This document shows, piece by piece, positions 1 through 64,000 of a DNA stretch of 64,000 bases. Position 1 is the stretch's first letter, and every line of letters begins with the position of its first letter. The position numbers and the translations under genes are program-made. The notes beneath the pieces are model-generated. The model was not told where the DNA came from, ran no database searches, and saw only the letters and a list, made by a program, of their open reading frames with translations. Source of the DNA: Polaribacter atrinae (lineage in GTDB: Bacteria > Bacteroidota > Bacteroidia > Flavobacteriales > Flavobacteriaceae); NCBI RefSeq assembly GCF_038023995.1, contig NZ_CP150660.1:2478501-2542500 (forward strand), written 5' to 3'.

Positions 1-632
1 TTAAAAATGGTTCCTTTAGGTAGTTTTACCAAGGTATCTTTATAAGCAACACTTACCAACCCTTCGTAGGTTTTTACTTCAAAATAATTATCTCTTTCTT
101 TTACATTAAATTTTGTACCAAGCACAGTTACAGCTCCAATAGTGGTATTTACGGTAAATTTTTTCCCTTTTTGAACTCTAAAAAAAGCTTCTCCGTCTAA
201 GGTTAAGTTTCTATTTTCTTGCCAACTTTCTTTGGCATAAGAAAGTTCTGAATTTGCGTTTAAAACTACCTCAGAATTATCTGGTAATTGAAAGTTTTTT
301 GTTTCTGCAAATTCTGTTTTAAAGATGGAATTATTAGTATTATTAAAAAGAAGAAAATAAGAAGTTGTTAGTAATACTACCAATGTTGCAGCATATTTAT
401 AGAATTTATTAAAATTAAATGAAACCACTTTTCCTTTTTTAGAGGTATTTTTAGTTTTTAATTTTAAGTCTGCAAGCGCTTTTTCTACATCAACTTTTGG
501 GGTTTCTATTTGTGTAGAATAATGTGCTATCTTTTCTATAGTTTTAAAATCTTTTGTTTCTTTTAAACGCGCTAGTTCTTCATCAGAATTTTCTCTGTTT
601 AGCCACTTTAAGATGTCGTTTTCGTTTTTCAT
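1..632 (-). CDS. FecR-family anti-sigma factor (partial, 3' end outside window)
   Basis: The reading frame opens at an ATG at 632 and runs off the left edge after 210 codons. The N-terminal ~80 residues are charged and cytoplasmic in character, as in the sigma-binding part of FecR proteins. One membrane segment follows (around YKYAATLVVLLTTSYFLLF), then a periplasmic FecR domain (LTLDGEAFFRV, then VTVLGTKFNV). The family holds an ECF sigma factor inactive at the membrane until a signal arrives. Its start is 49 bases downstream of the sigma gene on the same strand, so the two form a sigma/anti-sigma operon. A TAGGGTAAA motif shared with the repeats at 1240-1339 lies just before this gene on its own strand (around 668-676). 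The C-terminus is not visible, so any fused signalling domain is unknown. Confidence 0.85.
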   Translation of the reverse strand, partial: MKNENDILKWLNRENSDEELARLKETKDFKTIEKIAHYSTQIETPKVDVEKALADLKLKTKNTSKKGKVVSFNFNKFYKYAATLVVLLTTSYFLLFNNTNNSIFKTEFAETKNFQLPDNSEVVLNANSELSYAKESWQENRNLTLDGEAFFRVQKGKKFTVNTTIGAVTVLGTKFNVKERDNYFEVKTYEGLVSVAYKDTLVKLPKGTIF

Positions 633-681
633 TTTTTGTACTTCTATATATATAACAACTAATTAGTAGTTTACCCTATCT

Positions 682-1191
682 TTAAATACCACTAATTTTT
701 GTTCTTAATTTTTTTAATGCTGATGACATTCTTTTTTCTACTGCTTTTTGAGATATTTCTAACATTTTTGCAATTTCTCTGTATTTTTTTCCGTCAATTC
801 TATTCATTAAAAAAACCTCACGTTCTCCTTCTGTTAAACCTGCAATAGCATTTTTTAATTTGTCTTTAAACTCTTCTTCTTCTAATAGATACTCTGGACT
901 TTGGTTATTAACATCTAAATAAGGAGAACTTTTTGCATATTCAAAAACCACTTTTTTGTGTTTTACTTTATTTAGAAAAAGATTGTTAATAACTGTAAAT
1001 AAGTAAGACTTAGCTTTTGTAAAATCGATCTTAGCACAATGCTCCCATATCTTTATAAAGGCTTCTTGTGCTAAATCTAAAGAGGTATTCTTATCTCCAG
1101 ATTTATAGTAGGCAAAATTACTGGCAGATTGTATATGAGAAGTATAAAACTCATTAAAATTGATTTCATCACAAAGAGATTTATCACTCAT
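682..1191 (-). CDS. ECF-type RNA polymerase sigma-70 factor
   Basis: A 169-residue protein of normal ECF length. The region 2 helix is visible near residues 25-75 (DLAQEAFIKIWEH, then KSYLFTVINNLFLNKVK), and region 4 near 115-165 (LTEGEREVFLMNRIDGKKY, then REIAKMLEISQKAVEKRMS), with an acidic linker between. It would direct core polymerase to a small set of promoters when released by the FecR protein encoded immediately downstream. It is divergent from the surface lipoprotein gene at 1375; the 183-base region between them holds two near-identical 34-base boxes, plausible targets of this sigma factor. No extra C-terminal domain is present. Confidence 0.93.
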   Translation of the reverse strand: MSDKSLCDEINFNEFYTSHIQSASNFAYYKSGDKNTSLDLAQEAFIKIWEHCAKIDFTKAKSYLFTVINNLFLNKVKHKKVVFEYAKSSPYLDVNNQSPEYLLEEEEFKDKLKNAIAGLTEGEREVFLMNRIDGKKYREIAKMLEISQKAVEKRMSSALKKLRTKISGI

Positions 1192-1239
1192 AATAAAAGG
1201 GGGTTAAATAAAAAATGTAAAAAAAATAGATGACAAAGG

Positions 1240-1339
1240 TAGGGTAAATAAATGTTTAGTTGTTTTACTTACAGAACAACTAAAAAAGAGTTATTCAATT
1301 AAAACTAGGGTAAAATAGTTGACAGCTGTTTTACTTACA
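1240..1339. promoter_or_regulatory. two 34-base direct repeats, candidate ECF-dependent promoter/operator
   Basis: Two units of equal length (1240-1273 and 1306-1339) lie exactly 66 bases apart. Each begins with TAGGGTAAA and ends with TGTTTTACTTACA; only the 12 bases between differ appreciably. In the second unit the ends also form an imperfect inverted repeat (GTAAAA...TTTTAC). A further TAGGGTAAA stands upstream of fecR on the other strand (about 668-676). The placement between the sigma gene and the lipoprotein gene suggests recognition by this ECF sigma factor or its regulator; that is inference. Confidence 0.5.
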
Positions 1340-1374
1340 TACACAAGAAATCAAAAATATTAAATTTTATTATT

Positions 1375-2427
1375 ATGAAATCATTAAAATTAATTATCGC
1401 AATTTCTTTAACTGCAATAGTAGGTTTTACTTCATGTCAATCTGAAGAAAGTAAAGAAGTAGGTACAAACCCTAATACAAATTCATCTACTTCTACCACC
1501 GCTTCTAATTATGAAAGAGCAGCTAAAAATGATGGTTCTGAAGATGATTTTTTAGACGGAAACTCATGTACTGAATTATTATTTCCATTAACTGCAACAG
1601 TAAACGGACAACAAGTTACACTAATAAGTAAATTAGATTTTTCTACAGTTTTAAATATAATGGGAGAGTTTAATGATGATAGTGATGCTGTAACTTTTAA
1701 CTTTCCAATTAGTGTAAAAACAAGTAGTTATTCAGAAGTAAAAATTAATAATCAAGCAGAGTTTGATACTTTAAAACAAGAATGTGAACAAGCAGAATCT
1801 GATGGTAAAAATGCCATTTCTTGTATAGATATCAATTTTCCGGTAACCATGTTAACTTATAGTATAAGTTTAGAACAAACAGGTACTGTAGTTGTACAAA
1901 CACAAGAACAACTACATACGTTTATGACAGATTTAGAATCTGATGAGTTATTTGCTGTAAATTATCCAATAAATGCAACATTAAGTAACGGTACCTCTGT
2001 TCAAATTAATAGTGATGCAGAGTTTCAAAATGCCATTTCAGAATGTGCACAATATCAAGAAGAAAAAGAAGAGGCAAAAGAAACTGCCGTAGAAGTAGAA
2101 GCTATTTTATCAGGAACTAAATTTAAAGTAGAATCATTTGTTACAGCTGGTGTAAATACTGCAAATGATTATGCAGATTGGTCTATAGAATTTACAAACG
2201 ATTTAAAAGTAGTAGCTAAAAATGTAGTTAATGCTACGTTAAATGAAGTAGAAGGAACGTATACAGTAAGTTCAGAAATGGATGCTTTTGTAAATATCAA
2301 TTTTGCAAGTAATACAGCAGTAAGTGCTTTAGGTAATGATTGGTTTGTAGCTACTTATAGCAATACCTTAATTACTTTAAAGAGTAAAACAGATACTTCT
2401 GTAACTCTAGTTTTTAAGAAAATTTAA
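1375..2427 (+). CDS. secreted lipoprotein with two tandem related domains
   Basis: A 350-residue protein with a lipoprotein signal (MKSLKLIIAISLTAIVG then FTSC, Cys at residue 21). After a Ser/Thr/Asn-rich linker there are two homologous modules of about 80-90 residues, roughly 58-136 and 148-224. Both start at a Cys followed by a hydrophobic strand (LLFPLTATV; INFPVTMLT), contain a second such strand (NFPISVKT; NYPINATL), then KINNQAEFDTL or QINSDAEFQNA, and end ECEQ/ECAQ. A C-terminal beta-rich domain (about 240-350) follows. I do not know the function. Its position opposite an ECF sigma/FecR pair, behind shared repeats, suggests it is a target of that system. It lies upstream of two more envelope-protein genes, probably co-expressed. 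Confidence 0.85.
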   Translation: MKSLKLIIAISLTAIVGFTSCQSEESKEVGTNPNTNSSTSTTASNYERAAKNDGSEDDFLDGNSCTELLFPLTATVNGQQVTLISKLDFSTVLNIMGEFNDDSDAVTFNFPISVKTSSYSEVKINNQAEFDTLKQECEQAESDGKNAISCIDINFPVTMLTYSISLEQTGTVVVQTQEQLHTFMTDLESDELFAVNYPINATLSNGTSVQINSDAEFQNAISECAQYQEEKEEAKETAVEVEAILSGTKFKVESFVTAGVNTANDYADWSIEFTNDLKVVAKNVVNATLNEVEGTYTVSSEMDAFVNINFASNTAVSALGNDWFVATYSNTLITLKSKTDTSVTLVFKKI

Positions 2428-2524
2428 AGAATAATAGTTAGTGATAGATATAGTTAGTTGATGATAACTTTACAGCTATTCCCCTAATACCCCTAAAATA
2501 GCTGTAAAGTTTTAATACAAACAA

Positions 2525-3307
2525 ATGAAAAATATTTTTTTACAAGTAACTTTAATTTGTACTATATTATTCTCATGTTCTTCATCAGAAGAAGAAATAA
2601 TAGATCATGAAACCGGTAATTTAATTAACGTAAGTACCAACAGACAAACAACAGGATCTTCTGCAAATGATTTACTTTCTGGAGGTATTTTTAAAAAAAT
2701 GATTGTAGAAATTGCTTATATAAAAGGTTTTAAACCAACCGAAACAGCAATAAATAATTTTAAAAATTTTATTACCAATAGAATCAATAAACCAGAAGGA
2801 ATTGAGTTTGTAACTAATGAAATTTCTTATACAGAAAAAGAAATATATACTTTAGATGAAGTAATAGCTTTAGAAAAAGAGCATAGAACAGCATACAATT
2901 CAGATACCAAAATTGCTGTGTGGGTATTATTTGTTAACGGTAAATCTTCTAAAGATACGAGTTCTAATGCCATCTTAGGAGTTGCATATTGGAATACTTC
3001 TTTTGTTATTTACGAAGAAACTATACAAGGTTTAAGTAATAGTGCTTTTGAACCAAAAAGGAGTTTATTAGAGTCGTCGGTAATTAATCATGAATTTGGG
3101 CATATTTTAGGTTTAACAAATTTAGGAAGTGAATTACAAAGTAATCATGAAGATACAGCACATCCAAAACATTGTAGAGAAGATGATTGTTTAATGTATT
3201 GGGCAGCAGAAACAAGCCAAGGAATAGGCAATATGATTTCTGGAGGACAAGTACCAACATTAGACGCACAATGTTTGGAAGATTTAAAAGCAAATGGTGG
3301 AAAATAA
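2525..3307 (+). CDS. putative zinc metalloprotease lipoprotein
   Basis: A 260-residue protein with lipobox ILFSC (Cys at residue 18) and a Ser-rich leader. The motif HEFGHILGLTN at residues 189-199 is a metzincin-like HExxHxxGxx site; the third ligand position is Asn instead of His, and a His-Glu-Asp follows about 8 residues on. A Met-turn-like segment DDCLMYW with flanking Cys residues comes about 30 residues later. This arrangement resembles small membrane-anchored metalloproteases of Bacteroidetes. It follows the 1375 lipoprotein by 97 bases and overlaps nothing essential downstream. Catalytic activity is likely but unproven because of the altered third ligand; substrate unknown. Confidence 0.7.
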   Translation: MKNIFLQVTLICTILFSCSSSEEEIIDHETGNLINVSTNRQTTGSSANDLLSGGIFKKMIVEIAYIKGFKPTETAINNFKNFITNRINKPEGIEFVTNEISYTEKEIYTLDEVIALEKEHRTAYNSDTKIAVWVLFVNGKSSKDTSSNAILGVAYWNTSFVIYEETIQGLSNSAFEPKRSLLESSVINHEFGHILGLTNLGSELQSNHEDTAHPKHCREDDCLMYWAAETSQGIGNMISGGQVPTLDAQCLEDLKANGGK

Positions 3308-3323
3308 TTTTAAAAATAGAAAA

Positions 3324-3911
3324 ATGAAAACAATATATTTAACAATAGCATTAATGGTTACAAGTATACTAACATTACATGCGCAAGACAGAAAAAACAA
3401 GTCAACAGCAGGTATTAAAGGAGGATATAATATGTCTTCTGTTAGTTTTGATGGCACGTCAGAAACAGATAAATTACACGGATATCACATAGGTATTTAT
3501 GGAGAATCTTATATTGGTAATTACCTTTCTATTCAACCAGAAATTATGTATTCTAAACAAGGATATAAAATTATAGATCAATCTGGTACTTATACGCAAA
3601 AACTAGATTACATAAATGTGCCCTTAATGTTAAAATTATACCCTGTAAAAAGTTTCTTCTTAGAAGCCGGACCACAAATTGGTTTTTCAATATCGCACAA
3701 AGAAACCTTTGATAGTGGTTTTATTTTATATGATACTGAAAAAGAATTTGAGCCTAATAATTTTGATTGGGGAGTGAATGTAGGAGCTGGTTTTAAAAGC
3801 GATTCAGGCCTAAGTTTAGGTGTAAGATACCATTTAGGTCAAAATGATATTTATGATGAAGACAAGCCTAAAAATAGAGTTTGGCAACTTTATGTAGCAT
3901 TAGAACTTTAA
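3324..3911 (+). CDS. outer-membrane beta-barrel protein, PorT/OmpA-barrel-like family
   Basis: A 195-residue protein starting at ATG 3324; an upstream in-frame ATG at 3294 would place ten charged residues before the signal peptide and overlap the previous gene, so it is not preferred. The signal peptide (MKTIYLTIALMVTSIL, ending HAQ) is followed by alternating strands typical of an 8-stranded barrel: GIKGGYNMSSV, HIGIYGESYI, LSIQPEIMYSKQGYK, YINVPLMLKLYP, FFLEAGPQIGFSIS, and a C-terminal aromatic strand ending LYVALEL. It fits the porin-family/PorT-like barrels common in this phylum. Probably the last gene of the 1375-3911 cluster; a strong hairpin follows. Confidence 0.85.
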   Translation: MKTIYLTIALMVTSILTLHAQDRKNKSTAGIKGGYNMSSVSFDGTSETDKLHGYHIGIYGESYIGNYLSIQPEIMYSKQGYKIIDQSGTYTQKLDYINVPLMLKLYPVKSFFLEAGPQIGFSISHKETFDSGFILYDTEKEFEPNNFDWGVNVGAGFKSDSGLSLGVRYHLGQNDIYDEDKPKNRVWQLYVALEL

Positions 3912-3915
3912 ACAC

Positions 3916-3952
3916 AAAAAGGGAGATAAATTAATTTTTATCTCCCTTTTTT
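3916..3952. terminator. bidirectional hairpin terminator
   Basis: A 15-base perfect stem (3916-3930 with 3937-3951, core GGGAGATAAA/TTTATCTCCC) flanked by A on the left and T on the right, so it works in both directions. On the minus strand it also overlaps the last codons of the small gene at 3931-4044. Confidence 0.85.
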
Positions 3953-4044
3953 GTCATCTTGTAAAGTAAGTAACCAAAACCCACTACAAAGTGTAGAATA
4001 ATTACAGCAGCTACTATATATAAGGTGGTATTAGAATTATTCAT
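3931..4044 (-). CDS. 37-residue single-span membrane protein
   Basis: A short frame from ATG 4044 to TAA 3931 encodes a 37-residue protein: polar N-terminus MNNSNTTL, one hydrophobic helix (YIVAAVIILHFVVGFGYLLY, residues 9-28), then basic KMTKKGDKN. The composition and topology (N-out polar tail, Lys-rich cytoplasmic tail) are those of a real small membrane protein, and similar short proteins recur in flavobacterial genomes as far as I recall. Its stop codon lies in the terminator hairpin loop. Function unknown; co-transcription with a neighbour is not evident. Confidence 0.6.
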   Translation of the reverse strand: MNNSNTTLYIVAAVIILHFVVGFGYLLYKMTKKGDKN

Positions 4045-4088
4045 AATGTAAAAATAGCAATATAAAAGTTGTTTTTTTGTGATAAATG

Positions 4089-4658
4089 TTACATTAAATT
4101 ATCAACCTCTTTTACGCCACTAATATCTAAATTCCCCAATTTTATTTTACCAATTCTCACCCGAATTAAACGTAAAGTTGGCAAACCTACAGCAGCGGTC
4201 ATTTTACGTACTTGCCTAAATTTACCTTCTGTAATAATAATAGAAACCCAACTTGTTGGTCCGTGTCTTTCATCTCTAATTTTCATGCTTCTTAGCGGAA
4301 ACTTAGGATCGTCTATTATAAAAGCTTTACCGGGTTTTGTCATGTATTTTTTACCATTAAAACCAATTTCTACACCAGTTTGTAATTGCTCAATTTCTTT
4401 TTGGGTGATAATACCATCAACTTGTACGTAATATTCTTTTTCGTATTTATGAGACCTAATTTCTGCAGATACTTTACCATCTGTTGTTAATAAAAGTAAT
4501 CCTTCAGAGGGTACATCTAAACGACCAATTGCCATGGTTCCTTTAGGGAAATCGTGTAAATCTCCTAATAATTTTTTCTTCCGCTTTGCGGGATTTACAA
4601 ACTGAGAAATCATTCCCCAAGGTTTGTGAATTATAAAATGACGGTGTTTTTCTATCAA
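4089..4658 (-). CDS. rluE: 23S rRNA pseudouridine synthase, RluE/RsuA family
   Basis: A 189-residue enzyme that isomerises a uridine in rRNA. The catalytic motif GRLDVPSEGLLLLTTDG (about residues 45-61) contains the family's essential Asp; KEYYVQVDG and PTLRLIRVRIG near the C-terminus are also typical. No N-terminal S4 domain is present, matching the short RluE type, and HGPTSWVSIIITEGKFRQV is closest to RluE in my memory. It starts 4 bases after the lipoprotein hydrolase gene upstream, in the leftward cluster that begins at dinD. The exact target uridine is inferred from family only. Confidence 0.85.
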   Translation of the reverse strand: MIEKHRHFIIHKPWGMISQFVNPAKRKKKLLGDLHDFPKGTMAIGRLDVPSEGLLLLTTDGKVSAEIRSHKYEKEYYVQVDGIITQKEIEQLQTGVEIGFNGKKYMTKPGKAFIIDDPKFPLRSMKIRDERHGPTSWVSIIITEGKFRQVRKMTAAVGLPTLRLIRVRIGKIKLGNLDISGVKEVDNLM

Positions 4659-4662
4659 ATTA

Positions 4663-5457
4663 CTAGTCTTTTAAAGAAGATAAAAACCCATTAAAAGAAG
4701 CCCAATACATTTCATTACCTTCCGTAGTTTTCCATAAAGCTCTAGAACCATGAATTCCTTTTACTTCTGGTATAAAATGTGTTAAATAATTAGAATCTAC
4801 TTTATTTACTAATGTTTTAACGTCAGCACTTTCACTTAAAGAAGAAGTAACAAAAACAGGTTTTTTATACGTACTTATACTTTTATTAATGTCTATTCCT
4901 TTAAAATATTCACCAGGACTAAATGCTGCAACTGCTTTAATTTTAGCATTATCTACGCCCATTAAAAGTGCTAAAGAAGAAGAGTAAGAACTACCAACTA
5001 ATATAATTTTTTGCCCACCATTTTGATTGTATATATAATTTATAGCAGCTTCAATATCTTGTTTTGCATCTAAATAAGTATCTCCTAAACCTTTTGCACG
5101 AGCAGCTATTGCTGTTTGATTATTTATATTATTAACCGTTTTACCAGATCGTTGGTCTATTGCCATTACTGCATATCCCAACTTAGTTAATTCTATAGCA
5201 GAATCCTTGTATTCTCCTCTACTATAACCTGCCTGATGACATAGTAAAACAGTAATTGGTGTCTCTTTATTTTTATAAATATCTGCAGTAATTGGTAAAC
5301 TATCTTTAGAAGGAAATGTAATGGTTTCTTTTTCTAAAGTAGGTTTTGTTTCTTCTTGTATCGTTTTATTTTCTGACACTACATTGGTTGGAGTTGTCTG
5401 TTTATTTTTACAAGAAAAAAGTAAGAGTACGCTAAGAATTAAGGTGTATTTTATCAT
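4663..5457 (-). CDS. alpha/beta-hydrolase lipoprotein (dienelactone hydrolase-like)
   Basis: A 264-residue protein with lipobox LLFSC (Cys at residue 16) followed by KNKQTTPT. The fold is shown by TVLLCHQAGYSRGEY (oxyanion strand and loop), GYAVMAIDQRSG, the nucleophile elbow GSSYSSSLAL (Ser at centre), and a His near the C-terminus (KGIHGSRAL). Probably anchored in the envelope and cleaving an ester or peptide bond; substrate unknown. It ends 4 bases before rluE and starts 59 bases after the mutarotase-like gene. Confidence 0.8.
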   Translation of the reverse strand: MIKYTLILSVLLLFSCKNKQTTPTNVVSENKTIQEETKPTLEKETITFPSKDSLPITADIYKNKETPITVLLCHQAGYSRGEYKDSAIELTKLGYAVMAIDQRSGKTVNNINNQTAIAARAKGLGDTYLDAKQDIEAAINYIYNQNGGQKIILVGSSYSSSLALLMGVDNAKIKAVAAFSPGEYFKGIDINKSISTYKKPVFVTSSLSESADVKTLVNKVDSNYLTHFIPEVKGIHGSRALWKTTEGNEMYWASFNGFLSSLKD

Positions 5458-5516
5458 TTTGTTTAGAATGTAATTTTAGTATTTATAAATTTTATAACTA
5501 AGATATTTTAATGAAA

Positions 5517-6314
5517 TTACAATACTTTAATTGTTACAGAAAAAGTATTTTTTCCTTCGGATAAACGCATGTTTTCTTCAGAAAATTTTTGGTCTGTGTA
5601 AGATGTATATTGTGTAATTGGCTCAATACAAAGCATGTTATCTACTTCTGTCCATAACATAAAATTATTAAAGTTTTTTGTAGTAATTTCTAAATCGTTT
5701 TTATCGATATTTTTTAAGATGATTTTATCAGAATTTAAGATAGGACAAGCATTAGCTCCTGCTTTATAAACATCTGCTAAAGTAACTTCTGTACCGTTAG
5801 ATATTAATGTTTCTTTACCTGTATTTGATAATAAAAAAGCAGGATGATACCCTAACATAAATGGCATTCCTTTATCAGAATTAATGATAAATTCTATGTT
5901 TAAAACATCATTTTCTAAAGTAAAATTCTTTTCAAAAGTAAAATCAAAAGGCCAAGAAAGATTTTGTTCTGTAGATTTTTTAGGAAATTTACTATTGTTA
6001 ATAAGTGTATTATTTTTGTATTTTTTGATGAATTTAGCCGAGTTCTCATCCGAAGAGATTAAAGAATATTCTAATTCACGCAACAAACCATGTTGATCTA
6101 AAATAGCATCACCATTTTTGGTATGCACTCTAAAATTATTTTTAGAAGTGGGTCCTATGACCGGAAACATTTCATCGTCAGCATTACGCCAACCTTTGTT
6201 TCCTTTTTGATGAATGTATTCTTTTTCATCTTTTTTTAAACTAATCAGTTCTCCTTTTTCTATGTTAACCTTAGATTTTTTATCACTAGAAATTAAGGAT
6301 TGTATACTTTTCAT
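5517..6314 (-). CDS. aldose 1-epimerase-like (galactose mutarotase superfamily) protein
   Basis: A 265-residue cytoplasmic protein of the LacX/YeaD-like mutarotase superfamily: FPVIGPTSKNNFRVH near residue 52, QHGLLREL around 76, FMLGYHPAFLLS around 155, and LCIEPITQYTSYTD near the C-terminus. In this family the His residues in HG and YHPAF and a C-terminal Glu act in opening the sugar ring; these residues are present. Sugar substrate cannot be told. Starts one base after the dinD stop, so the two are very likely translationally linked. Confidence 0.82.
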   Translation of the reverse strand: MKSIQSLISSDKKSKVNIEKGELISLKKDEKEYIHQKGNKGWRNADDEMFPVIGPTSKNNFRVHTKNGDAILDQHGLLRELEYSLISSDENSAKFIKKYKNNTLINNSKFPKKSTEQNLSWPFDFTFEKNFTLENDVLNIEFIINSDKGMPFMLGYHPAFLLSNTGKETLISNGTEVTLADVYKAGANACPILNSDKIILKNIDKNDLEITTKNFNNFMLWTEVDNMLCIEPITQYTSYTDQKFSEENMRLSEGKNTFSVTIKVL

Positions 6315-6315
6315 A

Positions 6316-7155
6316 TTAATTTAATTTTTCAGGATTTTTACCTATTTTTTTTGATTCAGAATTTACCCTTCTTTCCAATTTTTTTATATCCTCTTCAGGT
6401 GGTAAATTTTCTGGTTTAATTCCTCTTTCAATTAGTATTTTTCTTACAGAACTATTGTTAGTTACATGCTCTTTAGATATACTTTTTTCAGTTCTTAAAT
6501 CTTTTTCTTTGGTATTGAAAACAGTTATTTCTGTTGCAAAATCTTTTGCTTTAATAGTAATAGTTGGTAAATAATCTGCCAAAGCTCTACTATTAGGAAT
6601 GCCTAATTTAACTTTCATTTGTTTTGTTGATTTACCAAATAATGCTTGATCTCCTTTACTTCTTATCAACCCAAAATTTTTGTCATTACCAGTTTTTTCA
6701 TAAATTAATTCTGATAAATCTTTTTCTGACAATGTTAATTTTTGTCTTGCTTGTAATCTTTCCCAATCTTTAATTCTTTGTTCAATTAACTCAAATTTTC
6801 TAGTTTGCATTGCAAAATAATTTTGAGCGAAAGCAATGCTCTCTTTTCTAGGATCTCCATTCTGAGCAATTAAATAACAAGCATATCTTGTAAGCATTAA
6901 ATCTTCTATTTCTCTTTTGGTATTAGAACCAATTTCAACCATTTTCCTGACGTCAGGAAAATGGTCAAGAATATCATTTCCGGTTATATCACAAGAAACC
7001 TTTGCCTTATTAATAACTTTTATAAAATTTTCCCATTTTGAATAACCTAATAGAATTTGTAAATCCCTTGCAAACCAAAACTCTATATCACTTTCAGTAG
7101 TTTGAGAATAGTCTTCAAAATTTTTAGTTAGACTTTGTACAATTTCTTTTTTCAT
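6316..7155 (-). CDS. dinD: DNA-damage-inducible protein D
   Basis: A 279-residue protein resembling E. coli DinD along its length: FWFARDLQILLGYSKWENF, DHFPDVRKMVEIGSNTKR, LTRYACYLIAQNGDPRK, FAQNYFAMQTRKFEL, and the C-terminal IKKLERRVNSESKK. In E. coli DinD is SOS-induced and inhibits RecA filament activity. Here it is divergent from recA with only 101 bases between start codons, which supports a RecA-related role. No recognisable E. coli-type LexA box was seen in the intergenic region. It begins a leftward cluster with the mutarotase-like gene. Such genes are often patchily distributed, so transfer is possible. Confidence 0.88.
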   Translation of the reverse strand: MKKEIVQSLTKNFEDYSQTTESDIEFWFARDLQILLGYSKWENFIKVINKAKVSCDITGNDILDHFPDVRKMVEIGSNTKREIEDLMLTRYACYLIAQNGDPRKESIAFAQNYFAMQTRKFELIEQRIKDWERLQARQKLTLSEKDLSELIYEKTGNDKNFGLIRSKGDQALFGKSTKQMKVKLGIPNSRALADYLPTITIKAKDFATEITVFNTKEKDLRTEKSISKEHVTNNSSVRKILIERGIKPENLPPEEDIKKLERRVNSESKKIGKNPEKLN

Positions 7156-7256
7156 CTTTTTTCAATTTTTTATAAAAATACAAAAAAAGATGTGTACAAA
7201 AACAAACTCTTTTTGTAACTTGTGGCACTTATTTAAAAATAAAACAAGCAAGATTA

Positions 7257-8264
7257 ATGGCGACAGATAAAGAAAAAACAGCAAAGCTAAAAGCACTTCA
7301 ACTTACTCTAGATAAGCTAGATAAAACGTATGGTAAAGGAGCTGTAATGAAATTAGGTGATGTAGTAACTGAAGATATAGATGCAATTTCATCTGGATCT
7401 TTAGGGTTAGATTTAGCTTTAGGTGTTGGTGGTTATCCAAGAGGTAGGGTTATTGAAATATACGGACCAGAATCTTCTGGTAAAACTACTTTAACATTAC
7501 ATGCAATTGCAGAGGCTCAGAAAGCTGGTGGAATTGCAGCATTTATTGATGCAGAGCATGCATTTGATAAATTTTATGCAGAAAATTTAGGAGTAGATAT
7601 CGATAATTTAATTATTTCTCAACCAGATCATGGTGAACAAGCATTAGAAATTGCAGAAAACTTAATTCGTTCTGGTGCAATTGATATTGTGGTTATTGAT
7701 TCTGTTGCAGCATTAACTCCAAAATCTGAGATTGAAGGAGAAATGGGTGATTCTAAAATGGGTTTACATGCTCGTTTAATGTCTCAAGCATTACGTAAAT
7801 TAACAGGTACTATTTCTAAAACAAAATGTACCGTTATATTTATTAACCAATTACGTGAAAAAATTGGGGTAATGTTCGGTAATCCAGAAACTACAACGGG
7901 TGGTAATGCATTAAAATTTTATGCTTCTGTACGTTTAGATATTAGAAGAAGAACACAAATTAAAGACGGAGACAAAGTTATTGGAAACAGTACCAAAGTT
8001 AAAGTTGTTAAAAATAAAGTAGCACCTCCTTTCCAAATTGCAGAATTTGATATTATGTATGGACAAGGAATCTCTAAAGTTGGTGAAATTTTAGATATTG
8101 GTGTAGAATTAGGTATTGTTAAGAAAAGTGGTTCTTGGTTTAGTTACGGAGAAACAAAATTAGGGCAAGGTAGAGACGCTGTTAAAGGCTTAATTAAAGA
8201 CAATCCTGAGTTAGCAGAAGAACTTGAAGGTAAAATTAAGATTGCTATTGAAAATCAAGAATAA
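7257..8264 (+). CDS. recA: recombinase RecA
   Basis: 335 residues, normal length. Walker A is GPESSGKT at residues 70-77; the family signature [14 protein letters not shown] and the L2 loop region [19 protein letters not shown] are intact. RecA forms ATP-dependent filaments on single-stranded DNA for recombination and repair. The start ATG at 7257 gives [15 protein letters not shown], the expected N-terminus. It stands alone, followed by a terminator, and faces away from dinD. Confidence 0.99.
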
Positions 8265-8291
8265 TTATTAAAAGTTCTAACTATTATTATT

Positions 8292-8330
8292 AAACTGCTA
8301 TAGAAGTAATCAATCTATAGCAGTTTTCTT
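8292..8330 (+). terminator. recA terminator
   Basis: A 12-base perfect stem (8292-8303 with 8315-8326, AAACTGCTATAG) and an 11-base loop, followed by T-rich sequence. Confidence 0.85.
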
Positions 8331-8394
8331 ATTTATAAAAGGCATTCTTTCTAGTTTTACCTTATGTATTTAATACGTAATAAGCTTCTAAGTC

Positions 8395-8544
8395 TTACTT
8401 AGAAAGTAACTTTACAATCCATAAGATAAGATATAAACCTAAGCCAAAACCTGCAAATACAACAGCAATTAGAAAGCCTATTCTAATAAATTTTGTTTCT
8501 ACATTAATCTTTGGACTTAACCATTCTGAAACTCCTAAAATCAT
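8395..8544 (-). CDS. 49-residue PspC-like membrane protein
   Basis: ATG 8544 to TAA 8395. The sequence MILGVSEWLSPKINVETKF is followed by one hydrophobic segment (IRIGFLIAVVFAGFGLGLYL, then ILWIVKLLSK). The pattern 'G-hydrophobic-SEWLS...VETKFIRIGFLIAVV...GLGLYLILWIV' matches the PspC domain, trimmed to its core. PspC proteins belong to envelope-stress responses in enterobacteria; in Bacteroidetes short stand-alone versions are common and their role is unknown. Good internal codon use and an intact frame support a real gene. Confidence 0.7.
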   Translation of the reverse strand: MILGVSEWLSPKINVETKFIRIGFLIAVVFAGFGLGLYLILWIVKLLSK

Positions 8545-8779
8545 ATTTTTATTTTTTGTTGTGTTAGTAAAGGTAATTAAACTATAATAGACCTAAATAA
8601 GATATCTTAATGAATAGAAGATATAGTTATAAAGAAAGGTAAAACATATTTAATTAGTCTGATGAAACTTATTATAAATAACAGTTATATCGTTTAAATT
8701 AATATAAACTATTTTTATATTTTGTCCTGTTAAAATAAATGTTTATCCTTTATTTATTATAATTGATACTTTTTATTTT

Positions 8780-8820
8780 TAAATTTGCAAAAGGTATATT
8801 TTTTAGAATTTTTACCTTTT
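8780..8820 (+). promoter_or_regulatory. promoter and leader hairpin of the LytTR regulator gene
   Basis: TAAATTTG at 8780-8787 matches the Bacteroidetes -7 box TAnnTTTG. Immediately after it, AAAAGGTA (8790-8797) can pair with TACCTTTT (8813-8820), placing a hairpin near the 5' end of the transcript, just before the ATG at 8832. The 287 bases between 8545 and 8831 hold nothing else that I recognise. Confidence 0.5.
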
Positions 8821-8831
8821 AAAAAGAGAAT

Positions 8832-9548
8832 ATGAAATACAAATATGTAATTATACAAGACAAACAAGAGGCTCTTGATAATTTAAAAGCTACTTTAGAT
8901 AACCATTCTAATTATAAACTTGTAGATGTTGCAACGACGCTAGAAGATGGGTTTTCATTAATTATAAAAACAAAACCTAACCTTATTTTTTTAGATGTAG
9001 AAATTGATGATAAAAACTCTTTTACACTTATTCCAAAGTTAAAAGAATTTTTTATTGAATTGCCAACCATTATTATGACTACCTCTCATAATTATTATGC
9101 AAAAGAAGCGGTAAACAATCAAGTATCTTATTTTTTAAGTAAACCAATTGAACCTGTAGAACTGCAAAAATCTTTATTTTTATTTGAGAAAAAATTTATA
9201 GAAGGACAAACACATCTTGCTGTAAAAACAAGTTCTGATATCCATATTTTGGATTACAAAGACATTTGTTTTTTACAAGCAGAAAGAAACTATACAAGTG
9301 TATTTAATTTAATGGGAGAGAAGTTATCAACTTCAAAATCTTTAAAACATTTTGAAGAAACTTTGCCTAAAAAATTCATTCGTATTCATAAGAGCTTTAT
9401 TATTAATAAAAACTGTATTGATAGATTAAATACTAGAAAAGGACAAATTTTTTTGAAACCAATGGATGCATTAAAAGATCTAGAGGAAAACTTTATCCCT
9501 ATTAGAAAAGAATATGTTCAGAAACTTAAAAATTCTTTTTCTTTTTAA
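8832..9548 (+). CDS. LytTR-family response regulator
   Basis: 238 residues. An N-terminal receiver domain (1-115) has the phosphoacceptor Asp55 (LIFLDVEIDD), a Thr in MTTSH and the conserved Lys in LSKPIEP; the usual acidic pair near residue 9 is reduced to a single Asp10. A C-terminal LytTR DNA-binding domain (about 138-235) shows ICFLQAERNYTSVF, FIRIHKSFIIN and a final strand with PIRKEYVQKL. No histidine kinase gene lies beside it, so it is an orphan here. Targets unknown. Confidence 0.93.
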   Translation: MKYKYVIIQDKQEALDNLKATLDNHSNYKLVDVATTLEDGFSLIIKTKPNLIFLDVEIDDKNSFTLIPKLKEFFIELPTIIMTTSHNYYAKEAVNNQVSYFLSKPIEPVELQKSLFLFEKKFIEGQTHLAVKTSSDIHILDYKDICFLQAERNYTSVFNLMGEKLSTSKSLKHFEETLPKKFIRIHKSFIINKNCIDRLNTRKGQIFLKPMDALKDLEENFIPIRKEYVQKLKNSFSF

Positions 9549-9679
9549 AATATTTATTTTATAAAAAAAATAATAATCGTTAGTCCTTGTATATTAGTTT
9601 TTTGTAACTTATATAAGTTAATTTATCCTAATTTTTTATTGATGATATAAACGCTTAATTTTACGTTTATTGTTAAATA

Positions 9680-9707
9680 AATAATTCCCGCTTAGGCGGG
9701 AATTATT
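9680..9707. terminator. bidirectional terminator between convergent genes
   Basis: AATAATTCCCGC (9680-9691) pairs perfectly with 9696-9707 around loop TTAG; A/T-rich flanks on both sides serve the LytTR gene and dut. Confidence 0.85.
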
Positions 9708-9755
9708 ATTATAATGAAATTCTTAAAATACCTGTTTTAAGAAACTTTTTAGTTT

Positions 9756-10187
9756 TTAAACTCCTGTACTTCCAAAACCACCAGCTCCTCGCTCAGTTTC
9801 GCTTAAAACAGTTACTTCTTTCCAATTTACACGCTCGTGTTTTGCAATAATTAATTGTGCAATTCTTTCCCCATCATTTATTACAAAATCATCATTAGAT
9901 AAGTTAACTAAAATTACCCCAATTTCACCTCTGTAATCTGCATCAACAGTTCCTGGAGAATTTAAAACGGTGATTCCTTTTTTAGCAGCCAATCCACTTC
10001 TTGGTCTTACTTGTGCTTCAAAACCAATTGGTAAAGCTATAAATAAACCTGTTTTAACAATGGCTCTTTCTAAAGGCTTTAATGTGATTGCTGTTTCTAT
10101 ATTTGCTCTTAAATCCATTCCTGCAGCACCTTCCGTTTCGTAATTAGGTGTTGCGTGTTTCGATTTGTTAATTATTTTTACGTTCAT
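9756..10187 (-). CDS. dut: dUTP diphosphatase
   Basis: 143 residues from the ATG at 10187 (an ATG two codons upstream at 10193 overlaps the preceding stop as TAATG and could also be used). The five dUTPase motifs are visible: [41 protein letters not shown] and the C-terminal Phe/Gly-rich tail [11 protein letters not shown]. The trimeric enzyme hydrolyses dUTP to dUMP and diphosphate, keeping uracil out of DNA and supplying dTMP synthesis. It is last in the flippase - esterase - dut cluster. Confidence 0.97.
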
Positions 10188-10192
10188 TGTCA

Positions 10193-11056
10193 TTATAAAT
10201 TATATAAAAATGTAATTACTTCTAAAAATTCTGCTTTCCAAAAAGACTCGGTATGTTTTCCTTCTGGATCAATTTTAGTTTTCATGTTTTCTGTAGGAAA
10301 ACCAAGATCTAATAAGCGTTCTGCCATATTTTCTGTGTCGGTAACCATAATAGCTTCTTCTTTATCACCAGCTAATAAATAAAGTCTTGTATTTTTCTGA
10401 TTCCCATTTTCTTCAGCAAATTTAATTACTTTATTAGAAAACCAAAAAGAGGGAGAAAGTGCACCAATTTTACCAAATACCTCAGGATGTTTTAATCCGC
10501 CATAAAAAGAAATCAATCCACCTAAAGAGCTACCAATAATTGCGGTGTTTTCTGGAGCAGGTTTGGTTCTGTAATTTTTATCAATAAAAGGTTTTAGTTC
10601 GTTTACTAAAAAATCGACATAAATAGCTCCTTTTCCTCCTCCATATTTTAGATTTTTCCAAGGAGTATATTCTTCAATTCTTTTTTCTCCACCATTTTCT
10701 ACACCAACCACAATAAAACTTTTGCCTGTTTTTTTGTAAAGTTCATTTAATGTTTCGTCAATTTCCCATTCGCCAACAAAAGACGTTGCATCATCAAATA
10801 AATTTTGAGCATCGTGCATATAAATTACATCGTATTTTTCTGTTGATGTAGTATAATTTGGAGGTAAATACAACCAAATTTTATGTGAAATATCGTTTAA
10901 ACCATCAATAACAAAGGTGGTTTCTAAAATAGAAACATTGGCTGTTTTTGTAGAAGTTTTTTCTGGTACAATCTCTTTTTTACCTTCGGATTTTTTTACC
11001 TTACAAGCGTTTAAAACAAGTAGAGAAACTAAAAAAAGTATGGTTATTCTATTCAT
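10193..11056 (-). CDS. esterase lipoprotein (putative esterase family, IroE/EstD-like)
   Basis: 287 residues with a lipoprotein signal ending LNAC (Cys at residue 18). The hydrolase fold shows [13 protein letters not shown] (strand and oxyanion region), GEWEIDETL, the nucleophile elbow [12 protein letters not shown], then [15 protein letters not shown] and a C-terminal KHTESFW His. This pattern is typical of the PF00756-type esterases. Substrate unknown; family members cleave siderophore or feruloyl esters or act on S-formylglutathione. The stop overlaps the dut start region by one base, and the flippase gene ends 2 bases upstream. Confidence 0.85.
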
Positions 11057-11058
11057 AT

Positions 11059-12513
11059 CTATCGTTTTAATATTTGTTTAATTTCCTCTTTTTCATTGTA
11101 ATAAATCAATCCGAAGAAAAGTAAAATGGTTACTATAGAAAACCAGTATTGTCCTCTAAATAAGGTAAAAGAAATCCATTCAAATACAATTGAGAAGACT
11201 AAATAATACGCTATTTTTTTTAATTTATAATTTACAGGATAATGTTTTTTACCAACAAAATAAGACAATACCATCATGGTACCAAATGCTATTAACGTTG
11301 CCCAAGCAGAAGCCATAAATCCTATTTTAGGAATCATTATTAGATTAAATATTATGGTTATGAATGCTCCAACAATAGAAAAGTACATTCCGTATTTTGT
11401 TTTGTCTGTAAGTTTATACCAAATAGATAAATTGTTATAAATACCTAAAAATAAGTTTGCTAAAAGTATAATTGGTACAATAGAAAGAGCAGTGAAATAT
11501 TCTGGTTTTCCTAATAAAATTTGTGCAAACAAATCGATAAAAACAACTACAATTAGCATAAAAAAAGAACCAAAAATGGTAAACCAAGTTAAAACTTTAG
11601 AATAGGTTTCTTTGGCATTTTTTTTATCAGCATTATTAAAGAAAAATGGTTCTGCACCCAAACGGAATGCCATAATATATAAGGTCATAAAAACACCTAA
11701 CTTGTAACAAGCTGCGTAAATACCCATTTGTTTTTCTCCCAAAATATCTCCCAAGAGAAGTTTGTCTAAATTTTCATTGGTTACAAAGGCTAGACTTCCA
11801 ATCATGATTGGAAAACTATATTTGAACATTCTTTTAAAAAGTGTAATATCAAACTCGAATTTAAATTTAAAAATAGAAGGAAAAAGCAATATAAAAGTAG
11901 ATAAACTTGCCACTGTTCCTGCAACAAAAATGTGTATCACTTTTGGGTAGTTATTGTAATAATTTACAATGGCTTCAGGTAAAGAAATTCCGTTTTTAAT
12001 AGCATAAGGCACAAACCACAAAAAGAAAACATTTAAAATAGTGAAAACACCAATATTTATCAGTTTTATTGCCGTAAATTTTAAAGGTTTGTTAGTAACA
12101 CGCAAATAAGCAAAAGGGACAACTACTAAGGTATCTAGTGTAATTGTATAGACTAATAATTTAAAAAATAAAGGATTTTTAAATCCGAAGAAAACAGCAA
12201 TTTCATCATTAAAAAATAACGCCAAAAAAAAGAAGATTAAAGTTGAAATTAACAAACTAATAAAGGATGTAGAAACCACTTTTCCTTTCTCTTTTTCCTT
12301 CGAAAAAAAACGAAAGAAAGCCGTTTCCATCCCAAAAGTTAATAGTGCATTTAAATAAGCAGCGTAGACGTAATAATCTGTATTTACTGCATATTTTTCT
12401 GCATCTAAAGTAGAGGTATGTAGTTTAACCAAAAAGATGTTAATTGCACGCGGTAAAACAGCGGCAATTCCGTATATTATGGTGTCTTTAAAAAAACGTT
12501 TTAAGGAACTCAA
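11059..12513 (-). CDS. polysaccharide flippase, MATE/Wzx-like
   Basis: About 484 residues with roughly 12-14 hydrophobic helices (for example YGIAAVLPRAINIFLVKLHT at the start, FLALFFNDEIAVFFGF, PIMIGSLAFVTNENLDKLLL, ending in FGLIYYNEKEEIKQILKR). It fits the oligosaccharide/lipid-linked polysaccharide flippase superfamily. The frame extends to an ATG at 12558, but a -7 box TATATTTG on this strand lies at 12541-12534, inside that extension; a TTG at 12513 (then SSLKRFFKDT) follows it by 20 bases and gives the expected N-terminus, so I place the start there. A GTG at 12534 is an alternative. Neighbouring esterase and dut follow directly. Confidence 0.85.
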   Translation of the reverse strand: MSSLKRFFKDTIIYGIAAVLPRAINIFLVKLHTSTLDAEKYAVNTDYYVYAAYLNALLTFGMETAFFRFFSKEKEKGKVVSTSFISLLISTLIFFFLALFFNDEIAVFFGFKNPLFFKLLVYTITLDTLVVVPFAYLRVTNKPLKFTAIKLINIGVFTILNVFFLWFVPYAIKNGISLPEAIVNYYNNYPKVIHIFVAGTVASLSTFILLFPSIFKFKFEFDITLFKRMFKYSFPIMIGSLAFVTNENLDKLLLGDILGEKQMGIYAACYKLGVFMTLYIMAFRLGAEPFFFNNADKKNAKETYSKVLTWFTIFGSFFMLIVVVFIDLFAQILLGKPEYFTALSIVPIILLANLFLGIYNNLSIWYKLTDKTKYGMYFSIVGAFITIIFNLIMIPKIGFMASAWATLIAFGTMMVLSYFVGKKHYPVNYKLKKIAYYLVFSIVFEWISFTLFRGQYWFSIVTILLFFGLIYYNEKEEIKQILKR

Positions 12514-12533
12514 AAATTTTAAATTAGCGTTCA

Positions 12534-12589
12534 CAAATATAATAATATGTAAATGCAATCCTTAAAAGATAATAGTTTTATTACTTTTG
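12534..12589. promoter_or_regulatory. divergent promoters for the flippase gene and gpsA
   Basis: Minus strand: TATATTTG at 12541-12534. Plus strand: TACTTTTG at 12582-12589, 18 bases before the gpsA ATG. Both match the TAnnTTTG -7 consensus of Bacteroidetes. Confidence 0.55.
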
Positions 12590-12607
12590 ATATAAAAAAC
12601 AAGATTC

Positions 12608-13603
12608 ATGATTGAACAGAAAAAAATAGCGGTCTTTGGTGGAGGAAGTTGGGCGACTGCCATTGTAAAAATGTTGTCTGAAAATATGGATACAATTGGC
12701 TGGTACATGAGAAATGAACAAGCAATTGAACACATTAAAGAAAACGAACATAACCCTAATTATTTACAGTCTGCAGAATTAAATGCAGAGCAATTAGATT
12801 TGTCTAACGACATTAATTATACAGTAGAAAATTATGACGTTCTTATTTTTGCAATTCCATCTGCTTTTTTAACAAGTGAATTAAAAAAATTAACATCCTC
12901 TTTAGAGGGAAAAATCATTTTTTCTGCCATTAAAGGTATTGTGCCAGAAACGGGATTAATTATTGGAGAACATTTTAATAGAGAATATAATATTCCTTTA
13001 GAAAATATTGGGGTTATTACAGGTCCTTGTCATGCAGAAGAAGTGGCTATGGAACGTTTATCATACTTAACAATTGCCTGTAAAGATGAAATGAAGGCAA
13101 AGTTTATAGAAAAATCTATTCAAAGCTGGTACATAAAAACCAAGATTTCAGACGATATTATTGGTACAGAATATGCAGCCATGTTAAAAAATATTTATGC
13201 AGTTGCAGCAGGTATTGCACATGGTTTGGGGTATGGAGATAATTTTCAGGCAGTTCTAATGAGTAACGCAATTAGAGAGATGAAAAGCTTTATAAAAAAG
13301 GTGCATAAAATGAAACGTAACATTAACAATTCTGCCTATTTGGGAGATTTATTAGTTACTGGGTATTCTCTTTTTAGTAGAAATAGACAATTTGGAAACA
13401 TGGTTGGTAAAGGTTATACGGTTAAATCTGCACAAATGGAAATGAGCATGATTGCAGAGGGATACTACGCTACTAAAAGTGCCTTTAAAATGAAAGAAGA
13501 AAACGGTGCAAACACACCTATTATAGATACTGTTTATAATATTTTATATGCAAATAAAAACCCTAAAAAAGAATTTCAAAAATTGACTGATAAATTAGAT
13601 TAA
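12608..13603 (+). CDS. gpsA: NAD(P)H-dependent glycerol-3-phosphate dehydrogenase
   Basis: 331 residues. The Rossmann motif GGGSWATAIV is at residues 11-20; IPSAFLTSEL, GPCHAEEVAMERLS and the Lys in YAAMLKNIYAVAAGIAHG are the conserved catalytic and substrate-binding blocks. The enzyme reduces dihydroxyacetone phosphate to sn-glycerol-3-phosphate for phospholipid synthesis. Together with glpD at 17022-18668 the window encodes both directions of this interconversion. The 219-residue ACT-like gene follows by 43 bases. Confidence 0.95.
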   Translation: MIEQKKIAVFGGGSWATAIVKMLSENMDTIGWYMRNEQAIEHIKENEHNPNYLQSAELNAEQLDLSNDINYTVENYDVLIFAIPSAFLTSELKKLTSSLEGKIIFSAIKGIVPETGLIIGEHFNREYNIPLENIGVITGPCHAEEVAMERLSYLTIACKDEMKAKFIEKSIQSWYIKTKISDDIIGTEYAAMLKNIYAVAAGIAHGLGYGDNFQAVLMSNAIREMKSFIKKVHKMKRNINNSAYLGDLLVTGYSLFSRNRQFGNMVGKGYTVKSAQMEMSMIAEGYYATKSAFKMKEENGANTPIIDTVYNILYANKNPKKEFQKLTDKLD

Positions 13604-13646
13604 ATGTTTAATTTTGAACATTCAAGTAATATATTAAACAATTACA

Positions 13647-14306
13647 ATGAAAACAATACAAGAAGTTGTAGAAAGCACCATTAGAAAAACACCTTTTATA
13701 GAAGAGGCTTTAAATGAAAAGTTGATAAATGTTTCTTCTTTGGCAAGAATTATTCTACCCGAAGTTTCTACTGCATTAAAGAAAGAAGTAAAGGTTGGTG
13801 CAGTTATGATGGCTATTAATAGACTTTCTCCTGCTAGCGAATTACGTATTAGAAAGAATATTAAAAAATTAGCTTTAGATTTAGGTGATGTAATTGTACG
13901 CTCTGATTTGTGCGATTTCACTTTTAAAAATACAACTTCGTTATTAAAAGAAATTGCAAAAATTTTAATGAAATCATCAGAAAGTTCTGATTATTTTTTA
14001 ACCGTTTCTCAAGGTATTTTTGAAACTAATATTGTTACTAGTAAAAATTTAGAACCTTTTGTAAATGAGATTTTCGAAAAAGAAGCACTTATTTCTAATG
14101 TTTTAGATTTGGCGTCTATTACAATTAAACTTCCTAAAGAAAACCAAGAACAGTCTGGTATTTATTATTTTATTTTAAAACAATTGGCTTGGGCAGATAT
14201 TCCGTTACAAGAAATTATTTCTACTACAAATGAAATGACAATTGTGGTAAAAGAAGAAGATATTAACCAAACTTTTGCCATTTTAATGGATATGAAATTG
14301 AGTTAA
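13647..14306 (+). CDS. conserved protein with ACT-like C-terminal region
   Basis: 219 residues, no signal peptide or membrane segment. The first 70 residues look helical (VVESTIRKTPFIEEALNE, NVSSLARIILPEV) and contain a possible helix-turn-helix-like repeat-free block with VGAVMMAINRLS. The C-terminal part (about 150-219) has the alternating strand/helix pattern of an ACT domain: GIYYFILKQLAWADIPLQ, EIISTTNEMTIVVKEED, INQTFAILMD. ACT domains bind amino acids or other small ligands, and similar tails occur in aspartate kinases. I do not know its function. It ends one base before the MFS frame, so they are probably co-transcribed. Confidence 0.75.
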   Translation: MKTIQEVVESTIRKTPFIEEALNEKLINVSSLARIILPEVSTALKKEVKVGAVMMAINRLSPASELRIRKNIKKLALDLGDVIVRSDLCDFTFKNTTSLLKEIAKILMKSSESSDYFLTVSQGIFETNIVTSKNLEPFVNEIFEKEALISNVLDLASITIKLPKENQEQSGIYYFILKQLAWADIPLQEIISTTNEMTIVVKEEDINQTFAILMDMKLS

Positions 14307-14307
14307 A

Positions 14308-15575
14308 ATGACAAAGCAAGATCCTTATGCAGCATTAAGAATTAAGGAATTCAATATCTTTTTATTTGTTAGATTTCTGCTAGTTTTTGGTTGGTCTATG
14401 CAATTTATTGTAATTGAATGGCAAGTATATTCAATTACAAAAGATCCCTTATCTCTAGGTATAATAGGCTTAATGGAAATTATTCCGGCATTTACAATGG
14501 CTTTATTTGCAGGTCATATTGTAGATCAAAATGAAAAAAGAAACTTATTTGCTATTTGTATTGCAGCTTTTTCTTTTATTAGTTTAGGTTTATTTTATTA
14601 ACATCAGAGATTATTGTAGGTGATTGGTCTACAAACTCCGTTTTATATTCTATTTACGGATTGGTTTTTTTTGGTGGATTTTTACGTTCTTTTTTCGGAC
14701 CTACAATTTTCTCTTTAGTGGCATTATTGGTTCCTAAAAAGATATATCATAATGCAGCAACATGGAGTACTAGTACTTGGAAAACAGCTTCGGTTTCTGG
14801 TGCTTTATTTGGTGGTTTTTTTATAGGTTGGATTGGTGTTGACCAAACTCTTTGTTTAGTTTTTATCTTGGTAATGCTATCTTTAATTTTTACTTTTTTA
14901 ATTGATAAGAAACCTATCTTAAACAAAAAGATTGGGGAGCCAATGAAAGAAAGTTTAAAAGCAGGAGTAAGGTTTGTATTTCAAAACAAAGCTATTTTAG
15001 GTGTTTTAACATTAGATATGATTGCGGTTTTATTCGGTGGAACCGTAGCTATTTTATCTGTTTTTGCACAAGATGTTTTAAAAGTTGGGCCAGAAGGTTT
15101 CGGTATTTTAAATGCTTCTATTTCTATGGGAAGTATTGTTACAATGTTTTTAACAACTTACATTCCTATCAACAGAAAAACAGGTAAAAAAATGTTGGTT
15201 TCTGTCTTTGTTTTCGGGTTGAGTATTATTGCTTTTGGGTTATCTTCTATTTTCTGGGTTAGTATTTTAGCATTGTTTATAAGTGGTGCTGCAGACGGGA
15301 TTTCGATGGTAATTCGTCAGACAATTTTACAATTAAAAACGCCCGATGATATGCGAGGTAGAGTATCTTCTGTAAATTCTATGTTTGTGGGTTCTTCTAA
15401 CGAGTTAGGTGCTTTTGAAAGTGGTTTAGCTGCAAAGTTTTTAGGAGCTTCTATGGCGGTTGTTTTTGGCGGAACCATGACTTTACTTACGGTTGTTGGT
15501 ATTGGTGCTTTAAACCCTACTTTAAGAGATTTAGATTTAACAGAAGAGATTGAAACGAACCAAACTGAAACCTAG
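14308..15575 (+). pseudogene. MFS transporter interrupted by a one-base deletion
   Basis: The first 97 codons encode the start of a major facilitator protein (FLLVFGWSMQFIVIEWQVYS, then AGHIVDQNEKRN loop 2-3) and stop at 14599-14601. The protein continues one frame back with LLTSEIIVGDWSTN and then LRSFFGPTIFSLV through to EIETNQTET at 15575. Adding one T to the TTTT run at about 14593-14596 restores GLFLLTSEIIVGDW and a 422-residue transporter with about 12 helices. This is either a real null mutation or a homopolymer-length error in the sequence. Substrate unknown; the N-terminal pattern resembles the drug-efflux-like group with multiple facilitator domains. Confidence 0.85.
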
Positions 15576-15601
15576 TTTTACTATTTTTTTAAGGCATAAA
15601 A

Positions 15602-15632
15602 AACCGTTTATCGGTTTTAGTGATAAACGGTT
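15602..15632. terminator. hairpin terminator between convergent genes
   Basis: AACCGTTTATC (15602-15612) pairs perfectly with GATAAACGGTT (15622-15632) around a 9-base loop, between the MFS gene and the leftward gene at 15642. Confidence 0.7.
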
Positions 15633-15641
15633 GTAAAAATA

Positions 15642-15980
15642 TTATTTTTCTTCTTTTATGGCTGAAATGGATTTGACAGTCAGTTTTTCTCCGGTAAAAT
15701 TCCCTTCTTCATCAATCAGTTCTATTTCTTTTTGTATCCAAGTAATATTGAATTTTTTACCAATTATTTCTTCTTCGTATAAAGAAAGTTCAATGTTTTC
15801 GTCTAAGTCGTAGAACAAAATAGTTACTTCTTTAGCATCTACAAATTTAAAATATTCAGCTTCTGTTACACCTTTAAAAGTAGCAACAATTTTGTTTTCT
15901 TTTTCTTGTGCAGAAATTGTATTTACAGCAAAAGAAAGGGTAAATAACAGCACGAATGCTGATGCATATAATTTTTTCAT
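15642..15980 (-). CDS. small secreted protein, paralogue of 16406-16744
   Basis: 112 residues with a signal peptide (MKKLYASAFVLLFTLSF, cleavage after ISAQ). The mature part has a beta-rich pattern: IVATFKGVTEAEYFKFVD, ILFYDLDENIE, FNITWIQKEIELID, EEGNFTGEKLTVKSISAI. Nearly every block recurs in the gene at 16406 (LVATYVGATENHDYKFID, YLFYNLA, FILTWKNKLVDEYD, KGQKTGAKITVKTILSI). Probably periplasmic; function unknown. A -7 box TATATTTG lies on this strand at 16117-16110, giving a leader of about 120 bases. Confidence 0.75.
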   Translation of the reverse strand: MKKLYASAFVLLFTLSFAVNTISAQEKENKIVATFKGVTEAEYFKFVDAKEVTILFYDLDENIELSLYEEEIIGKKFNITWIQKEIELIDEEGNFTGEKLTVKSISAIKEEK

Positions 15981-16405
15981 GATTTTTAATTTTAAGGTTA
16001 TTTTTTAATAAATATAGTAGCTGCTCTTTTTCTTAAAAGAACTTGCTTTGTTTTTGAAGTACTCGAAACTATATTTTCATAAGCCTTAAAATTACTGATA
16101 AGTGTATATCAAATATACATTTTTTTTGAATTGAAAATTAAATTAGATATAATTTTTTCAAGAAATGAATAATTATTTTTAAGTGTTATTTTTTTACTTA
16201 TTAGTTGATTTGTAGTTATTTAAAGTATTTGTTTTTTTGAAACCAAAGTTGGTACACAATTTTTAAATATGATAAACAGCGTTAGAATACTATAAGAATT
16301 ACTTTTTAAATTTTAAGTAATTTTATCATTAGAAAAGACAAACCATATTTTAACTAAAAGAGTCTAGCATACTATTTGTAAAATTTCACAAAAGGTGGTT
16401 AGCAA
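15981..16405. other. 425-base AT-rich spacer with promoter of the 15642 gene
   Basis: Apart from the minus-strand -7 box CAAATATA (16110-16117) and a leader segment next to the start codon that resembles the leader of the 16406 paralogue (both contain TTTAAGGTTATT close to the ATG), I see no gene, repeat or strong hairpin here. Confidence 0.5.
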
Positions 16406-16744
16406 TTATTTTTTTGTCTTAATAGATAATATGGTTTTCACAGTAATTTTTGCTCCTGTTTTTTGTCCCTTAGAATCATATTCATCTACAAGTTTATTTT
16501 TCCAAGTAAGTATAAAGCTTTTGTTTATTTTACTATCATCTTCTTTCTCAAAAATTACTCTTCTTGCTAGGTTATAAAATAAATATTCTTGATTATTATC
16601 ATCAATAAATTTATAGTCATGGTTTTCTGTAGCACCTACATAAGTAGCAACTAATGTATGTACTGTTTCTTGAAATGATATTTTTTTTGCAGAAAAAGAG
16701 AATGCAATAAACAAGATAACAATTGTGGTGTATAACGTTTTCAT
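16406..16744 (-). CDS. small secreted protein, paralogue of 15642-15980
   Basis: 112 residues, same length as its neighbour. An N-terminal hydrophobic segment (MKTLYTTIVILFIAFSFSAK) serves as signal peptide; the canonical AxA cleavage site is weak. The mature part aligns with the 15642 product block by block, while many surface residues differ, suggesting an old tandem duplication. The duplication includes leader sequence, and a matching minus-strand -7 box lies at 16866-16859. Function unknown. Confidence 0.72.
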   Translation of the reverse strand: MKTLYTTIVILFIAFSFSAKKISFQETVHTLVATYVGATENHDYKFIDDNNQEYLFYNLARRVIFEKEDDSKINKSFILTWKNKLVDEYDSKGQKTGAKITVKTILSIKTKK

Positions 16745-16957
16745 AATTCTTAAATTTAAGGTTATTGTAAATTATAAATATTTTAAATACTCTTTTTGGG
16801 ATAAAGAAGTTATTTAAATAGAAAAATCGTAAACATCATAATGATAGGATGTTATATTCAAATATATAACTTTTTTTTTTTAAAGTATTGTATTTTAATG
16901 AAGTTGTTTTTCAGTAAATTAATGGTTCTAAATAGTGTTTAAAAGATGTTTTAACAT

Positions 16958-16996
16958 AAAAAACCTCACAGATTTTTACAATCTATGAGGTTTTTT
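16958..16996. terminator. hairpin terminator after glpD
   Basis: AAAAAACCTCACAGAT (16958-16973) pairs with 16981-16996 with one mismatch around a 7-base loop; T-runs on both strands make it usable in either direction. It lies 25 bases past the glpD stop. Confidence 0.85.
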
Positions 16997-17021
16997 ATAT
17001 TAGTGTTTTTAAAACTATACT

Positions 17022-18668
17022 TTACTTAAAAGTAGTAGCCAATAGTATTTTTTCTTCTAATTCTAATTGATGTTTTTCGGTTATTTTTTCATCCCAAGAA
17101 AAATGAGTTTTAAACAAATCTAAAACATATTCTTTATACAAAATTACACTGCGAGCGTCAAAAAACAAGCGACCTGTTCTGCGCATAAAAAAATCGGTTG
17201 GTGTGCAGGTCATTTCGTAATTTATAGTAAACCAAACTTCTGCTTTTATCATTTTTTCTTGCATATTATCATGCATTAAATCATCAAACTTTTGTAAAAT
17301 AATATCTGTTTGTTTTCCATAATTATGCACTAAATACTCTGCATCTTTTCTATCGAAATCTACTTCTGCAATTCTATTTTGAATAGCATCTGTATAACTT
17401 TGTACTTCTTTATAATTATTAAATGTTCCACCAGAAAGTGCTATTTGTTTGGTTTTTATTTCCTCAAATTTCTTATCGAATCTACGTTCATACTTTTTGG
17501 CTATTAAATCTACAATTCGTTCTGCCATTTTTCTATAACCTGTTAATTTACCACCGGCAATAGAAATCAACTCTGTATCAGAAACAAATATTTCATCTTT
17601 TCTAGATAATTCTGAAGCAGATTTGCCTTCTTCATGAATTAATGGTCGCAATCCTGCCCAAGAAGACTCAACATCATCCAACGTAAGTTGTACGTCTGTA
17701 AACATATTATTTACAGCAGAAATAAGGTAAGTAGCATCTACCAAATTGGTTTCTACCTTATTTTTATCTAATTGATAATTGGTGTCTGTGGTACCAAAAT
17801 AAGTGACTCTTCCACGTGGAATCGCAAACATCATGCGCCCATCTGGAATATCAAAATAAACAGATTGTTTTACAGGTAATTTATCATGAGCCACTACTAA
17901 ATGTACTCCTTTGGTTAAATGCAACCTTTTACCAGTTTTAGAATGGTTAATTTGTCTTAATTCATCTACCCAAGGCCCACAAGCATTTACTACATATTTT
18001 GCTTTAATATCAAAAGAATCTCCCGTAAAAGTGTCTTTTACTTTTGCACCAACAACCCTATTTTCTTCATAAATAAATTGGGTTGCTTCTGTATAATTTA
18101 AAATTTTAGCCTCGTAATCTAAAGCTGTTTTTAGTACTTCTATGGTTAAACGAGCATCATCTGTTCTGTATTCTGCATAATAGCCTGCACCATTTAAAAT
18201 TCCTTTTGGTAACATGGGCTCTTTCTCTAAAGCTTCTGCTTTGTCTAACATTTTTCGTTTGTCTTCTCCTTCTACAGATGCTAAAATATCGTAGACTTTT
18301 AATCCGATAGATGTTAACCAAGAACCATAGGTTCCACCTTCAATTAAAGGTAAAATCATTTTTTCTGGAACTACTAAATGTGGTGCTAAATCATGCACAA
18401 TGGCACGTTCTGTACCTACCTCTTTAACCAACCAAAAATCGAATTGTTTTAAATACCGTAAACCTCCGTGAATGAGTTTGGTAGATTTACTAGAAGTACC
18501 AGAAGCAAAGTCGTTTTTTTCTATCAAAGCAACTTTCATTCCTCTAGAAGCTGCATCTAATGCAATACCTGCGCCTGTAATTCCACCACCAATAATGAGT
18601 ACATCAAATTGGGTAGACTGTAAATCTTGTGTACTTTTTTTTCTATTTAAATAGGAAAAGTTGTTCAT
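17022..18668 (-). CDS. glpD: aerobic glycerol-3-phosphate dehydrogenase
   Basis: 548 residues. The FAD-binding motif GGGITGAGIALDAASRG is near residue 27, followed by the FAD-family signature FASGTSSKSTKLIHGGLRYL; FGTTDTNY and SIAGGKLTGYRKMA are the conserved C-terminal FAD contacts. It oxidises glycerol-3-phosphate to dihydroxyacetone phosphate and passes electrons to quinone. No glpK or glpF lies next to it in this window. It is divergent from the subtilase gene with 72 bases between starts. Confidence 0.95.
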   Translation of the reverse strand: MNNFSYLNRKKSTQDLQSTQFDVLIIGGGITGAGIALDAASRGMKVALIEKNDFASGTSSKSTKLIHGGLRYLKQFDFWLVKEVGTERAIVHDLAPHLVVPEKMILPLIEGGTYGSWLTSIGLKVYDILASVEGEDKRKMLDKAEALEKEPMLPKGILNGAGYYAEYRTDDARLTIEVLKTALDYEAKILNYTEATQFIYEENRVVGAKVKDTFTGDSFDIKAKYVVNACGPWVDELRQINHSKTGKRLHLTKGVHLVVAHDKLPVKQSVYFDIPDGRMMFAIPRGRVTYFGTTDTNYQLDKNKVETNLVDATYLISAVNNMFTDVQLTLDDVESSWAGLRPLIHEEGKSASELSRKDEIFVSDTELISIAGGKLTGYRKMAERIVDLIAKKYERRFDKKFEEIKTKQIALSGGTFNNYKEVQSYTDAIQNRIAEVDFDRKDAEYLVHNYGKQTDIILQKFDDLMHDNMQEKMIKAEVWFTINYEMTCTPTDFFMRRTGRLFFDARSVILYKEYVLDLFKTHFSWDEKITEKHQLELEEKILLATTFK

Positions 18669-18707
18669 GTTTAAAGTTAAATTATAATAATAAAAAATTT
18701 AAAAGTA

Positions 18708-18715
18708 TATATTTG
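18708..18715 (+). promoter_or_regulatory. -7 box of the subtilase promoter
   Basis: TATATTTG matches TAnnTTTG exactly, 25 bases before the ATG at 18741. Confidence 0.5.
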
Positions 18716-18740
18716 CTTACAAAATACATAAATCAACCCT

Positions 18741-21700
18741 ATGATATACAAATACTTTAAGCAAATTTTTCTTTTTTTCTTTTTAGCTTCTTTTTCTTTA
18801 GTTGCTCAAAATTCATCAGAAAAACAACTTATAATTAAAGATTATAATTTAACAAAATTAGAGAATCTAAAGGAAGAATTTTCTACAAACTTTAGAAAAG
18901 AAAAAGAGAATGCTACTCTTTTAGCAACTCAAAGAGGTTGGAAAATGAAATTTACAGACACTAAAGGTTCTTATTATGAATTAATGAAAGTCTCTAAAGA
19001 AGGTACCCCTTTGTATTATAAAACGTACAATGTTGATGCAGCTATTTCTACCAGAACAAATTATTTACATAATAATGGAGGTCTTGGCTTAAATATAGAA
19101 GGTCAGGGGATGACAGCCTATGTTTGGGATGGTGGTATTGCAAGAGCAACACACCAAGAATATGATGGAGATGGTGGAGAAGATAGATTTTCTGTAGGAG
19201 ATTTTTCATCAGAATTAAATTTTCATGCAGCTCATGTAATGGGAACTATTATTTCTTCTGGTTTTGAGCCAGAAGCAAAAGGGATGGCTCCTAAGGCAAA
19301 AGGAATTGGTTATGATTGGAATAACGATTTATCTGAGGCTACGATTGCTGCTTCAAACGGAATGTTAGTTTCAAATCATTCTTATGGTATTGCTGCTAGA
19401 GATGATGATAATGAAGTACAAATTCCATCTTATTATTTTGGCGCTTATATTTCTACTTCTAGAAACTGGGATAACTTAATGTACAATGCACCTTATTATT
19501 TAATGGTTGTAGCTGCAGGAAATGATGGTAATGACAATACTGCAAATGAATCTCCTTTAGAAGGAAGTGCTGCTTTTGATAAGTTAACAAGTTGGTCTAC
19601 TACAAAAAATAGTTTGGTTATTGCAAATGGGCAAGATGCATTAATAGATGCAAATGGTGCATTATTATCGGTTAATAGAAATACGAGTAGTTCACAAGGT
19701 CCAACAGACGATTTAAGAATTAAACCAGACATAATGGGGAATGGATCTTCTTTATATTCTACTTATGATTCTGCAGACAATGCTTATAATTCAATTTCTG
19801 GTACTTCAATGGCTTCTCCAAACGTAACAGGTTCTTTATTGTTATTACAACAATATTATAAAGAAACATATGGTAGCTTTATGAAAGCAGCTACTTTAAA
19901 AGGATTGGCACTACATACTGCAGATGATACAGATATTGCTGGACCCGATGCAAAAACAGGTTGGGGGTTAATGAATACTAAAGTAGCTGCAGAAACAATT
20001 ACTAAAAAAGGTTTTGAATCTTGGATTTCTGAAGAGGTTTTAACCAATGGAAACTCTTATTCTGTAACCGTTAATTCTGATGGTTTAAACCCTTTATTAG
20101 CATCTGTTTCTTGGACAGATAAACCAGGAGCTGTAAGTGAAGGGTTAGTAAATGATGCAACAGCTGTCTTAGTAAACGATTTAGATATTAAAATTACTAG
20201 AGATGGTGTTGAGTATAAGCCTTGGAGATTAACAGGAGTTAATAGTAATGAAAAAGGAGATAATTTAGTAGATCCTTATGAAAGAGTAGATATAGAAAAT
20301 CCAACTTCTGGAGAGTATACCATTACAGTTACTCACAAAGGTACTTTAGAAGAAGCTCAAAATTTTTCTTTAATTGTAACTGGTATTTCTGGTGATTTTA
20401 CTTTTGTAGTAGATAAATTAGAACAAGCATTTTGTTCTAATGAAGATGCTGTTTTTAATTTTGAATATAGACAAGCAGTTGCAGGCACTACACAGTTCTC
20501 TGTTACAGGAGCTCCTGAAGATTTATCAGTAGCTTTTTCTAATGAATCGTTAAGTGCAGATGGAAGTTTTAATTTAACTTTTGGTAATTTAATAAATGTA
20601 CCAGCAGGTTCTTATGAAATTGAAGTACAGGGAGATAACGGAAATGAAATTCAAAAAAGAATAATTAGATTGATCGTTCTTCATCCAAATTTTGATAATA
20701 ATCCATTAGAATTAGAATTCCCAGAGAATGGGCAGAAAGGGATTGCAAAAAAAGTATCATTAGCGTGGAAAACAAATCTAAATGCTGAAAACTATGTGGT
20801 AGAATTATCTAACTCACCAAGTTTTAGTACTCTTTTATTTACAGATGTTATTTCTGCTACAACAATAGATATCGTTGATTTAGAAACGAATTCTGTATAT
20901 TATTGGAGAGTAAAACCAACAAATAAGTGTGGAGAAGGAGCATACTCTTCTACTTTTAGTTTTCAAACAGGACTTACAGATTGTACAAATATTTATACTG
21001 CTACAGATTTTTCTGCGGCAGGTATAGACGAAACATCTTCAAGTGCTACAGCAATTGTTCCTATTAGTATAACAGAAAATTTATCTATTAATAAAATTAT
21101 TTTAACAACAGATATAACACATTCAAGTATACAAGAGTTAACGATTTCTTTACAAGCCCCAGCTAGTATTGGTGGTGCTAGTGTAGTTCTTTTATCTGAT
21201 GCTTGTGGTGATAGAGGAGATATAAGAAATACTACTTTTGATGATGATGCAGGTGTATTATTTTGTAATTTTTCAACACCAGCAGTAACCGGAACCATAG
21301 CACCGGATAACAATATGAGTTTACCATTTTTAGGAAAATCTGCAATGGGAGACTGGAAATTAATTGTTCAAGACAATTCAGAATTAAATGGAGGTCAAAT
21401 TAATGCTGTTTCTATTACAATCTGTTCATCAGTAGTAAATGCAAGTGTTCCTGATTTCTCTACTTCTAATTTAGTATTAAATGGAAGTTTAAATTATGTA
21501 ATAAATGCGAGTAACATGAGTGCTTCTACTGTTTCTGAAACAGAAGAACAACAAGTCTACACGTTGGTAGAGTTAGCTAAGAAAGGAGCTCTTAATAAAG
21601 AAGGAACAGAATTAGTTTCTGGAGATACTTTTACCCAAGCAGATATAACAGCTGGTAAAATTACCTTTACAAATGCAGAGACAACTTCTTTTACAGATCA

Positions 21701-22049
21701 GTTTAAAGTTAATGTAACAAACGCTGCAAAAGGATGGTTAGCAAACCAAACAGTTACCATACAAGAAGGTGTTTTAAATACAAATGAATTTTCTTTAAAT
21801 GATGTTTCTTTATGGCCTAACCCAGTAAAAGGTATCTTAAATGTAAAATTAAATAATGCAATTGGTAATGATGTAATTATCTCTTTATTTGACTTACAAG
21901 GAAGAAAAATTTTCAATTCTGTAAATAAGTCAACAACAGATGTATTTACTAAAGAAATAGATACCAAGAATATTTCTTCAGGTGTTTATTTATTAGGGAT
22001 AGAACAAGGAGGTAAAAAAGCAACTAAAAAGATAATTATTGCACAATAA
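18741..22049 (+). CDS. S8 subtilase with P-domain and type IX secretion sorting tail
   Basis: 1102 residues. A signal peptide (ending SLVAQ) precedes a subtilisin domain with the triad Asp130 (YVWDGG), His165 (HAAHVMGTI) and Ser356 (SGTSMASPN). After it come a beta-sandwich, an FN3-like module (about 640-735, with VYYWRVKPTNKCGEG), a proprotein-convertase P-domain-like region (about 765-895, ending GDWKLIVQDNSELNGGQI) and a C-terminal sorting domain of about 75 residues (LWPNPVKGILNVKL ... SGVYLLGI ... KKIIIAQ). Such type A tails send proteins through the PorSS/T9SS and are removed at the surface. Expected role: extracellular protein degradation. Confidence 0.95.
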   Translation: MIYKYFKQIFLFFFLASFSLVAQNSSEKQLIIKDYNLTKLENLKEEFSTNFRKEKENATLLATQRGWKMKFTDTKGSYYELMKVSKEGTPLYYKTYNVDAAISTRTNYLHNNGGLGLNIEGQGMTAYVWDGGIARATHQEYDGDGGEDRFSVGDFSSELNFHAAHVMGTIISSGFEPEAKGMAPKAKGIGYDWNNDLSEATIAASNGMLVSNHSYGIAARDDDNEVQIPSYYFGAYISTSRNWDNLMYNAPYYLMVVAAGNDGNDNTANESPLEGSAAFDKLTSWSTTKNSLVIANGQDALIDANGALLSVNRNTSSSQGPTDDLRIKPDIMGNGSSLYSTYDSADNAYNSISGTSMASPNVTGSLLLLQQYYKETYGSFMKAATLKGLALHTADDTDIAGPDAKTGWGLMNTKVAAETITKKGFESWISEEVLTNGNSYSVTVNSDGLNPLLASVSWTDKPGAVSEGLVNDATAVLVNDLDIKITRDGVEYKPWRLTGVNSNEKGDNLVDPYERVDIENPTSGEYTITVTHKGTLEEAQNFSLIVTGISGDFTFVVDKLEQAFCSNEDAVFNFEYRQAVAGTTQFSVTGAPEDLSVAFSNESLSADGSFNLTFGNLINVPAGSYEIEVQGDNGNEIQKRIIRLIVLHPNFDNNPLELEFPENGQKGIAKKVSLAWKTNLNAENYVVELSNSPSFSTLLFTDVISATTIDIVDLETNSVYYWRVKPTNKCGEGAYSSTFSFQTGLTDCTNIYTATDFSAAGIDETSSSATAIVPISITENLSINKIILTTDITHSSIQELTISLQAPASIGGASVVLLSDACGDRGDIRNTTFDDDAGVLFCNFSTPAVTGTIAPDNNMSLPFLGKSAMGDWKLIVQDNSELNGGQINAVSITICSSVVNASVPDFSTSNLVLNGSLNYVINASNMSASTVSETEEQQVYTLVELAKKGALNKEGTELVSGDTFTQADITAGKITFTNAETTSFTDQFKVNVTNAAKGWLANQTVTIQEGVLNTNEFSLNDVSLWPNPVKGILNVKLNNAIGNDVIISLFDLQGRKIFNSVNKSTTDVFTKEIDTKNISSGVYLLGIEQGGKKATKKIIIAQ

Positions 22050-22070
22050 ATTAACTTTTAAAAATAATAA

Positions 22071-22102
22071 AAAAAGTCAAAACATCTGTTTTGGCTTTTT
22101 TT
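22071..22102 (+). terminator. subtilase terminator
   Basis: AAAAAGTCAAAACA (22071-22084) pairs with TGTTTTGGCTTTTT (22087-22100), one T-G wobble, then T-rich. Confidence 0.75.
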
Positions 22103-22180
22103 ATTATTTTTAATTAAATGGTAAAAAAATTTTTATTTAAACTTCATTTTTTATATGTTTATAAAAAAAATACACACACA

Positions 22181-22615
22181 ATGGCAATATTAGATTTATT
22201 TTCTACAGGAAAACACAAACAAGAAATTGGGCATTTTGCTAATATTGTAAAAATTGCAAAAGTAGATGGTATAATAACAGATAGTGAAAAAGAATTATTA
22301 ATTAGAGTAGGTAAAAACTTAAATATTACTTTAGATGAGTTTGCTATTATTCTTAATAATCCAGAAAAATTTCCAACCAACGCGCCTGCAAGTTATGATG
22401 ATAGAATAGAACGTTTGTATCGTTTAGCTAAAATGATTTTAGTAGACGGAGAAGCAAAGTTAACAGAAGTTGAATTGATGAAAAAAATTGCTGTTCGCTT
22501 ACATTTTTCTCATGAAAATGCAGAAAAGGTTTGTGATGAAGCCATTCATTTAGTTTTAAATGATAACAGTTTAGAAGATTTTACTAAGGCTATTAAAAAA
22601 GTACATAATTCTTAA
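22181..22615 (+). CDS. TerB-like protein
   Basis: 144 residues from ATG 22181; an in-frame ATG at 22118 would add a basic hydrophobic leader that overlaps the preceding hairpin tail, so it is not preferred. Two similar helical halves carry the TerB-type acidic motifs: FANIVKIAKVDGIITDSEKELL and LAKMILVDGEAKLTEVELMKK (each with a D-G-x-x-T/L-x-x-E pattern). TerB-like domains bind metals and appear in stress and membrane-associated systems; the role here is unknown. The next gene starts directly at its stop codon. Confidence 0.85.
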   Translation: MAILDLFSTGKHKQEIGHFANIVKIAKVDGIITDSEKELLIRVGKNLNITLDEFAIILNNPEKFPTNAPASYDDRIERLYRLAKMILVDGEAKLTEVELMKKIAVRLHFSHENAEKVCDEAIHLVLNDNSLEDFTKAIKKVHNS

Positions 22616-23245
22616 TTGCAAACAATTCACAACCTAGAGTTGTGGTTGTCCTGGATGGACGATCTCGCAGAGCAAGATTATGTAGTTATAGATGATTTTA
22701 TAGACAATAACCTTTATAAAGAAATTAAAAACTTCCTTTTTGAAAACATAGATGTTTTTGATAGAGCAGGTATTGGTTCGCTTAACCAACACACAATAAA
22801 AAAAAACATTCGTGGCGATAAAACCTATTGGTTAAATAAAGAACGAGATACAATTCTTAAAGATTTTTGGAATTTATTAGAAGAAACAAAAAGTACATTA
22901 AATAGGTATTGTTATTTAAGTTTATCTGGTCAAGAATTTCATTTAGCTCACTATCCTTCTGGAGGTTATTATAAAAGGCATTTAGATCAATTTGAAGGTA
23001 GAAATAATAGAATGATTTCTATGATTATTTACCTAAATGATAATTGGGAAACAGAAAATGGTGGCCAATTGGAAATTTTGGATAAAAATAAAAAATTACA
23101 ATTAGTAGAACCTATTGCAAAAAGATGTGTTTTATTTAAAAGTGATAAAGTACCACATGCTGTTTTAAAATCTTTTAAAGACAGGTATAGTTTAACAGGT
23201 TGGTTGCTTTACCAACCAACAAGTTTAGGGCCATTATTAGGTTAA
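22616..23245 (+). CDS. 2-oxoglutarate/Fe(II)-dependent dioxygenase (prolyl 4-hydroxylase-like)
   Basis: 209 residues if started at the TTG 22616, which abuts the previous stop; an ATG at 22655 (MDDLAEQDYVVIDDF) would give 196. The double-stranded helix domain has the iron ligands: His and Asp in KRHLDQFEG, and His in DKVPHAVLKS, followed by the 2-oxoglutarate-binding Arg in KDRYSLTGWL. MISMIIYLNDNWETENGGQ is the conserved core of the P4Hc type. Probably hydroxylates a protein or small molecule; substrate unknown. Likely co-transcribed with the TerB-like gene. Confidence 0.85.
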   Translation: MQTIHNLELWLSWMDDLAEQDYVVIDDFIDNNLYKEIKNFLFENIDVFDRAGIGSLNQHTIKKNIRGDKTYWLNKERDTILKDFWNLLEETKSTLNRYCYLSLSGQEFHLAHYPSGGYYKRHLDQFEGRNNRMISMIIYLNDNWETENGGQLEILDKNKKLQLVEPIAKRCVLFKSDKVPHAVLKSFKDRYSLTGWLLYQPTSLGPLLG

Positions 23246-23287
23246 TTACAGGTTTCTTTTTTATAAGTTACAGAAATGCTACAGTTA

Positions 23288-23830
23288 TTATTCTAAAATA
23301 TTAGTTGGTAAACCATCAATACTGGTTTGGTTTTTATCTTGCCAGTATTGTGCTATACCTTCTTTACCTTGCGCTGTAGCCCAATCATTTAATTGGTTTC
23401 TTTCTCCTTTATATTCCATAAACGGAATAGACATACCGCAAGAAGTTTGTGCAGAATCTATGGTAATATCAAAAATCTGACGCGTTCCTGGAGTTTCTGG
23501 AAACAACGTAATTAACTCATTCCAAGAAGCATCTCCCTCTTTAATTTCTTTCCCTTTTCCGTACAGACGCAAAATATTTGGTGCGCCTTCAAAAGCACAA
23601 AACATCATGGTAATTCTGTCGTTTTCTAATAAATGAGCAGCAGTTTCGTTTCCACTTCCGGTAACATTTAACCATAAAACCCGGTTTTCATTAACAACTC
23701 TAAAAGAATCCATTCCTTTTGGTGATAAATTAATTCTACCAGAAATAGGAGCAGTAGCAACAAAAAATATTTTTTGAGCTTCAATAAATTTTTGAAGTCT
23801 TGACGTTAGTTTTGTGTAAAATTTAGACAT
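23288..23830 (-). CDS. pyridoxamine 5'-phosphate oxidase-family protein
   Basis: 180 residues with the flavin-binding split-barrel pattern: IEAQKIFFVATAPISGRINLSPKG, VLWLNVTGSGNETAAHLLENDRITMMFCAF and LRLYGKGKEI. This subgroup of the PNPOx-like fold binds FMN or a related cofactor; it is not the true PdxH enzyme. Physiological role unknown. Stands alone on this strand, opposite the oxygenase gene. Confidence 0.85.
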   Translation of the reverse strand: MSKFYTKLTSRLQKFIEAQKIFFVATAPISGRINLSPKGMDSFRVVNENRVLWLNVTGSGNETAAHLLENDRITMMFCAFEGAPNILRLYGKGKEIKEGDASWNELITLFPETPGTRQIFDITIDSAQTSCGMSIPFMEYKGERNQLNDWATAQGKEGIAQYWQDKNQTSIDGLPTNILE

Positions 23831-23907
23831 GCTATAAATCGTTATGAGGTGCTAATTTACAAATTATCGTTTTAATTGTTTATTTTAGGCAAAAATTACA
23901 TTTTTTT

Positions 23908-25383
23908 ATGGAATATGGATTTCTCTCAGTAATACCCCCAATTGTTGCCATCATTTTAGCCTTAAAAACCAAGCAAGTGTATATTGCTTTGTTATTTGGT
24001 ATCTGGTTTTCTTGGTTAATCATAGAAGGTTTTAATCCGTTAGCAGGAACTTTAGCAATGATTGAAGGAATGGTAAACGTTTTTCAATCCGAAGGAAATA
24101 CAAGAACCATCATGTTTAGTGCATTAGTTGGTGCTTTATTAATTTTTATTCAATATTCTAGGGGAGTAGAAGGCTTTATCAATATTATTAATAGAAGATT
24201 AGAAAAACTTGAAGGTAAAAAAACAGGTTATAGTAGAGTAATGGTTCAAGTTTTAGCAACTTTTACGGGCTTATTACTGTTTGTTGAAACAAGTATTAGT
24301 TCTTTAACTGTTGGTACTTTGTATCGTCCTATTTTCGATAAATTAGGCATTCCACGAGAAAAACTAGCATACATAGCAGATTCTAGTTCTGCACCTTCCT
24401 CTATATTAATTCCGTTTAATGCTTGGGGCGCTTTTATAATGGGGCTTTTATTAACACAAGGAATAGACAAACCTTTTGCAATGATGATTGCATCCATCAA
24501 ATATAATTTTTATCCTGTACTGGCAATTGCAATTGTTTTTATCGTAATTTTTACGAAGAAAGATTTTGGTCCAATGAAAAAAGCCGAAAAAAGAACCAAA
24601 GATACAGGTGAATTAATGGATAAAGGTTCTACACCAATGGTTTCAGATGAAATTACTTCTTTTCCACCAAAAGAAGGCATTCCTGCAAGAGCATATAATA
24701 TGATTGTGCCTCTTTTAACCATGGTTTTAATGATGCCTATTAACTTAGTTTATACAGGTTGGAAAGAAGTTAAAGAATATACATCAACTTTAGATCATAT
24801 ACAACAAGCAATTGGTGCAGGTTCTGGTTCTTCATCAGTTTTATACGCTGTAATTACCGCACTTTTAGTCGCAATTATAATGTATATTATTCAAGGTTTT
24901 TTAAAACCAAAAGAAGCTGTAAATTTAACTTTAAAAGGAATTAGTGAGTTAATGCCTTTGGCTTTATTAATGTTACTAGCATTTGCTATTGGAGATGCTT
25001 GTAAAGAGTTAGAAACCGGTATTTACGTTGCCAATGTAACCAAAGATTGGTTGTCGCCAGAATTGTTGCCTGCAGTTGTTTTTATCATCAGTTCTTTTAT
25101 TGCTTTTTCTACCGGAACATCTTGGGGAACCTTTGCTATTATGTTGGCAATTTCAATGCCAATGGCAAATATTCATGGGGCAGATGTAACTATTGTAGTT
25201 GCTGCAACTTTAGGAGGCGGAATTTTTGGAGACCATTGTTCGCCAATTTCAGATACTTCAATTATCTCTTCCATGGCATCGGCGAGTGACCATATAGACC
25301 ATGTAAAAACACAGTTGCCTTACGCTTTAATAGGAGGTGTAATTACAGTAATTATGTATTTAATTATTGGGTTTATGGGATAG
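23908..25383 (+). CDS. NhaC-family Na+/H+ antiporter
   Basis: 491 residues with about 11-12 hydrophobic segments. The N-terminus FLSVIPPIVAIILALKTKQVY and the repeated conserved stretches (DSSSAPSSILIPFNAWGAF in the first half; FSTGTSWGTFAIMLAISMP and GGGIFGDHCSPISDTSII in the second) are diagnostic of the NhaC-type/ion transporter superfamily. Likely exports sodium in exchange for protons, consistent with a marine habitat, though some family members exchange amino acids or malate/lactate. Monocistronic, followed by a long repeat field. Confidence 0.92.
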   Translation: MEYGFLSVIPPIVAIILALKTKQVYIALLFGIWFSWLIIEGFNPLAGTLAMIEGMVNVFQSEGNTRTIMFSALVGALLIFIQYSRGVEGFINIINRRLEKLEGKKTGYSRVMVQVLATFTGLLLFVETSISSLTVGTLYRPIFDKLGIPREKLAYIADSSSAPSSILIPFNAWGAFIMGLLLTQGIDKPFAMMIASIKYNFYPVLAIAIVFIVIFTKKDFGPMKKAEKRTKDTGELMDKGSTPMVSDEITSFPPKEGIPARAYNMIVPLLTMVLMMPINLVYTGWKEVKEYTSTLDHIQQAIGAGSGSSSVLYAVITALLVAIIMYIIQGFLKPKEAVNLTLKGISELMPLALLMLLAFAIGDACKELETGIYVANVTKDWLSPELLPAVVFIISSFIAFSTGTSWGTFAIMLAISMPMANIHGADVTIVVAATLGGGIFGDHCSPISDTSIISSMASASDHIDHVKTQLPYALIGGVITVIMYLIIGFMG

Positions 25384-25418
25384 TTAAATTCTTTTGAATA
25401 ACTAACTTTTAATAATTT

Positions 25419-25502
25419 GGGCGTTACCACTAGGGTCGCGCTTTCCACTATATCTTTTTATGAAAAATAAAAAGGATGCCGTTCCAATCGCTAACGCGGG
25501 CG
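25419..25502. repeat. dispersed GGGCGTT-type intergenic repeat, copy A
   Basis: Begins GGGCGTTACC and ends CTAACGCGGGCG. A second copy is at 47752-47840. Shared blocks in the same order: GGGCGTT, GGTCG.GCTTT, CTA.AATCTTTTTAT, ATAAAAAGGAT, CAATC.CTAACGC. The middle blocks form a hairpin (ATCTTTTTAT with ATAAAAAGGAT) whose loop differs between copies. Similar elements occur widely between genes in Flavobacteriaceae from what I remember; function unknown. Confidence 0.7.
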
Positions 25503-25531
25503 AATTTATAAACAGTAGTCATTTCTCATAA

Positions 25532-26126
25532 TTTGTCATTTCGAAATGAGCCTTTTTAGGAGATTGAGAAATCTCACACAATTCTCATACACTTTTTTTA
25601 AAAGGTAGAAAACTACTTGAAATCATAAGAACTGAGTGAAAAATGTATTGATTATCAATGCTATGAGATTTCTCCTAACGTCAAAATGACAAGTTGTGTG
25701 TGTCGTTTTAAGTTTTCACTTTTATGCGACTTCTCATTACTTCGAAGTGACAATTTTAATTTTTAAAAGTTTGATATAATGATTAACAGAATCAAGAACC
25801 CAAAGTTTGTCATTTCGAAATGAGCTTTTTTGAGCGATTGAGAAATCTCACACAATTCTCACACACTTTTTTTAAAAGGTAGAAAACTACTTGAAATCAT
25901 AAGAACTGAGTAAAAAATGTATTGAGTATCACTGCTATTAGGTTTCTCCTAACGTAGAAACGACAAGTTGTGTGTGTCGTTTTAAGTTTTCACTGTTATT
26001 CGACTTCTCATTACTTCGAAGTGACAATTTTAATTTTTAAAAGTTTGATATAATAATTAACAGAATCAAGAACCCAAAGTTTGTCATTTCGAAATGAGCT
26101 TTTTTAGGCGATTGAGAAATCTCATA
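25532..26126. repeat. 274-base tandem repeat, two full copies and a partial third
   Basis: Copies begin at 25532, 25806 and 26080, exactly 274 bases apart, each with TTTGTCATTTCGAAATGAGC; the third breaks off after about 47 bases. Within each unit, palindromes GTCATTTCGAAATGA and ATTACTTCGAAGTGAC bound segments containing GAGAAATCTC/GATTTCTC, the same words as the ~86-base dispersed elements at 45482, 51233 and 54208. No convincing reading frame. The remaining 26127-26246 holds nothing I can identify. Copies 1 and 2 differ at scattered positions, so the duplication is not brand new. Confidence 0.85.
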
Positions 26127-26246
26127 ATCTTTTGAATTAAGAGGTCTCTATCTTCTATTTTACCGGAATGATACCTAGAAATTATGTGTGCTTAATCAAG
26201 CAAAAAAATGAATTTGTAAAATAGGAAGATATCCTCAAAACTTTAC

Positions 26247-26642
26247 TTATTCAGCTAAAATACCACGTTTTTTAATTTCATCAATCATACGCAAAGCACC
26301 TTCTTTAACGGTGTTTTCTTTAAAGAAAAATGTTTTTTCGTGTAAGGTGTTACCTTCAAAAAAAGAAACCTGAAAACGGTTATTTAACTTGAATAATTCA
26401 GGTTGAATAAATTCAATTTTAGCAAAAGAATTTGCTGGAAGTTTGTCTAATTTTTTACGCAACAAAGAAGTTGTTTTTGTCTCAGAAAAACCTTGAGAAA
26501 CAATTACCATCATTTCTAAGTCTACTTTCTTATTATTAATGATATACACATTCCAATCATCTGTTTTGTACAAATCATTGTATTCATAAACAACAGCCAT
26601 TTCTACGTCTGTAACTTCGGGTATTTGAATGTCTTTTTTCAT
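26247..26642 (-). CDS. conserved hypothetical protein downstream of TetR gene
   Basis: 131 residues, no signal peptide or membrane helix. Pattern: MKKDIQIPEVTDVEMAVVYE, DDWNVYIINNKKVDLEMMVI, TTSLLRKKLDKLPANSFAK, FRVxF-like NNRFQVSFFEGNTLHEKTF, and a helical tail ALRMIDEIKKRGILAE. Proteins of this type are common in Flavobacteriia next to regulators; I recall them sometimes misnamed phenylalanyl-tRNA synthetase subunits. Function unknown. It follows the TetR gene by 9 bases and closes the efflux operon. Confidence 0.75.
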   Translation of the reverse strand: MKKDIQIPEVTDVEMAVVYEYNDLYKTDDWNVYIINNKKVDLEMMVIVSQGFSETKTTSLLRKKLDKLPANSFAKIEFIQPELFKLNNRFQVSFFEGNTLHEKTFFFKENTVKEGALRMIDEIKKRGILAE

Positions 26643-26651
26643 AAATAATAA

Positions 26652-27248
26652 CTAAGAAAATAATTTGTTTGTGTCTTTGTAATTTGGTGTAATAAAACCT
26701 CGTAAACTATTTATAATTAGATGCTCAAAAACAACATCGATACCATAAACTTCAAAAAGATTTTTAGGATTAAAAACAAACTCTTCAATTCTTGTAAAAT
26801 ACAAATCGCAAAACAAATCTATGTTTAAACTTTTGCGAAGATACTCTTTTTCTATAGCGTCTTCTAGCAAAGGTTTTAAGTTATTTTTTATAAAGGTGTC
26901 TTTAAAGTTTTTAAAAACAGCATCTGCATTGTGGTAATATTTCTTAATTCCGTATAAAAATGTAGGCTGAAAATAGTTTAAATATTGAAAACTATTTTTC
27001 TGAATTAAGATTATCCGTTCTATAGGATCTTCTGTATTTTTTAGAATTTTTTCTACTTCGTGCAGGTACTTATCAACAATAAAACGAGCACCTTTAGAAA
27101 TAAGTTCATCTTTATTTTTAAAGTGTTTGTAGATGGTTTTTTTAGAAATACCAAGTTCAGAAGCAAGCTGATTCATAGAAAAACGCTTGCTTCCAAATTT
27201 GATAAAGTTGGTAATAGAACACTCTAAAAGTTCTTGTTTACTAACCAT
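26652..27248 (-). CDS. TetR/AcrR-family transcriptional regulator
   Basis: 198 residues. The N-terminal helix-turn-helix is clear: FIKFGSKRFSMNQLASELG followed by ISKKTIYKHFKNKDELI (residues about 14-50). The C-terminal ligand-binding part is helical and unassigned. Located 6 bases after the outer-membrane efflux gene, so it probably represses this operon or senses one of its substrates. The operon thus has regulators at both ends (the other is the GbsR/MarR-like protein at 32988). Confidence 0.92.
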   Translation of the reverse strand: MVSKQELLECSITNFIKFGSKRFSMNQLASELGISKKTIYKHFKNKDELISKGARFIVDKYLHEVEKILKNTEDPIERIILIQKNSFQYLNYFQPTFLYGIKKYYHNADAVFKNFKDTFIKNNLKPLLEDAIEKEYLRKSLNIDLFCDLYFTRIEEFVFNPKNLFEVYGIDVVFEHLIINSLRGFITPNYKDTNKLFS

Positions 27249-27254
27249 TTTAGT

Positions 27255-28673
27255 TTATTTTAAACCACCACCAAGTGCTTCATATAAGTTTACAACAGAT
27301 TGTAATTGTTGTAATCTGCTACCAATAACTTTAATTTCTGAACTTAAAGCGCTTTGTCTAGCTGTTAATAAGTCTAAATAAGTGGCATATCCGTTCTTTA
27401 ATAATTCTTCAGAATTTTTTTCTGCCTCACGCAAAGCTTTCACTTCGTTTTGTAAGAATTCATACTTCTTGTTTTCAGAATTGTAAGAATACAATGCATT
27501 AGAAACTTCGTTACCTGCAACTAATAAAGTCTTTTTAAAGTTTAGTAGTGCTTGTTCTTGTTGTGCAAGAGCAACTTCTTTTTGTGTTTTTAACTTTCGT
27601 TTATTAAAAATAGGTTGTGTTAAACCACCAACAATATTGGCAAATAAAGAGTTTGCATTAAATAATTTATCTAATTCTAAACTTTGTAATCCGCCAGAGG
27701 CAGTTAAAGTTAAAGAAGGATATAAACTACTTCTAGCAGCATTTGTCAATTCAAAAGCGCTAATTAATCCATATTCAGCAGCCATCACATCCGGACGATT
27801 ACTTAATAATTGAGAAGCAAAACCTAATTTCATTTCAGAATTTATAGTTTGTTTGTCTAAATTACTTCTATCAATTTGTTGAGGTGCTTTGCCTAACAAA
27901 ATACCTAGCGTATTTTCCGCCTTAAAAAGAGCTACTTCTAAATCTACTTCTAATGCTTTTGCATTATTGTATTGTGCAATATTTTGATCTACTGCTACTT
28001 GATTTGTTAAACCTGCTTCTTTTAAAGCTTTAATAGTTTCTACTCCTTTTTTTCTTGTTTTAATAGATGTTTTGGTAATTTCTAACTGAGCATCTAAAGC
28101 TAAAATAGTGTAGTATGTGCTTGCAATACTAGAAATCAATTGCGTTTTTACGGCTTGATGTCCAGCAACACTTTGTAAATAAACAGCTTGTGTTGCACGT
28201 TTATTACTACGTATTTTTCCCCAAATATCTGCTTCCCAAGAAAGGGATGCAGTAACATCCCATTGATCTGTAGAAGTATCCGTTAAAAATGCTCCAAACT
28301 GACTGTTTTTAGATAATTCTTGATGTGTAAGATTAGGACCTACACTTAAAGAAGGTAAATACCCTGCTTTTCCTTGTTTAGCATACGCTTCTGCTGCAAC
28401 TATTTGTTGAATTGCAATTCTAATGTCCATATTGTTTTGCAATCCTTCTTCTATATATTGCTGCAAATAGGTATCTGTAAACAAGGTTTTCCAAGATATA
28501 TCTGCCATAGATATACTATCTGATGGCAAATTATCTGTTCTGTACAAGTTTTCTGTTTCTTCTACTGTTGGTCTTGTATACTCTTTAGCAACAAAACAAC
28601 TTTGTAACGTAAAAGCCATTACAGCTAAAACGACTCCTTTTTGAAGGTTTTTGTTTTTTATAATTGATATCAT
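27255..28673 (-). CDS. RND efflux outer-membrane factor (TolC/NodT-like lipoprotein)
   Basis: 472 residues from ATG 28673, one base after the pump stop codon; an upstream in-frame ATG at 28688 would overlap the pump gene by 14 bases. Lipobox-containing leader (VLAVMAFTLQSC), then the OEP pattern: YTRPTVEETENLYR, SLSWEADIWGKIRSNKRAT, a second similar half with SNRPDVMAAEYGLISA and GGLTQPIFNKRKLKTQ. The protein forms a trimeric tunnel across the outer membrane for the pump encoded upstream. Confidence 0.95.
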   Translation of the reverse strand: MISIIKNKNLQKGVVLAVMAFTLQSCFVAKEYTRPTVEETENLYRTDNLPSDSISMADISWKTLFTDTYLQQYIEEGLQNNMDIRIAIQQIVAAEAYAKQGKAGYLPSLSVGPNLTHQELSKNSQFGAFLTDTSTDQWDVTASLSWEADIWGKIRSNKRATQAVYLQSVAGHQAVKTQLISSIASTYYTILALDAQLEITKTSIKTRKKGVETIKALKEAGLTNQVAVDQNIAQYNNAKALEVDLEVALFKAENTLGILLGKAPQQIDRSNLDKQTINSEMKLGFASQLLSNRPDVMAAEYGLISAFELTNAARSSLYPSLTLTASGGLQSLELDKLFNANSLFANIVGGLTQPIFNKRKLKTQKEVALAQQEQALLNFKKTLLVAGNEVSNALYSYNSENKKYEFLQNEVKALREAEKNSEELLKNGYATYLDLLTARQSALSSEIKVIGSRLQQLQSVVNLYEALGGGLK

Positions 28674-28674
28674 C

Positions 28675-31600
28675 TTATTCTTCTTCATTTTGTTGAGAAA
28701 TAACTGCTGGTTTACTAGAAACTTTTTCTTGTAACCATTGAAATAATATAAATAGTATCGGAATTACAAAGACTCCTAAAATGGTTCCTATCAACATTCC
28801 TCCAACGGCACCTGTACCGATAGAATTGTTTCCTTCAGATCCAACTCCTTTTGCTAGTACTAATGGCATTAAACCAAGAATAAAGGCAAATGAGGTCATT
28901 AAAATAGGACGTAAACGAGATTTTGCTCCATGAATAGCTGCATCTACAATACTTTCTCCATTTTTACGTCTTTGCAGTGCAAACTCCACAATTAGTATGG
29001 CGTTCTTGGCGAGCAGACCAATTAGCATAATTAATGCAATTTGGAAATAAATATTGTTTTCTAGTCCAAATAAGTAGGTACTTATATAGGCCCCAAATAC
29101 ACCAAATGGAAGTGAAAACACAACTGCAAATGGTAATAAATAACTTTCATACTGTGCACTTAATAAGAAATACACAAACAAGATACTCAAAGCAAAAATA
29201 AATATGGTTTGGCTACCTGCACTTACTTCTTCTCTAGTTAAACCAGAATATGCAATAGTATAATTACTTGGTAATTTAGCAACTTCTTCTTCAATAACTC
29301 TAATAGCATCTCCAGTACTAAAACCTTCGTTTGTTGCACCTGTTATAGTTGTAGAGTTAAATAAGTTGAAACGCGTTACCGATTGTGGTCCATATACACG
29401 TTCTAATTTTACAAACTGTGTAATTGGTGTCATTTCACCAGAGTTTGTTCTAACATACATGCTATTTAAATCATCTACGGTTGCTCTATCATCTGGTAAA
29501 GCTTGAATATATACCCTAAATTGTTTTCCAAATTTTGAGAAATCCGAAGCATATATACCTCCAATATAACCTTGCAATGTTGAGAAAATACTATTAATAG
29601 GCACTCCTTTTTCTTTTGCTAAAGGCACATTAATTACCATTTCATATTGTGGATAATTTGTATTAAAAGAAGATTGTGCATATTTAATTTCTGGATGACT
29701 CATTAAAGCCATTGCAAATTCTTTATTTGTTTTGTCTAAGTCTTTAAATTCACCTCCAAATTTATCTAGTAAATTTACTTCAAAACCTGCAGAGTTACCA
29801 AAACCTCTAATACTTGGTGGCGAGAAGAAAATAATATTTGCTTCTGGTATGGTAGCTGCAATTCCAAATAATTTACCTGTAATTGCTTGTACAGAAGTAG
29901 AAGGATCTTCACGTTCTCCCCAATCTGCTAATTTTATAATACCAAAACCGTAATTACTACCAGCTCCACTAATTAAACTTCTACCTTTAACAATGTTAAC
30001 AGCAACAATTCCATCAATATCTTTAATTTTATTATACAAATCCATAGAAACTGCGTTTGTTCTGTCTAAAGAAGCTCCTGCTGGTAACTCTATATTTGCA
30101 AAAAGAATTCCTCTATCTTCATTAGGTACAAAACCGGTTGGTGTTTGTTCTGATGCCCAAAAAATTCCAACAATAGCTAAGACTAATAATAAACCAGATA
30201 CCCATTTTCTCTTATATAAGAAATGTAGTGATTTTCCATATCTATCAATAGTTGCGTTAAATCCACGATTAAAAAGTGTGTAAAAACGCTTTAAAGGACT
30301 TTTACCTTTAATTTCTTCATCTTCTTTATGTGGTTTTAATAATAAAGCACATAATGCCGGACTTAAAGTTAATGCGTTTACTGCAGAAATAAGGATTGCA
30401 ATAATTAATGTAACTCCAAATTGCTCATAAAAAACTCCTGTTGGTCCAGAGATAAAAGTAACCGGAATAAATACAGCTGCCATTACCAAAGTAATAGATA
30501 TAATTGCTCCAGAAATTTCATTCATGGCAGTTAAAGTTGCTTTTTTAGCACTCTTTTCTCCTTCATCTAATTTGGCATGTACGGCTTCTACAACCACAAT
30601 GGCATCATCCACTACAATACCAATTGCAAGTACTAATGCAAATAGTGTTAATAAGTTAATTGAATATCCAAAAACATTCAAGAAAAAGAACGTACCAATA
30701 ATAGAAACTGGTACAGCTATCGCTGGAATTAAGGTAGATCTAAAATCTTGTAAGAAGATAAATACCACTAAGAATACCAATAAAAAGGCTTCTAATAAAG
30801 TATGAATTACTTTTTCTATAGAGGCATTTAAAAACAAACTTGTATCATAAGGAACAAAAATATCTAATCCTTCTGGTAAGTCTTTTTTAACTTCTTCTAA
30901 GGTTTCTTTAATGTTTTCAATAATTACTTTTGCATTAGAACCTTTTGTTTGAAAAATCCCCATAAAAACTGCAGGATTTCCTTTACTCATTGCGTTAGAC
31001 GCATAAGATTGTGCATCTAATTCTATTTCAGCAACATCATTTAAACGAAGAAATTGTCCGTTTCCTAATGCTTTTATAATAACATCACCATATTGTTTTT
31101 CTTCTTTAAAACGACCACTATAGGTTAATGTATATGAAAATGATTCTCCACTATTCTCACCTAAAGAACCTGCAGCTGCTTCTAAGTTTTGTTCTGCTAA
31201 GGCTGCTGTAATATCTGAAGGAATTAAATTATAAGCTGCTAATTTTTCTGGTTTTAACCAGATTCTCATAGCATAATCTTGTTGAGAGAATACACTAACA
31301 TCTCCAACACCACTAATACGTTGCATAGCAGGAATTACGTTTATTTTTAAATAATTCTGAATAAAAGTAGCGTCGTAATTGTCGCTTTCAGAATACATAG
31401 AAATAAACATCAATGCACTTGTTTCTTGTTTTTGTGTTGTTACACCCGTTTGTACTACTTCTGCGGGTAACAATGGTGTTGCTCTAGCCACACGGTTTTG
31501 AACGTTTACGGCAGCAATATCTGCATCTATTTCTTGACTGAAATAAACAGTTATTTCTGCTGTACCTGTGTTAGATGCTGTAGATGTGATGTACGTCATA

Positions 31601-31821
31601 CCTTCTACACCATTAATTTGCTCTTCAATAGGTACAATTACACTTTCTAAAACTGTTTCTGCGTTGGCTCCAGCATAAGAGGCAATTACCTTTATGGTTG
31701 GTGGAGCAATATCTGGGTATTCTTCTATTGGTAGGCTTGTAACGCTTATAATTCCAAGCAAAACAATAATAATAGAAATTACGGTTGAAAGAACGGGTCT
31801 TTCAATAAATGTTTTTAACAT
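28675..31821 (-). CDS. RND multidrug efflux pump, HAE1/AcrB family
   Basis: 1048 residues, normal for AcrB homologues. N-terminal helix FIERPVLSTVISIIIVLLG, PxEEYPxxAPP-like IEEYPDIAPPTIKV, porter domain with QINGVEGMTYITS, the proton-relay helix GIVVDDAIVVVEAVHA (paired Asp residues), and the second transmembrane block with QIALIMLIGLLAKNAILIVE. Located in the inner membrane, it drives proton-coupled export of hydrophobic or amphipathic compounds through the adaptor and outer-membrane factor of the same operon. Confidence 0.96.
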   Translation of the reverse strand: MLKTFIERPVLSTVISIIIVLLGIISVTSLPIEEYPDIAPPTIKVIASYAGANAETVLESVIVPIEEQINGVEGMTYITSTASNTGTAEITVYFSQEIDADIAAVNVQNRVARATPLLPAEVVQTGVTTQKQETSALMFISMYSESDNYDATFIQNYLKINVIPAMQRISGVGDVSVFSQQDYAMRIWLKPEKLAAYNLIPSDITAALAEQNLEAAAGSLGENSGESFSYTLTYSGRFKEEKQYGDVIIKALGNGQFLRLNDVAEIELDAQSYASNAMSKGNPAVFMGIFQTKGSNAKVIIENIKETLEEVKKDLPEGLDIFVPYDTSLFLNASIEKVIHTLLEAFLLVFLVVFIFLQDFRSTLIPAIAVPVSIIGTFFFLNVFGYSINLLTLFALVLAIGIVVDDAIVVVEAVHAKLDEGEKSAKKATLTAMNEISGAIISITLVMAAVFIPVTFISGPTGVFYEQFGVTLIIAILISAVNALTLSPALCALLLKPHKEDEEIKGKSPLKRFYTLFNRGFNATIDRYGKSLHFLYKRKWVSGLLLVLAIVGIFWASEQTPTGFVPNEDRGILFANIELPAGASLDRTNAVSMDLYNKIKDIDGIVAVNIVKGRSLISGAGSNYGFGIIKLADWGEREDPSTSVQAITGKLFGIAATIPEANIIFFSPPSIRGFGNSAGFEVNLLDKFGGEFKDLDKTNKEFAMALMSHPEIKYAQSSFNTNYPQYEMVINVPLAKEKGVPINSIFSTLQGYIGGIYASDFSKFGKQFRVYIQALPDDRATVDDLNSMYVRTNSGEMTPITQFVKLERVYGPQSVTRFNLFNSTTITGATNEGFSTGDAIRVIEEEVAKLPSNYTIAYSGLTREEVSAGSQTIFIFALSILFVYFLLSAQYESYLLPFAVVFSLPFGVFGAYISTYLFGLENNIYFQIALIMLIGLLAKNAILIVEFALQRRKNGESIVDAAIHGAKSRLRPILMTSFAFILGLMPLVLAKGVGSEGNNSIGTGAVGGMLIGTILGVFVIPILFILFQWLQEKVSSKPAVISQQNEEE

Positions 31822-31843
31822 AACTAAATAAGTTTATGGTTTG

Positions 31844-32974
31844 CTAGTTTTTAAATAAAGTTTCTACAGGTTTAATTGCATCATCAAAAGGAGTGTTTTG
31901 TGGTGTAATAACCGTACCACTTCTTAATTTACCAACCCCAGATACTACAATCTTATCTTTTAAATTGATTCCTGATTCAACTATATATAAATTTCCTACT
32001 GCTGCTTTTACTTTTATAATTGAAGTTTCTACTTTGTTACCTTCACTTAATTTAAACAACATAATATTTCCTTGTTGTTCATAAGTTGCTTGCTGTGGAA
32101 CAACAATTGCATCTTCGTAAATTGTTGGAATTTGAATTTTACCACTATTTCCATTTGTTAACAGTTGGTTTGGATTGTTAAAAACAGCTCTTAAACTAAC
32201 AGTACCTGTATTTTTGTTTACTTGACCTGTGCTTGTTTCTATTTTTCCTTTTTCTGCATAGGTACTTCCATTTGCTAATACTAGATTGATAGCAGAATAA
32301 TTTGCAAGCTTTTCTTCTAAGTTTTTACCTTCAGCATTTTGTAAAAAGTCTAAATATTCACTTTCGTTTAAACTAAAAAAAGCATACACTTTACTAATAT
32401 CACTAACTGTTGTTAAAGGAGTAGGATCTGCAGGACTCACTAATGCGCCTTCTCTATAATTAATTGCACCTATATAACCATCTACTTGACTTCTAATGGT
32501 TCCGTATCCAATACTTGCAGAAACACTACTATAATTTGCTTTAGCTTGTGCTAAATTTGCTTTCGCAGTTTCTAACTGTACAGCACTTATAATGTTTTTT
32601 TCTACTAACGGTATTAATTTGTTAACTTCTACTTGAGCAACATTAATACGTGCTTTTGCTGCACTAGCATCTTGACTTAAAGACTGTGTTTCTAACTTAA
32701 ATAACACTTGTCCTTTACGTACTTTCTGGCCTTCGTCTACCATTACTTTTTGTACGTAACCAGAAACCTTTGCTCTTACGGCACTATTTACAATACCTTC
32801 TAAACTTGTTGGGTATTCATTAAAACTTGTAACAGTTTTAGTTTGCATGGTAACTACAGGAAAAGAAGGTGCAGGACCTTGTGCTGCTGCGGCTGGTTGC
32901 TCTTTGTTGGTGCAACTTGCAATTACTAAAAATACACCTAATGATAGTAATGATAATAATTTATAATGTTTCAT
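31844..32974 (-). CDS. RND efflux periplasmic adaptor (membrane fusion) lipoprotein
   Basis: 376 residues. Lipobox VIASC (Cys at residue 21), then the lipoyl half-motifs VRAKVSGYVQKVMVDEGQ and GYIGAINYREGALV flanking a coiled-coil hairpin (SQDASAAKARINVAQVEV to AKANLAQAKANYSSVSA), then beta-barrel and membrane-proximal domains ending near KIVVSGVGKLRSGTVI. It bridges pump and outer-membrane channel. The gene sits 22 bases upstream of the pump and 13 bases after the regulator. Confidence 0.95.
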   Translation of the reverse strand: MKHYKLLSLLSLGVFLVIASCTNKEQPAAAAQGPAPSFPVVTMQTKTVTSFNEYPTSLEGIVNSAVRAKVSGYVQKVMVDEGQKVRKGQVLFKLETQSLSQDASAAKARINVAQVEVNKLIPLVEKNIISAVQLETAKANLAQAKANYSSVSASIGYGTIRSQVDGYIGAINYREGALVSPADPTPLTTVSDISKVYAFFSLNESEYLDFLQNAEGKNLEEKLANYSAINLVLANGSTYAEKGKIETSTGQVNKNTGTVSLRAVFNNPNQLLTNGNSGKIQIPTIYEDAIVVPQQATYEQQGNIMLFKLSEGNKVETSIIKVKAAVGNLYIVESGINLKDKIVVSGVGKLRSGTVITPQNTPFDDAIKPVETLFKN

Positions 32975-32987
32975 TTTTTGTCTTGGT

Positions 32988-33491
32988 TTAAATATCGAAT
33001 TTATTATTGTCTAGTTTTAATTTTAATTCCTCTACAGAGGATGTAGCTCCGTCTATAAATTTTATATAATCGTCATGAAAATTTAAATCGAATTTTTCAC
33101 TTTCATTTTCAATTTTATTCTTGTTTATAGTTTCTTTATAATTTTTTATTTCTAAATGCATTTCACGTTCTTCTTTCCACTTATGTATCATACTATCTAT
33201 ATGCTGAAGGACCATTCCTTTATTAAGGATAAAATATTTTTTTCGATCACCTGTTTTTGTGAAATACACTATTTTATGTAAATCTTGTAAATGATTAACG
33301 TGTGTAGAAATGGTACTTTTACTTGCACAAAGTATGGTTACCATATCTTCAAAAGTGACTCCTTTTTTACCTGTTAAGATGATGTAAGCTAAAATACGAG
33401 CTGCAACAGGTGCTAATTGTTCTCTGTCTTCTATATGCACACCTAGTTTTTCAACCAAGGCCATTTTTATTTTACAGATTTCTTCTTTCAT
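32988..33491 (-). CDS. GbsR/MarR-family transcriptional regulator
   Basis: 167 residues. A winged helix spans about 20-90 (APVAARILAYIILTGKKGVT, FEDMVTILCASKSTISTHVN, then wing VYFTKTGDRKKYFIL); a helical dimerisation tail follows. First gene of the efflux operon, so probably autoregulatory and controlling export genes. A perfect palindrome at 33565-33584 overlaps the probable -33 region of its promoter and is the best operator candidate. Confidence 0.9.
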   Translation of the reverse strand: MKEEICKIKMALVEKLGVHIEDREQLAPVAARILAYIILTGKKGVTFEDMVTILCASKSTISTHVNHLQDLHKIVYFTKTGDRKKYFILNKGMVLQHIDSMIHKWKEEREMHLEIKNYKETINKNKIENESEKFDLNFHDDYIKFIDGATSSVEELKLKLDNNKFDI

Positions 33492-33494
33492 TTT

Positions 33495-33584
33495 ATTTAC
33501 TTTAAGACTGTTTTTAAAGTAAATTATTTATTAACAGTCAAATTCTTTGCAAAGATATATTTTTAGTTCGGAACAAACCGAACT
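33495..33584 (-). promoter_or_regulatory. efflux operon promoter with palindromic operator and leader hairpin
   Basis: On the minus strand TATCTTTG (33557-33550) fits the -7 box. About 20 bases upstream, AGTTCGG (33565-33571) and CCGAACT (33578-33584) form a perfect inverted repeat with a 6-base spacer that contains a -33-like TTTG. CTTTGCAAAG (33545-33554) is a second palindrome overlapping the -7 box. Between promoter and ATG, an 11-base perfect stem ATTTACTTTAA/TTAAAGTAAAT (33495-33505, 33514-33524) ends 4 bases from the start codon; it competes with a GACTGTT/AACAGTC pairing (33506-33512, 33533-33539). Confidence 0.6.
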
Positions 33585-33611
33585 TTACGAAGTTAATTTT
33601 TTGTTAAAGGG

Positions 33612-33636
33612 AAAAGCCGATAGTAATATCGGTTTT
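33612..33636 (-). terminator. small hairpin terminator downstream of 33740-33997 gene
   Basis: AAAAGCCGATA/TATCGGTTTT stem with loop of about 4 bases; on the minus strand it is followed by TTTT. Confidence 0.6.
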
Positions 33637-33739
33637 AAATTTTGTAATATGTAAGTTTGAAATGTGTTTACTATCCTCTTTTAGCGGGTAATAACCTGGT
33701 TAATAAGTCTTTAAAAAGTTTTCTTTTGCAACTATAGAA

Positions 33740-33997
33740 TTACCAAAGTTTATAAAACTCTTCTTTAGAGATAACATCTCCGTCACATTCATCTATGGTT
33801 AATGTGCCTTCACACAAACCACCAAACTCATCTTCTAGATGATCTTCATCATATTTAGTAACTTTTTCGTTTTTGTAAACGGTAATTTGTTTTAAAACTT
33901 CATCTGCATCATTGGTTTCAAAATACCAAGTTGAGGTTCCCCAATCTGCATATTCATCATCTCTTTCTTCGTCCCAAAATTGTGTAAAATATTTCAT
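33740..33997 (-). CDS. small acidic conserved hypothetical protein
   Basis: 85 residues, strongly acidic (repeated DE pairs: WDEERDDEYADWG, DEDHLEDEFGGLCEG). STWYFETNDADEVLKQITVY is the recognisable core that I associate with short flavobacterial proteins of unknown function. No signal peptide or membrane segment. The frame ends YKLW. It lies between pheS and the efflux regulator, 75 bases from pheS, with its own terminator. Confidence 0.7.
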   Translation of the reverse strand: MKYFTQFWDEERDDEYADWGTSTWYFETNDADEVLKQITVYKNEKVTKYDEDHLEDEFGGLCEGTLTIDECDGDVISKEEFYKLW

Positions 33998-34072
33998 TAT
34001 CTAAATTATTTTTTACTATTAAAATTCACAATACTGATTATACAAACTTGTTAACTCTTTCCTTGCTAGGTT

Positions 34073-35092
34073 TTATAAAACAGACTTAAACTGTTCTAAG
34101 AAACGTTTGTCGTTTTCATAAAACATTCTAATATCTGGTATTTGATATAATAACATGGCAATACGTTCTATTCCCATACCAAAAGCATACCCAGAATATT
34201 TTGTTGGATCTATATTTGCATTTTTCAATACATTAGGGTCTACCATTCCGCATCCCATTATTTCTAACCAACCGGTACCTTTTGTAATTTTATAATCTGT
34301 TTCTGTTTCTAAGCCCCAATAGATATCTACTTCTGCACTTGGCTCAGTAAACGGAAAATAAGAAGGACGTAAACGAATTTTAGATTTACCAAACATCTCT
34401 TTAGTAAAGTATAAAAGTGTTTGTTTTAAATCGGCAAAAGAAACATCTGTATCAATATATAAACCTTCTACTTGATGAAAAATACAATGCGCTCTTGCAG
34501 AAATATCTTCATTTCTAAAAACTCTTCCTGGAGAAATAGTTCTTATAGGTGGTTTATTTTCTTCCATATAGCGTACTTGTACAGAAGAAGTGTGTGTTCT
34601 TAATAAAATATCTGGATCTTGTTCTATAAAGAACGTGTCTTGCATGTCTCTTGCAGGATGATATTCTGGTAAATTTAAAGCGGTAAAGTTATGCCAATCA
34701 TCTTCTATTTCTGGTCCTTCAGAAACGGTAAAACCAATTCTGTTAAAAACATCAATAATTTGGTTTCTTACCAATGAAATTGGATGACGAGATCCTAAAT
34801 TAATAGGTTCTGACGGACGTGATAAATCTCCATAAAAAGATTTATGACTCGTTGCACTGTCTAAAGACTCGCTTAGTTCGGCAACTTTTCCTTCTGCAGA
34901 TTTTTTTAAATTATTTAATGCTTGTCCAAAATCTTTACGCAATTCTGCATCTACATTTTTAAATTCTGCAAATAAATCTTTAAGTAAACCTTTGTTACCT
35001 AAGTATTTAATTCTAAAAGTTTCAACTTCTTCTTTTGTAGTTGCATTAAATGATTTTACATCACCAATCAGTTCTTTTACTTTATCTAACAT
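34073..35092 (-). CDS. pheS: phenylalanine--tRNA ligase alpha subunit
   Basis: 339 residues. N-terminal coiled coil (about 1-90), then class II motifs: motif 1 region HPISLVRNQIIDVFNRIGF, motif 2 ISPGRVFRNEDISARAHCIFHQVEGL, and motif 3 GYAFGMGIERIAMLLYQIPD. The PheS/PheT heterotetramer charges tRNA-Phe. pheT is not in this window; separation of the two subunit genes is usual in Bacteroidetes. Confidence 0.97.
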   Translation of the reverse strand: MLDKVKELIGDVKSFNATTKEEVETFRIKYLGNKGLLKDLFAEFKNVDAELRKDFGQALNNLKKSAEGKVAELSESLDSATSHKSFYGDLSRPSEPINLGSRHPISLVRNQIIDVFNRIGFTVSEGPEIEDDWHNFTALNLPEYHPARDMQDTFFIEQDPDILLRTHTSSVQVRYMEENKPPIRTISPGRVFRNEDISARAHCIFHQVEGLYIDTDVSFADLKQTLLYFTKEMFGKSKIRLRPSYFPFTEPSAEVDIYWGLETETDYKITKGTGWLEIMGCGMVDPNVLKNANIDPTKYSGYAFGMGIERIAMLLYQIPDIRMFYENDKRFLEQFKSVL

Positions 35093-35225
35093 TACATACT
35101 AAATTAGATGGCGAATTTACACATTTTTATTTTTGTTGAATATAATTTTGAGCTGAATACTTACTTTTATTAATGTTCTAAACTAGAAAATTAATATATT
35201 GTAGAATATATTAAACAGCATAAAA

Positions 35226-38200
35226 ATGAAAGAAAATATCTTATCTAATTTAAAATCCTATGCATTTAAAGAGGTAACTTTTGATAAATTAATGCAAAAT
35301 AGAATTAATAAGGTATTAATTGTTTGTTCTAATTATGATTTTTATATGCTTGAAGAAGATGGTAGAATTGAAGAACGAATTTTTAATGAATACACTTCTT
35401 TAAACTTAAGGCATCCACCAAATTTTATTCATGCAAATTCTGCAAAAAGAGCAATTAAAATGATGGAGTCTCATCAAATAGACATTGTAATTACGTGGTT
35501 AGATATTGGTAATTATAATGCTTTTGATACATCAAAAAAAATTAAAGAGGCGTATCCTAATGTTCCTATTGCGGCTTTAAGTCATCATTCTTCTCAATTA
35601 AGAAGTAAGCTACAAAAAGAAAATACAGATAGTATCGATTTTGTTTTTCATTGGAATGGAAATGCAGATATATTTTTGGCTATCATTAAATTAACCGAAG
35701 ACAGAATGAATGCTGAGGTTGATATTAATACAGTGGGTGTTAAAGCAATATTATTGGTAGAAGATTCGCTAAAGTTTTACTCTAGATATATTCCGCTTAT
35801 TTATAAAATTCTTCTTAAACAAACCCAAGGATTAATGTCTGAAGGATTAAATGAGCATAGAAAAATGCTATTAATGCGAGGGAGACCAAAAATTTTATTA
35901 GCCACTACTTTTGAAGAAGGTATTGATTTATTTGATACATACAAAGAAAATTTACTAGGCGTAATATCTGATGTTAATTATTTTAAAGATGGTGTTAGAA
36001 ATAAAGAAGCAGGTTTTTTATTATTAGACTATGTAAGAAAATATAAACGGTATTTTCCTTTTTTAATGCAATCATCTAATGAAAATAATGAAAAACGAAC
36101 GTTAGAATTAAAAGGTAAATTTTTATATAAACATTCAGAAACCTTGGGTGTTGATATCAAAAATTATATTATAAAATACTTTGCTTTTGGAGATTTCGAG
36201 TTTTGGGATCCTACCCAAATGAAAGTTTTAGCAACCGCTAAAGATTTAGGTGAATTTCAAAGAGCGATAAAGAGTGTTACTGAAGATTGTTTGATGTATC
36301 ATGCTAAAAGAAGTGAGTTTTCTAAATGGTTAAAATCAAGAGCACTGTTTCCTTTAGCAGATTTATTGAGCATTATAGAATATGATGAATTTGAAAGCAA
36401 TGGTCAAATAAGAGATTTCTTAATTAATTCTATCAAAGCATATTTAGTTTACAGATCTAGAGGTGTAATTGTAAAGTTTAATAAAAATAAATATGATGAG
36501 TTTGTTGGTTATGCAAGAATAGGTGAAGGTGCTTTAGGAGGAAAAGCAAGAGGTTTGGCTTTTATAGATTCCTTTTTAAAACGCAATAATTTATATAACA
36601 AATATAAAAACGTAAGTATTACCATACCAAGAACAGTGGTAATAAGTACAGAGGTTTTTGATCAGTTTATAGAAACCCATAAATTGATAAAATTTGCAGC
36701 AAAATGTACAGATGATGATAAAATATTACATGAGTTTATTTCAAAAGATTTACCAGAATGGGCTTTAGAAGATATTAGAGCATTTTTAAAAACCACGAAA
36801 TGCCCTATTGCTGTACGTTCATCTAGTATGTTAGAAGATTCTAACTATCAGCCTTTTGCAGGTGTTTTTGCAACGTATATGATTCCAGATTCTGAAATAG
36901 ACAAAAAAGTTGAAATGGTTTCTAATGCTATTAAATCTGTTATAGCATCTGCTTTTTTTGAAAACAGTAAATCATATTTAAAAGCAATATCACATACTAT
37001 AGAAGAAGATAAAATGGCTGTAATTTTGCAAGAAGTTATAGGTAAGCCATACCAAGATGTATATTATCCAAATATTTCTGGGGTAGCACGTTCTATTAAT
37101 TTTTATCCTATTGGAGAGGAAAAGGCAAGTGAAGGAATTGCTAATATTGCTTTAGGTTTAGGAGAAATAATTGTGGGTGGCGGACAAACATTACGCTTTT
37201 CACCATCTTATCCAAAAAAAATATTGCAACTATCTTCTCCGGGTTCAACACAAAGAGAAACGCAACAGTATTTTTATGGTTTAGATTTAAATCCTGATAG
37301 TTATAAGGTTTCTACTTGCGAAGCCATCAATAAAAAGAAAGTTACCATTAGAAAAGCAGAAAACCATGGATCTTTAAAATTTGTAGCTTCAACTTATGAT
37401 TTACAAAATAATACCATTAGACCTGGTGTAATGCATGATGGTATCCGTGTAATTACGTTCGATAATATATTAAAATACAATACGTTTCCATTGCCAGAAA
37501 TTTTACAAGACCTTTTGCGTGTTGGGCAACGAGAAATGAGAAACCCAATAGAAATAGAATTTGCCGTAAAACTAGATGTTCCTGCAGGTAAGCCAAAAGA
37601 ATTTAGTTTTTTACAAATTAGGCCTATCATAGAAAGTATGGAAACGGTAAGTAAATTGCCTGAAAACTTAGATATTTCTGAAACTATAATTTATTCTGAA
37701 TCTGCTTTAGGAAATGGTAAATATGAAAACATTTGTGATGTAGTTTATGTAAAACCCGAAACGTTTAATTCGGCAAATACACGAGATATTGCATGTGCGG
37801 TTGAAGAAATTAATAAAAAATTTGTAGCACTAGACAAACCCTATATTTTGGTAGGGCCTGGGCGTTGGGGATCAAGTGATTCTTGGTTAGGAATTCCGGT
37901 ACTTTGGTCTCAAATTTCTGCTGCAAAAATAATAGTAGAATCTGGTTTAAATGATTTTAGAATAGATCCGAGTCAAGGAACCCATTTCTTTCAAAATTTA
38001 ACCTCTTTTAAAGTGGGATATTTAACTATAAACCCTTTTGTAAAAGATGGCTTTTTTGATGTAGATTATTTAAATAAACAAGAAGCTGTTTTTGAAGATT
38101 CTTACCTAAGACATATTTCTTTTAAAAATGAACTAACAGTTATTATTGATGGAGAAAACAATAAAGCGGCTATTTTTAAAGAAGGTATTTCCTTGGGTAA

Positions 38201-38258
38201 CAGTGCTTCAGATGTAGAAGAGTCGTTTGAAGAATTGCCTCCTGAAGGATTTATGTAA
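35226..38258 (+). CDS. receiver-like plus PPDK N-terminal (PEP/pyruvate-binding) protein
   Basis: 1010 residues, cytoplasmic. Two receiver-like regions come first (about 30-155: IDIVITWLDIGNYNAF; about 180-310: AILLVEDSLKFYS and GVISDVNYFKDG), then a linker and, from about residue 430, a pyruvate phosphate dikinase ATP-grasp part: GALGGKARGLAFIDS, CPIAVRSSSMLEDSNYQPFAG, GLGEIIVGG, EIEFAVKLD and FSFLQIRPI. The swivelling phosphohistidine domain and PEP-binding barrel of true PPDK or PEP synthase are absent, so it cannot run the full reaction alone. Role unknown; perhaps a phosphotransfer signalling protein. Such proteins recur in Bacteroidetes. Confidence 0.8.
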   Translation: MKENILSNLKSYAFKEVTFDKLMQNRINKVLIVCSNYDFYMLEEDGRIEERIFNEYTSLNLRHPPNFIHANSAKRAIKMMESHQIDIVITWLDIGNYNAFDTSKKIKEAYPNVPIAALSHHSSQLRSKLQKENTDSIDFVFHWNGNADIFLAIIKLTEDRMNAEVDINTVGVKAILLVEDSLKFYSRYIPLIYKILLKQTQGLMSEGLNEHRKMLLMRGRPKILLATTFEEGIDLFDTYKENLLGVISDVNYFKDGVRNKEAGFLLLDYVRKYKRYFPFLMQSSNENNEKRTLELKGKFLYKHSETLGVDIKNYIIKYFAFGDFEFWDPTQMKVLATAKDLGEFQRAIKSVTEDCLMYHAKRSEFSKWLKSRALFPLADLLSIIEYDEFESNGQIRDFLINSIKAYLVYRSRGVIVKFNKNKYDEFVGYARIGEGALGGKARGLAFIDSFLKRNNLYNKYKNVSITIPRTVVISTEVFDQFIETHKLIKFAAKCTDDDKILHEFISKDLPEWALEDIRAFLKTTKCPIAVRSSSMLEDSNYQPFAGVFATYMIPDSEIDKKVEMVSNAIKSVIASAFFENSKSYLKAISHTIEEDKMAVILQEVIGKPYQDVYYPNISGVARSINFYPIGEEKASEGIANIALGLGEIIVGGGQTLRFSPSYPKKILQLSSPGSTQRETQQYFYGLDLNPDSYKVSTCEAINKKKVTIRKAENHGSLKFVASTYDLQNNTIRPGVMHDGIRVITFDNILKYNTFPLPEILQDLLRVGQREMRNPIEIEFAVKLDVPAGKPKEFSFLQIRPIIESMETVSKLPENLDISETIIYSESALGNGKYENICDVVYVKPETFNSANTRDIACAVEEINKKFVALDKPYILVGPGRWGSSDSWLGIPVLWSQISAAKIIVESGLNDFRIDPSQGTHFFQNLTSFKVGYLTINPFVKDGFFDVDYLNKQEAVFEDSYLRHISFKNELTVIIDGENNKAAIFKEGISLGNSASDVEESFEELPPEGFM

Positions 38259-38385
38259 AATGTATATATAATAAAAAAACAACTCAAATAATTCAAAAAA
38301 TATTAAGATTCTTAGAAAATGGATAAATTATTGTTAATTATTAAAAATTACAATAAATATTTTATTTAAAAACAATTTTAAAATG

Positions 38386-38393
38386 TATTTTTG
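38386..38393 (+). promoter_or_regulatory. -7 box upstream of the first glutamate dehydrogenase gene
   Basis: TATTTTTG matches TAnnTTTG, 41 bases before the ATG at 38435. Confidence 0.5.
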
Positions 38394-38434
38394 ATGAGTA
38401 ACATATTCAATAAAGAATTACTAATTATACCATT

Positions 38435-39772
38435 ATGAATGTAAAGGAAATTTTAACAAATTTGGAAACAAAACACCCTGGTGAAAAAGAATATTTACAG
38501 GCTGTTAAAGAGGTTTTAGAGTCTATTGAGACAATTTATAATGAAAACCCACAATACGAAGCCGCTAAAATTATTGAGCGCTTAGTAGAACCAGATAGAA
38601 TTTTAACATTTAGAATTTCTTGGATTGATGATGCAGGACAGGTTCAAGTTAATATAGGTCATAGAGTACAGTTTAACAATGCGATAGGGCCATATAAAGG
38701 AGGTATTCGCTTACACCCAAGTGTAAACTTAAGTATCTTAAAGTTTTTAGGATTTGAGCAAATATTTAAAAATGCCTTAACAACACTACCAATGGGAGGT
38801 GGAAAAGGAGGTTCAGATTTTAATCCAAAAGGAAAATCAGACACTGAGATAATGCGTTTTTGCCAAGCATTTATGTTAGAGTTATGGAGAATGATTGGGC
38901 CAAGTACAGATGTACCAGCTGGAGATATTGGAACTGGTGGTAGGGAAATTGGGTTTATGTACGGTATGTACAAAAAACTACAACAAGAACATACAGGCGT
39001 ATTTACAGGAAAAGGTTTAAACTGGGGAGGAAGCTTAATTAGACCAGAAGCAACAGGTTTTGGTGGTGTTTACTTTACAAAAGAAATATTAGAAACCAAA
39101 AATGATGATTTTAAAGGGAAAACAATTGCACTTTCTGGTTTTGGAAATGTAACATGGGGTGTCGCTTTAAAAATCACAGAATTAGGCGGAAAAGTAGTTA
39201 CAATTTCTGGTCCTGATGGATATATTTATGATGAAAAAGGGTTAGATGATGATAAAATTAGTTACTTATTACAATTAAGAGCATCTAATAATGATATTGT
39301 TTCTCCTTATGTACTTGAATTTCCAGAAGCAAAATTTTATCCTAATGAAAAACCATGGAGCGTAAAATGTGATATTGCAATGCCTTGTGCTACCCAAAAT
39401 GAATTAAATGGAGAAGATGCCATAAAATTAGTTGCAAATGGTGTACAATATGTAGCAGAGGTTTCTAATATGGGTTGTACTCCAGAAGCTATTCATGCAT
39501 TTCATAATGCTAAAATTTTATACGCACCTGGTAAAGCAGTAAATGCTGGTGGAGTAGGAGTTTCTGGTTTAGAAATGTCTCAAAACGCCATGAAATTAAA
39601 CTGGACAAAAGAAGAAGTAGACGAAAAATTACATCAAATAATGCATTCTATTCATACTGCTTGTTTAAAATATGGTACAGAAGAAGATGGCTATATTAAT
39701 TATGTAAAAGGAGCAAACATTGCTGGTTTTATTAAAGTAGCAGACTCTATGTTAGATTTAGGAGTTGTCTAA
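38435..39772 (+). CDS. gdhA: NADP-type glutamate dehydrogenase, copy 1
   Basis: 445 residues. Substrate/catalytic block PMGGGKGGSDFNPKGKSD holds the active Lys, followed by PAGDIGTGGREIGFM; the nucleotide-binding fold starts at LSGFGNVTWGVALK. Length and sequence fit hexameric NADP-dependent GdhA, which aminates 2-oxoglutarate with ammonium. A second copy follows at 40125. The two differ in the dinucleotide motif (SGFGNVTWG here, SGSGNVAQY there), so coenzyme use or regulation may differ. Own promoter and terminator. Confidence 0.95.
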   Translation: MNVKEILTNLETKHPGEKEYLQAVKEVLESIETIYNENPQYEAAKIIERLVEPDRILTFRISWIDDAGQVQVNIGHRVQFNNAIGPYKGGIRLHPSVNLSILKFLGFEQIFKNALTTLPMGGGKGGSDFNPKGKSDTEIMRFCQAFMLELWRMIGPSTDVPAGDIGTGGREIGFMYGMYKKLQQEHTGVFTGKGLNWGGSLIRPEATGFGGVYFTKEILETKNDDFKGKTIALSGFGNVTWGVALKITELGGKVVTISGPDGYIYDEKGLDDDKISYLLQLRASNNDIVSPYVLEFPEAKFYPNEKPWSVKCDIAMPCATQNELNGEDAIKLVANGVQYVAEVSNMGCTPEAIHAFHNAKILYAPGKAVNAGGVGVSGLEMSQNAMKLNWTKEEVDEKLHQIMHSIHTACLKYGTEEDGYINYVKGANIAGFIKVADSMLDLGVV

Positions 39773-39794
39773 AATATTAATTTATTTAAAGTTT

Positions 39795-39826
39795 AAAACG
39801 CATCATTTTTTTGATGCGTTTTTTTT
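39795..39826 (+). terminator. terminator after first gdhA
   Basis: AAAACGCATCA (39795-39805) pairs with TGATGCGTTTT (39812-39822) and runs into T8. Confidence 0.9.
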
Positions 39827-40124
39827 GTTTCTTATAATAAGTTAAAATGCTATTATGTCTGTTTTTGAATACATTTCAATAAATAAAGGAAGGCAAATTT
39901 TTACAGATTTTAAATTTGTAATACTCATCAGTAAAAATAAATTTAATAGGGTAATAGTGTCTTAAATAATATGGGAAATAAGGTTAGTGAAATAGGTCTT
40001 TTTTTTAGGTTGATAACTTAAGTTTTAAAGGAGTTGGATAAAGAACTTTAGTGCTTTTTAACTTTAAAAATATTCAAAATAACTTATATTTGCTTAGTTA
40101 AATGTTTATAAAAGTCAAAAAAAA
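39827..40124 (+). promoter_or_regulatory. spacer with promoter of the second gdhA
   Basis: TATATTTG at 40085-40092 is an exact -7 box, 33 bases before the ATG at 40125. The rest of the spacer is AT-rich and I see no gene or repeat in it. Confidence 0.5.
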
Positions 40125-41480
40125 ATGTCTACGAATACAGAGTCCAGAATAGAAGATTTCATGCAGTTGGTTGAACAAAGAAACAGCCATGAAACGGAAT
40201 TTTTACAAGCAGTGAGAGAAGTAGCCGAAACCTTAATTCCTTTTATTGTTGAAAATAAAAAGTATTACGGAAAAAACCTTTTATTAAGAATGGTAGAGCC
40301 TGAGAGATTAATTTCTTTTAGAGTAACATGGACAGATGATAGTGGAGAGATAAGGGTTAATAGAGGGTATAGAATACAAATGAATTCTGCTATTGGACCA
40401 TATAAAGGTGGTTTGAGATTTCACCCTTCTGTAAATGCTAGTATTCTAAAATTTTTGGCTTTTGAACAAGTATTTAAAAACTCTTTAACAACATTGCCAA
40501 TGGGTGGTGGTAAAGGAGGTTCTGATTTTGATCCAAAAGGAAAATCTGATCGTGAGATTATGAATTTTTGTCAAAATTTTATGAGTGAATTGCAAAAACA
40601 TATTGGACAACATATAGATGTACCAGCAGGAGATATTGGAGTTGGCGCAAGAGAGATTGGCTACATGTTTGGAATGTATAAAAAATTGAAAACAGAATTT
40701 ACAGGAGTTCTAACAGGAAAAGGAGTTGCTTATGGTGGTTCATTAATAAGACCAGAAGCTACAGGTTATGGAAACGTGTATTTTGCAGAAGCTATGCTGA
40801 AACTTAAAAACGAATCTTTTAAAGGAAAAAATGTAGTTATTTCTGGTTCTGGTAATGTTGCACAATATGCAGCAGAAAAAGCGATTCAATTTGGAGCAAA
40901 GGTATTAACACTTTCTGATTCTGGAGGTTATATTTATGATGAAGATGGTATAGATGCTGAAAAATTAAACCAAGTAATGTATATTAAAAATGAAAAACGT
41001 GGTAGAATTAGCGAATATTTAGAAGAATACCCAAAAGCAAAGTATTTTAAAGGAGAAAGACCTTGGTCTGTTAAATGTGATATTGCGTTGCCATGTGCTA
41101 CTCAAAATGAATTAAATGGAGAAGAAGCAAAAACATTAATAGACAACGGTTGTATATGTGTTTCTGAAGGTGCAAATATGCCTTCTACACCAGAGGCCGT
41201 TCATGAATACCAAAAAGCAAAAATATTATACGCTCCAGGAAAAGCTTCAAATGCTGGTGGTGTTGCTACTTCTGGTCTAGAAATGAGTCAAAACTCATTA
41301 CGATTAAACTGGTCTAGAGAAGAAGTAGACGAAAGGTTAAAAGAAATTATGCAAAAAATACATGATTCTTGTGTAGAGCATGGTAAGAATGAAGATGGAA
41401 CTGTAGATTATATCAAAGGAGCAAATATTGCTGGTTTTGTAAAAATTGCAGATGCTATGTTAGCACAAGGTGTAGTGTAG
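40125..41480 (+). CDS. gdhA: NADP-type glutamate dehydrogenase, copy 2
   Basis: 451 residues, paralogous to the 38435 product throughout (PMGGGKGGSDFDPKGKSD, PAGDIGVGAREIGYM, then GSGNVAQYAAEKAIQFG). All catalytic blocks are intact, so both copies look functional. Separated from copy 1 by a terminator and its own promoter, implying independent control, for instance by nitrogen or carbon supply. Its product would also capture ammonium released by the nirBD system encoded 8 kb downstream; that link is inference. Confidence 0.95.
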   Translation: MSTNTESRIEDFMQLVEQRNSHETEFLQAVREVAETLIPFIVENKKYYGKNLLLRMVEPERLISFRVTWTDDSGEIRVNRGYRIQMNSAIGPYKGGLRFHPSVNASILKFLAFEQVFKNSLTTLPMGGGKGGSDFDPKGKSDREIMNFCQNFMSELQKHIGQHIDVPAGDIGVGAREIGYMFGMYKKLKTEFTGVLTGKGVAYGGSLIRPEATGYGNVYFAEAMLKLKNESFKGKNVVISGSGNVAQYAAEKAIQFGAKVLTLSDSGGYIYDEDGIDAEKLNQVMYIKNEKRGRISEYLEEYPKAKYFKGERPWSVKCDIALPCATQNELNGEEAKTLIDNGCICVSEGANMPSTPEAVHEYQKAKILYAPGKASNAGGVATSGLEMSQNSLRLNWSREEVDERLKEIMQKIHDSCVEHGKNEDGTVDYIKGANIAGFVKIADAMLAQGVV

Positions 41481-41509
41481 AAAAACGCTTATAAGTTACT
41501 ATATAAATG

Positions 41510-41539
41510 AAACGTGTCAATTAATTGACACGTTTTTTT
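41510..41539 (+). terminator. terminator after second gdhA
   Basis: A perfect 26-base palindrome (41510-41535, arms AAACGTGTCAATT) followed by TTTT. Confidence 0.88.
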
Positions 41540-41566
41540 GTTTATTTGTCCATATAAAAACAATTT

Positions 41567-42190
41567 ATGAACTTTTTAATTTTTATTTTCTTAGGTTTTG
41601 GTGTTGCGGTTTTAGGTAGTATAACACCTAGTTTTTTAAATCTGACTGTAGTTAAATTCAGTTTAAGAAATGGTAAAAAAGCAGCGTTCTATCTTATTGG
41701 TGGTTATGCTACAGTTTTATTTTTTCAAGCGAATATAGGTGCTTATCTATCGAGTATTTTAATGGAAAACTCAGAGTATATAACCTTGTTACAAAAGATA
41801 GGTACAGGTATTCTTTTGCTGCTATCCATTAACTTTTTTAGACTGTATTTTACGTCAAAAGAAAAGAGGATAAAAGAAGAAATACCTAAATCTAAGGCTT
41901 ATTTACATGGTATTGGAATGTCTCTTTTAAACACTATTGCAATTCCGTTTTATTTTACAACGATCTCTGTTTTAATAGGGTTAGAATATTTTGAATATTC
42001 TTACTTAAATGGATTTTATTTTTCAATTGGTTCTACAATTGGTTCTTTTACGCTATATTCATTATATGCTATTATTGCTAAAAAAATTGAACACAAACTT
42101 ACTTTTATTGCTTCTAAAATGGATTTTATTTTAGGGTGTTTAACAGGTGTAGTTGCGGTAGGAAACTTCGTTTTTTTACTTTATAAATAA
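41567..42190 (+). CDS. LysE-family exporter, copy 1
   Basis: 207 residues, about 6 hydrophobic segments. The N-terminus FLGFGVAVLGSITPSFLNLTVV contains the LysE/RhtB-type G-x-x-x-x-P signature near residue 20, followed by SLRNGKKAAFYLIGGYATV. Likely exports amino acids or related solutes. The stop is 6 bases before a second, related gene. Confidence 0.82.
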   Translation: MNFLIFIFLGFGVAVLGSITPSFLNLTVVKFSLRNGKKAAFYLIGGYATVLFFQANIGAYLSSILMENSEYITLLQKIGTGILLLLSINFFRLYFTSKEKRIKEEIPKSKAYLHGIGMSLLNTIAIPFYFTTISVLIGLEYFEYSYLNGFYFSIGSTIGSFTLYSLYAIIAKKIEHKLTFIASKMDFILGCLTGVVAVGNFVFLLYK

Positions 42191-42196
42191 TTTATT

Positions 42197-42817
42197 TTGA
42201 ATATATTTTTACTTTTTTTCTTCGGATTTATGTTCTCTTTTGTAGGGTCTATTACGCCAAGTATGCTAAATATGACTGCTCTAAAAATTAGTTTAGAAAA
42301 AGGGAAATTGGCAGCTAACAAATACGCATTCGGAGTTTCTTTAATGATCATTCCGCAAGTGATAATTGCTGTTATTTTAACCAAATACATTGCGCAAACC
42401 CCAACCATTTTAGAAACTATAGAAAAAGCAGGAATCGTTGTTTTTATAGCCTTATCTTACTATTTTTATAACGAATCTAAAAAAGGAAAAATAAAGGTTG
42501 ATGCAGTAAAAACTAAAAGTATAAATCCTTTACTAACCGGAATTTCACTATCTGTTTTAAACATGTTTGGGATTCCTTTTTTTAGCGGAACCATTATTAC
42601 CTTAGATGTTTTTAATCTGTTTAGTTTTGATTTTGTTTCTGTGTTCTTCTTTATTTTAGGATCTGTATTAGGTACATTTTATATCCTATTTTTATATGGA
42701 AAATTCGCAAAAATAATTCAACAAAAAACAGGGAAGCTAACAAAAGATATCAATTTAATTCTATCAATTATAACAGGTTTAGTAGCTGTTTTTACAGTTG
42801 TAAAACTATTTATTTAA
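42197..42817 (+). CDS. LysE-family exporter, copy 2
   Basis: 206 residues from a TTG start (then NIFLLFFFGFMFSFVGSITP). The same GSITPSMLNMTALKISLEKGK signature and six-segment pattern as copy 1, roughly one third identical by eye. Adjacent position suggests an old tandem duplication, perhaps a heteromeric exporter. The hydrolase gene begins 7 bases after the stop, so all three likely form one transcript. Confidence 0.8.
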   Translation: MNIFLLFFFGFMFSFVGSITPSMLNMTALKISLEKGKLAANKYAFGVSLMIIPQVIIAVILTKYIAQTPTILETIEKAGIVVFIALSYYFYNESKKGKIKVDAVKTKSINPLLTGISLSVLNMFGIPFFSGTIITLDVFNLFSFDFVSVFFFILGSVLGTFYILFLYGKFAKIIQQKTGKLTKDINLILSIITGLVAVFTVVKLFI

Positions 42818-42824
42818 AGAGAAA

Positions 42825-43667
42825 ATGAAAATTTTAAAAAACATTATCATTCAAGGAAAACACAGCAAACCAACTGTAACAGATGTGTTTTATAAGGAAG
42901 ATCAACAACCAAAAAAAGTAGTTGTTTTTTGTCATGGTTACAAGGGATTTAAAGATTGGGGCGCTTGGAATTTATTGGCGGAAACTTTTGCAAAAGCAGG
43001 ATTTTTCTTTATAAAATTCAACTTTTCTCATAATGGAGGCACTGCTGTAAACCCAATTGATTTTCCGGATTTAGAGGCTTTCGGTAATAATAATTATACC
43101 AAAGAATTAGACGATTTAGAAAGTGTAATCGATTGGATTGCTACAAACACCACTTATAAAAATGAAGTAGATGTAAATGATATTTCAATAATTGGACATA
43201 GTAGAGGTGGCGGAATTGTGCTACTAAAAGCAAATGAAGACGCAAGAGTAAAAAAAGTAATTTCTTTGGCTTCTGTTTGCGATTTTGGCTCTAGAGGTAC
43301 AATTACTGACGATTTAGAGAATTGGAAAAGAACAGGTGTAAAATATGTCTTAAACGGAAGAACAAAGCAAAATATGCCGCATTTCTATCAGTTTTATTTA
43401 GACTTTAAAGAAAACGAGACGCGTTTAAATATTCAAAAAGCTGTAGCCAATTTAAAAATTCCACAGTTAATAATTCATGGAGATAAAGATACTTCTGTTT
43501 CTCTAGATGAAGGTAAAAAAATACATACTTGGAATGGTGAAAGTCAGTTAGAAATCATTAAAAATGCAGACCATGTTTTTAATGTTTCTCATCCTTGGTA
43601 CAAGGAAAATATGTCTAAAGAATTAGAAGAAGTCGCAGCGCTTTGTGTCTCTTTTTTAAAAAAATAA
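42825..43667 (+). CDS. alpha/beta hydrolase (dienelactone hydrolase/prolyl oligopeptidase-like)
   Basis: 280 residues, cytoplasmic. Strand and oxyanion loop VVVFCHGYKGFKDWGAW, nucleophile elbow IIGHSRGGGIVLLKA (Ser), Asp in LIIHGDKDTSVS and His in NADHVFNVSHPW make a complete triad. Substrate unknown. Co-transcribed with the two LysE exporters. A degraded copy of its last ~115 bases lies at 45299-45413, beyond the neighbouring lipoprotein gene and riboswitch. Confidence 0.85.
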   Translation: MKILKNIIIQGKHSKPTVTDVFYKEDQQPKKVVVFCHGYKGFKDWGAWNLLAETFAKAGFFFIKFNFSHNGGTAVNPIDFPDLEAFGNNNYTKELDDLESVIDWIATNTTYKNEVDVNDISIIGHSRGGGIVLLKANEDARVKKVISLASVCDFGSRGTITDDLENWKRTGVKYVLNGRTKQNMPHFYQFYLDFKENETRLNIQKAVANLKIPQLIIHGDKDTSVSLDEGKKIHTWNGESQLEIIKNADHVFNVSHPWYKENMSKELEEVAALCVSFLKK

Positions 43668-43698
43668 ATCTACAAAGTAATTCCTTGTAGATTTATTT
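43662..43698. terminator. bidirectional terminator between convergent genes
   Basis: AAATAAATCTACAA (43662-43675) pairs perfectly with 43685-43698 around a 9-base loop. The hydrolase stop codon is inside the left arm. Confidence 0.88.
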
Positions 43699-43711
43699 TA
43701 GAGTACTGGTT

Positions 43712-44782
43712 TTAGTTTATAAATTCTTTGTCAGAAAAGTAAAGGTCTATGGGAGATGCTCCTACTTTTGTTACTGTGTTTGCTACAGTTTTATCTAAGT
43801 TATAAATTACTAAAACACTATTATCTGGATCCATAAAATCTTCCAAACCAATTACATAAACTTGTTTTGTTTTTGGGTGTTGTTTTACAACAGTGTTTAA
43901 GGCAATTCCTTCATTAATTGGTGTTGCAAACTCTTCAATTACTTTCGTTTCTGTATCAAAAGTATAAATTTTTCCAGATGCAGATTCAGACCAAAAAGCA
44001 TTCGTACTTTCTGAGTTCATAGTTAAAATACTGTTTTTAAATAAATTAATAGCAGTATCTGTTACTGTTACTGTTTCATTTATAGAATAATTTGCATTTA
44101 GTTTTGTAAAGGTAGCATCTGTGGCTCTTTTTTCTTTTGCTACCCAAATACTTCCATTTTTATCTTTTAAAAGCCCAGAAATAGCATCATCAAATGTTAT
44201 TGCAGAAGTAAATTCTTTAGTAGTAATATTCATTACAACTAATTCTTTTCCATCTGCAATTAAAACATTTTCAGCATCTAAAATTAGTGCAGAATTGTTA
44301 AAAAGAATTTTATTAGAAACATCAGTTATTGCATCTCCAATACCAGTAGTTGTATTTACATGACAAAGATTATAATTTCTATTTCTTCCTGATCCAGAGG
44401 TGTTAATTACCAAACCATCCGTTTTAGAATACATTTGTAAATAGGATGGAGAAGATACGTTAGAAGAAGTTATAGATTCTTCTACTTCTAAATTTTCTGT
44501 ATTAACTTTAGAAATGTATGAAGGTCCGTTTTGACTTACAATATATAGTTCATTATTGTAGCTAGAAAAAGAAGTGCTTTCTGCATTGTCAAATACATGA
44601 ACGTTTTGTGTTGCAAGTTGATTTTCGTCTAGAAATGTAATTGCTGTTTTATCACTTTCTAGAGATAAGATAAAAGCATTGTTGTAAGTTGGTAGTGCTT
44701 CTTCAAAAACTACATCTTTTTTAGTGCAGGATACAACAAATAATAAACCAATTAAGGCTAATTTAGATAGATAACTTTTCAT
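43712..44782 (-). CDS. cobalamin-riboswitch-controlled lipoprotein, BtuG-like beta-propeller
   Basis: 356 residues from ATG 44782 (an upstream ATG at 44821 would add 13 residues before the signal). Lipobox FVVSC (Cys at residue 19), acidic/Lys tether, then about seven repeats of short beta strands typical of a YncE/DUF5074-like propeller (NNAFILSLESDKTAITFLD, YNNELYIVSQNGPSYISKV, GSIWVAKEKR, SESASGKIYTFD, KQVYVIGLEDF). BtuG proteins of Bacteroides have this build and bind vitamin B12 at the cell surface. The riboswitch upstream supports a B12-related role. No btuB or corrinoid ABC genes are nearby. Confidence 0.65.
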   Translation of the reverse strand: MKSYLSKLALIGLLFVVSCTKKDVVFEEALPTYNNAFILSLESDKTAITFLDENQLATQNVHVFDNAESTSFSSYNNELYIVSQNGPSYISKVNTENLEVEESITSSNVSSPSYLQMYSKTDGLVINTSGSGRNRNYNLCHVNTTTGIGDAITDVSNKILFNNSALILDAENVLIADGKELVVMNITTKEFTSAITFDDAISGLLKDKNGSIWVAKEKRATDATFTKLNANYSINETVTVTDTAINLFKNSILTMNSESTNAFWSESASGKIYTFDTETKVIEEFATPINEGIALNTVVKQHPKTKQVYVIGLEDFMDPDNSVLVIYNLDKTVANTVTKVGASPIDLYFSDKEFIN

Positions 44783-44916
44783 TATGATTGATTTTAAAAT
44801 TTTAAAAAACAAAATAGGCAAGTTCTCAACCTTTTATAAAAGTAGAAAAACAGTGCATATAATACATATTTCTTTTTAACTTTTTTCCCGAAAGTTAAAA
44901 AAGACGAATATAATTT

Positions 44917-45066
44917 TTGGCAGGTCTCCTGGCTTGCATTTTGTTAAAACCTTCCCGTCTTTAACTAAGACAGTGGTGTAAGAAATAACGATAATCTAAT
45001 AATTAGACAATGCTTACAGTTGCGGGAACAGCTCAGGTTTTCTTTTAAAAGTTACCTGATTCCCTT
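44917..45066 (-). ncRNA. adenosylcobalamin-type riboswitch
   Basis: Reading the minus strand from 45066: GGGAATCAGGT, then GAGCTGTTCCCGCAACTGTAA (45041-45014 region), CCACTG, GGGAAGG and finally AAGCCAGGAGACCTGCC near 44936-44919, which is the B12-box hallmark. All conserved blocks are in the right order and spacing for a cobalamin riboswitch. It lies about 135 bases before the lipoprotein start. Between them CTTTTTAACTTT (44872-44883) can pair with 44891-44902, a possible expression-platform hairpin. High B12 would be expected to lower expression. Confidence 0.93.
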
Positions 45067-45298
45067 TTAATTTTAATTCAATTTATTGAATATAAAACCA
45101 AAAATTTATAGTGTAAAAGTATTTCCTTTTTTCATCTAAAAAAAACTATTTTTAACAAATAATCTAGACTATTTTTAGATCTAAAGTATGGTAACTTCCT
45201 TTTAGTAGTAAGTCCTTATTTTTAAGGAATGACGTTAAGAATTTGAGGTGTTTGGAGGTTAGAGAACTTGTTATAAAACAGTACAAATCATGGTTTTA
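45067..45298. other. AT-rich spacer upstream of the riboswitch
   Basis: Should contain the promoter for the riboswitch transcript on the minus strand; I could not single it out. No gene or clear repeat was seen. Confidence 0.35.
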
Positions 45299-45413
45299 AA
45301 ATCATTAAAAAAGCAGGCTATTTTTTTATGTTTCTCATCCTTAGAAATATGAAAACATGTCTAAAGAGTTAGAAGAGGTAACAGTAGTTTGTATTGTTTT
45401 TTTTAATAATTAG
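45299..45413 (+). pseudogene. remnant of the 3' end of the 42825-43667 hydrolase gene
   Basis: About 115 bases match 43552-43667: AAATCATTAAAAA.GCAG, then ATGTTTCTCATCCTT, then ATGTCTAAAGA.TTAGAAGA.GT, and a T-rich end with a stop. The two diverge by many substitutions and one indel near the poly-T, and no upstream part of the gene remains. It looks like the tail of a former tandem duplicate, now separated from the intact gene by the lipoprotein and riboswitch. Confidence 0.75.
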
Positions 45414-45431
45414 CGATTTATCAATCGCTAA

Positions 45432-45628
45432 AAAGCTCATTTCGAAATGACAAAGCTAAACGGAATAGAATAAATCTAATTGTCACTTCGAAGTATTGAG
45501 AAGTCTCATAACCGTGATGCCATAATACAGCGTTGTTTTATGTAATTGCTTTTTCCGTTCTAAATGACAAAACTGAATCCAAAAAAACATAGAATTTGTC
45601 ACTTCGAAGTATTGAGAAGTCTCATAAC
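45432..45628. repeat. MITE-like palindromic repeats (one full ~87-base unit and fragments)
   Basis: A full unit spans 45482-45568, with ends GTCACTTCGAAG and TTCTAAATGAC in inverted orientation. A 31-base exact copy of its left part recurs at 45598-45628, 116 bases away. A palindromic end fragment CTCATTTCGAAATGAC lies just before (about 45437-45452). The same family occurs at 25532-26126, 51233-51318 and 54208-54294. Confidence 0.75.
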
Positions 45629-45676
45629 AATGATCCCACAAAACTGAGGAGAAAAACAATCAACTAAAACCTCAAA

Positions 45677-47248
45677 CTATTTCTCACTTTCCAATTCTAA
45701 AACTTTCTGAATCATTTTATCATCTTGATGCATAATTCTATAAAAACCAACATCACCAAAAAGAGTGTTTGCAATAGCTGCTTTTAAGTATTTTTTTAAG
45801 TTTTGGCTGGTGCTAAAAGAAGGTGTAGGTCTGTCTTTAATATCAGACAAGTAGCTGTTAAAAACCGTTTCATCGGTATCAAAATCAGTAATAAAATTAG
45901 CTATGGTCCATTTTTGTAGTTTTTTTCTATTGTTATCTACATAGTCAAAAGCAAAATCATTTATAGAGTTAAAGTAGAAACCATTCATATAAGAAGTGGT
46001 GTCTATGGCAACAAAAATATCCGGAATAATACCGCCACCGCCGTAAACAACTTTTCCTTTAGGAGTAGTATATTTTAATGAATCTACCACTTTTATACTG
46101 TCTTTACTTAAGAGTTCTCCATTAGCAACCCTCTTTTGATAATCTGTATAATAATTTTTATTTCCTTCGTGGTCATAAGGTTTCTGAATAGAACGACCGG
46201 TAGGGGTGTAGTAACGTGCCGTTGTTAAACGCACTGCAGAACCATCGCCTAAATCCATTTCTATTTGTACCAACCCTTTTCCAAAAGAACGTCTACCTAT
46301 AATTGTTCCTTTATCATTGTCTTGTAAAGCACCTGCTAAAATTTCTGATGCAGATGCAGAGTTTTCATCAATTAAAACATACAAACCACCTTTTTCAAAA
46401 TCTCCTTTAGAGGTTGCAAAAGACTCTTCTACTTTATTTTTGTTGTTTTTGGTAAAAACAATCAGTTTATCATCTTCTAAAAATTCATCAATAATGCTAT
46501 TTGCAATGTCTATAAAGCCACCACCATTTCCTCTAATATCAAGAATTAAATCGGTCATTCCATCATCTATTAAGGTGTTTAATGACGTTTTAAATTCACT
46601 ATACGTATTTCTCGCAAAACGATCTAGTTTTATATAACCAATAGAATCGTTAATCATATAGGCTAAATCAACACTTTTAATATTTACATTACCACGAGTA
46701 ACGGAAACAGTAAAGAGAGAATCGTTGCTTTTTCTATACATTTTAAGAGCTACTTTGGTATCTGGTTTTCCTTTTAAATAACCAGGCACTTTATCTGTAA
46801 ACATGCCTTTACCATACAAAGTATCTTTATCTGCCATTAAAATACGATCGCCAGCTTTAATACCTGCCTTTATACCTGGTCCGCCTTTTATGGGTTGTAT
46901 AACAGTAATGGAATCGTTTATAATTCTAAACTGAACACCAATACCTACAAAATTACCTTGCATATTTTCTTTAACAGCTTGCAAGTTCTCTTTAGGGATA
47001 TACACAGAATGAGGATCTAATTTACCTAACATTTGCGTAATGGCACCATCTAATAAACTCTCCGTATTTACGGTATCTACGTAATCCTTTTCAATAAAAT
47101 TAATAAGTTTCCTTATTTTTATTTCTTGAGATGAGTTTTTGTTTAAAGACAATATATTGTTAGAGCTACCATTTAGTGAAACACCAATTAGTAAACCAAA
47201 AATAACTGCTAAAGATAAATATATAGGAAGGTTGTTTTTATTTTTCAT
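45677..47248 (-). CDS. S41-family C-terminal processing peptidase
   Basis: 523 residues. N-terminal membrane segment (LPIYLSLAVIFGLLIGVSL), a helical region, a PDZ domain (about 90-170, VGIGVQFRIINDSITVIQP), then the tail-specific protease core: LILDIRGNGGGFIDIANSI, ENSASASEILAGALQDND (catalytic Ser) and RRSFGKGLVQIEMDL (catalytic Lys). It resembles CtpA/Prc proteases that trim periplasmic proteins. Overlaps the dCMP deaminase gene by 11 bases, so the pair is one operon. Confidence 0.95.
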   Translation of the reverse strand: MKNKNNLPIYLSLAVIFGLLIGVSLNGSSNNILSLNKNSSQEIKIRKLINFIEKDYVDTVNTESLLDGAITQMLGKLDPHSVYIPKENLQAVKENMQGNFVGIGVQFRIINDSITVIQPIKGGPGIKAGIKAGDRILMADKDTLYGKGMFTDKVPGYLKGKPDTKVALKMYRKSNDSLFTVSVTRGNVNIKSVDLAYMINDSIGYIKLDRFARNTYSEFKTSLNTLIDDGMTDLILDIRGNGGGFIDIANSIIDEFLEDDKLIVFTKNNKNKVEESFATSKGDFEKGGLYVLIDENSASASEILAGALQDNDKGTIIGRRSFGKGLVQIEMDLGDGSAVRLTTARYYTPTGRSIQKPYDHEGNKNYYTDYQKRVANGELLSKDSIKVVDSLKYTTPKGKVVYGGGGIIPDIFVAIDTTSYMNGFYFNSINDFAFDYVDNNRKKLQKWTIANFITDFDTDETVFNSYLSDIKDRPTPSFSTSQNLKKYLKAAIANTLFGDVGFYRIMHQDDKMIQKVLELESEK

Positions 47249-47666
47249 AAGGTAAATGCATGATTTCTACGCCTGCTTTTTCTAAAAAATTAATGCCAGA
47301 GGTATCTTTGTATGACTCTGCAAAAACAACACGTTTTATTCCTGCTTGGTGAATTAATTTACTGCATTGCGTGCATGGAGATAAGGTAATATATAAGGTG
47401 GCACCGTTTGCCGATTGGGTAGAAGAAGCAACTTTTAAGATGGCATTTGCCTCTGCATGTAAAACTTCCCACTTTGTAACTCCATTACAATCTTCACAAC
47501 AATTATCAAAACCAGTGGGTGTTCCGTTAAAACCATCAGAAATAATCATTCTGCCCTTTACAATAAGCGCGCCTACTTGTTTACGTTTACAATGAGATAA
47601 TTTTCCCCATTCGCGAGCCATTTTTAAATAAGCCCTATCGTATTTTAATTGTTTCTTATCAGTCAT
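47238..47666 (-). CDS. deoxycytidylate deaminase family protein
   Basis: 142 residues with the zinc site HAEANAILK (His and catalytic Glu) and PCTQCSKLI (two Cys), plus CKRKQVGALIVKGRMIISDG as the N-terminal strand pair typical of dCMP deaminase/ComEB proteins. Converts dCMP to dUMP, feeding thymidylate synthesis, or edits related nucleotides. Upstream partner of the S41 protease, an arrangement I recall as common in Flavobacteriia. Confidence 0.92.
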   Translation of the reverse strand: MTDKKQLKYDRAYLKMAREWGKLSHCKRKQVGALIVKGRMIISDGFNGTPTGFDNCCEDCNGVTKWEVLHAEANAILKVASSTQSANGATLYITLSPCTQCSKLIHQAGIKRVVFAESYKDTSGINFLEKAGVEIMHLPYEK

Positions 47667-47751
47667 ACAGAACGAAAGTAAAAAGATTTACAGAAATAAG
47701 ACGTTAATAATTAGACAAAATTTATTTAGATGTTCTTTAAGCATTATTTTT

Positions 47752-47840
47752 GGGCGTTCCCTTTCAGGTCGGGCTTTACGCTACAATCTTTTTATTCATT
47801 CTTCATAAAAAGGATTTTCACTGCAATCCCTAACGCAGCC
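47752..47840. repeat. dispersed GGGCGTT-type intergenic repeat, copy B
   Basis: Begins GGGCGTTCCC and ends CTAACGCAGCC. Same blocks as copy A (25419-25502), same order and orientation, with the hairpin arms ATCTTTTTAT and ATAAAAAGGAT kept and a different loop (TCATTCTTC against GAAAA). Lies between two genes facing away from and towards it. Confidence 0.7.
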
Positions 47841-47879
47841 TACAAGTTGTCAATAGTAAAAAAACGAAAACTTGGTTGT

Positions 47880-48461
47880 TTACCAAAACACTCTATCGGT
47901 CATCATTTGTATGGCAAAACCAATTACAATAGAAGAACAAACTAAAATCCAATCTCTTCTGCTAGCTCTAAAAAAGTTTTGTAGTAGTGTACCAACAATT
48001 AAAATTCCTAAAACAATAATAATCTGAGCAGCTTCTATACCTAATGCGAATTCTAATAACGGAAACAATTTATTTTCTTCTTTACCAACCATCATTTTAA
48101 AATAGTTAGAAAAACCTAAACCGTGAATTAAACCAAAAAACAAAGCAAATATTAAGTTGATGTTTTGTTTACCAGAAGCAGTGTTTTTTGCTGTAAAAAC
48201 ATTTATAGCTCCTGTTATAAAAATGGTTACCGGAATTAAAAATTCAATCATATCCATTTTAATTTTTAGAATACCATAAGCAGATAAAGCCAAAGTAATA
48301 GAATGACCAATTGTGAATAATGTAACCAGCCATAAAACTTTTTTCCATTGTTTAAAGCTAAATACAACAGCTAAAACAATTAAAAATAAAATATGGTCAT
48401 AAGCAGCTAAATCTAACACATGGTTTAAGCCCATTTTAAAATACAGTAAAAAATCGTCCAT
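47880..48461 (-). CDS. HupE/UreJ-like membrane protein
   Basis: 193 residues from ATG 48461 (MDDFLLYFKMGLNHVLD); the frame extends upstream to 48539 but that part is an AT-rich leader. Six hydrophobic segments; FKMGLNHVLDLAAYDHILFLI with its conserved His and Asp, and FGLIHGLGFSNYFKMM with a second His, match the HupE/UreJ_2 group. Members are thought to be metal (nickel/cobalt) permeases or secretion-linked membrane proteins; which applies here is unclear. Divergent from nirB. Confidence 0.82.
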   Translation of the reverse strand: MDDFLLYFKMGLNHVLDLAAYDHILFLIVLAVVFSFKQWKKVLWLVTLFTIGHSITLALSAYGILKIKMDMIEFLIPVTIFITGAINVFTAKNTASGKQNINLIFALFFGLIHGLGFSNYFKMMVGKEENKLFPLLEFALGIEAAQIIIVLGILIVGTLLQNFFRASRRDWILVCSSIVIGFAIQMMTDRVFW

Positions 48462-48613
48462 TAAAAAAATAATAATTAAGTGAATGGTAAAGATATTAAA
48501 AACTGTAATCGAAATAAAGCGTAAATACACTATTAACAATTCTAATTGCTAAATTTTAACTATTATCAATTTTATAAGTATTCATTTCTTTAAATCAATA
48601 ATAATTTAATTAA

Positions 48614-48683
48614 TACGTAAATTTTATAAAATTAAATATGTACAAATAAGTAATAATACTTAGTTTTGTAGTTTAAATACGTA
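48614..48683 (+). promoter_or_regulatory. nirB promoter with two TACGTA sites
   Basis: TACGTA lies at 48614-48619 (AATACGTAA) and 48678-48683 (AATACGTAA). The -7 box TAGTTTTG is at 48661-48668, so the first site sits near -57 and the second near the transcript start. Same motif pairs precede the response regulator and the nitrate transporter. Confidence 0.6.
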
Positions 48684-48686
48684 ATT

Positions 48687-51200
48687 ATGAAAACAATTAT
48701 AGTTGTAGGTAATGGAATGGTTGGTTATAAATTTTGTGAAAAATTTGTAGCAGCATCTGTAAATGAAGAATTTAAAGTTATTGTTTTTGGTGAAGAGCCA
48801 AGACCTGCTTACGATAGAGTCCATTTAAGTGAGTTTTTCGAAAACCAAGATGCAAAAGCTTTAGAGATGGCGCCTGCAGAATGGTATAAAGAAAATAAAA
48901 TCGATTTAATTGTTGATGAAAGAGTTTCCGACATTCAAAGAACTACAAAAACTATAATCACTGCCAAAAACAGAGTTTTTAATTACGATTACTTAGTTTT
49001 AGCAACAGGATCTTCTGCTTTTGTGCCGCCAATTAAAGGTGTAGAAAAAGAAGGAGTTTTTGTGTACAGAACTATAGAAGATTTAGAAGGGATGTTGGCG
49101 TATGCAGCAAATCTTAAGGAGAAGAATCCAAATGCAAGAGCTGCTGTTTTAGGTGGAGGTTTATTAGGTTTAGAAGCAGGTAAAGCTGTTATGGATATGG
49201 GTTTAGAGCCTCATATTATAGAGTTTGCGCCTAAATTAATGCCAAGACAATTAGATGCAAGAAGTAGTAAAGTATTGCAATTAAAATTAGAATCGATAGG
49301 ATTAAATATACATTTAAGTAAAGCAACGAACCAGATTTTAGGAGACGATGCTATTACGGGAATGGAGTTTGGCGAAGACGATGTTTTAGATGTAGAAATA
49401 TTAGTAGTTTCTGCAGGAATTCGTCCAAGAGATGAACTTGGTAAAACTTGTGGCTTAGAAATGGGCGTTCGTGGCGGAATTGTAGTTGACAATAAAATGA
49501 AAACTTCCGACGAAAACATCTTCGCAATCGGAGAAGTTGCTTTGTACAACCAAATGATTTATGGTTTGGTTGCTCCTGGTTACGATATGGCTGGTGTTGC
49601 AGTAAATCAGATTATTGGAAACACAGAAGAATTAATGCCAGCTGAGATTGACATGTCTACCAAATTAAAATTAATTGGTGTAGATGTAGCAAGTTTTGGA
49701 GAACCTTTTATGCCTGTATCTAAAGGACATTCTGTTATTTTCGAAAACAAAACACAACATTTATATAAAAGAATTAATGTTAGTTTAGATGGTAAATCTT
49801 TATTAGGAGGAATCTTAGTAGGGGATGCATCAGACTATAATATGTTGCATCAAGTATTTTTAAACGGAATGGCAATTCCAGAAGATGCTGCACAATTAAT
49901 TTTACCAGCAACAGAAGGCGGTGCTTTTGGTAGCGCACTAGATTTACCAGACGAGGCGCAAATTTGTTCTTGTGAGAATGTAAGTAAAGGTCAAATTTGT
50001 GGAGCTATCAAAGATGGTTCTTGCGAAGATTTAGCAGGCGTTATTGCATCAACAAAAGCAAGTACAAGTTGTGGTGGTTGTAAACCAATGGTTACAGATT
50101 TGGTTAACGAAACTTTAAAATCGTTAGGTAAAACGGTTAAAAATGTAATTTGCGAACATTTTGAATATAGCAGACAAGAATTATACGGAATTATAAAAGC
50201 TAAAAAATTAACTTCTTTTAATGAAGTTTTAGACGCTGCAGGAACCGGTCATGGTTGTGAAACTTGTAAGCCGTTAGTTTCTTCAATTTTTGCAAGTTTA
50301 TATAATGATACTCCAAATAAAGAAGACGTTACACAAGATACAAACGATAAATTTTTGGCAAACATACAACGTAACGGAACCTATTCTGTGGTGCCAAGAA
50401 TTGCAGGTGGAGAGCTAACGCCAGAGGATTTAATTGTTTTAGGACAAATAGGTTCGAAATATAATTTATATACAAAAATTACCGGTGGAGCGCGTATCGA
50501 TTTCTTTGGTGCAGAATTAAATGACTTACCAGCAATTTGGACAGAGTTAATTGATGCAGGTTTTGAAAGTGGTCATGCATACGGAAAATCTTTAAGAACT
50601 GTAAAAAGTTGTGTAGGTTCTACATGGTGTCGTTATGGTTTAGATGAAAGTATCACGTTTGCCATCGAACTAGAAAACAGGTATAAAGGATTGCGTTCTC
50701 CACATAAAATTAAAGGAGGTGTTTCTGGTTGTATCCGTGAATGTGCAGAAGCTAGAGGTAAAGATTTTGGAATTATTGCTGTAGAAGGTGGTTGGAATCT
50801 TTATGTGGGTGGAAACGGTGGTGCAACACCAAGACACGCACAGTTATTAGCCGAAAAAATAGACAATGAAACGGTTATAAAATATTTAGATCGTTACTTA
50901 ATTTATTACATACAAACAGCTGCTCCGTTAATGAGAACTGCTGCTTGGTTAGATAAATTAGAAGGCGGAATAGAGCAATTGAAAAAAGTGGTTATCGAAG
51001 ACAGTTTACATATTGTTGAAGATTTAGAAAAAGAGATGCAATTCTTAGTGGATGCTTACGAATGTGAGTGGAAACAAGCCATCGCAAACGAAGAAACAAA
51101 GAAACGTTTTCATCATTTTGTAAATTCAGATGATAGAGATGACAACTTAGTATTTGTGCCTTTACGTGATCAAAAAATGCCAGAACTCTGGAAAAATTAA
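48687..51200 (+). CDS. nirB: assimilatory nitrite reductase large subunit
   Basis: 837 residues. FAD-binding IIVVGNGMVGYKFCEKF at the N-terminus and NAD-binding AVLGGGLLGLEAGKAV near 155; two BFD-like [2Fe-2S] regions (CSCENVSKGQICGAI and a CxxC block at STSCGGCKPM, then GHGCETCKPL); and the C-terminal siroheme/[4Fe-4S] part with SCVGSTWCRYG and GGVSGCIRECAEARGKDFG carrying the four Cys ligands. Catalyses six-electron reduction of nitrite to ammonium with NAD(P)H. First gene of the nitrite operon; intact, unlike the nitrate reductase gene. Confidence 0.97.
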   Translation: MKTIIVVGNGMVGYKFCEKFVAASVNEEFKVIVFGEEPRPAYDRVHLSEFFENQDAKALEMAPAEWYKENKIDLIVDERVSDIQRTTKTIITAKNRVFNYDYLVLATGSSAFVPPIKGVEKEGVFVYRTIEDLEGMLAYAANLKEKNPNARAAVLGGGLLGLEAGKAVMDMGLEPHIIEFAPKLMPRQLDARSSKVLQLKLESIGLNIHLSKATNQILGDDAITGMEFGEDDVLDVEILVVSAGIRPRDELGKTCGLEMGVRGGIVVDNKMKTSDENIFAIGEVALYNQMIYGLVAPGYDMAGVAVNQIIGNTEELMPAEIDMSTKLKLIGVDVASFGEPFMPVSKGHSVIFENKTQHLYKRINVSLDGKSLLGGILVGDASDYNMLHQVFLNGMAIPEDAAQLILPATEGGAFGSALDLPDEAQICSCENVSKGQICGAIKDGSCEDLAGVIASTKASTSCGGCKPMVTDLVNETLKSLGKTVKNVICEHFEYSRQELYGIIKAKKLTSFNEVLDAAGTGHGCETCKPLVSSIFASLYNDTPNKEDVTQDTNDKFLANIQRNGTYSVVPRIAGGELTPEDLIVLGQIGSKYNLYTKITGGARIDFFGAELNDLPAIWTELIDAGFESGHAYGKSLRTVKSCVGSTWCRYGLDESITFAIELENRYKGLRSPHKIKGGVSGCIRECAEARGKDFGIIAVEGGWNLYVGGNGGATPRHAQLLAEKIDNETVIKYLDRYLIYYIQTAAPLMRTAAWLDKLEGGIEQLKKVVIEDSLHIVEDLEKEMQFLVDAYECEWKQAIANEETKKRFHHFVNSDDRDDNLVFVPLRDQKMPELWKN

Positions 51201-51232
51201 TTTTTTCAGGTACAAATAAAACGCACAGTTTT

Positions 51233-51318
51233 GTCATTTCGACATAAGGAGAAATCGTATAAAGTTGCTAAACATTATGTGTTCACTGTAATGTGACTTC
51301 TCTTAAAATCGAAGTGAC
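51233..51318. repeat. ~86-base MITE-like palindromic element
   Basis: Ends GTCATTTCGA and TCGAAGTGAC form 10-base inverted termini with one mismatch; inside, GGAGAAATC and GACTTCTC are a second inverted pair. Inserted between nirB and nirD. Confidence 0.75.
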
Positions 51319-51398
51319 AGAACGTTTTAAAATAACATTTTAAATCTCAATTATTTTTAACAAGACTACTTAATTGAACAGAAATAACAAATATAATT

Positions 51399-51776
51399 AT
51401 GGACACATTACTTTTAAAATACAAAACAGTAAAAGAAGCAGAAGTAAAGGTTTGGTTTAAAGCCGCTCCAGTAAGTGCGTTTCCAAAAGATGGTGGTGCG
51501 TGTGTAAAGTACAAAGATTTACAAATTGCTGTTTTCAATTTTTCTAGATTAGATAAATGGTATGCATGTCAGAATTTATCACCAGAAAAACAAGAAATGG
51601 TGTTGTCTAGAGGTATGTTGGGCGATCATAAAGGGATTCCTAAAATTGCATGTCCTTTGCATAAAAAAACGTTTTCATTAGAAACTGGCGAAAATTTAAA
51701 TGCAGATTTAGCACCTATTGCTGTATATCCTATTAAGATTGAAGCAGAAAATGTGTATATTGGCTTCTCTGAATAA
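51399..51776 (+). CDS. nirD: assimilatory nitrite reductase small subunit
   Basis: 125 residues with a Rieske-like fold: KVWFKAAPVSAFPKDGG, FNFSRLDKWYACQN, VLSRGMLGDHKGIPKIACP and LHKKTFSLETGE. Of the Rieske ligands only the second pair (Cys and His in CPLHKK) is intact; the first pair is CQN with no His, so a [2Fe-2S] cluster is unlikely, as in other NirD proteins. Partner of NirB. Followed after 9 bases by the DUF4202 gene. Confidence 0.93.
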   Translation: MDTLLLKYKTVKEAEVKVWFKAAPVSAFPKDGGACVKYKDLQIAVFNFSRLDKWYACQNLSPEKQEMVLSRGMLGDHKGIPKIACPLHKKTFSLETGENLNADLAPIAVYPIKIEAENVYIGFSE

Positions 51777-51785
51777 AACTAAAAA

Positions 51786-52370
51786 ATGAAGCCTACAAGA
51801 TTTGAAACTGCTATTGCTATTATTGATAAAAAAAACGCAGAAGACCCAAACAATTACCAAGTTTCTGGATTAGAGTATCCTAAAGAATTATTATATTCTC
51901 AAAGGATGACTAGAAAGTTACTTCAGTTTGATCCAAATGCATCAAAAGCACTTCAAATTGCGGCAAGAGCACAACATATTTGTCGTTGGAAAATTGGAAG
52001 AAAAGAGTTTCCGATGGATAGAGTTGGGTACCTAAAATGGCGTGAAGAATTAAAAAAGATGCACGCAGAATTGACTGGAGAAATCTTAGAACAAGTTGGT
52101 TTTGATGCTCAATTTGTAGATAGAGTTCAGAAAATTATCTTAAAAAAACTCATCAAGAAAAACGAAGAATCTCAAACTTTAGAAGATGTTATTTGTCTAG
52201 TTTTTCTAGATTATTATTTTGATGAATTTGCAGCGAAACATAGCGATGAAAAAATCATTGATATTTTAAAGAAAACGTGGGTAAAAATGTCTGATAAGGG
52301 GCATGAAGCAGCTTTAAAAATACCATTTTCAGAAAAAAGTTTAGCGTTGGTAAAACAAGCCATTTCATAA
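51786..52370 (+). CDS. DUF4202-family protein
   Basis: 194 residues, cytoplasmic, mostly helical. AARAQHICRWKIGRKEFPMD is the most conserved part and has an HD-domain-like His arrangement (AQH, then the later LVFLDYYFDEF); YLKWREELKKMHAE follows. The family is known only by number and, as I recall, clusters with nitrate/nitrite assimilation genes; the same holds here between nirD (9 bases) and the sensor kinase (17 bases). Function unknown. Confidence 0.85.
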   Translation: MKPTRFETAIAIIDKKNAEDPNNYQVSGLEYPKELLYSQRMTRKLLQFDPNASKALQIAARAQHICRWKIGRKEFPMDRVGYLKWREELKKMHAELTGEILEQVGFDAQFVDRVQKIILKKLIKKNEESQTLEDVICLVFLDYYFDEFAAKHSDEKIIDILKKTWVKMSDKGHEAALKIPFSEKSLALVKQAIS

Positions 52371-52387
52371 TAAATGTAATCTAAATA

Positions 52388-54196
52388 ATGACTAAAAACG
52401 GCAATTCATTAGACCAAAGAACGTTTAATAAATTAAGCCGTTTGTATATTATTGCGTTAAGTGCCATTGCGCTTACAATAATTATCAGTCAAGTTTTAAT
52501 TCGCAATCATTTAGAAACTCAAAAAAGTGATTCTACCGTAATTAATGTTGCTGGTAGACAAAGAATGCTGAGTCAGAAATTAACCAAAGAAATTGTTTCC
52601 CTTTCTGATTATTCTGATAAAAAAAACAGACTTCGACTTAAAAATAATATCTCAGAAACTCTCTATTTATGGAAGTTATCGCACAATGCACTTCAAAAGG
52701 GAAATGACAGTTTAGGGCTTCCTGAACATAATAGCGATAAAATTAAAAGTGAATTTAAAGCGATTAATCCTGTTTTTAATACTATTGAAAAAGCTTCAAA
52801 AACAATTTTACAAAAGTTAGAAGATGCTACAATTTCTATTGATGAATTAGCATTCGAAATTGAAAAAGTAACCAAAAACGAAGGTTCTTTTTTATTGATG
52901 ATGGATGAAATTGTAAATCAATACAATGTAGAAGCCGATAAAAAAATAGCTTGGTTAAAAAAGTTAGAATTGTTTTTAATGTCTTGTACATTATTAATTC
53001 TTTTAGGAGAATTTTTATTCATTTTTTGGCCAACTGCAAAATCCGTAAAAGCAACACTCTCAGAATTATTATTTGCAGAAAAAAGAGCTAAAAAAATGGC
53101 TTTTGATGCAGATGAGCTAAGCCTTTCTAAAGAAAAATCAATAAAAGAATTACGTGCTTTAAGTCATGCGATGGATGAAACGTTGTTGTTTGCAAGAACT
53201 TCTCCAAGCGGCAATTTAATTCATATGGGAAATAAGTTTTCTCGTTTGTTTAAATTATCAAAATCGAACAAAGAAGTATTGATTTGGAATGTTTTATCTA
53301 ACAATGAAAACGAACAATTATTTATTGAAAATTTAATTAGTAAACATAAAAAAACAGGTTGGCAAGGAGAGGTAAAAGCAACCATAAAAGGAGATGTAGA
53401 TATTTGGTTAGAAATGTCTTTAGTGCCTTATAGACCAACAGAAGATAGGTCTGAATTGTTAATTATTGCTTCAGAAATTACCGAAAGAAAAGCGGCTCAA
53501 ACAGAAATTGAAAGACTTACAAAGGCCAATTTTGAAGAGAAAATGAGTCAGCAAAAAATAATCTCAAGCAAGATTATTGAAAATCAAGAAAAAGAACAAA
53601 ACAGAATTGCTAAAGACGTTCATGACGGAATTGGACAAATGCTTACAGGATTAAAATACAATCTAGAAAGCATCAATATGAATGATATTGAGAAAACAAC
53701 GTCTAAAATAGAACACCTAAAAGAATTAACCACCAACATTATAAAAGGAGTTAGAACCGCTACTTTTAACTTAACTCCGCCAGAATTATCAGATCACGGA
53801 ATTGTGCCTGCCATAACCAAATTAACACAAGAATTGGGTAGATTAACAGGTAAAGAAATTATGTTTTATAACAAAACAGATTTTAATGATCGTTTAGATT
53901 CTTTGGTTGAAATTAATATTTATAGAATTACCCAAGAAGCAATTAATAATGCTATTAAATATGCAGATTCTTCACATATTTTAGTGTCACTTTCTCACAG
54001 TAAAAATATTTTAAGTATTGTTATTGATGATGATGGCCAAGGTTTTGAACCATCGAAAGTAAAGAAAGTAAAAAACGGAGATGGAGGCATGGGAATGACC
54101 TTTATGAAAGAAAGAATTAAATATATTGATGGTCGTTTATTCTTAAATTCAGAATTAGGAAAAGGGACAAGAGTTACTTTGAATATTCCTATTTAA
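52388..54196 (+). CDS. NarX-like sensor histidine kinase with PilJ-type sensor
   Basis: 602 residues. Transmembrane helices at about 18-38 and 190-213 flank a periplasmic helical sensor beginning INVAGRQRMLSQKLTKEIV (residues 52-70), the PilJ/NarX-type motif that resembles the nitrate-binding P-box region of NarX. Then a PAS domain (about 255-370), a HisKA_3 dimerisation helix with phosphoacceptor His412 (AKDVHDGIGQMLTG) and an HATPase domain (ITQEAINNAIKYA, DDDGQGFEPS, GGMGMTFMKERI). This is the kinase class that pairs with NarL-type regulators such as the one at 54383. Likely senses nitrate or nitrite. Confidence 0.9.
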   Translation: MTKNGNSLDQRTFNKLSRLYIIALSAIALTIIISQVLIRNHLETQKSDSTVINVAGRQRMLSQKLTKEIVSLSDYSDKKNRLRLKNNISETLYLWKLSHNALQKGNDSLGLPEHNSDKIKSEFKAINPVFNTIEKASKTILQKLEDATISIDELAFEIEKVTKNEGSFLLMMDEIVNQYNVEADKKIAWLKKLELFLMSCTLLILLGEFLFIFWPTAKSVKATLSELLFAEKRAKKMAFDADELSLSKEKSIKELRALSHAMDETLLFARTSPSGNLIHMGNKFSRLFKLSKSNKEVLIWNVLSNNENEQLFIENLISKHKKTGWQGEVKATIKGDVDIWLEMSLVPYRPTEDRSELLIIASEITERKAAQTEIERLTKANFEEKMSQQKIISSKIIENQEKEQNRIAKDVHDGIGQMLTGLKYNLESINMNDIEKTTSKIEHLKELTTNIIKGVRTATFNLTPPELSDHGIVPAITKLTQELGRLTGKEIMFYNKTDFNDRLDSLVEINIYRITQEAINNAIKYADSSHILVSLSHSKNILSIVIDDDGQGFEPSKVKKVKNGDGGMGMTFMKERIKYIDGRLFLNSELGKGTRVTLNIPI

Positions 54197-54207
54197 AACA
54201 CAATCTT

Positions 54208-54294
54208 ATCATTTCTACTTTAGGAGAAATCTTATAACAGTGATTGTCAAAAATAGCGCAATATTATGTGATTTCTCACTGCGTTCGAAATGAC
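54208..54294. repeat. ~87-base MITE-like palindromic element
   Basis: Left end ATCATTTCTA and right end TTCGAAATGAC are inverted with few mismatches; internal GGAGAAATC and GATTTCTC are also inverted. Same family as 45482-45568 and 51233-51318; lies between the kinase and response regulator genes. Confidence 0.7.
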
Positions 54295-54329
54295 AAACTA
54301 GTGCATTATAAAACTCCTCACCAGATAAA

Positions 54330-54366
54330 TACGTAGTTTTACTTAAAAACCTTATTTTTGTACGTA
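54330..54366 (+). promoter_or_regulatory. response regulator promoter with two TACGTA sites
   Basis: TACGTA at 54330-54335 and 54361-54366, 31 bases apart. An exact -7 box TATTTTTG is at 54353-54360, so the sites lie near -34 and at the transcript start; suggests autoregulation of the regulator gene. Confidence 0.6.
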
Positions 54367-54382
54367 TAAAATAGTTGCAATT

Positions 54383-55042
54383 ATGATAAATGTAGTTTTA
54401 GCAGACGACCACGTTTTGGTAAGAGATGGAATAAAAGCACTTTTAGAAGATCAATCAGGAATTACCGTAATTGATGAAGCTTCTAACGGAAAAGAGGCTT
54501 TAGAAGTTATTGCTAAAAATAAACCTCATGTACTTATTGTAGATATTCGTATGCCAGAAATGAACGGAATTGAAGTGGTTGCAGAAATTACAAAACAGAA
54601 AATAGATGTAAAAACCTTAGTGCTTTCTATGCACGATTCTGAAGAGTATGTTTTAAAATCTATACAAGCAGGTGCAGATGGGTATTTGTTAAAAGGAGCT
54701 AGTAAAGAAGAGTTTTTAAAAGCGGTAAATAATGTAGCCGCTGGCGATAAGTATTTTACGGGTGATGTTTCTACCATTATAATGAACAACTTTGTAAGCG
54801 GAAAAACGAGTAAAGTTATTGAGGAGCAAAAAGAAGTTAAAGTTGCGCCTTTTAAACTAACTAAAAGAGAAAGACAAATACTTAATTTAGTTTTAGAATT
54901 AAAGAATAATAAAGATATTGCAGAAGAATTGTCTATTAGTAAGCGTACTGCAGAGGTGCATCGTTTTAATTTAATGAAGAAATTAGAGGCTAAAAACCTA
55001 CAAGAATTAACAAATAAGGCCAAAGAGTATCAGTTGATATAG
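54383..55042 (+). CDS. NarL/FixJ-type response regulator
   Basis: 219 residues. Receiver domain with acidic pair in VVLADDHVLVRDG, phosphoacceptor Asp54 (LIVDIRMPEMNG) and the conserved Lys in YLLKGASKEE; LuxR/GerE helix-turn-helix at about 152-215 (LTKRERQILNLVLELKNNKD, IAEELSISKRTAEVHRFNLM). Cognate regulator of the kinase at 52388 by position and type. TACGTA palindromes at its own promoter, at nirB and at the transporter are candidate binding sites. Confidence 0.95.
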   Translation: MINVVLADDHVLVRDGIKALLEDQSGITVIDEASNGKEALEVIAKNKPHVLIVDIRMPEMNGIEVVAEITKQKIDVKTLVLSMHDSEEYVLKSIQAGADGYLLKGASKEEFLKAVNNVAAGDKYFTGDVSTIIMNNFVSGKTSKVIEEQKEVKVAPFKLTKRERQILNLVLELKNNKDIAEELSISKRTAEVHRFNLMKKLEAKNLQELTNKAKEYQLI

Positions 55043-55063
55043 GTCTTTTGATTGTAAATATAT

Positions 55064-55240
55064 CTGTGTAATAACTCACCGCAAAGTTTTCAAAGTTATA
55101 TCGCCAAGGGCACAAAGAAAAAAACCTCAGTGCATCTCTTTGTTTCTCCGTGAGTCTCTGTGTAATAACTCACCGAAAAGTTCACAAAGTTATATCGCCA
55201 AGGACGCAAAGAAAAAACCTCAGTACATCTCTATGCGGCA
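55064..55240. repeat. 94-base direct repeat, two copies
   Basis: CTGTGTAATAACTCACCG starts at 55064 and again at 55158; the units share AAAGTTATATCGCCAAGG, CAAAGAAAAAA and CCTCAGT.CATCTCT. The unit also carries complementary words (CTTTGTG-like and CACAAAG). It resembles a CACAAAG-rich intergenic repeat I remember from many Bacteroidetes. No open frame. Confidence 0.75.
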
Positions 55241-55248
55241 ATTAATGC

Positions 55249-55428
55249 TTATTTTTTTGTTTGATTTTTCTTTAACTTATCAATTACAAATACACTGTAT
55301 ATCATAATTAACAAGCCAAGAATCATAGCGCTATATTGTAAAGTTTTATAATCAGCTAAAAATGTCATTCCGAGTGTTGAAAGTGCCATTCCAACCACAA
55401 ATAGATTTATTCCTTTATTATTTTTCAT
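55249..55428 (-). CDS. small two-span membrane protein (hypothetical)
   Basis: 59 residues from ATG 55428 (MKNNKGINLFVVG); an in-frame ATG seven codons upstream is possible. Two hydrophobic segments (INLFVVGMALSTLGMTFLAD and YSAMILGLLIMIYSVFVID) and a Lys-rich tail (KLKKNQTKK) give a sensible membrane topology. No recognised family. It lies alone between repeats and the nitrate transporter promoter. Confidence 0.5.
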   Translation of the reverse strand: MKNNKGINLFVVGMALSTLGMTFLADYKTLQYSAMILGLLIMIYSVFVIDKLKKNQTKK

Positions 55429-55587
55429 TTTTGTTCCGTTTATTTTCAATTGATTAGTAGTCTAATTGAACTATTTGTTACACTTTACCTTTTGATTTTA
55501 AATTGAATAGAACAATTTGTTGGAATACACCTTTTTCATAACAATTATTTTTCAACTCCAATTTTATCATATTCTTAAATTCAATAC

Positions 55588-55665
55588 TACGTAATTATTA
55601 ATCTACTAATAATTATAAAATACGTATTTTTTAGTATAATAATTAAGTATTTATACTTATTTTTG
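55588..55665 (+). promoter_or_regulatory. nitrate transporter promoter with two TACGTA sites
   Basis: TACGTA at 55588-55593 and 55621-55626 (AAATACGTATTT, fully palindromic), 33 bases apart. Exact -7 box TATTTTTG at 55658-55665; sites centre near -80 and -46, the usual place for an activator. ATG at 55686. Confidence 0.65.
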
Positions 55666-55685
55666 TGTATCTAAAAATATGTATT

Positions 55686-57110
55686 ATGATAAATCTATCT
55701 CAAGAAAAATCTACAAAATTAAGTTTATTCGATTTTAAGAATGTATCCACTCGTACATTTTGGATTACATCAATATCATTCTTTTTATGCTTTTTTGCAT
55801 GGTTTGGTATTGTACCTTTTATGCCAGATGTTGTAAAAGATTTAGGCTTAACACCAGATCAAAAATGGAATTCAATTATTTTAGCCGTTTCAGGAACCGT
55901 ATTTGCACGTTTACTAATTGGTAAATTATGTGATAAATACGGACCAAGATTATGTTATACATGGTTGCTAATGTTAGGTGCAATTCCTGTTGTTTTATGT
56001 GGATTAGTACAAACACCAACGCAATTTTTAGTTTGTAGATTATTTATTGGTTTTATTGGAGCTTCCTTTGTAATTACACAAGTACATACTTCTTTAATGT
56101 TTGCACCAAATATTGTAGGAACCGCAAATGCAACTTCTGCAGGTTGGGGTAACTTAGGTGGTGGCGCAAATAGATTAGGTATGCCTTTAATTGCAGCAGC
56201 AGTGGTTGCTTTTGGTGTTGCAGACGGAGAGGCTTGGAGATATTCTATGGTTATTGCTGGTATTGTTTGTTTTTTAATGGGTATTGTATATTACTTATTT
56301 ACAACAGATACACCAAAAGGAAACTTTGGCGAATTAAAAGCAGCTGGAGAAATGGTTGTTACTAAAAAAGACCAAATAGGATTTTTAGAAGTATTAAAAG
56401 ATTATAGAGTTTGGATTCTTTTTGTAGTATATGCTGCAAGTTTTGGAATTGAATTAACAGTGTATGGAACTATGGATGATTATCTTCAGAATACGTTTCA
56501 ATTACAAAGAGTAACAGCTGGTAACATTGTATTGTCTTTTGCATTGATGAATATTTTTGCAAGAACTTTAGGTGGTTTCTTTGGAGATAAATTTGGTAAG
56601 TTAAAAGGATTGAGAGGTCGTGTTTTATTCTTGTCTTTCATCTTAACCTTACAAGGAGTTATGTTGATCTTTTTCTCTGGAGCTACAAGTCTTGTTTTAG
56701 GAGTTGTTTTATTAATATTATTTAGTTTAAGTGTACAAATGGCAGAAGGAGCAACGTTTTCTGTAGTGCCATTTATCAATAAAAAAGCCATTGGTTCTGT
56801 TTCTGGAATTGTTGGAGCAGGAGGAAATGTTGGTGCATTTTTAGCAGCAATGTTATTAAAATCTAAATCTTCATTGGCAGAAAAAGCAGCCATTGTATCT
56901 AGCGAAGGTTTAGGAGATGAGGTTATTAAGGCAGCGCAATCTGCAGCTTCTTCAAGTGCCGTTGCAAACGGATATTTATTAATTGGTTTTGTGATTGTTG
57001 CTACGGGTATTGCAGCGTTAGCAATTAAGTTTTCTACAGAAGAAGAAGATGAAACAGAAAAAATAAATGGTTTATCACCAGAGTTGATACCAATTAAAGT
57101 AAAAAGATAA
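55686..57110 (+). CDS. nitrate/nitrite MFS transporter, NarK/NasA type
   Basis: 474 residues from ATG 55686 (MINLSQEKSTKLSLFDF); a GTG seven codons upstream lies inside the promoter region. Twelve hydrophobic segments. The nitrate signature GNLGGGANRLGMPLI in the first half and the second nitrate-signature-like GIVGAGGNVGAFLAAML in the second half are the NarK/NRT2 hallmarks, with the conserved Arg in ARLLIGKLCDKYGPR. Imports nitrate, possibly exporting nitrite. Next downstream is the nitrate reductase gene. Confidence 0.93.
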   Translation: MINLSQEKSTKLSLFDFKNVSTRTFWITSISFFLCFFAWFGIVPFMPDVVKDLGLTPDQKWNSIILAVSGTVFARLLIGKLCDKYGPRLCYTWLLMLGAIPVVLCGLVQTPTQFLVCRLFIGFIGASFVITQVHTSLMFAPNIVGTANATSAGWGNLGGGANRLGMPLIAAAVVAFGVADGEAWRYSMVIAGIVCFLMGIVYYLFTTDTPKGNFGELKAAGEMVVTKKDQIGFLEVLKDYRVWILFVVYAASFGIELTVYGTMDDYLQNTFQLQRVTAGNIVLSFALMNIFARTLGGFFGDKFGKLKGLRGRVLFLSFILTLQGVMLIFFSGATSLVLGVVLLILFSLSVQMAEGATFSVVPFINKKAIGSVSGIVGAGGNVGAFLAAMLLKSKSSLAEKAAIVSSEGLGDEVIKAAQSAASSSAVANGYLLIGFVIVATGIAALAIKFSTEEEDETEKINGLSPELIPIKVKR

Positions 57111-57264
57111 AACAGATGAATGTCGCCCCAATTATCTAATAAATAAAGAATCGAAAAACAGATTTAAAAATTCAGTTCTCTTTTTTAAATGTATTCAGAA
57201 TAAAAAAATTGAATTTTGGTTAGTAAAATTTTAATGTCGTATTTTGTATAAAACCTTGGTCTAA

Positions 57265-60200
57265 ATGATTAAAAATGAAATTAAAACAACGTGTTCTTAT
57301 TGTGGAGTAGGTTGCGGAATTATCGTAAAAAAAGACATGAACAACAAGGTTTTTGTTGAAGGAGATAAAGACCATCCTGTTAACAAAGGGATGTTGTGTT
57401 CTAAAGGAATGAACTTGCATTATGTTGCAAATGATACTTCAGACAGAATTTTATATCCAGAAATGCGTTGGAGTCGTTCTCATCCGCGTGAGCGTGTTTC
57501 TTGGGATACTGCTTTAGATAGAGCTGCCAGCGTTTTTAAATCAATTATAAAAAACATGGTCCAGATTCTGTAGTGTTTTACGTTACCGGACAAAGTTTAA
57601 CAGAAGAATATTACATTGCTAATAAACTGACAAAAGGGTTTTTAGGAACCAATAATATAGACACCAACTCACGTTTATGTATGAGTTCTGCTGTGGTTGG
57701 TTATAAAAAAACATTCGGAGAAGATAGTGTGCCAATTTCGTACGACGATATAGAATTAGCTGATACTTTTTTAATAACAGGTGCAAATCCTGCTTGGTGT
57801 CATCCAATTTTGTTTAGGCGAATTGAAAAACGCAAAGAAGAAAATCCGAAGGTAAAAGTAATTGTAATTGATCCACGTAAAACAGATTCTGCAAAATTTG
57901 CAGATTTGCATTTGCAATTAACACCAGGAACCGACGTTGTTTTATACAATGCTATTGGTAGGTGTTTGTACAAAAGTGGTTTAATTGATGAAGATTTTAT
58001 TAAGAACCACACACAAGGTTTTGATGGTTATAAAGAAGTTATTTTTGGAACGACTTTAAAACAAGCGTCTAAAATTTGTGGAGTTCCTGCAAAAGAAATT
58101 CAGAAAGCTGCAGAAATGATTGGTCTTTCTAAAGGCTTTATCAGTATGTGGGCAATGGGTTTAAACCAAAGTGTAATTGGTACAGACAAAAACACATCAC
58201 TTTTAAATTTATCATTAATAACTGGTCAGGTTGGTAAACCTGGTGCAGGTCCTTTTTCATTAACGGGTCAGCCAAATGCAATGGGCGGACGAGAAGTTGG
58301 TGGAATGGCAAACTTGTTAGCGGTTCATAAAGATTTAGGAAACGAAGAACATAGAAGAGAAGTTGCACAATTTTGGGGAGTAGATAAAATATCTGCAAAA
58401 CCAGGATTAACAGCAACAGAATTATTTGATGCTTTAGAAAGCGGAAAGGTAAAAGCGGTATGGATTGCGAGTACAAATCCTTTGGTGAGTATGCCAAATT
58501 CTCATCAAATAGAAAAAGCCATGGCAAAATCTAAATTTGTGGTGGTACAAGAAATTTCTCATAAAGCAGATACTTTAAATTATGCAGATTTGGTGTTGCC
58601 AGCTGCTGCGTGGTTAGAAAAAGAAGGTACCATGACAAATTCTGAAAGAAGAATTTCTTATTTACCAAAAGAAATTGAAGCGCCAGGAGAAGCAAGACCA
58701 GATGTAGAGATTTTCTGTGATTTTGCACAAAGAATGGGCTTTAGAGGTTTTAATTATAATGGTGCAGAAGAAATTTATGATGAATATGCTTCGATGACCA
58801 AAGGAACAAATATTGATGTTTCTTTTTTAAATTATGATCGATTAAAAAACGAAGGTACTTTTCAGTGGCCCGTAAATGAATATAGAAGTAAAGGAACGCC
58901 ACGTCTTTTTGAGGATAAAAAGTTTTATACACCTTCTCAAAAAGCAATTTTTAATGTTCCATCAACCATAGAAAATACATCAGTAAAAACGAATGACGAG
59001 TTTCCGTTAATTTTAACCACAGGTCGTGTTAGAGATCAGTGGCACACGATGACCAAAACAGGAAAAGTAGCAAGATTAAAAACACATTATCCAAAACCTG
59101 TTTTAGAAATAAATCCTGTAGATGCGTATTTAAATAAAATTAAGGACGGAGATATTACAGAGATAAAAAGTGCTAACGGAGTTGTTAGAGTACGTGCAAA
59201 AATTACAGACGAAATTAAAGAAGGCGTTGTTTTCTTACCAATGCATTGGGGTAAAGTGCTAAATAGTAATTTAAATAGAGCTAATAATTTAACCAATACA
59301 CATATAGATCCGGTTTCTAAAGAGCCAGATTTTAAATTTACATCGGTTTCAGTTTCAAAATATAAAAAACCGAAAGACAAAATTATTATTGCAGGTGCTG
59401 GAGCTGCCGCTTTTAGATTTTTACAAAATTATAGAGATTATAACGAGGTGGATGAAATTCATGTTTTTTCTAAGGAATCTAACTTGTTTTACAACCGTGT
59501 TTTATTACCAGAATATATTACAGAAGAACTTTCTTGGGAGCAATTATTAAAAATAAAAAATGCTGAATTAAAGAATTTAAATATTAAAATTCACCCAGAA
59601 ACAATTATAGAAAAAATTGATAAAGAGACTAAAATTGTTACAGATTCTAACGGTGAAACTCATTCGTTTGATAAGTTAATTTTAGCAACCGGAAGTAGAC
59701 CTTTTATACCTAAAGATGTGCAAATAGATTTACCAGGTCGTTTTACCATGCGTAATAAAAATGATGCAGATCGATTTAAAAATTATTTAGATGCTACAGG
59801 TTTACCGCCAGAAGAACAACATGTTGTAATTGTTGGTGGAGGTTTGTTAGGTTTAGAGTTGGCTGCAGCGATGAAGCACAAGAATGTAAAAATCACTATT
59901 ATTCAGCGTGCATCTAGATTAATGGAACGTCAATTAGATAAAATTTCTAGTAAATTATTATCAATAAACGTACAAGAAAGAGGGATTCAAATTTATTTTG
60001 ATAATGAAGTAAGTACTGTTTTTTGATGATGAAGATACAGGTGAATTAACCATCAACCTAAAAAGTGGAAAATACATTTCAGCCAATGCAATTGTGTATG
60101 CAATTGGTACAAGACCCAATATAGAAATTGCTAAAAATAACGGTATTGTTTGCGGGCGAGGCGTAAAGGTAAATCAGCATTTACAATCTTCTCATCCAGA

Positions 60201-60786
60201 TATTTTTGCGATTGGAGAAATTGCCGAATTCAATAATAAATTATTTGGTATTACCTCTGCAGCAGAAGAACAAGCAGGCATTTTAGCCAATTTTATTGCA
60301 GGCGATATTAGTGAGGCTTACAAAGGTTCTGTGCTAATGAATATTCTAAAATTTAGCGATTTAAACTTGTGTAGTATTGGCGAGATTTCTGTTCCGGATA
60401 ACGACCCAAGTTACGAGGAAATTATTTTTACAGATATTTCTAAAGGATATTATAAGAAGTGTATTGTAAAAGATGATTTACTAATTGGTGCCGTTTTAGT
60501 AGGTGATAAAAATGAATTTGCAGAGTTTAAAACCTTAATTGAAAGCAAGATTGAAATGTCTGACAAACGAGATACTTTGTTAAGAGGCGCATCTAATGAT
60601 GCACCTGTTTTAGGAAAATTAGTTTGTTCTTGTAGCCAAGTAGGAGAAGGAAATATTGAAGAAGCCATTGCTAAAGGATGTTCTAATTTTACGGAATTAT
60701 GTAACAAAACAGGCGCAGGTTTAGGGTGTGGAAGTTGTAAAACGGAAGTAAGAGAAATTTTGAACAATGCAAAAGTAACAGTATGA
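57265..60786 (+). pseudogene. nasA: assimilatory nitrate reductase with two frame disruptions
   Basis: Intended product about 1173 residues. N-terminal [4Fe-4S] ligands Cys10, Cys13, Cys17 and Cys45 (CSYCGVGCG, MLCSKG), then the molybdopterin guanine dinucleotide enzyme domain (TGQPNAMGGREVGGMANL; TTGRVRDQWHTMTKTG), a NirB-like flavoprotein part (IIIAGAGAAAFRFLQNY; IVGGGLLGLELAAAM) and a C-terminal BFD-like [2Fe-2S] module (CSCSQVGEGNIEEAI; GLGCGSCKTE). The frame stops at 57573: one more A in the A6 run near 57549-57554 restores IIKKHGPDSVVFYVTGQ. It breaks again at 60026: one fewer T in the T6 run near 60019-60024 restores STVFDDEDTGEL. Assembly error or real loss cannot be told here. Confidence 0.9.
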
Positions 60787-62215
60787 GCGAGCAGTTAAAT
60801 AGAATCATTGTAAGAGGTGGAGTTTTATCTCCTGGAGAACTAAAGTACATTTGTGAATCTGTAGAAAGTTTGGGCTTAAAAACCATTTCTTTTGGATCTA
60901 GACAAGATATTTTATTACCTAAAAATGTAAATCAAGAAGAGTTAGCTCAATTTGATAAATTAAAAATTGTAGAAACCGATAAAACAGGTGTAGAAAATAT
61001 TGTTTCGTCTTATGTTTGTGCAGATATTTTTCCGAGTACGTCTTGGTTAACCGGAGATAGATATTTATATCTTTTAGAACAATTTAGCACAGAATCTAAA
61101 TTAAAAATAAATTTAACAGATCCAAAACAGCGTTTGGTTCCTTTGTTACAGGGAATATAAACTTTATCGCTTCAGAACACGAAGATTATTGGTATTTGTA
61201 TGTCAGGCTTCCAGATTGGAAAAAAACACAAATGTACCCTGCTTTAATTTATAGTTGGGATTTAGATAAGATTGAAACTGCTATTGAAAACGTTCTTCAA
61301 GAAGAGCCAGAAACCATCGAAATGATTTTCGATTTGGTAAGTGATGCCGTAGATACCAATAATAGAACGGTAGATAAACCTTTAGAAGTGCCTTTTTACC
61401 CTTTTCCTTATTTTGAAGGAATGAACAAAATTGGTATGGATAAATACTGGTTAGGTTTGTATTGGAGAAACAATAAATATGATATTTCTTTCTTAAAAGA
61501 AATGTGCGAATTGTGTTCTGAAAATAAGATTGGTAAAATTTCTATTACACCTTGGAAATCTTTTGTGGTGAAAGGGATTCCGAAAGAATCTAAACTGGTT
61601 TGGGAGAAGTTTTTAGGGAAGCGAGGAATCATTGTACGCCATTCTATGTTAGAGTTAAATTGGCATATTCCTGTAGCTAATAAAGATGCTTTAAATTTAA
61701 AGAAATACTTGGTTTCTAATTTCGATCAAAACGATATTAGTACGTATGGTTTAACCTTCGGAATTACAGATTATAGCAAAGCAGCTTATTATTTTACATC
61801 GATAGTTGTCGAAAAAAATAAACAACCAGAAATGATTGGCAACTTTCAAACAAGAGATACGTATAATCTTTTGTATGCTAAAAATTTCGATCCAAATACA
61901 AGGCAATATATTATGCACGTTCAAGACGTGGATAAAGTAGAATTACCAGGTTTGTTAATGGAATTAAGTCAGTTGTATTTTGATCAATTAGGAAGTGAAA
62001 TAGAAGCAGAAAAAGAAGTTGAGGTACAAAAAGAAACCACAGAATTAGAAGTTTATCAATGTAAAGATTGTTTAACAATTTACGATGAAGCCTTTGGCGA
62101 TATTACTCAAAATATCCCTGCAGAAACCCTTTTTAGTACGCTTCCAGAAAGCTATGAATGTTCGCTTTGTGAAGCTCCAAAATCTAGTTTCCAAAAAGCA
62201 GTATTGGTTAAATAA
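60783..62215 (+). pseudogene. ferredoxin-reductase-like rubredoxin protein, frameshifted
   Basis: The ATG overlaps the nitrate reductase stop (ATGA), so the two genes are coupled. The first frame (60783-61160) carries an N-terminal nitrite/sulfite-reductase ferredoxin-like half domain (IIVRGGVLSPGELKYI) and stops after VPLLQGI. One extra T in the TT at about 61146-61147 restores VPLFTGNINFIASEHEDYW and a 477-residue protein. A second ferredoxin-like half (IPVANKDALNLKKYLVS) follows, and the C-terminus is a rubredoxin domain with two CxxC knuckles (CKDC; CSLC). Likely carries electrons to the nitrate reductase; that role is inferred from position. Confidence 0.82.
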
Positions 62216-62296
62216 AATCAATTTATAACACAGACAAAAGTTTTAAAAATAAGCTTTTTTGAATTACTATAAATATGAGACTTATCATATAAAAGA

Positions 62297-62304
62297 TATT
62301 TTTG
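62297..62304 (+). promoter_or_regulatory. -7 box of the porin gene
   Basis: TATTTTTG matches TAnnTTTG, 59 bases before the ATG at 62363. No TACGTA lies in this promoter region. Confidence 0.5.
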
Positions 62305-62362
62305 TCTTTTTATATTGCGTCTTCAAATAAAAATTAAATCAGAATTTAAAATAGAAATCAAA

Positions 62363-63634
62363 ATGAAAAAACAATACGTAATTTTAGGGTTAATGTTAGT
62401 ATGCTTTCAATTTGCAAAAGCACAATTTACTTTAGATGGAGAATTTAGACCACGTACAGAATATAGAAACGGATTTGGAAGTTTAATTCCGGATGCTTCT
62501 GATGCTGGTTTTGGAATTTCGACAAGAGTGCGTTTAAATACCAGCTACATGACAGACAATTATTGGGTGTACGTAAGTTTACAAGATGTAATGGTGTGGG
62601 GAGAAAACAGACAAATTTTACCTTATGATCAAAATAATTCTTTTGCAATTTTTCAGGCTTGGGCAGAGCTTAAACTGGGTGAGAATACATCTACAAGAGT
62701 TGGTCGTCAAGTATTATCTTATGATGATCAACGAATTTTAGGAGGATTAGATTGGGCACAACAAGGTAGAAACCACGATGCAGCTTTACTTAAATATAAA
62801 AAGGATAGTTTTATGTTAGATGTTGCGTTAGCATTTAATCAAGATTACTCAAACCCAACAGGTTTTCAATCTGCAGGTACTGCATACAATACAACAGGTT
62901 ATTTTTCATATAAAACCATGCAAATGTTATATATGAAACAAAAATGGGAGAAATTAACAGGTAGTTTATTATTGTTAAATAACGGATTTCAAGAATTTGA
63001 TGCTGTATCAGGAGAAGCAGACGGCGTAAGTAATTTACAAACCTTAGGAACACATTTAGATTATAAATCTGGTAGTTTTGGTTTGTCTGCAAATGCTTTT
63101 TTACAGACAGGTAAGCGTCAAGGAAATGTAGATGTAAAAGGAGCGTATTTGGTTGGTTTAGATGCAACGTATAAAGTAGCTCCAAAAGTAAGTTTAGGAT
63201 TAGGTATAGAAGCTATTAGTGGTAATGATGGTGCTGCAGGAGAAACGGGAGCATTTTTTCCATTATATGGAACAAATCATAAATTTAATGGTTTTATGGA
63301 TTATTTTTATGTGGGTAATCATGCAAACTCAATTGGTTTGGTAGATCTTCATGTAAGTGCAAACTTCATTTTAAATGAATCTTCTAGTTTACTAGTAAAA
63401 GCACTTAATTTTAGAGGAGAACAAGCATTAGCAAGTGGAGAGAAATCTTTAGGAACAGAAATAGATTTAGTGTACAAAAAGAACTTTAAAGGATATTCTT
63501 TAGTACTTGGATATTCTCAAATGTTTGCAAGCGATGGTATGTATGAATTAAAAGGAGTTACAGAAGCTGCTGCTGCAAATAATCAAAATTGGGCTTGGGC
63601 AATGTTGGTAATTAAGCCAAAATTTTTAAACTAG
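62363..63634 (+). CDS. outer-membrane porin, alginate-export (AlgE-like) family
   Basis: 423 residues from ATG 62363 (MKKQYVILGLMLVCFQF, cleavage after AKA); the frame extends 16 codons upstream without a hydrophobic start. The mature part begins FTLDGEFRPRTEYRNGFG, then SDAGFGISTRVRLNTSY, DNYWVYVSLQDVMVWGE and ARQGRNHDAALLKYK-like strands of an 18-stranded barrel, ending with the aromatic strand AWAMLVIKPKFLN. At the end of the nitrate cluster it probably admits nitrate or another anion; specificity is inferred from context only. Confidence 0.85.
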   Translation: MKKQYVILGLMLVCFQFAKAQFTLDGEFRPRTEYRNGFGSLIPDASDAGFGISTRVRLNTSYMTDNYWVYVSLQDVMVWGENRQILPYDQNNSFAIFQAWAELKLGENTSTRVGRQVLSYDDQRILGGLDWAQQGRNHDAALLKYKKDSFMLDVALAFNQDYSNPTGFQSAGTAYNTTGYFSYKTMQMLYMKQKWEKLTGSLLLLNNGFQEFDAVSGEADGVSNLQTLGTHLDYKSGSFGLSANAFLQTGKRQGNVDVKGAYLVGLDATYKVAPKVSLGLGIEAISGNDGAAGETGAFFPLYGTNHKFNGFMDYFYVGNHANSIGLVDLHVSANFILNESSSLLVKALNFRGEQALASGEKSLGTEIDLVYKKNFKGYSLVLGYSQMFASDGMYELKGVTEAAAANNQNWAWAMLVIKPKFLN

Positions 63635-63711
63635 AAATTAAAAATAAGTACCCTAAATTGTTAGTATTATAGTTTCTTTTAGTGTTAAGAATTATAACTA
63701 CTACTATTTTG

Positions 63712-63738
63712 AATCCCTCTTCTTAGAGGGATTTTTCT
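63712..63738 (+). terminator. terminator after porin gene
   Basis: AATCCCTCT (63712-63720) pairs with AGAGGGATT (63725-63733) around TCTT, then T-rich. Confidence 0.82.
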
Positions 63739-64000
63739 TTTAGATAATATTTCTAATGTCTACTAAAAACATCGCGTTTTTAAGTTGGCTTTATGAAATT
63801 CAATTTGGTTAGATAGAAACTATTATGTGAAGATTTGAATTACGAATATTTTTTAAAAAACGATCTTTTAATATACAAAACACTTAAAAACAGTTAGTTG
63901 ATAGGGTTTTGTTTCTTATATCTTTTAGGGTAGTGGTCTTAAGTTTTTTAAGATACACTAATGATAAACTACTTTAAAATATAGCAGAAAATCTTTATTA
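63739..64000. other. AT-rich end of window
   Basis: No reading frame, hairpin or repeat that I can support; probably the upstream region of a gene beyond the window. Confidence 0.4.

What the first reader, a model, noticed from the sequence alone, without database searches (positions are those of the whole stretch)
48614..55665. TACGTA palindrome pairs mark a probable nitrate/nitrite regulon
Two TACGTA sites sit at each of three promoters: nirB (48614, 48678), the NarL-like regulator (54330, 54361) and the nitrate transporter (55588, 55621), each with an exact TAnnTTTG -7 box. Most extend to AATACGTA(A/T)T. Elsewhere almost all TACGTA copies I found are inside genes; the only other intergenic one noted is at 8374. 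By base composition about one per 2.9 kb is expected, so six in about 230 bases is striking. The motif differs from the E. coli NarL heptamer. It is a good candidate for the operator of the NarL-like protein at 54383.
Basis: partly seen in the sequence, partly recalled or inferred. Interest (0 to 1): 0.72.

Follow-up and report, generated by a model that had tools for sequence, protein, structure and literature searches.

The report
Nitrate-response operators in marine Bacteroidota
Short palindromes in front of three nitrate-use genes look like pieces of a landing site for a nitrate-responsive switch protein, and the same site lies in front of the same genes in many related bacteria that carry that protein.

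Summary
Two TACGTA sites sit at each of the nirB, response-regulator (RR) and narK promoters, each with an exact TAnnTTTG box; six in 976 intergenic bases is far above chance. The suggested extension AATACGTAWT fits 2 of 6 sites and shows no genome-wide excess.

TACGTA is best read as a half-site of a 16-bp operator, TAMGTA-N4-TACKTA. The window's only three exact dyads lie at these promoters. In 80 named loci, 280 upstream regions of nirB/RR/narK/nasA/porin genes hold 160 dyads; 274 of nirD/DUF4202/kinase/sir hold none. Half-sites are spaced in steps of 10.5 bp and phased with the -7 box. In the genus, the dyad fused to the -7 box occurs in 15 of 16 genomes with the sensor kinase and 0 of 42 without. 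nirB upstreams lack TACGTA in 9 of 9 genomes without an orthologous kinase-RR pair, and in three with a changed RR recognition helix.

The kinase carries the published nitrate N-box. The RR's helix and site resemble FixJ's, not the NarL heptamer. RR binding is inferred, not shown; activation versus repression is open.

The parts
48614..48619 (.). TACGTA half-site, nirB promoter, inferred -59 to -54
   Evidence: at 72-74 bases before the ATG in 9 of 15 genus relatives
48647..48662 (.). 16-bp operator dyad TAAGTAATAATACTTA, nirB promoter, inferred -26 to -11, its last TA shared with the -7 box
48661..48668 (+). -7 box TAGTTTTG of nirB
   Evidence: consensus and position from PMC9723704
48678..48683 (.). 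TACGTA half-site between inferred start of transcription and the nirB ATG (+6 to +11)
   Evidence: 9 or 10 bases before the ATG in 13 of 15 genus relatives
48687..51200 (+). nirB, nitrite reductase large subunit
   Evidence: Pfam and NCBIfam TIGR02374
51399..51776 (+). nirD, nitrite reductase small subunit
   Evidence: TIGR02378
51786..52370 (+). DUF4202 protein, function unknown, conserved in the cluster
   Evidence: PF13875
52388..54196 (+). sensor histidine kinase: PilJ (nitrate N-box INVAGRQRMLSQ), weak PAS match, HisKA_3, HATPase_c
   Evidence: N-box pattern from PMC6381276
54330..54345 (.). 16-bp operator dyad TACGTAGTTTTACTTA, RR promoter, inferred -35 to -20
54353..54360 (+). -7 box TATTTTTG of the RR gene
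54361..54366 (.). TACGTA half-site at inferred -4 to +2 of the RR gene
54383..55042 (+). NarL/FixJ-type response regulator, proposed binder of the operator
   Evidence: Response_reg + GerE
55588..55593 (.). TACGTA half-site, narK promoter, inferred -82 to -77
   Evidence: same distance (98) in 6 of 11 genus relatives with narK
55621..55626 (.). TACGTA half-site, narK promoter, inferred -49 to -44
   Evidence: at 63-65 before the ATG in 9 of 11
55644..55659 (.). 16-bp operator dyad TAAGTATTTATACTTA, narK promoter, inferred -26 to -11, fused to the -7 box
55658..55665 (+). -7 box TATTTTTG of narK
55686..57110 (+). NarK-family nitrate/nitrite transporter
   Evidence: MFS_1; TIGR00886 303.8 bits, just under its cut-off of 311.7
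57265..60786 (+). nasA-type nitrate reductase fused to a NirB-like reductase part; interrupted here by one-base frameshifts, one open frame in L039; inferred to be read from the narK promoter

Best explanation
The TACGTA pairs are half-sites of the operator of the response regulator encoded at 54383, the output half of a nitrate-sensing two-component system (kinase at 52388). The operator is a 16-bp inverted repeat, TAMGTA-N4-TACKTA, plus extra TACGTA/TAMGTA half-sites lying on one face of the helix. Proposed working: nitrate binds the PilJ/N-box domain of the kinase and changes its activity; the phosphorylated RR dimerises and binds the dyad and neighbouring half-sites at nirB, its own gene and narK(-nasA-sir), setting nitrate uptake and assimilation and the RR's own level. 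Shown here by sequence: operator structure, conservation, helical phasing with itself and with the -7 box, and dependence on presence and recognition helix of the RR. Inferred: physical binding, nitrate as signal. Least certain: the sign. I take nitrate-dependent activation as more likely (about 0.6), because the dyad keeps fixed helical register with the -7 box and extra half-sites lie in phase upstream; at nirB and the RR gene the half-site at or past the start may add a brake.
For: Positions and excess over chance. Ranking of all 6-mers: TACGTA first (mean fraction 0.79 of nirB/RR/narK/porin upstreams, 0.05 of control upstreams), TAAGTA third. Dyad spacing: k=4 gives 160 in 280 promoters, 0 in 274 controls; with TAAGTA/TACTTA only, 67 at k=4 and at most 6 at any other k from 0 to 31. 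TACGTA spacing peaks at 10.5 bp, R 0.57, null maximum 0.19. Dyad fused to the -7 box: nirB 52 of 75, narK 18 of 45; in the genus 15 of 16 kinase-bearing and 0 of 42 other genomes. Trans test: G209 and G251 carry the RR on another contig yet have TACGTA at nirB. Negative test: 0 of 9 genomes without the orthologous pair have TACGTA or a dyad at nirB. Specificity: of 75 nirB upstreams, 74 have at least two half-sites; the one without, L159, has a changed helix, as do G485 and G542, which lack TACGTA and dyad. The HTH is closer to FixJ (2.4e-10) than to NarL (2.3e-5 at best), and the site resembles FixJ's TAAGTAATTTCCCTTA (PMC4999443). N-box exact in 74 of 79 kinases.
Against: No binding or expression data. 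The nine negative genomes belong to other families than the window's, so distance is partly confounded with absence; one of them, G575, holds a 41% identical RR elsewhere, and G575 and G485 each have two TAAGTA-type half-sites at nirB without TACGTA or dyad. Single half-sites are not rare in controls: DUF4202 21 of 71, HK 10 of 79, nirD 8 of 78, sir 6 of 46. RR upstreams have TACGTA in only 3 of 18 loci where the kinase is under 50% identical, and an exact dyad in 21 of 71 overall. nasA has its own TACGTA in 12 of 57 loci; the window's nasA and porin genes have none upstream. One kinase-bearing genus genome (G044) lacks the fused element; the reversed control pattern hit 2 of 58 genomes once each, and one of the 30 fused matches (G039) lies inside an ORF. 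The dyad at -26 to -11 overlaps the core promoter, which by position also suits a repressor. EsrB's HTH matches better (7.1e-16) than FixJ's. The sensor profile hit McpN but not the NarX or NarQ structures.
Confidence: 0.82

Rival explanations
1. Same operator and same RR, but the RR is a repressor: without nitrate the phosphorylated RR covers the -33/-7 spacer and the start of nirB and narK; nitrate switches the kinase to phosphatase and frees the promoters.
For: Dyad at -26 to -11 and half-sites at or past the start of nirB and the RR gene overlap ground that RNA polymerase needs; a TACGTA begins 9 or 10 bases before the nirB ATG 43 times over 75 loci.
Against: Fixed register of 0 or about 10 bp with the -7 box and phased upstream half-sites are not needed for simple blocking; characterised NarX-type kinases are switched on by nitrate (recalled).
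Confidence: 0.33
2. TACGTA is itself the complete dimer site (each monomer reading TAC), and the 10-bp spacing reflects neighbouring dimers rather than two halves of one site.
For: TACGTA alone is palindromic and many promoters have isolated copies; G474 has six copies before nirB and no exact dyad.
Against: TAAGTA-N4-TACTTA, in which neither half is palindromic, is fixed at N4 and in inverted orientation (67 against at most 6 at any other spacing); the FixJ site has the same 16-bp outline.
Confidence: 0.15
3. Another transcription factor (for example a Crp/Fnr-type or nitrogen regulator) binds the motif and the RR merely lives nearby.
For: One relative has the composite operator in front of a Crp/Fnr-type gene, so other regulators may be wired into the network.
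Against: TACGTA at nirB is kept where this RR is unlinked, absent in 9 of 9 genomes without the pair, and absent where its recognition helix is changed.
Confidence: 0.05
4. Chance or base composition in AT-rich intergenic DNA.
For: TACGTA is common in these loci: 730 copies in 1.65 Mb, second of 24 palindromes of its composition.
Against: P about 1e-6 in the window alone; conservation across families; at nirB, RR, narK and porin upstreams the best of the 23 other palindromes reaches 8 of 75, 7 of 71, 5 of 45 and 4 of 32.
Confidence: 0.01

Closest known systems
NarX/NarL and NarQ/NarP nitrate two-component systems (E. coli)
   Same: Nitrate-binding P-box/N-box type sensor kinase with HisKA_3; RR with receiver plus GerE domain, whose best solved full-length match is NarL (1a04, 1.9e-32); cluster holds nitrate genes.
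   Different: Kinase shows PAS and no HAMP or GAF in Pfam, as reviewed for Bacteroidetes nitrate kinases (PMC8199190); operator is not the TACYYMT 7-2-7 (consensus recalled): 0 exact in 280 promoters.
FixJ of rhizobia
   Same: Recognition helix (SKRTAEVHRFNLMKKL against SPRTVEVHRANVMAKM) and site: SELEX class GTAMGTAG and TAAGTAATTTCCCTTA (PMC4999443 passages); TAAGTAATAATACTTA at nirB agrees with the latter in 12 of 16 bases.
   Different: Partner kinase has a nitrate-type sensor rather than the oxygen sensor of FixL; symmetrical dyads, arrays of phased half-sites, fusion to the Bacteroidota -7 box; whole RR far below the FixJ family cut-off.
Bacteroidetes cluster of nitrate-sensing histidine kinases (PMC8199190)
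   Same: HAMP- and GAF-less, in part PAS-bearing nitrate kinases beside nitrate genes; this kinase fits that description.
   Different: The passages and the one section I read describe kinases and neighbourhoods, not the DNA sites of their regulators.

Membership tests
Nitrate-sensing histidine kinases (NarX/NarQ-like sensor, Bacteroidetes group) | PilJ/NarX-like sensor with nitrate N-box [IVL]-[ND]-x-A-G-x-Q-R-M-L-[ST]-Q | tested here: met
   INVAGRQRMLSQ in the window kinase; 74 of 79 relatives exact, four of the other five with S for the A; PilJ profile 57.7 bits; McpN 6gcv best solved match, 6.2e-5
Nitrate-sensing histidine kinases (NarX/NarQ-like sensor, Bacteroidetes group) | Binds nitrate | not testable with these tools
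   needs protein
E. coli-type NarX | HAMP and GAF-like domains between membrane and DHp | tested here: not met
   Pfam lists PilJ, PAS_9 (under its cut-off), HisKA_3 and two HATPase models only; agrees with PMC8199190 for Bacteroidetes
NarL/FixJ response regulator superfamily | Receiver plus GerE (LuxR-type) HTH | tested here: met
NarL (E. coli orthologue) | Reaches NCBIfam NarL equivalog cut-off | tested here: not met
   143.6 bits against 250
NarL (E. coli orthologue) | 7-2-7 heptamer operator TACYYMT-N2-AKRRGTA (consensus recalled) | tested here: not met
   0 exact in 280 promoters; no exact match in the window, where up to 2 mismatches give 22 matches, one of them at narK
FixJ | Reaches NCBIfam FixJ equivalog cut-off | tested here: not met
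   94.3 bits against 255
FixJ | DNA site of FixJ outline TAAGTAAT-N4-CTTA / TAMGTA | tested here: met
   exact at 48647; 15 exact in 280 promoters, 0 in 274 controls
FixJ | Partner is the oxygen-sensing FixL | tested here: not met
   partner kinase has a PilJ nitrate-type sensor

The most novel reading that the evidence does not exclude
A phylum-wide promoter design in Bacteroidota: a nitrate two-component regulator with a FixJ-type reading head binds a dyad wedged into the -33/-7 spacer, its last TA being the first TA of the -7 box, and activates RNA polymerase from that place, helped by half-sites phased at 10.5 bp up- and downstream; nitrate signalling and FixJ-type DNA recognition have been combined in one lineage.
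Probability: 0.35. Interest if true: 0.66.

Novelty: new variant of a known kind. Interest (0 to 1): 0.5.

Why it matters
A 2021 review (PMC8199190; passages and one section seen) shows a large Bacteroidetes branch of nitrate-sensing kinases and lists their role in the different organisms as open. These sequences give a matching DNA code, so the regulon can be read from genomes of marine bacteria that take up nitrate, and a simple promoter test can settle how the switch works. It also offers a Bacteroidota promoter where regulator site and -7 box share bases in fixed register. Ten full-text searches listed no paper that I recognised as describing this operator; only open-licence papers are held, several lists were cut (for example 15 of 67), and most papers were seen as titles and abstract starts only.

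Tried and rejected
AATACGTAWT as the operator: 2 of 6 sites, no genome-wide excess. NarL 7-2-7: no exact match. nirB without the kinase inside the family: in 249 family genomes the 63 with nirB are the same 63 with a kinase match, but 4 of those matches cover only the C-terminal part, and two of the four (G209, G251) lie on another contig than nirB; controls therefore came from the phylum set, where 31 of 392 have nirB and 20 the kinase at E 1e-70. The pair pattern TACGTA-N24..28-TACGTA is no marker alone: 26 of 58 genus genomes have a match, and the reversed control also hits in most genomes; in the own genome its 2 matches are the RR and narK pairs. Other exact dyads in the own genome: 7 in all (control 2), 3 in this cluster; of the other four two lie inside ORFs, one between convergent ORFs, and one (1687737) just before a small ORF, which alone could be a further target. 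Literature led nowhere on the operator. No structure prediction was run.

Statistics caveats: loci are related, so counts are not independent; P values treat them as if they were. Shuffles keep single-base composition only; the null draws uniform distances; the phase test against the -7 box includes dyad halves, which are 10 bp apart by construction. Usable upstreams out of 80 loci: nirB 75, RR 71, narK 45, nasA 57, porin 32, nirD 78, DUF4202 71, HK 79, sir 46; others were dropped for missing gene, contig end, low identity or an alignment starting far from the N-terminus. In one search the phase test used 134 distinct promoters with a single -7 box (377 half-sites) and the spacing test 312 TACGTA pairs from distinct promoters. 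In one search one of 80 kinases was not scored because its match began late. In control upstreams some other palindromes are common (up to 19 of 71), as expected of conserved coding DNA.
Full report
WHAT WAS CLAIMED AND WHAT IS THERE. The window holds 21 TACGTA against 9.2 (sd 3.0) in dinucleotide shuffles; those outside the six are in reading frames of 100 aa or more except 8374. Six in 976 intergenic bases is not chance. The proposed extension AATACGTAWT fits two of the six sites and is not enriched in the 4.01-Mb genome.

GENES. nirB (48687), nirD (51399), DUF4202 (51786), kinase (52388), RR (54383), narK-type transporter (55686), a nasA-type reductase fused to a NirB-like part (57265-60786), a protein with weak NIR_SIR_ferr matches and a rubredoxin end (60783-62215) and an Alginate_exp-type outer-membrane protein (62363). 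The set looks like nitrate uptake and assimilation. Contigs shared with named records make the genus Polaribacter very likely (119,490-base and 965,487-base contigs).

GENUS TEST. 15 of 57 other genomes searched in the genus carry the kinase. In their loci the sites recur at like distances: TACGTA 9 or 10 bases before the nirB ATG in 13 of 15 and 72-74 before it in 9 of 15; before narK 63-65 in 9 and 98 in 6 of the 11 with narK; before the RR mostly at 21-22 and 52-55. The middle nirB site, about 40 before the ATG, is TACGTA in L039, L040 and L045 and TAAGTA in most others. L052 and L053, the most distant, have altered layouts. L053 lacks a narK hit and has a site 74 bases before nasA instead.

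THE OPERATOR. Ranking all 6-mers without prior choice puts TACGTA first and TAAGTA third. Testing TAMGTA-Nk-TACKTA for k from 0 to 31 gives 160 at k=4 in 280 promoters and none in 274 controls; the next peaks (k=24-27, 33 to 44 each) I read as spacing between neighbouring sites. TAAGTA-Nk-TACTTA gives 67 at k=4 and at most 6 elsewhere. So the unit is a 16-bp dyad with half-sites one helical turn apart, and TACGTA is the half-site that reads the same on both strands. A dyad is present in 66 of 75 nirB, 40 of 45 narK, 16 of 32 porin, 21 of 71 RR and 7 of 57 nasA upstreams. The window's only exact dyads are at the three promoters.

PHASING AND PROMOTER. Distances between TACGTA sites have a spectral peak at 10.5 bp (R 0.57; uniform null maximum 0.19), and half-sites show the same period relative to the -7 box (R 0.73; 0.51 on distinct gene-offset pairs). 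With TAnnTTTG at -12 to -5 (PMC9723704, passages) the nirB and narK dyads lie at -26 to -11, sharing TA with the box; the RR dyad is at -35 to -20. The fused form occurs in 52 of 75 nirB, 18 of 45 narK, 5 of 57 nasA, 2 of 32 porin and 1 of 71 RR upstreams; RR dyads sit 9 bp (12 cases) or 8, 10, 11 or 12 bp (7 cases) from the box. In the genus TAMGTA-N4-TACKTA-NN-TTTG is found in 15 of 16 kinase-bearing genomes (not G044) and 0 of 42 others; the reversed control hits twice in 58 genomes. In the own genome it occurs twice, at nirB and narK. Two of the 30 matches lie away from this cluster: G039, inside an ORF, and G029, before a Crp/Fnr-type gene.

WHO BINDS IT. Among 392 phylum genomes 31 have nirB and 20 the kinase. 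Of the 11 with nirB only, 9 have no kinase-RR hit beside nirB and 0 of 9 have TACGTA or a dyad in the 200 bases before nirB. Two (G485, G542) have a diverged pair beside nirB and likewise no TACGTA or dyad. A genome-wide RR search at 1e-45 found one further RR (41% identical, helix VRTVDAHRRNLL) among the nine, in G575; G575 and G485 have two TAAGTA-type half-sites each. G474, with an RR of 49% identity and helix RRTVETHRFNMM, has six TACGTA before nirB. G209 and G251 keep the RR on another contig with helix KRTIETHRFNLMKKL and keep TACGTA at nirB. The nirB upstreams lacking TACGTA among the 75 are L142 and L146, which have the full TAAGTA-N4-TACTTA dyad, and L159, which has no half-site and whose RR reads VRTIDNHRASMM. 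G485 and G542 RRs are also changed (VRTVDNHRANMM, PNTVANQRASII). Presence and specificity of the operator thus follow this RR, with the caveat that all nine negative genomes are from other families.

WHAT IT RESEMBLES. Full-length RR: NarL best (1.9e-32). HTH alone: EsrB 7.1e-16, FixJ 2.4e-10, NarL 2.3e-5 and 2.9e-5. FixJ's site TAAGTAATTTCCCTTA and SELEX class GTAMGTAG (PMC4999443, passages) share the outline; TAAGTAATNNNNCTTA is exact at 48647. The NarL 7-2-7, recalled, is absent in exact form.

SIGNAL. The kinase has a PilJ sensor with the nitrate N-box defined for McpN (PMC6381276, passages), exact in the window and in 74 of 79 relatives; the McpN structure is the best solved match of the sensor profile (6.2e-5), while NarX and NarQ structures were not hit. 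It fits the HAMP- and GAF-less, partly PAS-bearing Bacteroidetes nitrate kinases of PMC8199190 (passages and one section).

MECHANISM. Shown by sequence: the operator, its conservation, phasing and dependence on the RR. Inferred: nitrate as signal, phosphorylation-driven binding, control of nirB, RR and narK(-nasA-sir). Open: sign of control. I favour nitrate-dependent activation, with repression as the serious rival. Autoregulation is a feature mainly of nearer relatives: TACGTA at the RR gene in 20 of 21 loci with kinase identity of 70% or more, 6 of 10 at 60-70%, 18 of 22 at 50-60%, 3 of 18 below 50%.

NOVELTY. Two-component nitrate control and FixJ-type sites are both known; their combination, the fused -7 box layout and the phylum-wide regulon appear undescribed in what I could search. 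I file it as a new variant of a known kind.

Noticed in passing
57265-62215: nasA and the following NIR_SIR_ferr/rubredoxin gene are split by one-base frameshifts in the window, while the corresponding parts lie in one open frame in L039: recent decay or sequencing error.
   Followed up: partly
55063-55217: Two 61-base direct repeats (92% alike, 94 apart) in the RR-narK gap; the HK-RR and RR-narK gaps vary in length between relatives.
   Followed up: no
51786-52370: DUF4202 gene sits between nirD and the kinase in most relatives and near the unlinked RR in G209 and G251; a possible functional partner of the system.
   Followed up: no
L186:1501-1522: In one relative (G029) the composite operator lies just upstream of a Crp/Fnr-type regulator gene, near a multihaem-cytochrome-like gene: the regulon may reach a second regulator.
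   Followed up: partly
genomes G209, G251, G259, G059 (L160-L163, L176-L179): The kinase match covers only the C-terminal part (from about residue 190-250), so the PilJ sensor seems missing or unrecognised, yet the RR and TACGTA at nirB are kept.
   Followed up: no
62363-63634: Alginate_exp-type outer-membrane protein; its homologues carry TACGTA upstream in 22 of 32 loci although this copy does not: a possible nitrate porin of the regulon.
   Followed up: no
L148: A record titled Rickettsiales MAG carries this Bacteroidota-like cluster with TACGTA sites; probably a mis-binned or misnamed genome.
   Followed up: no
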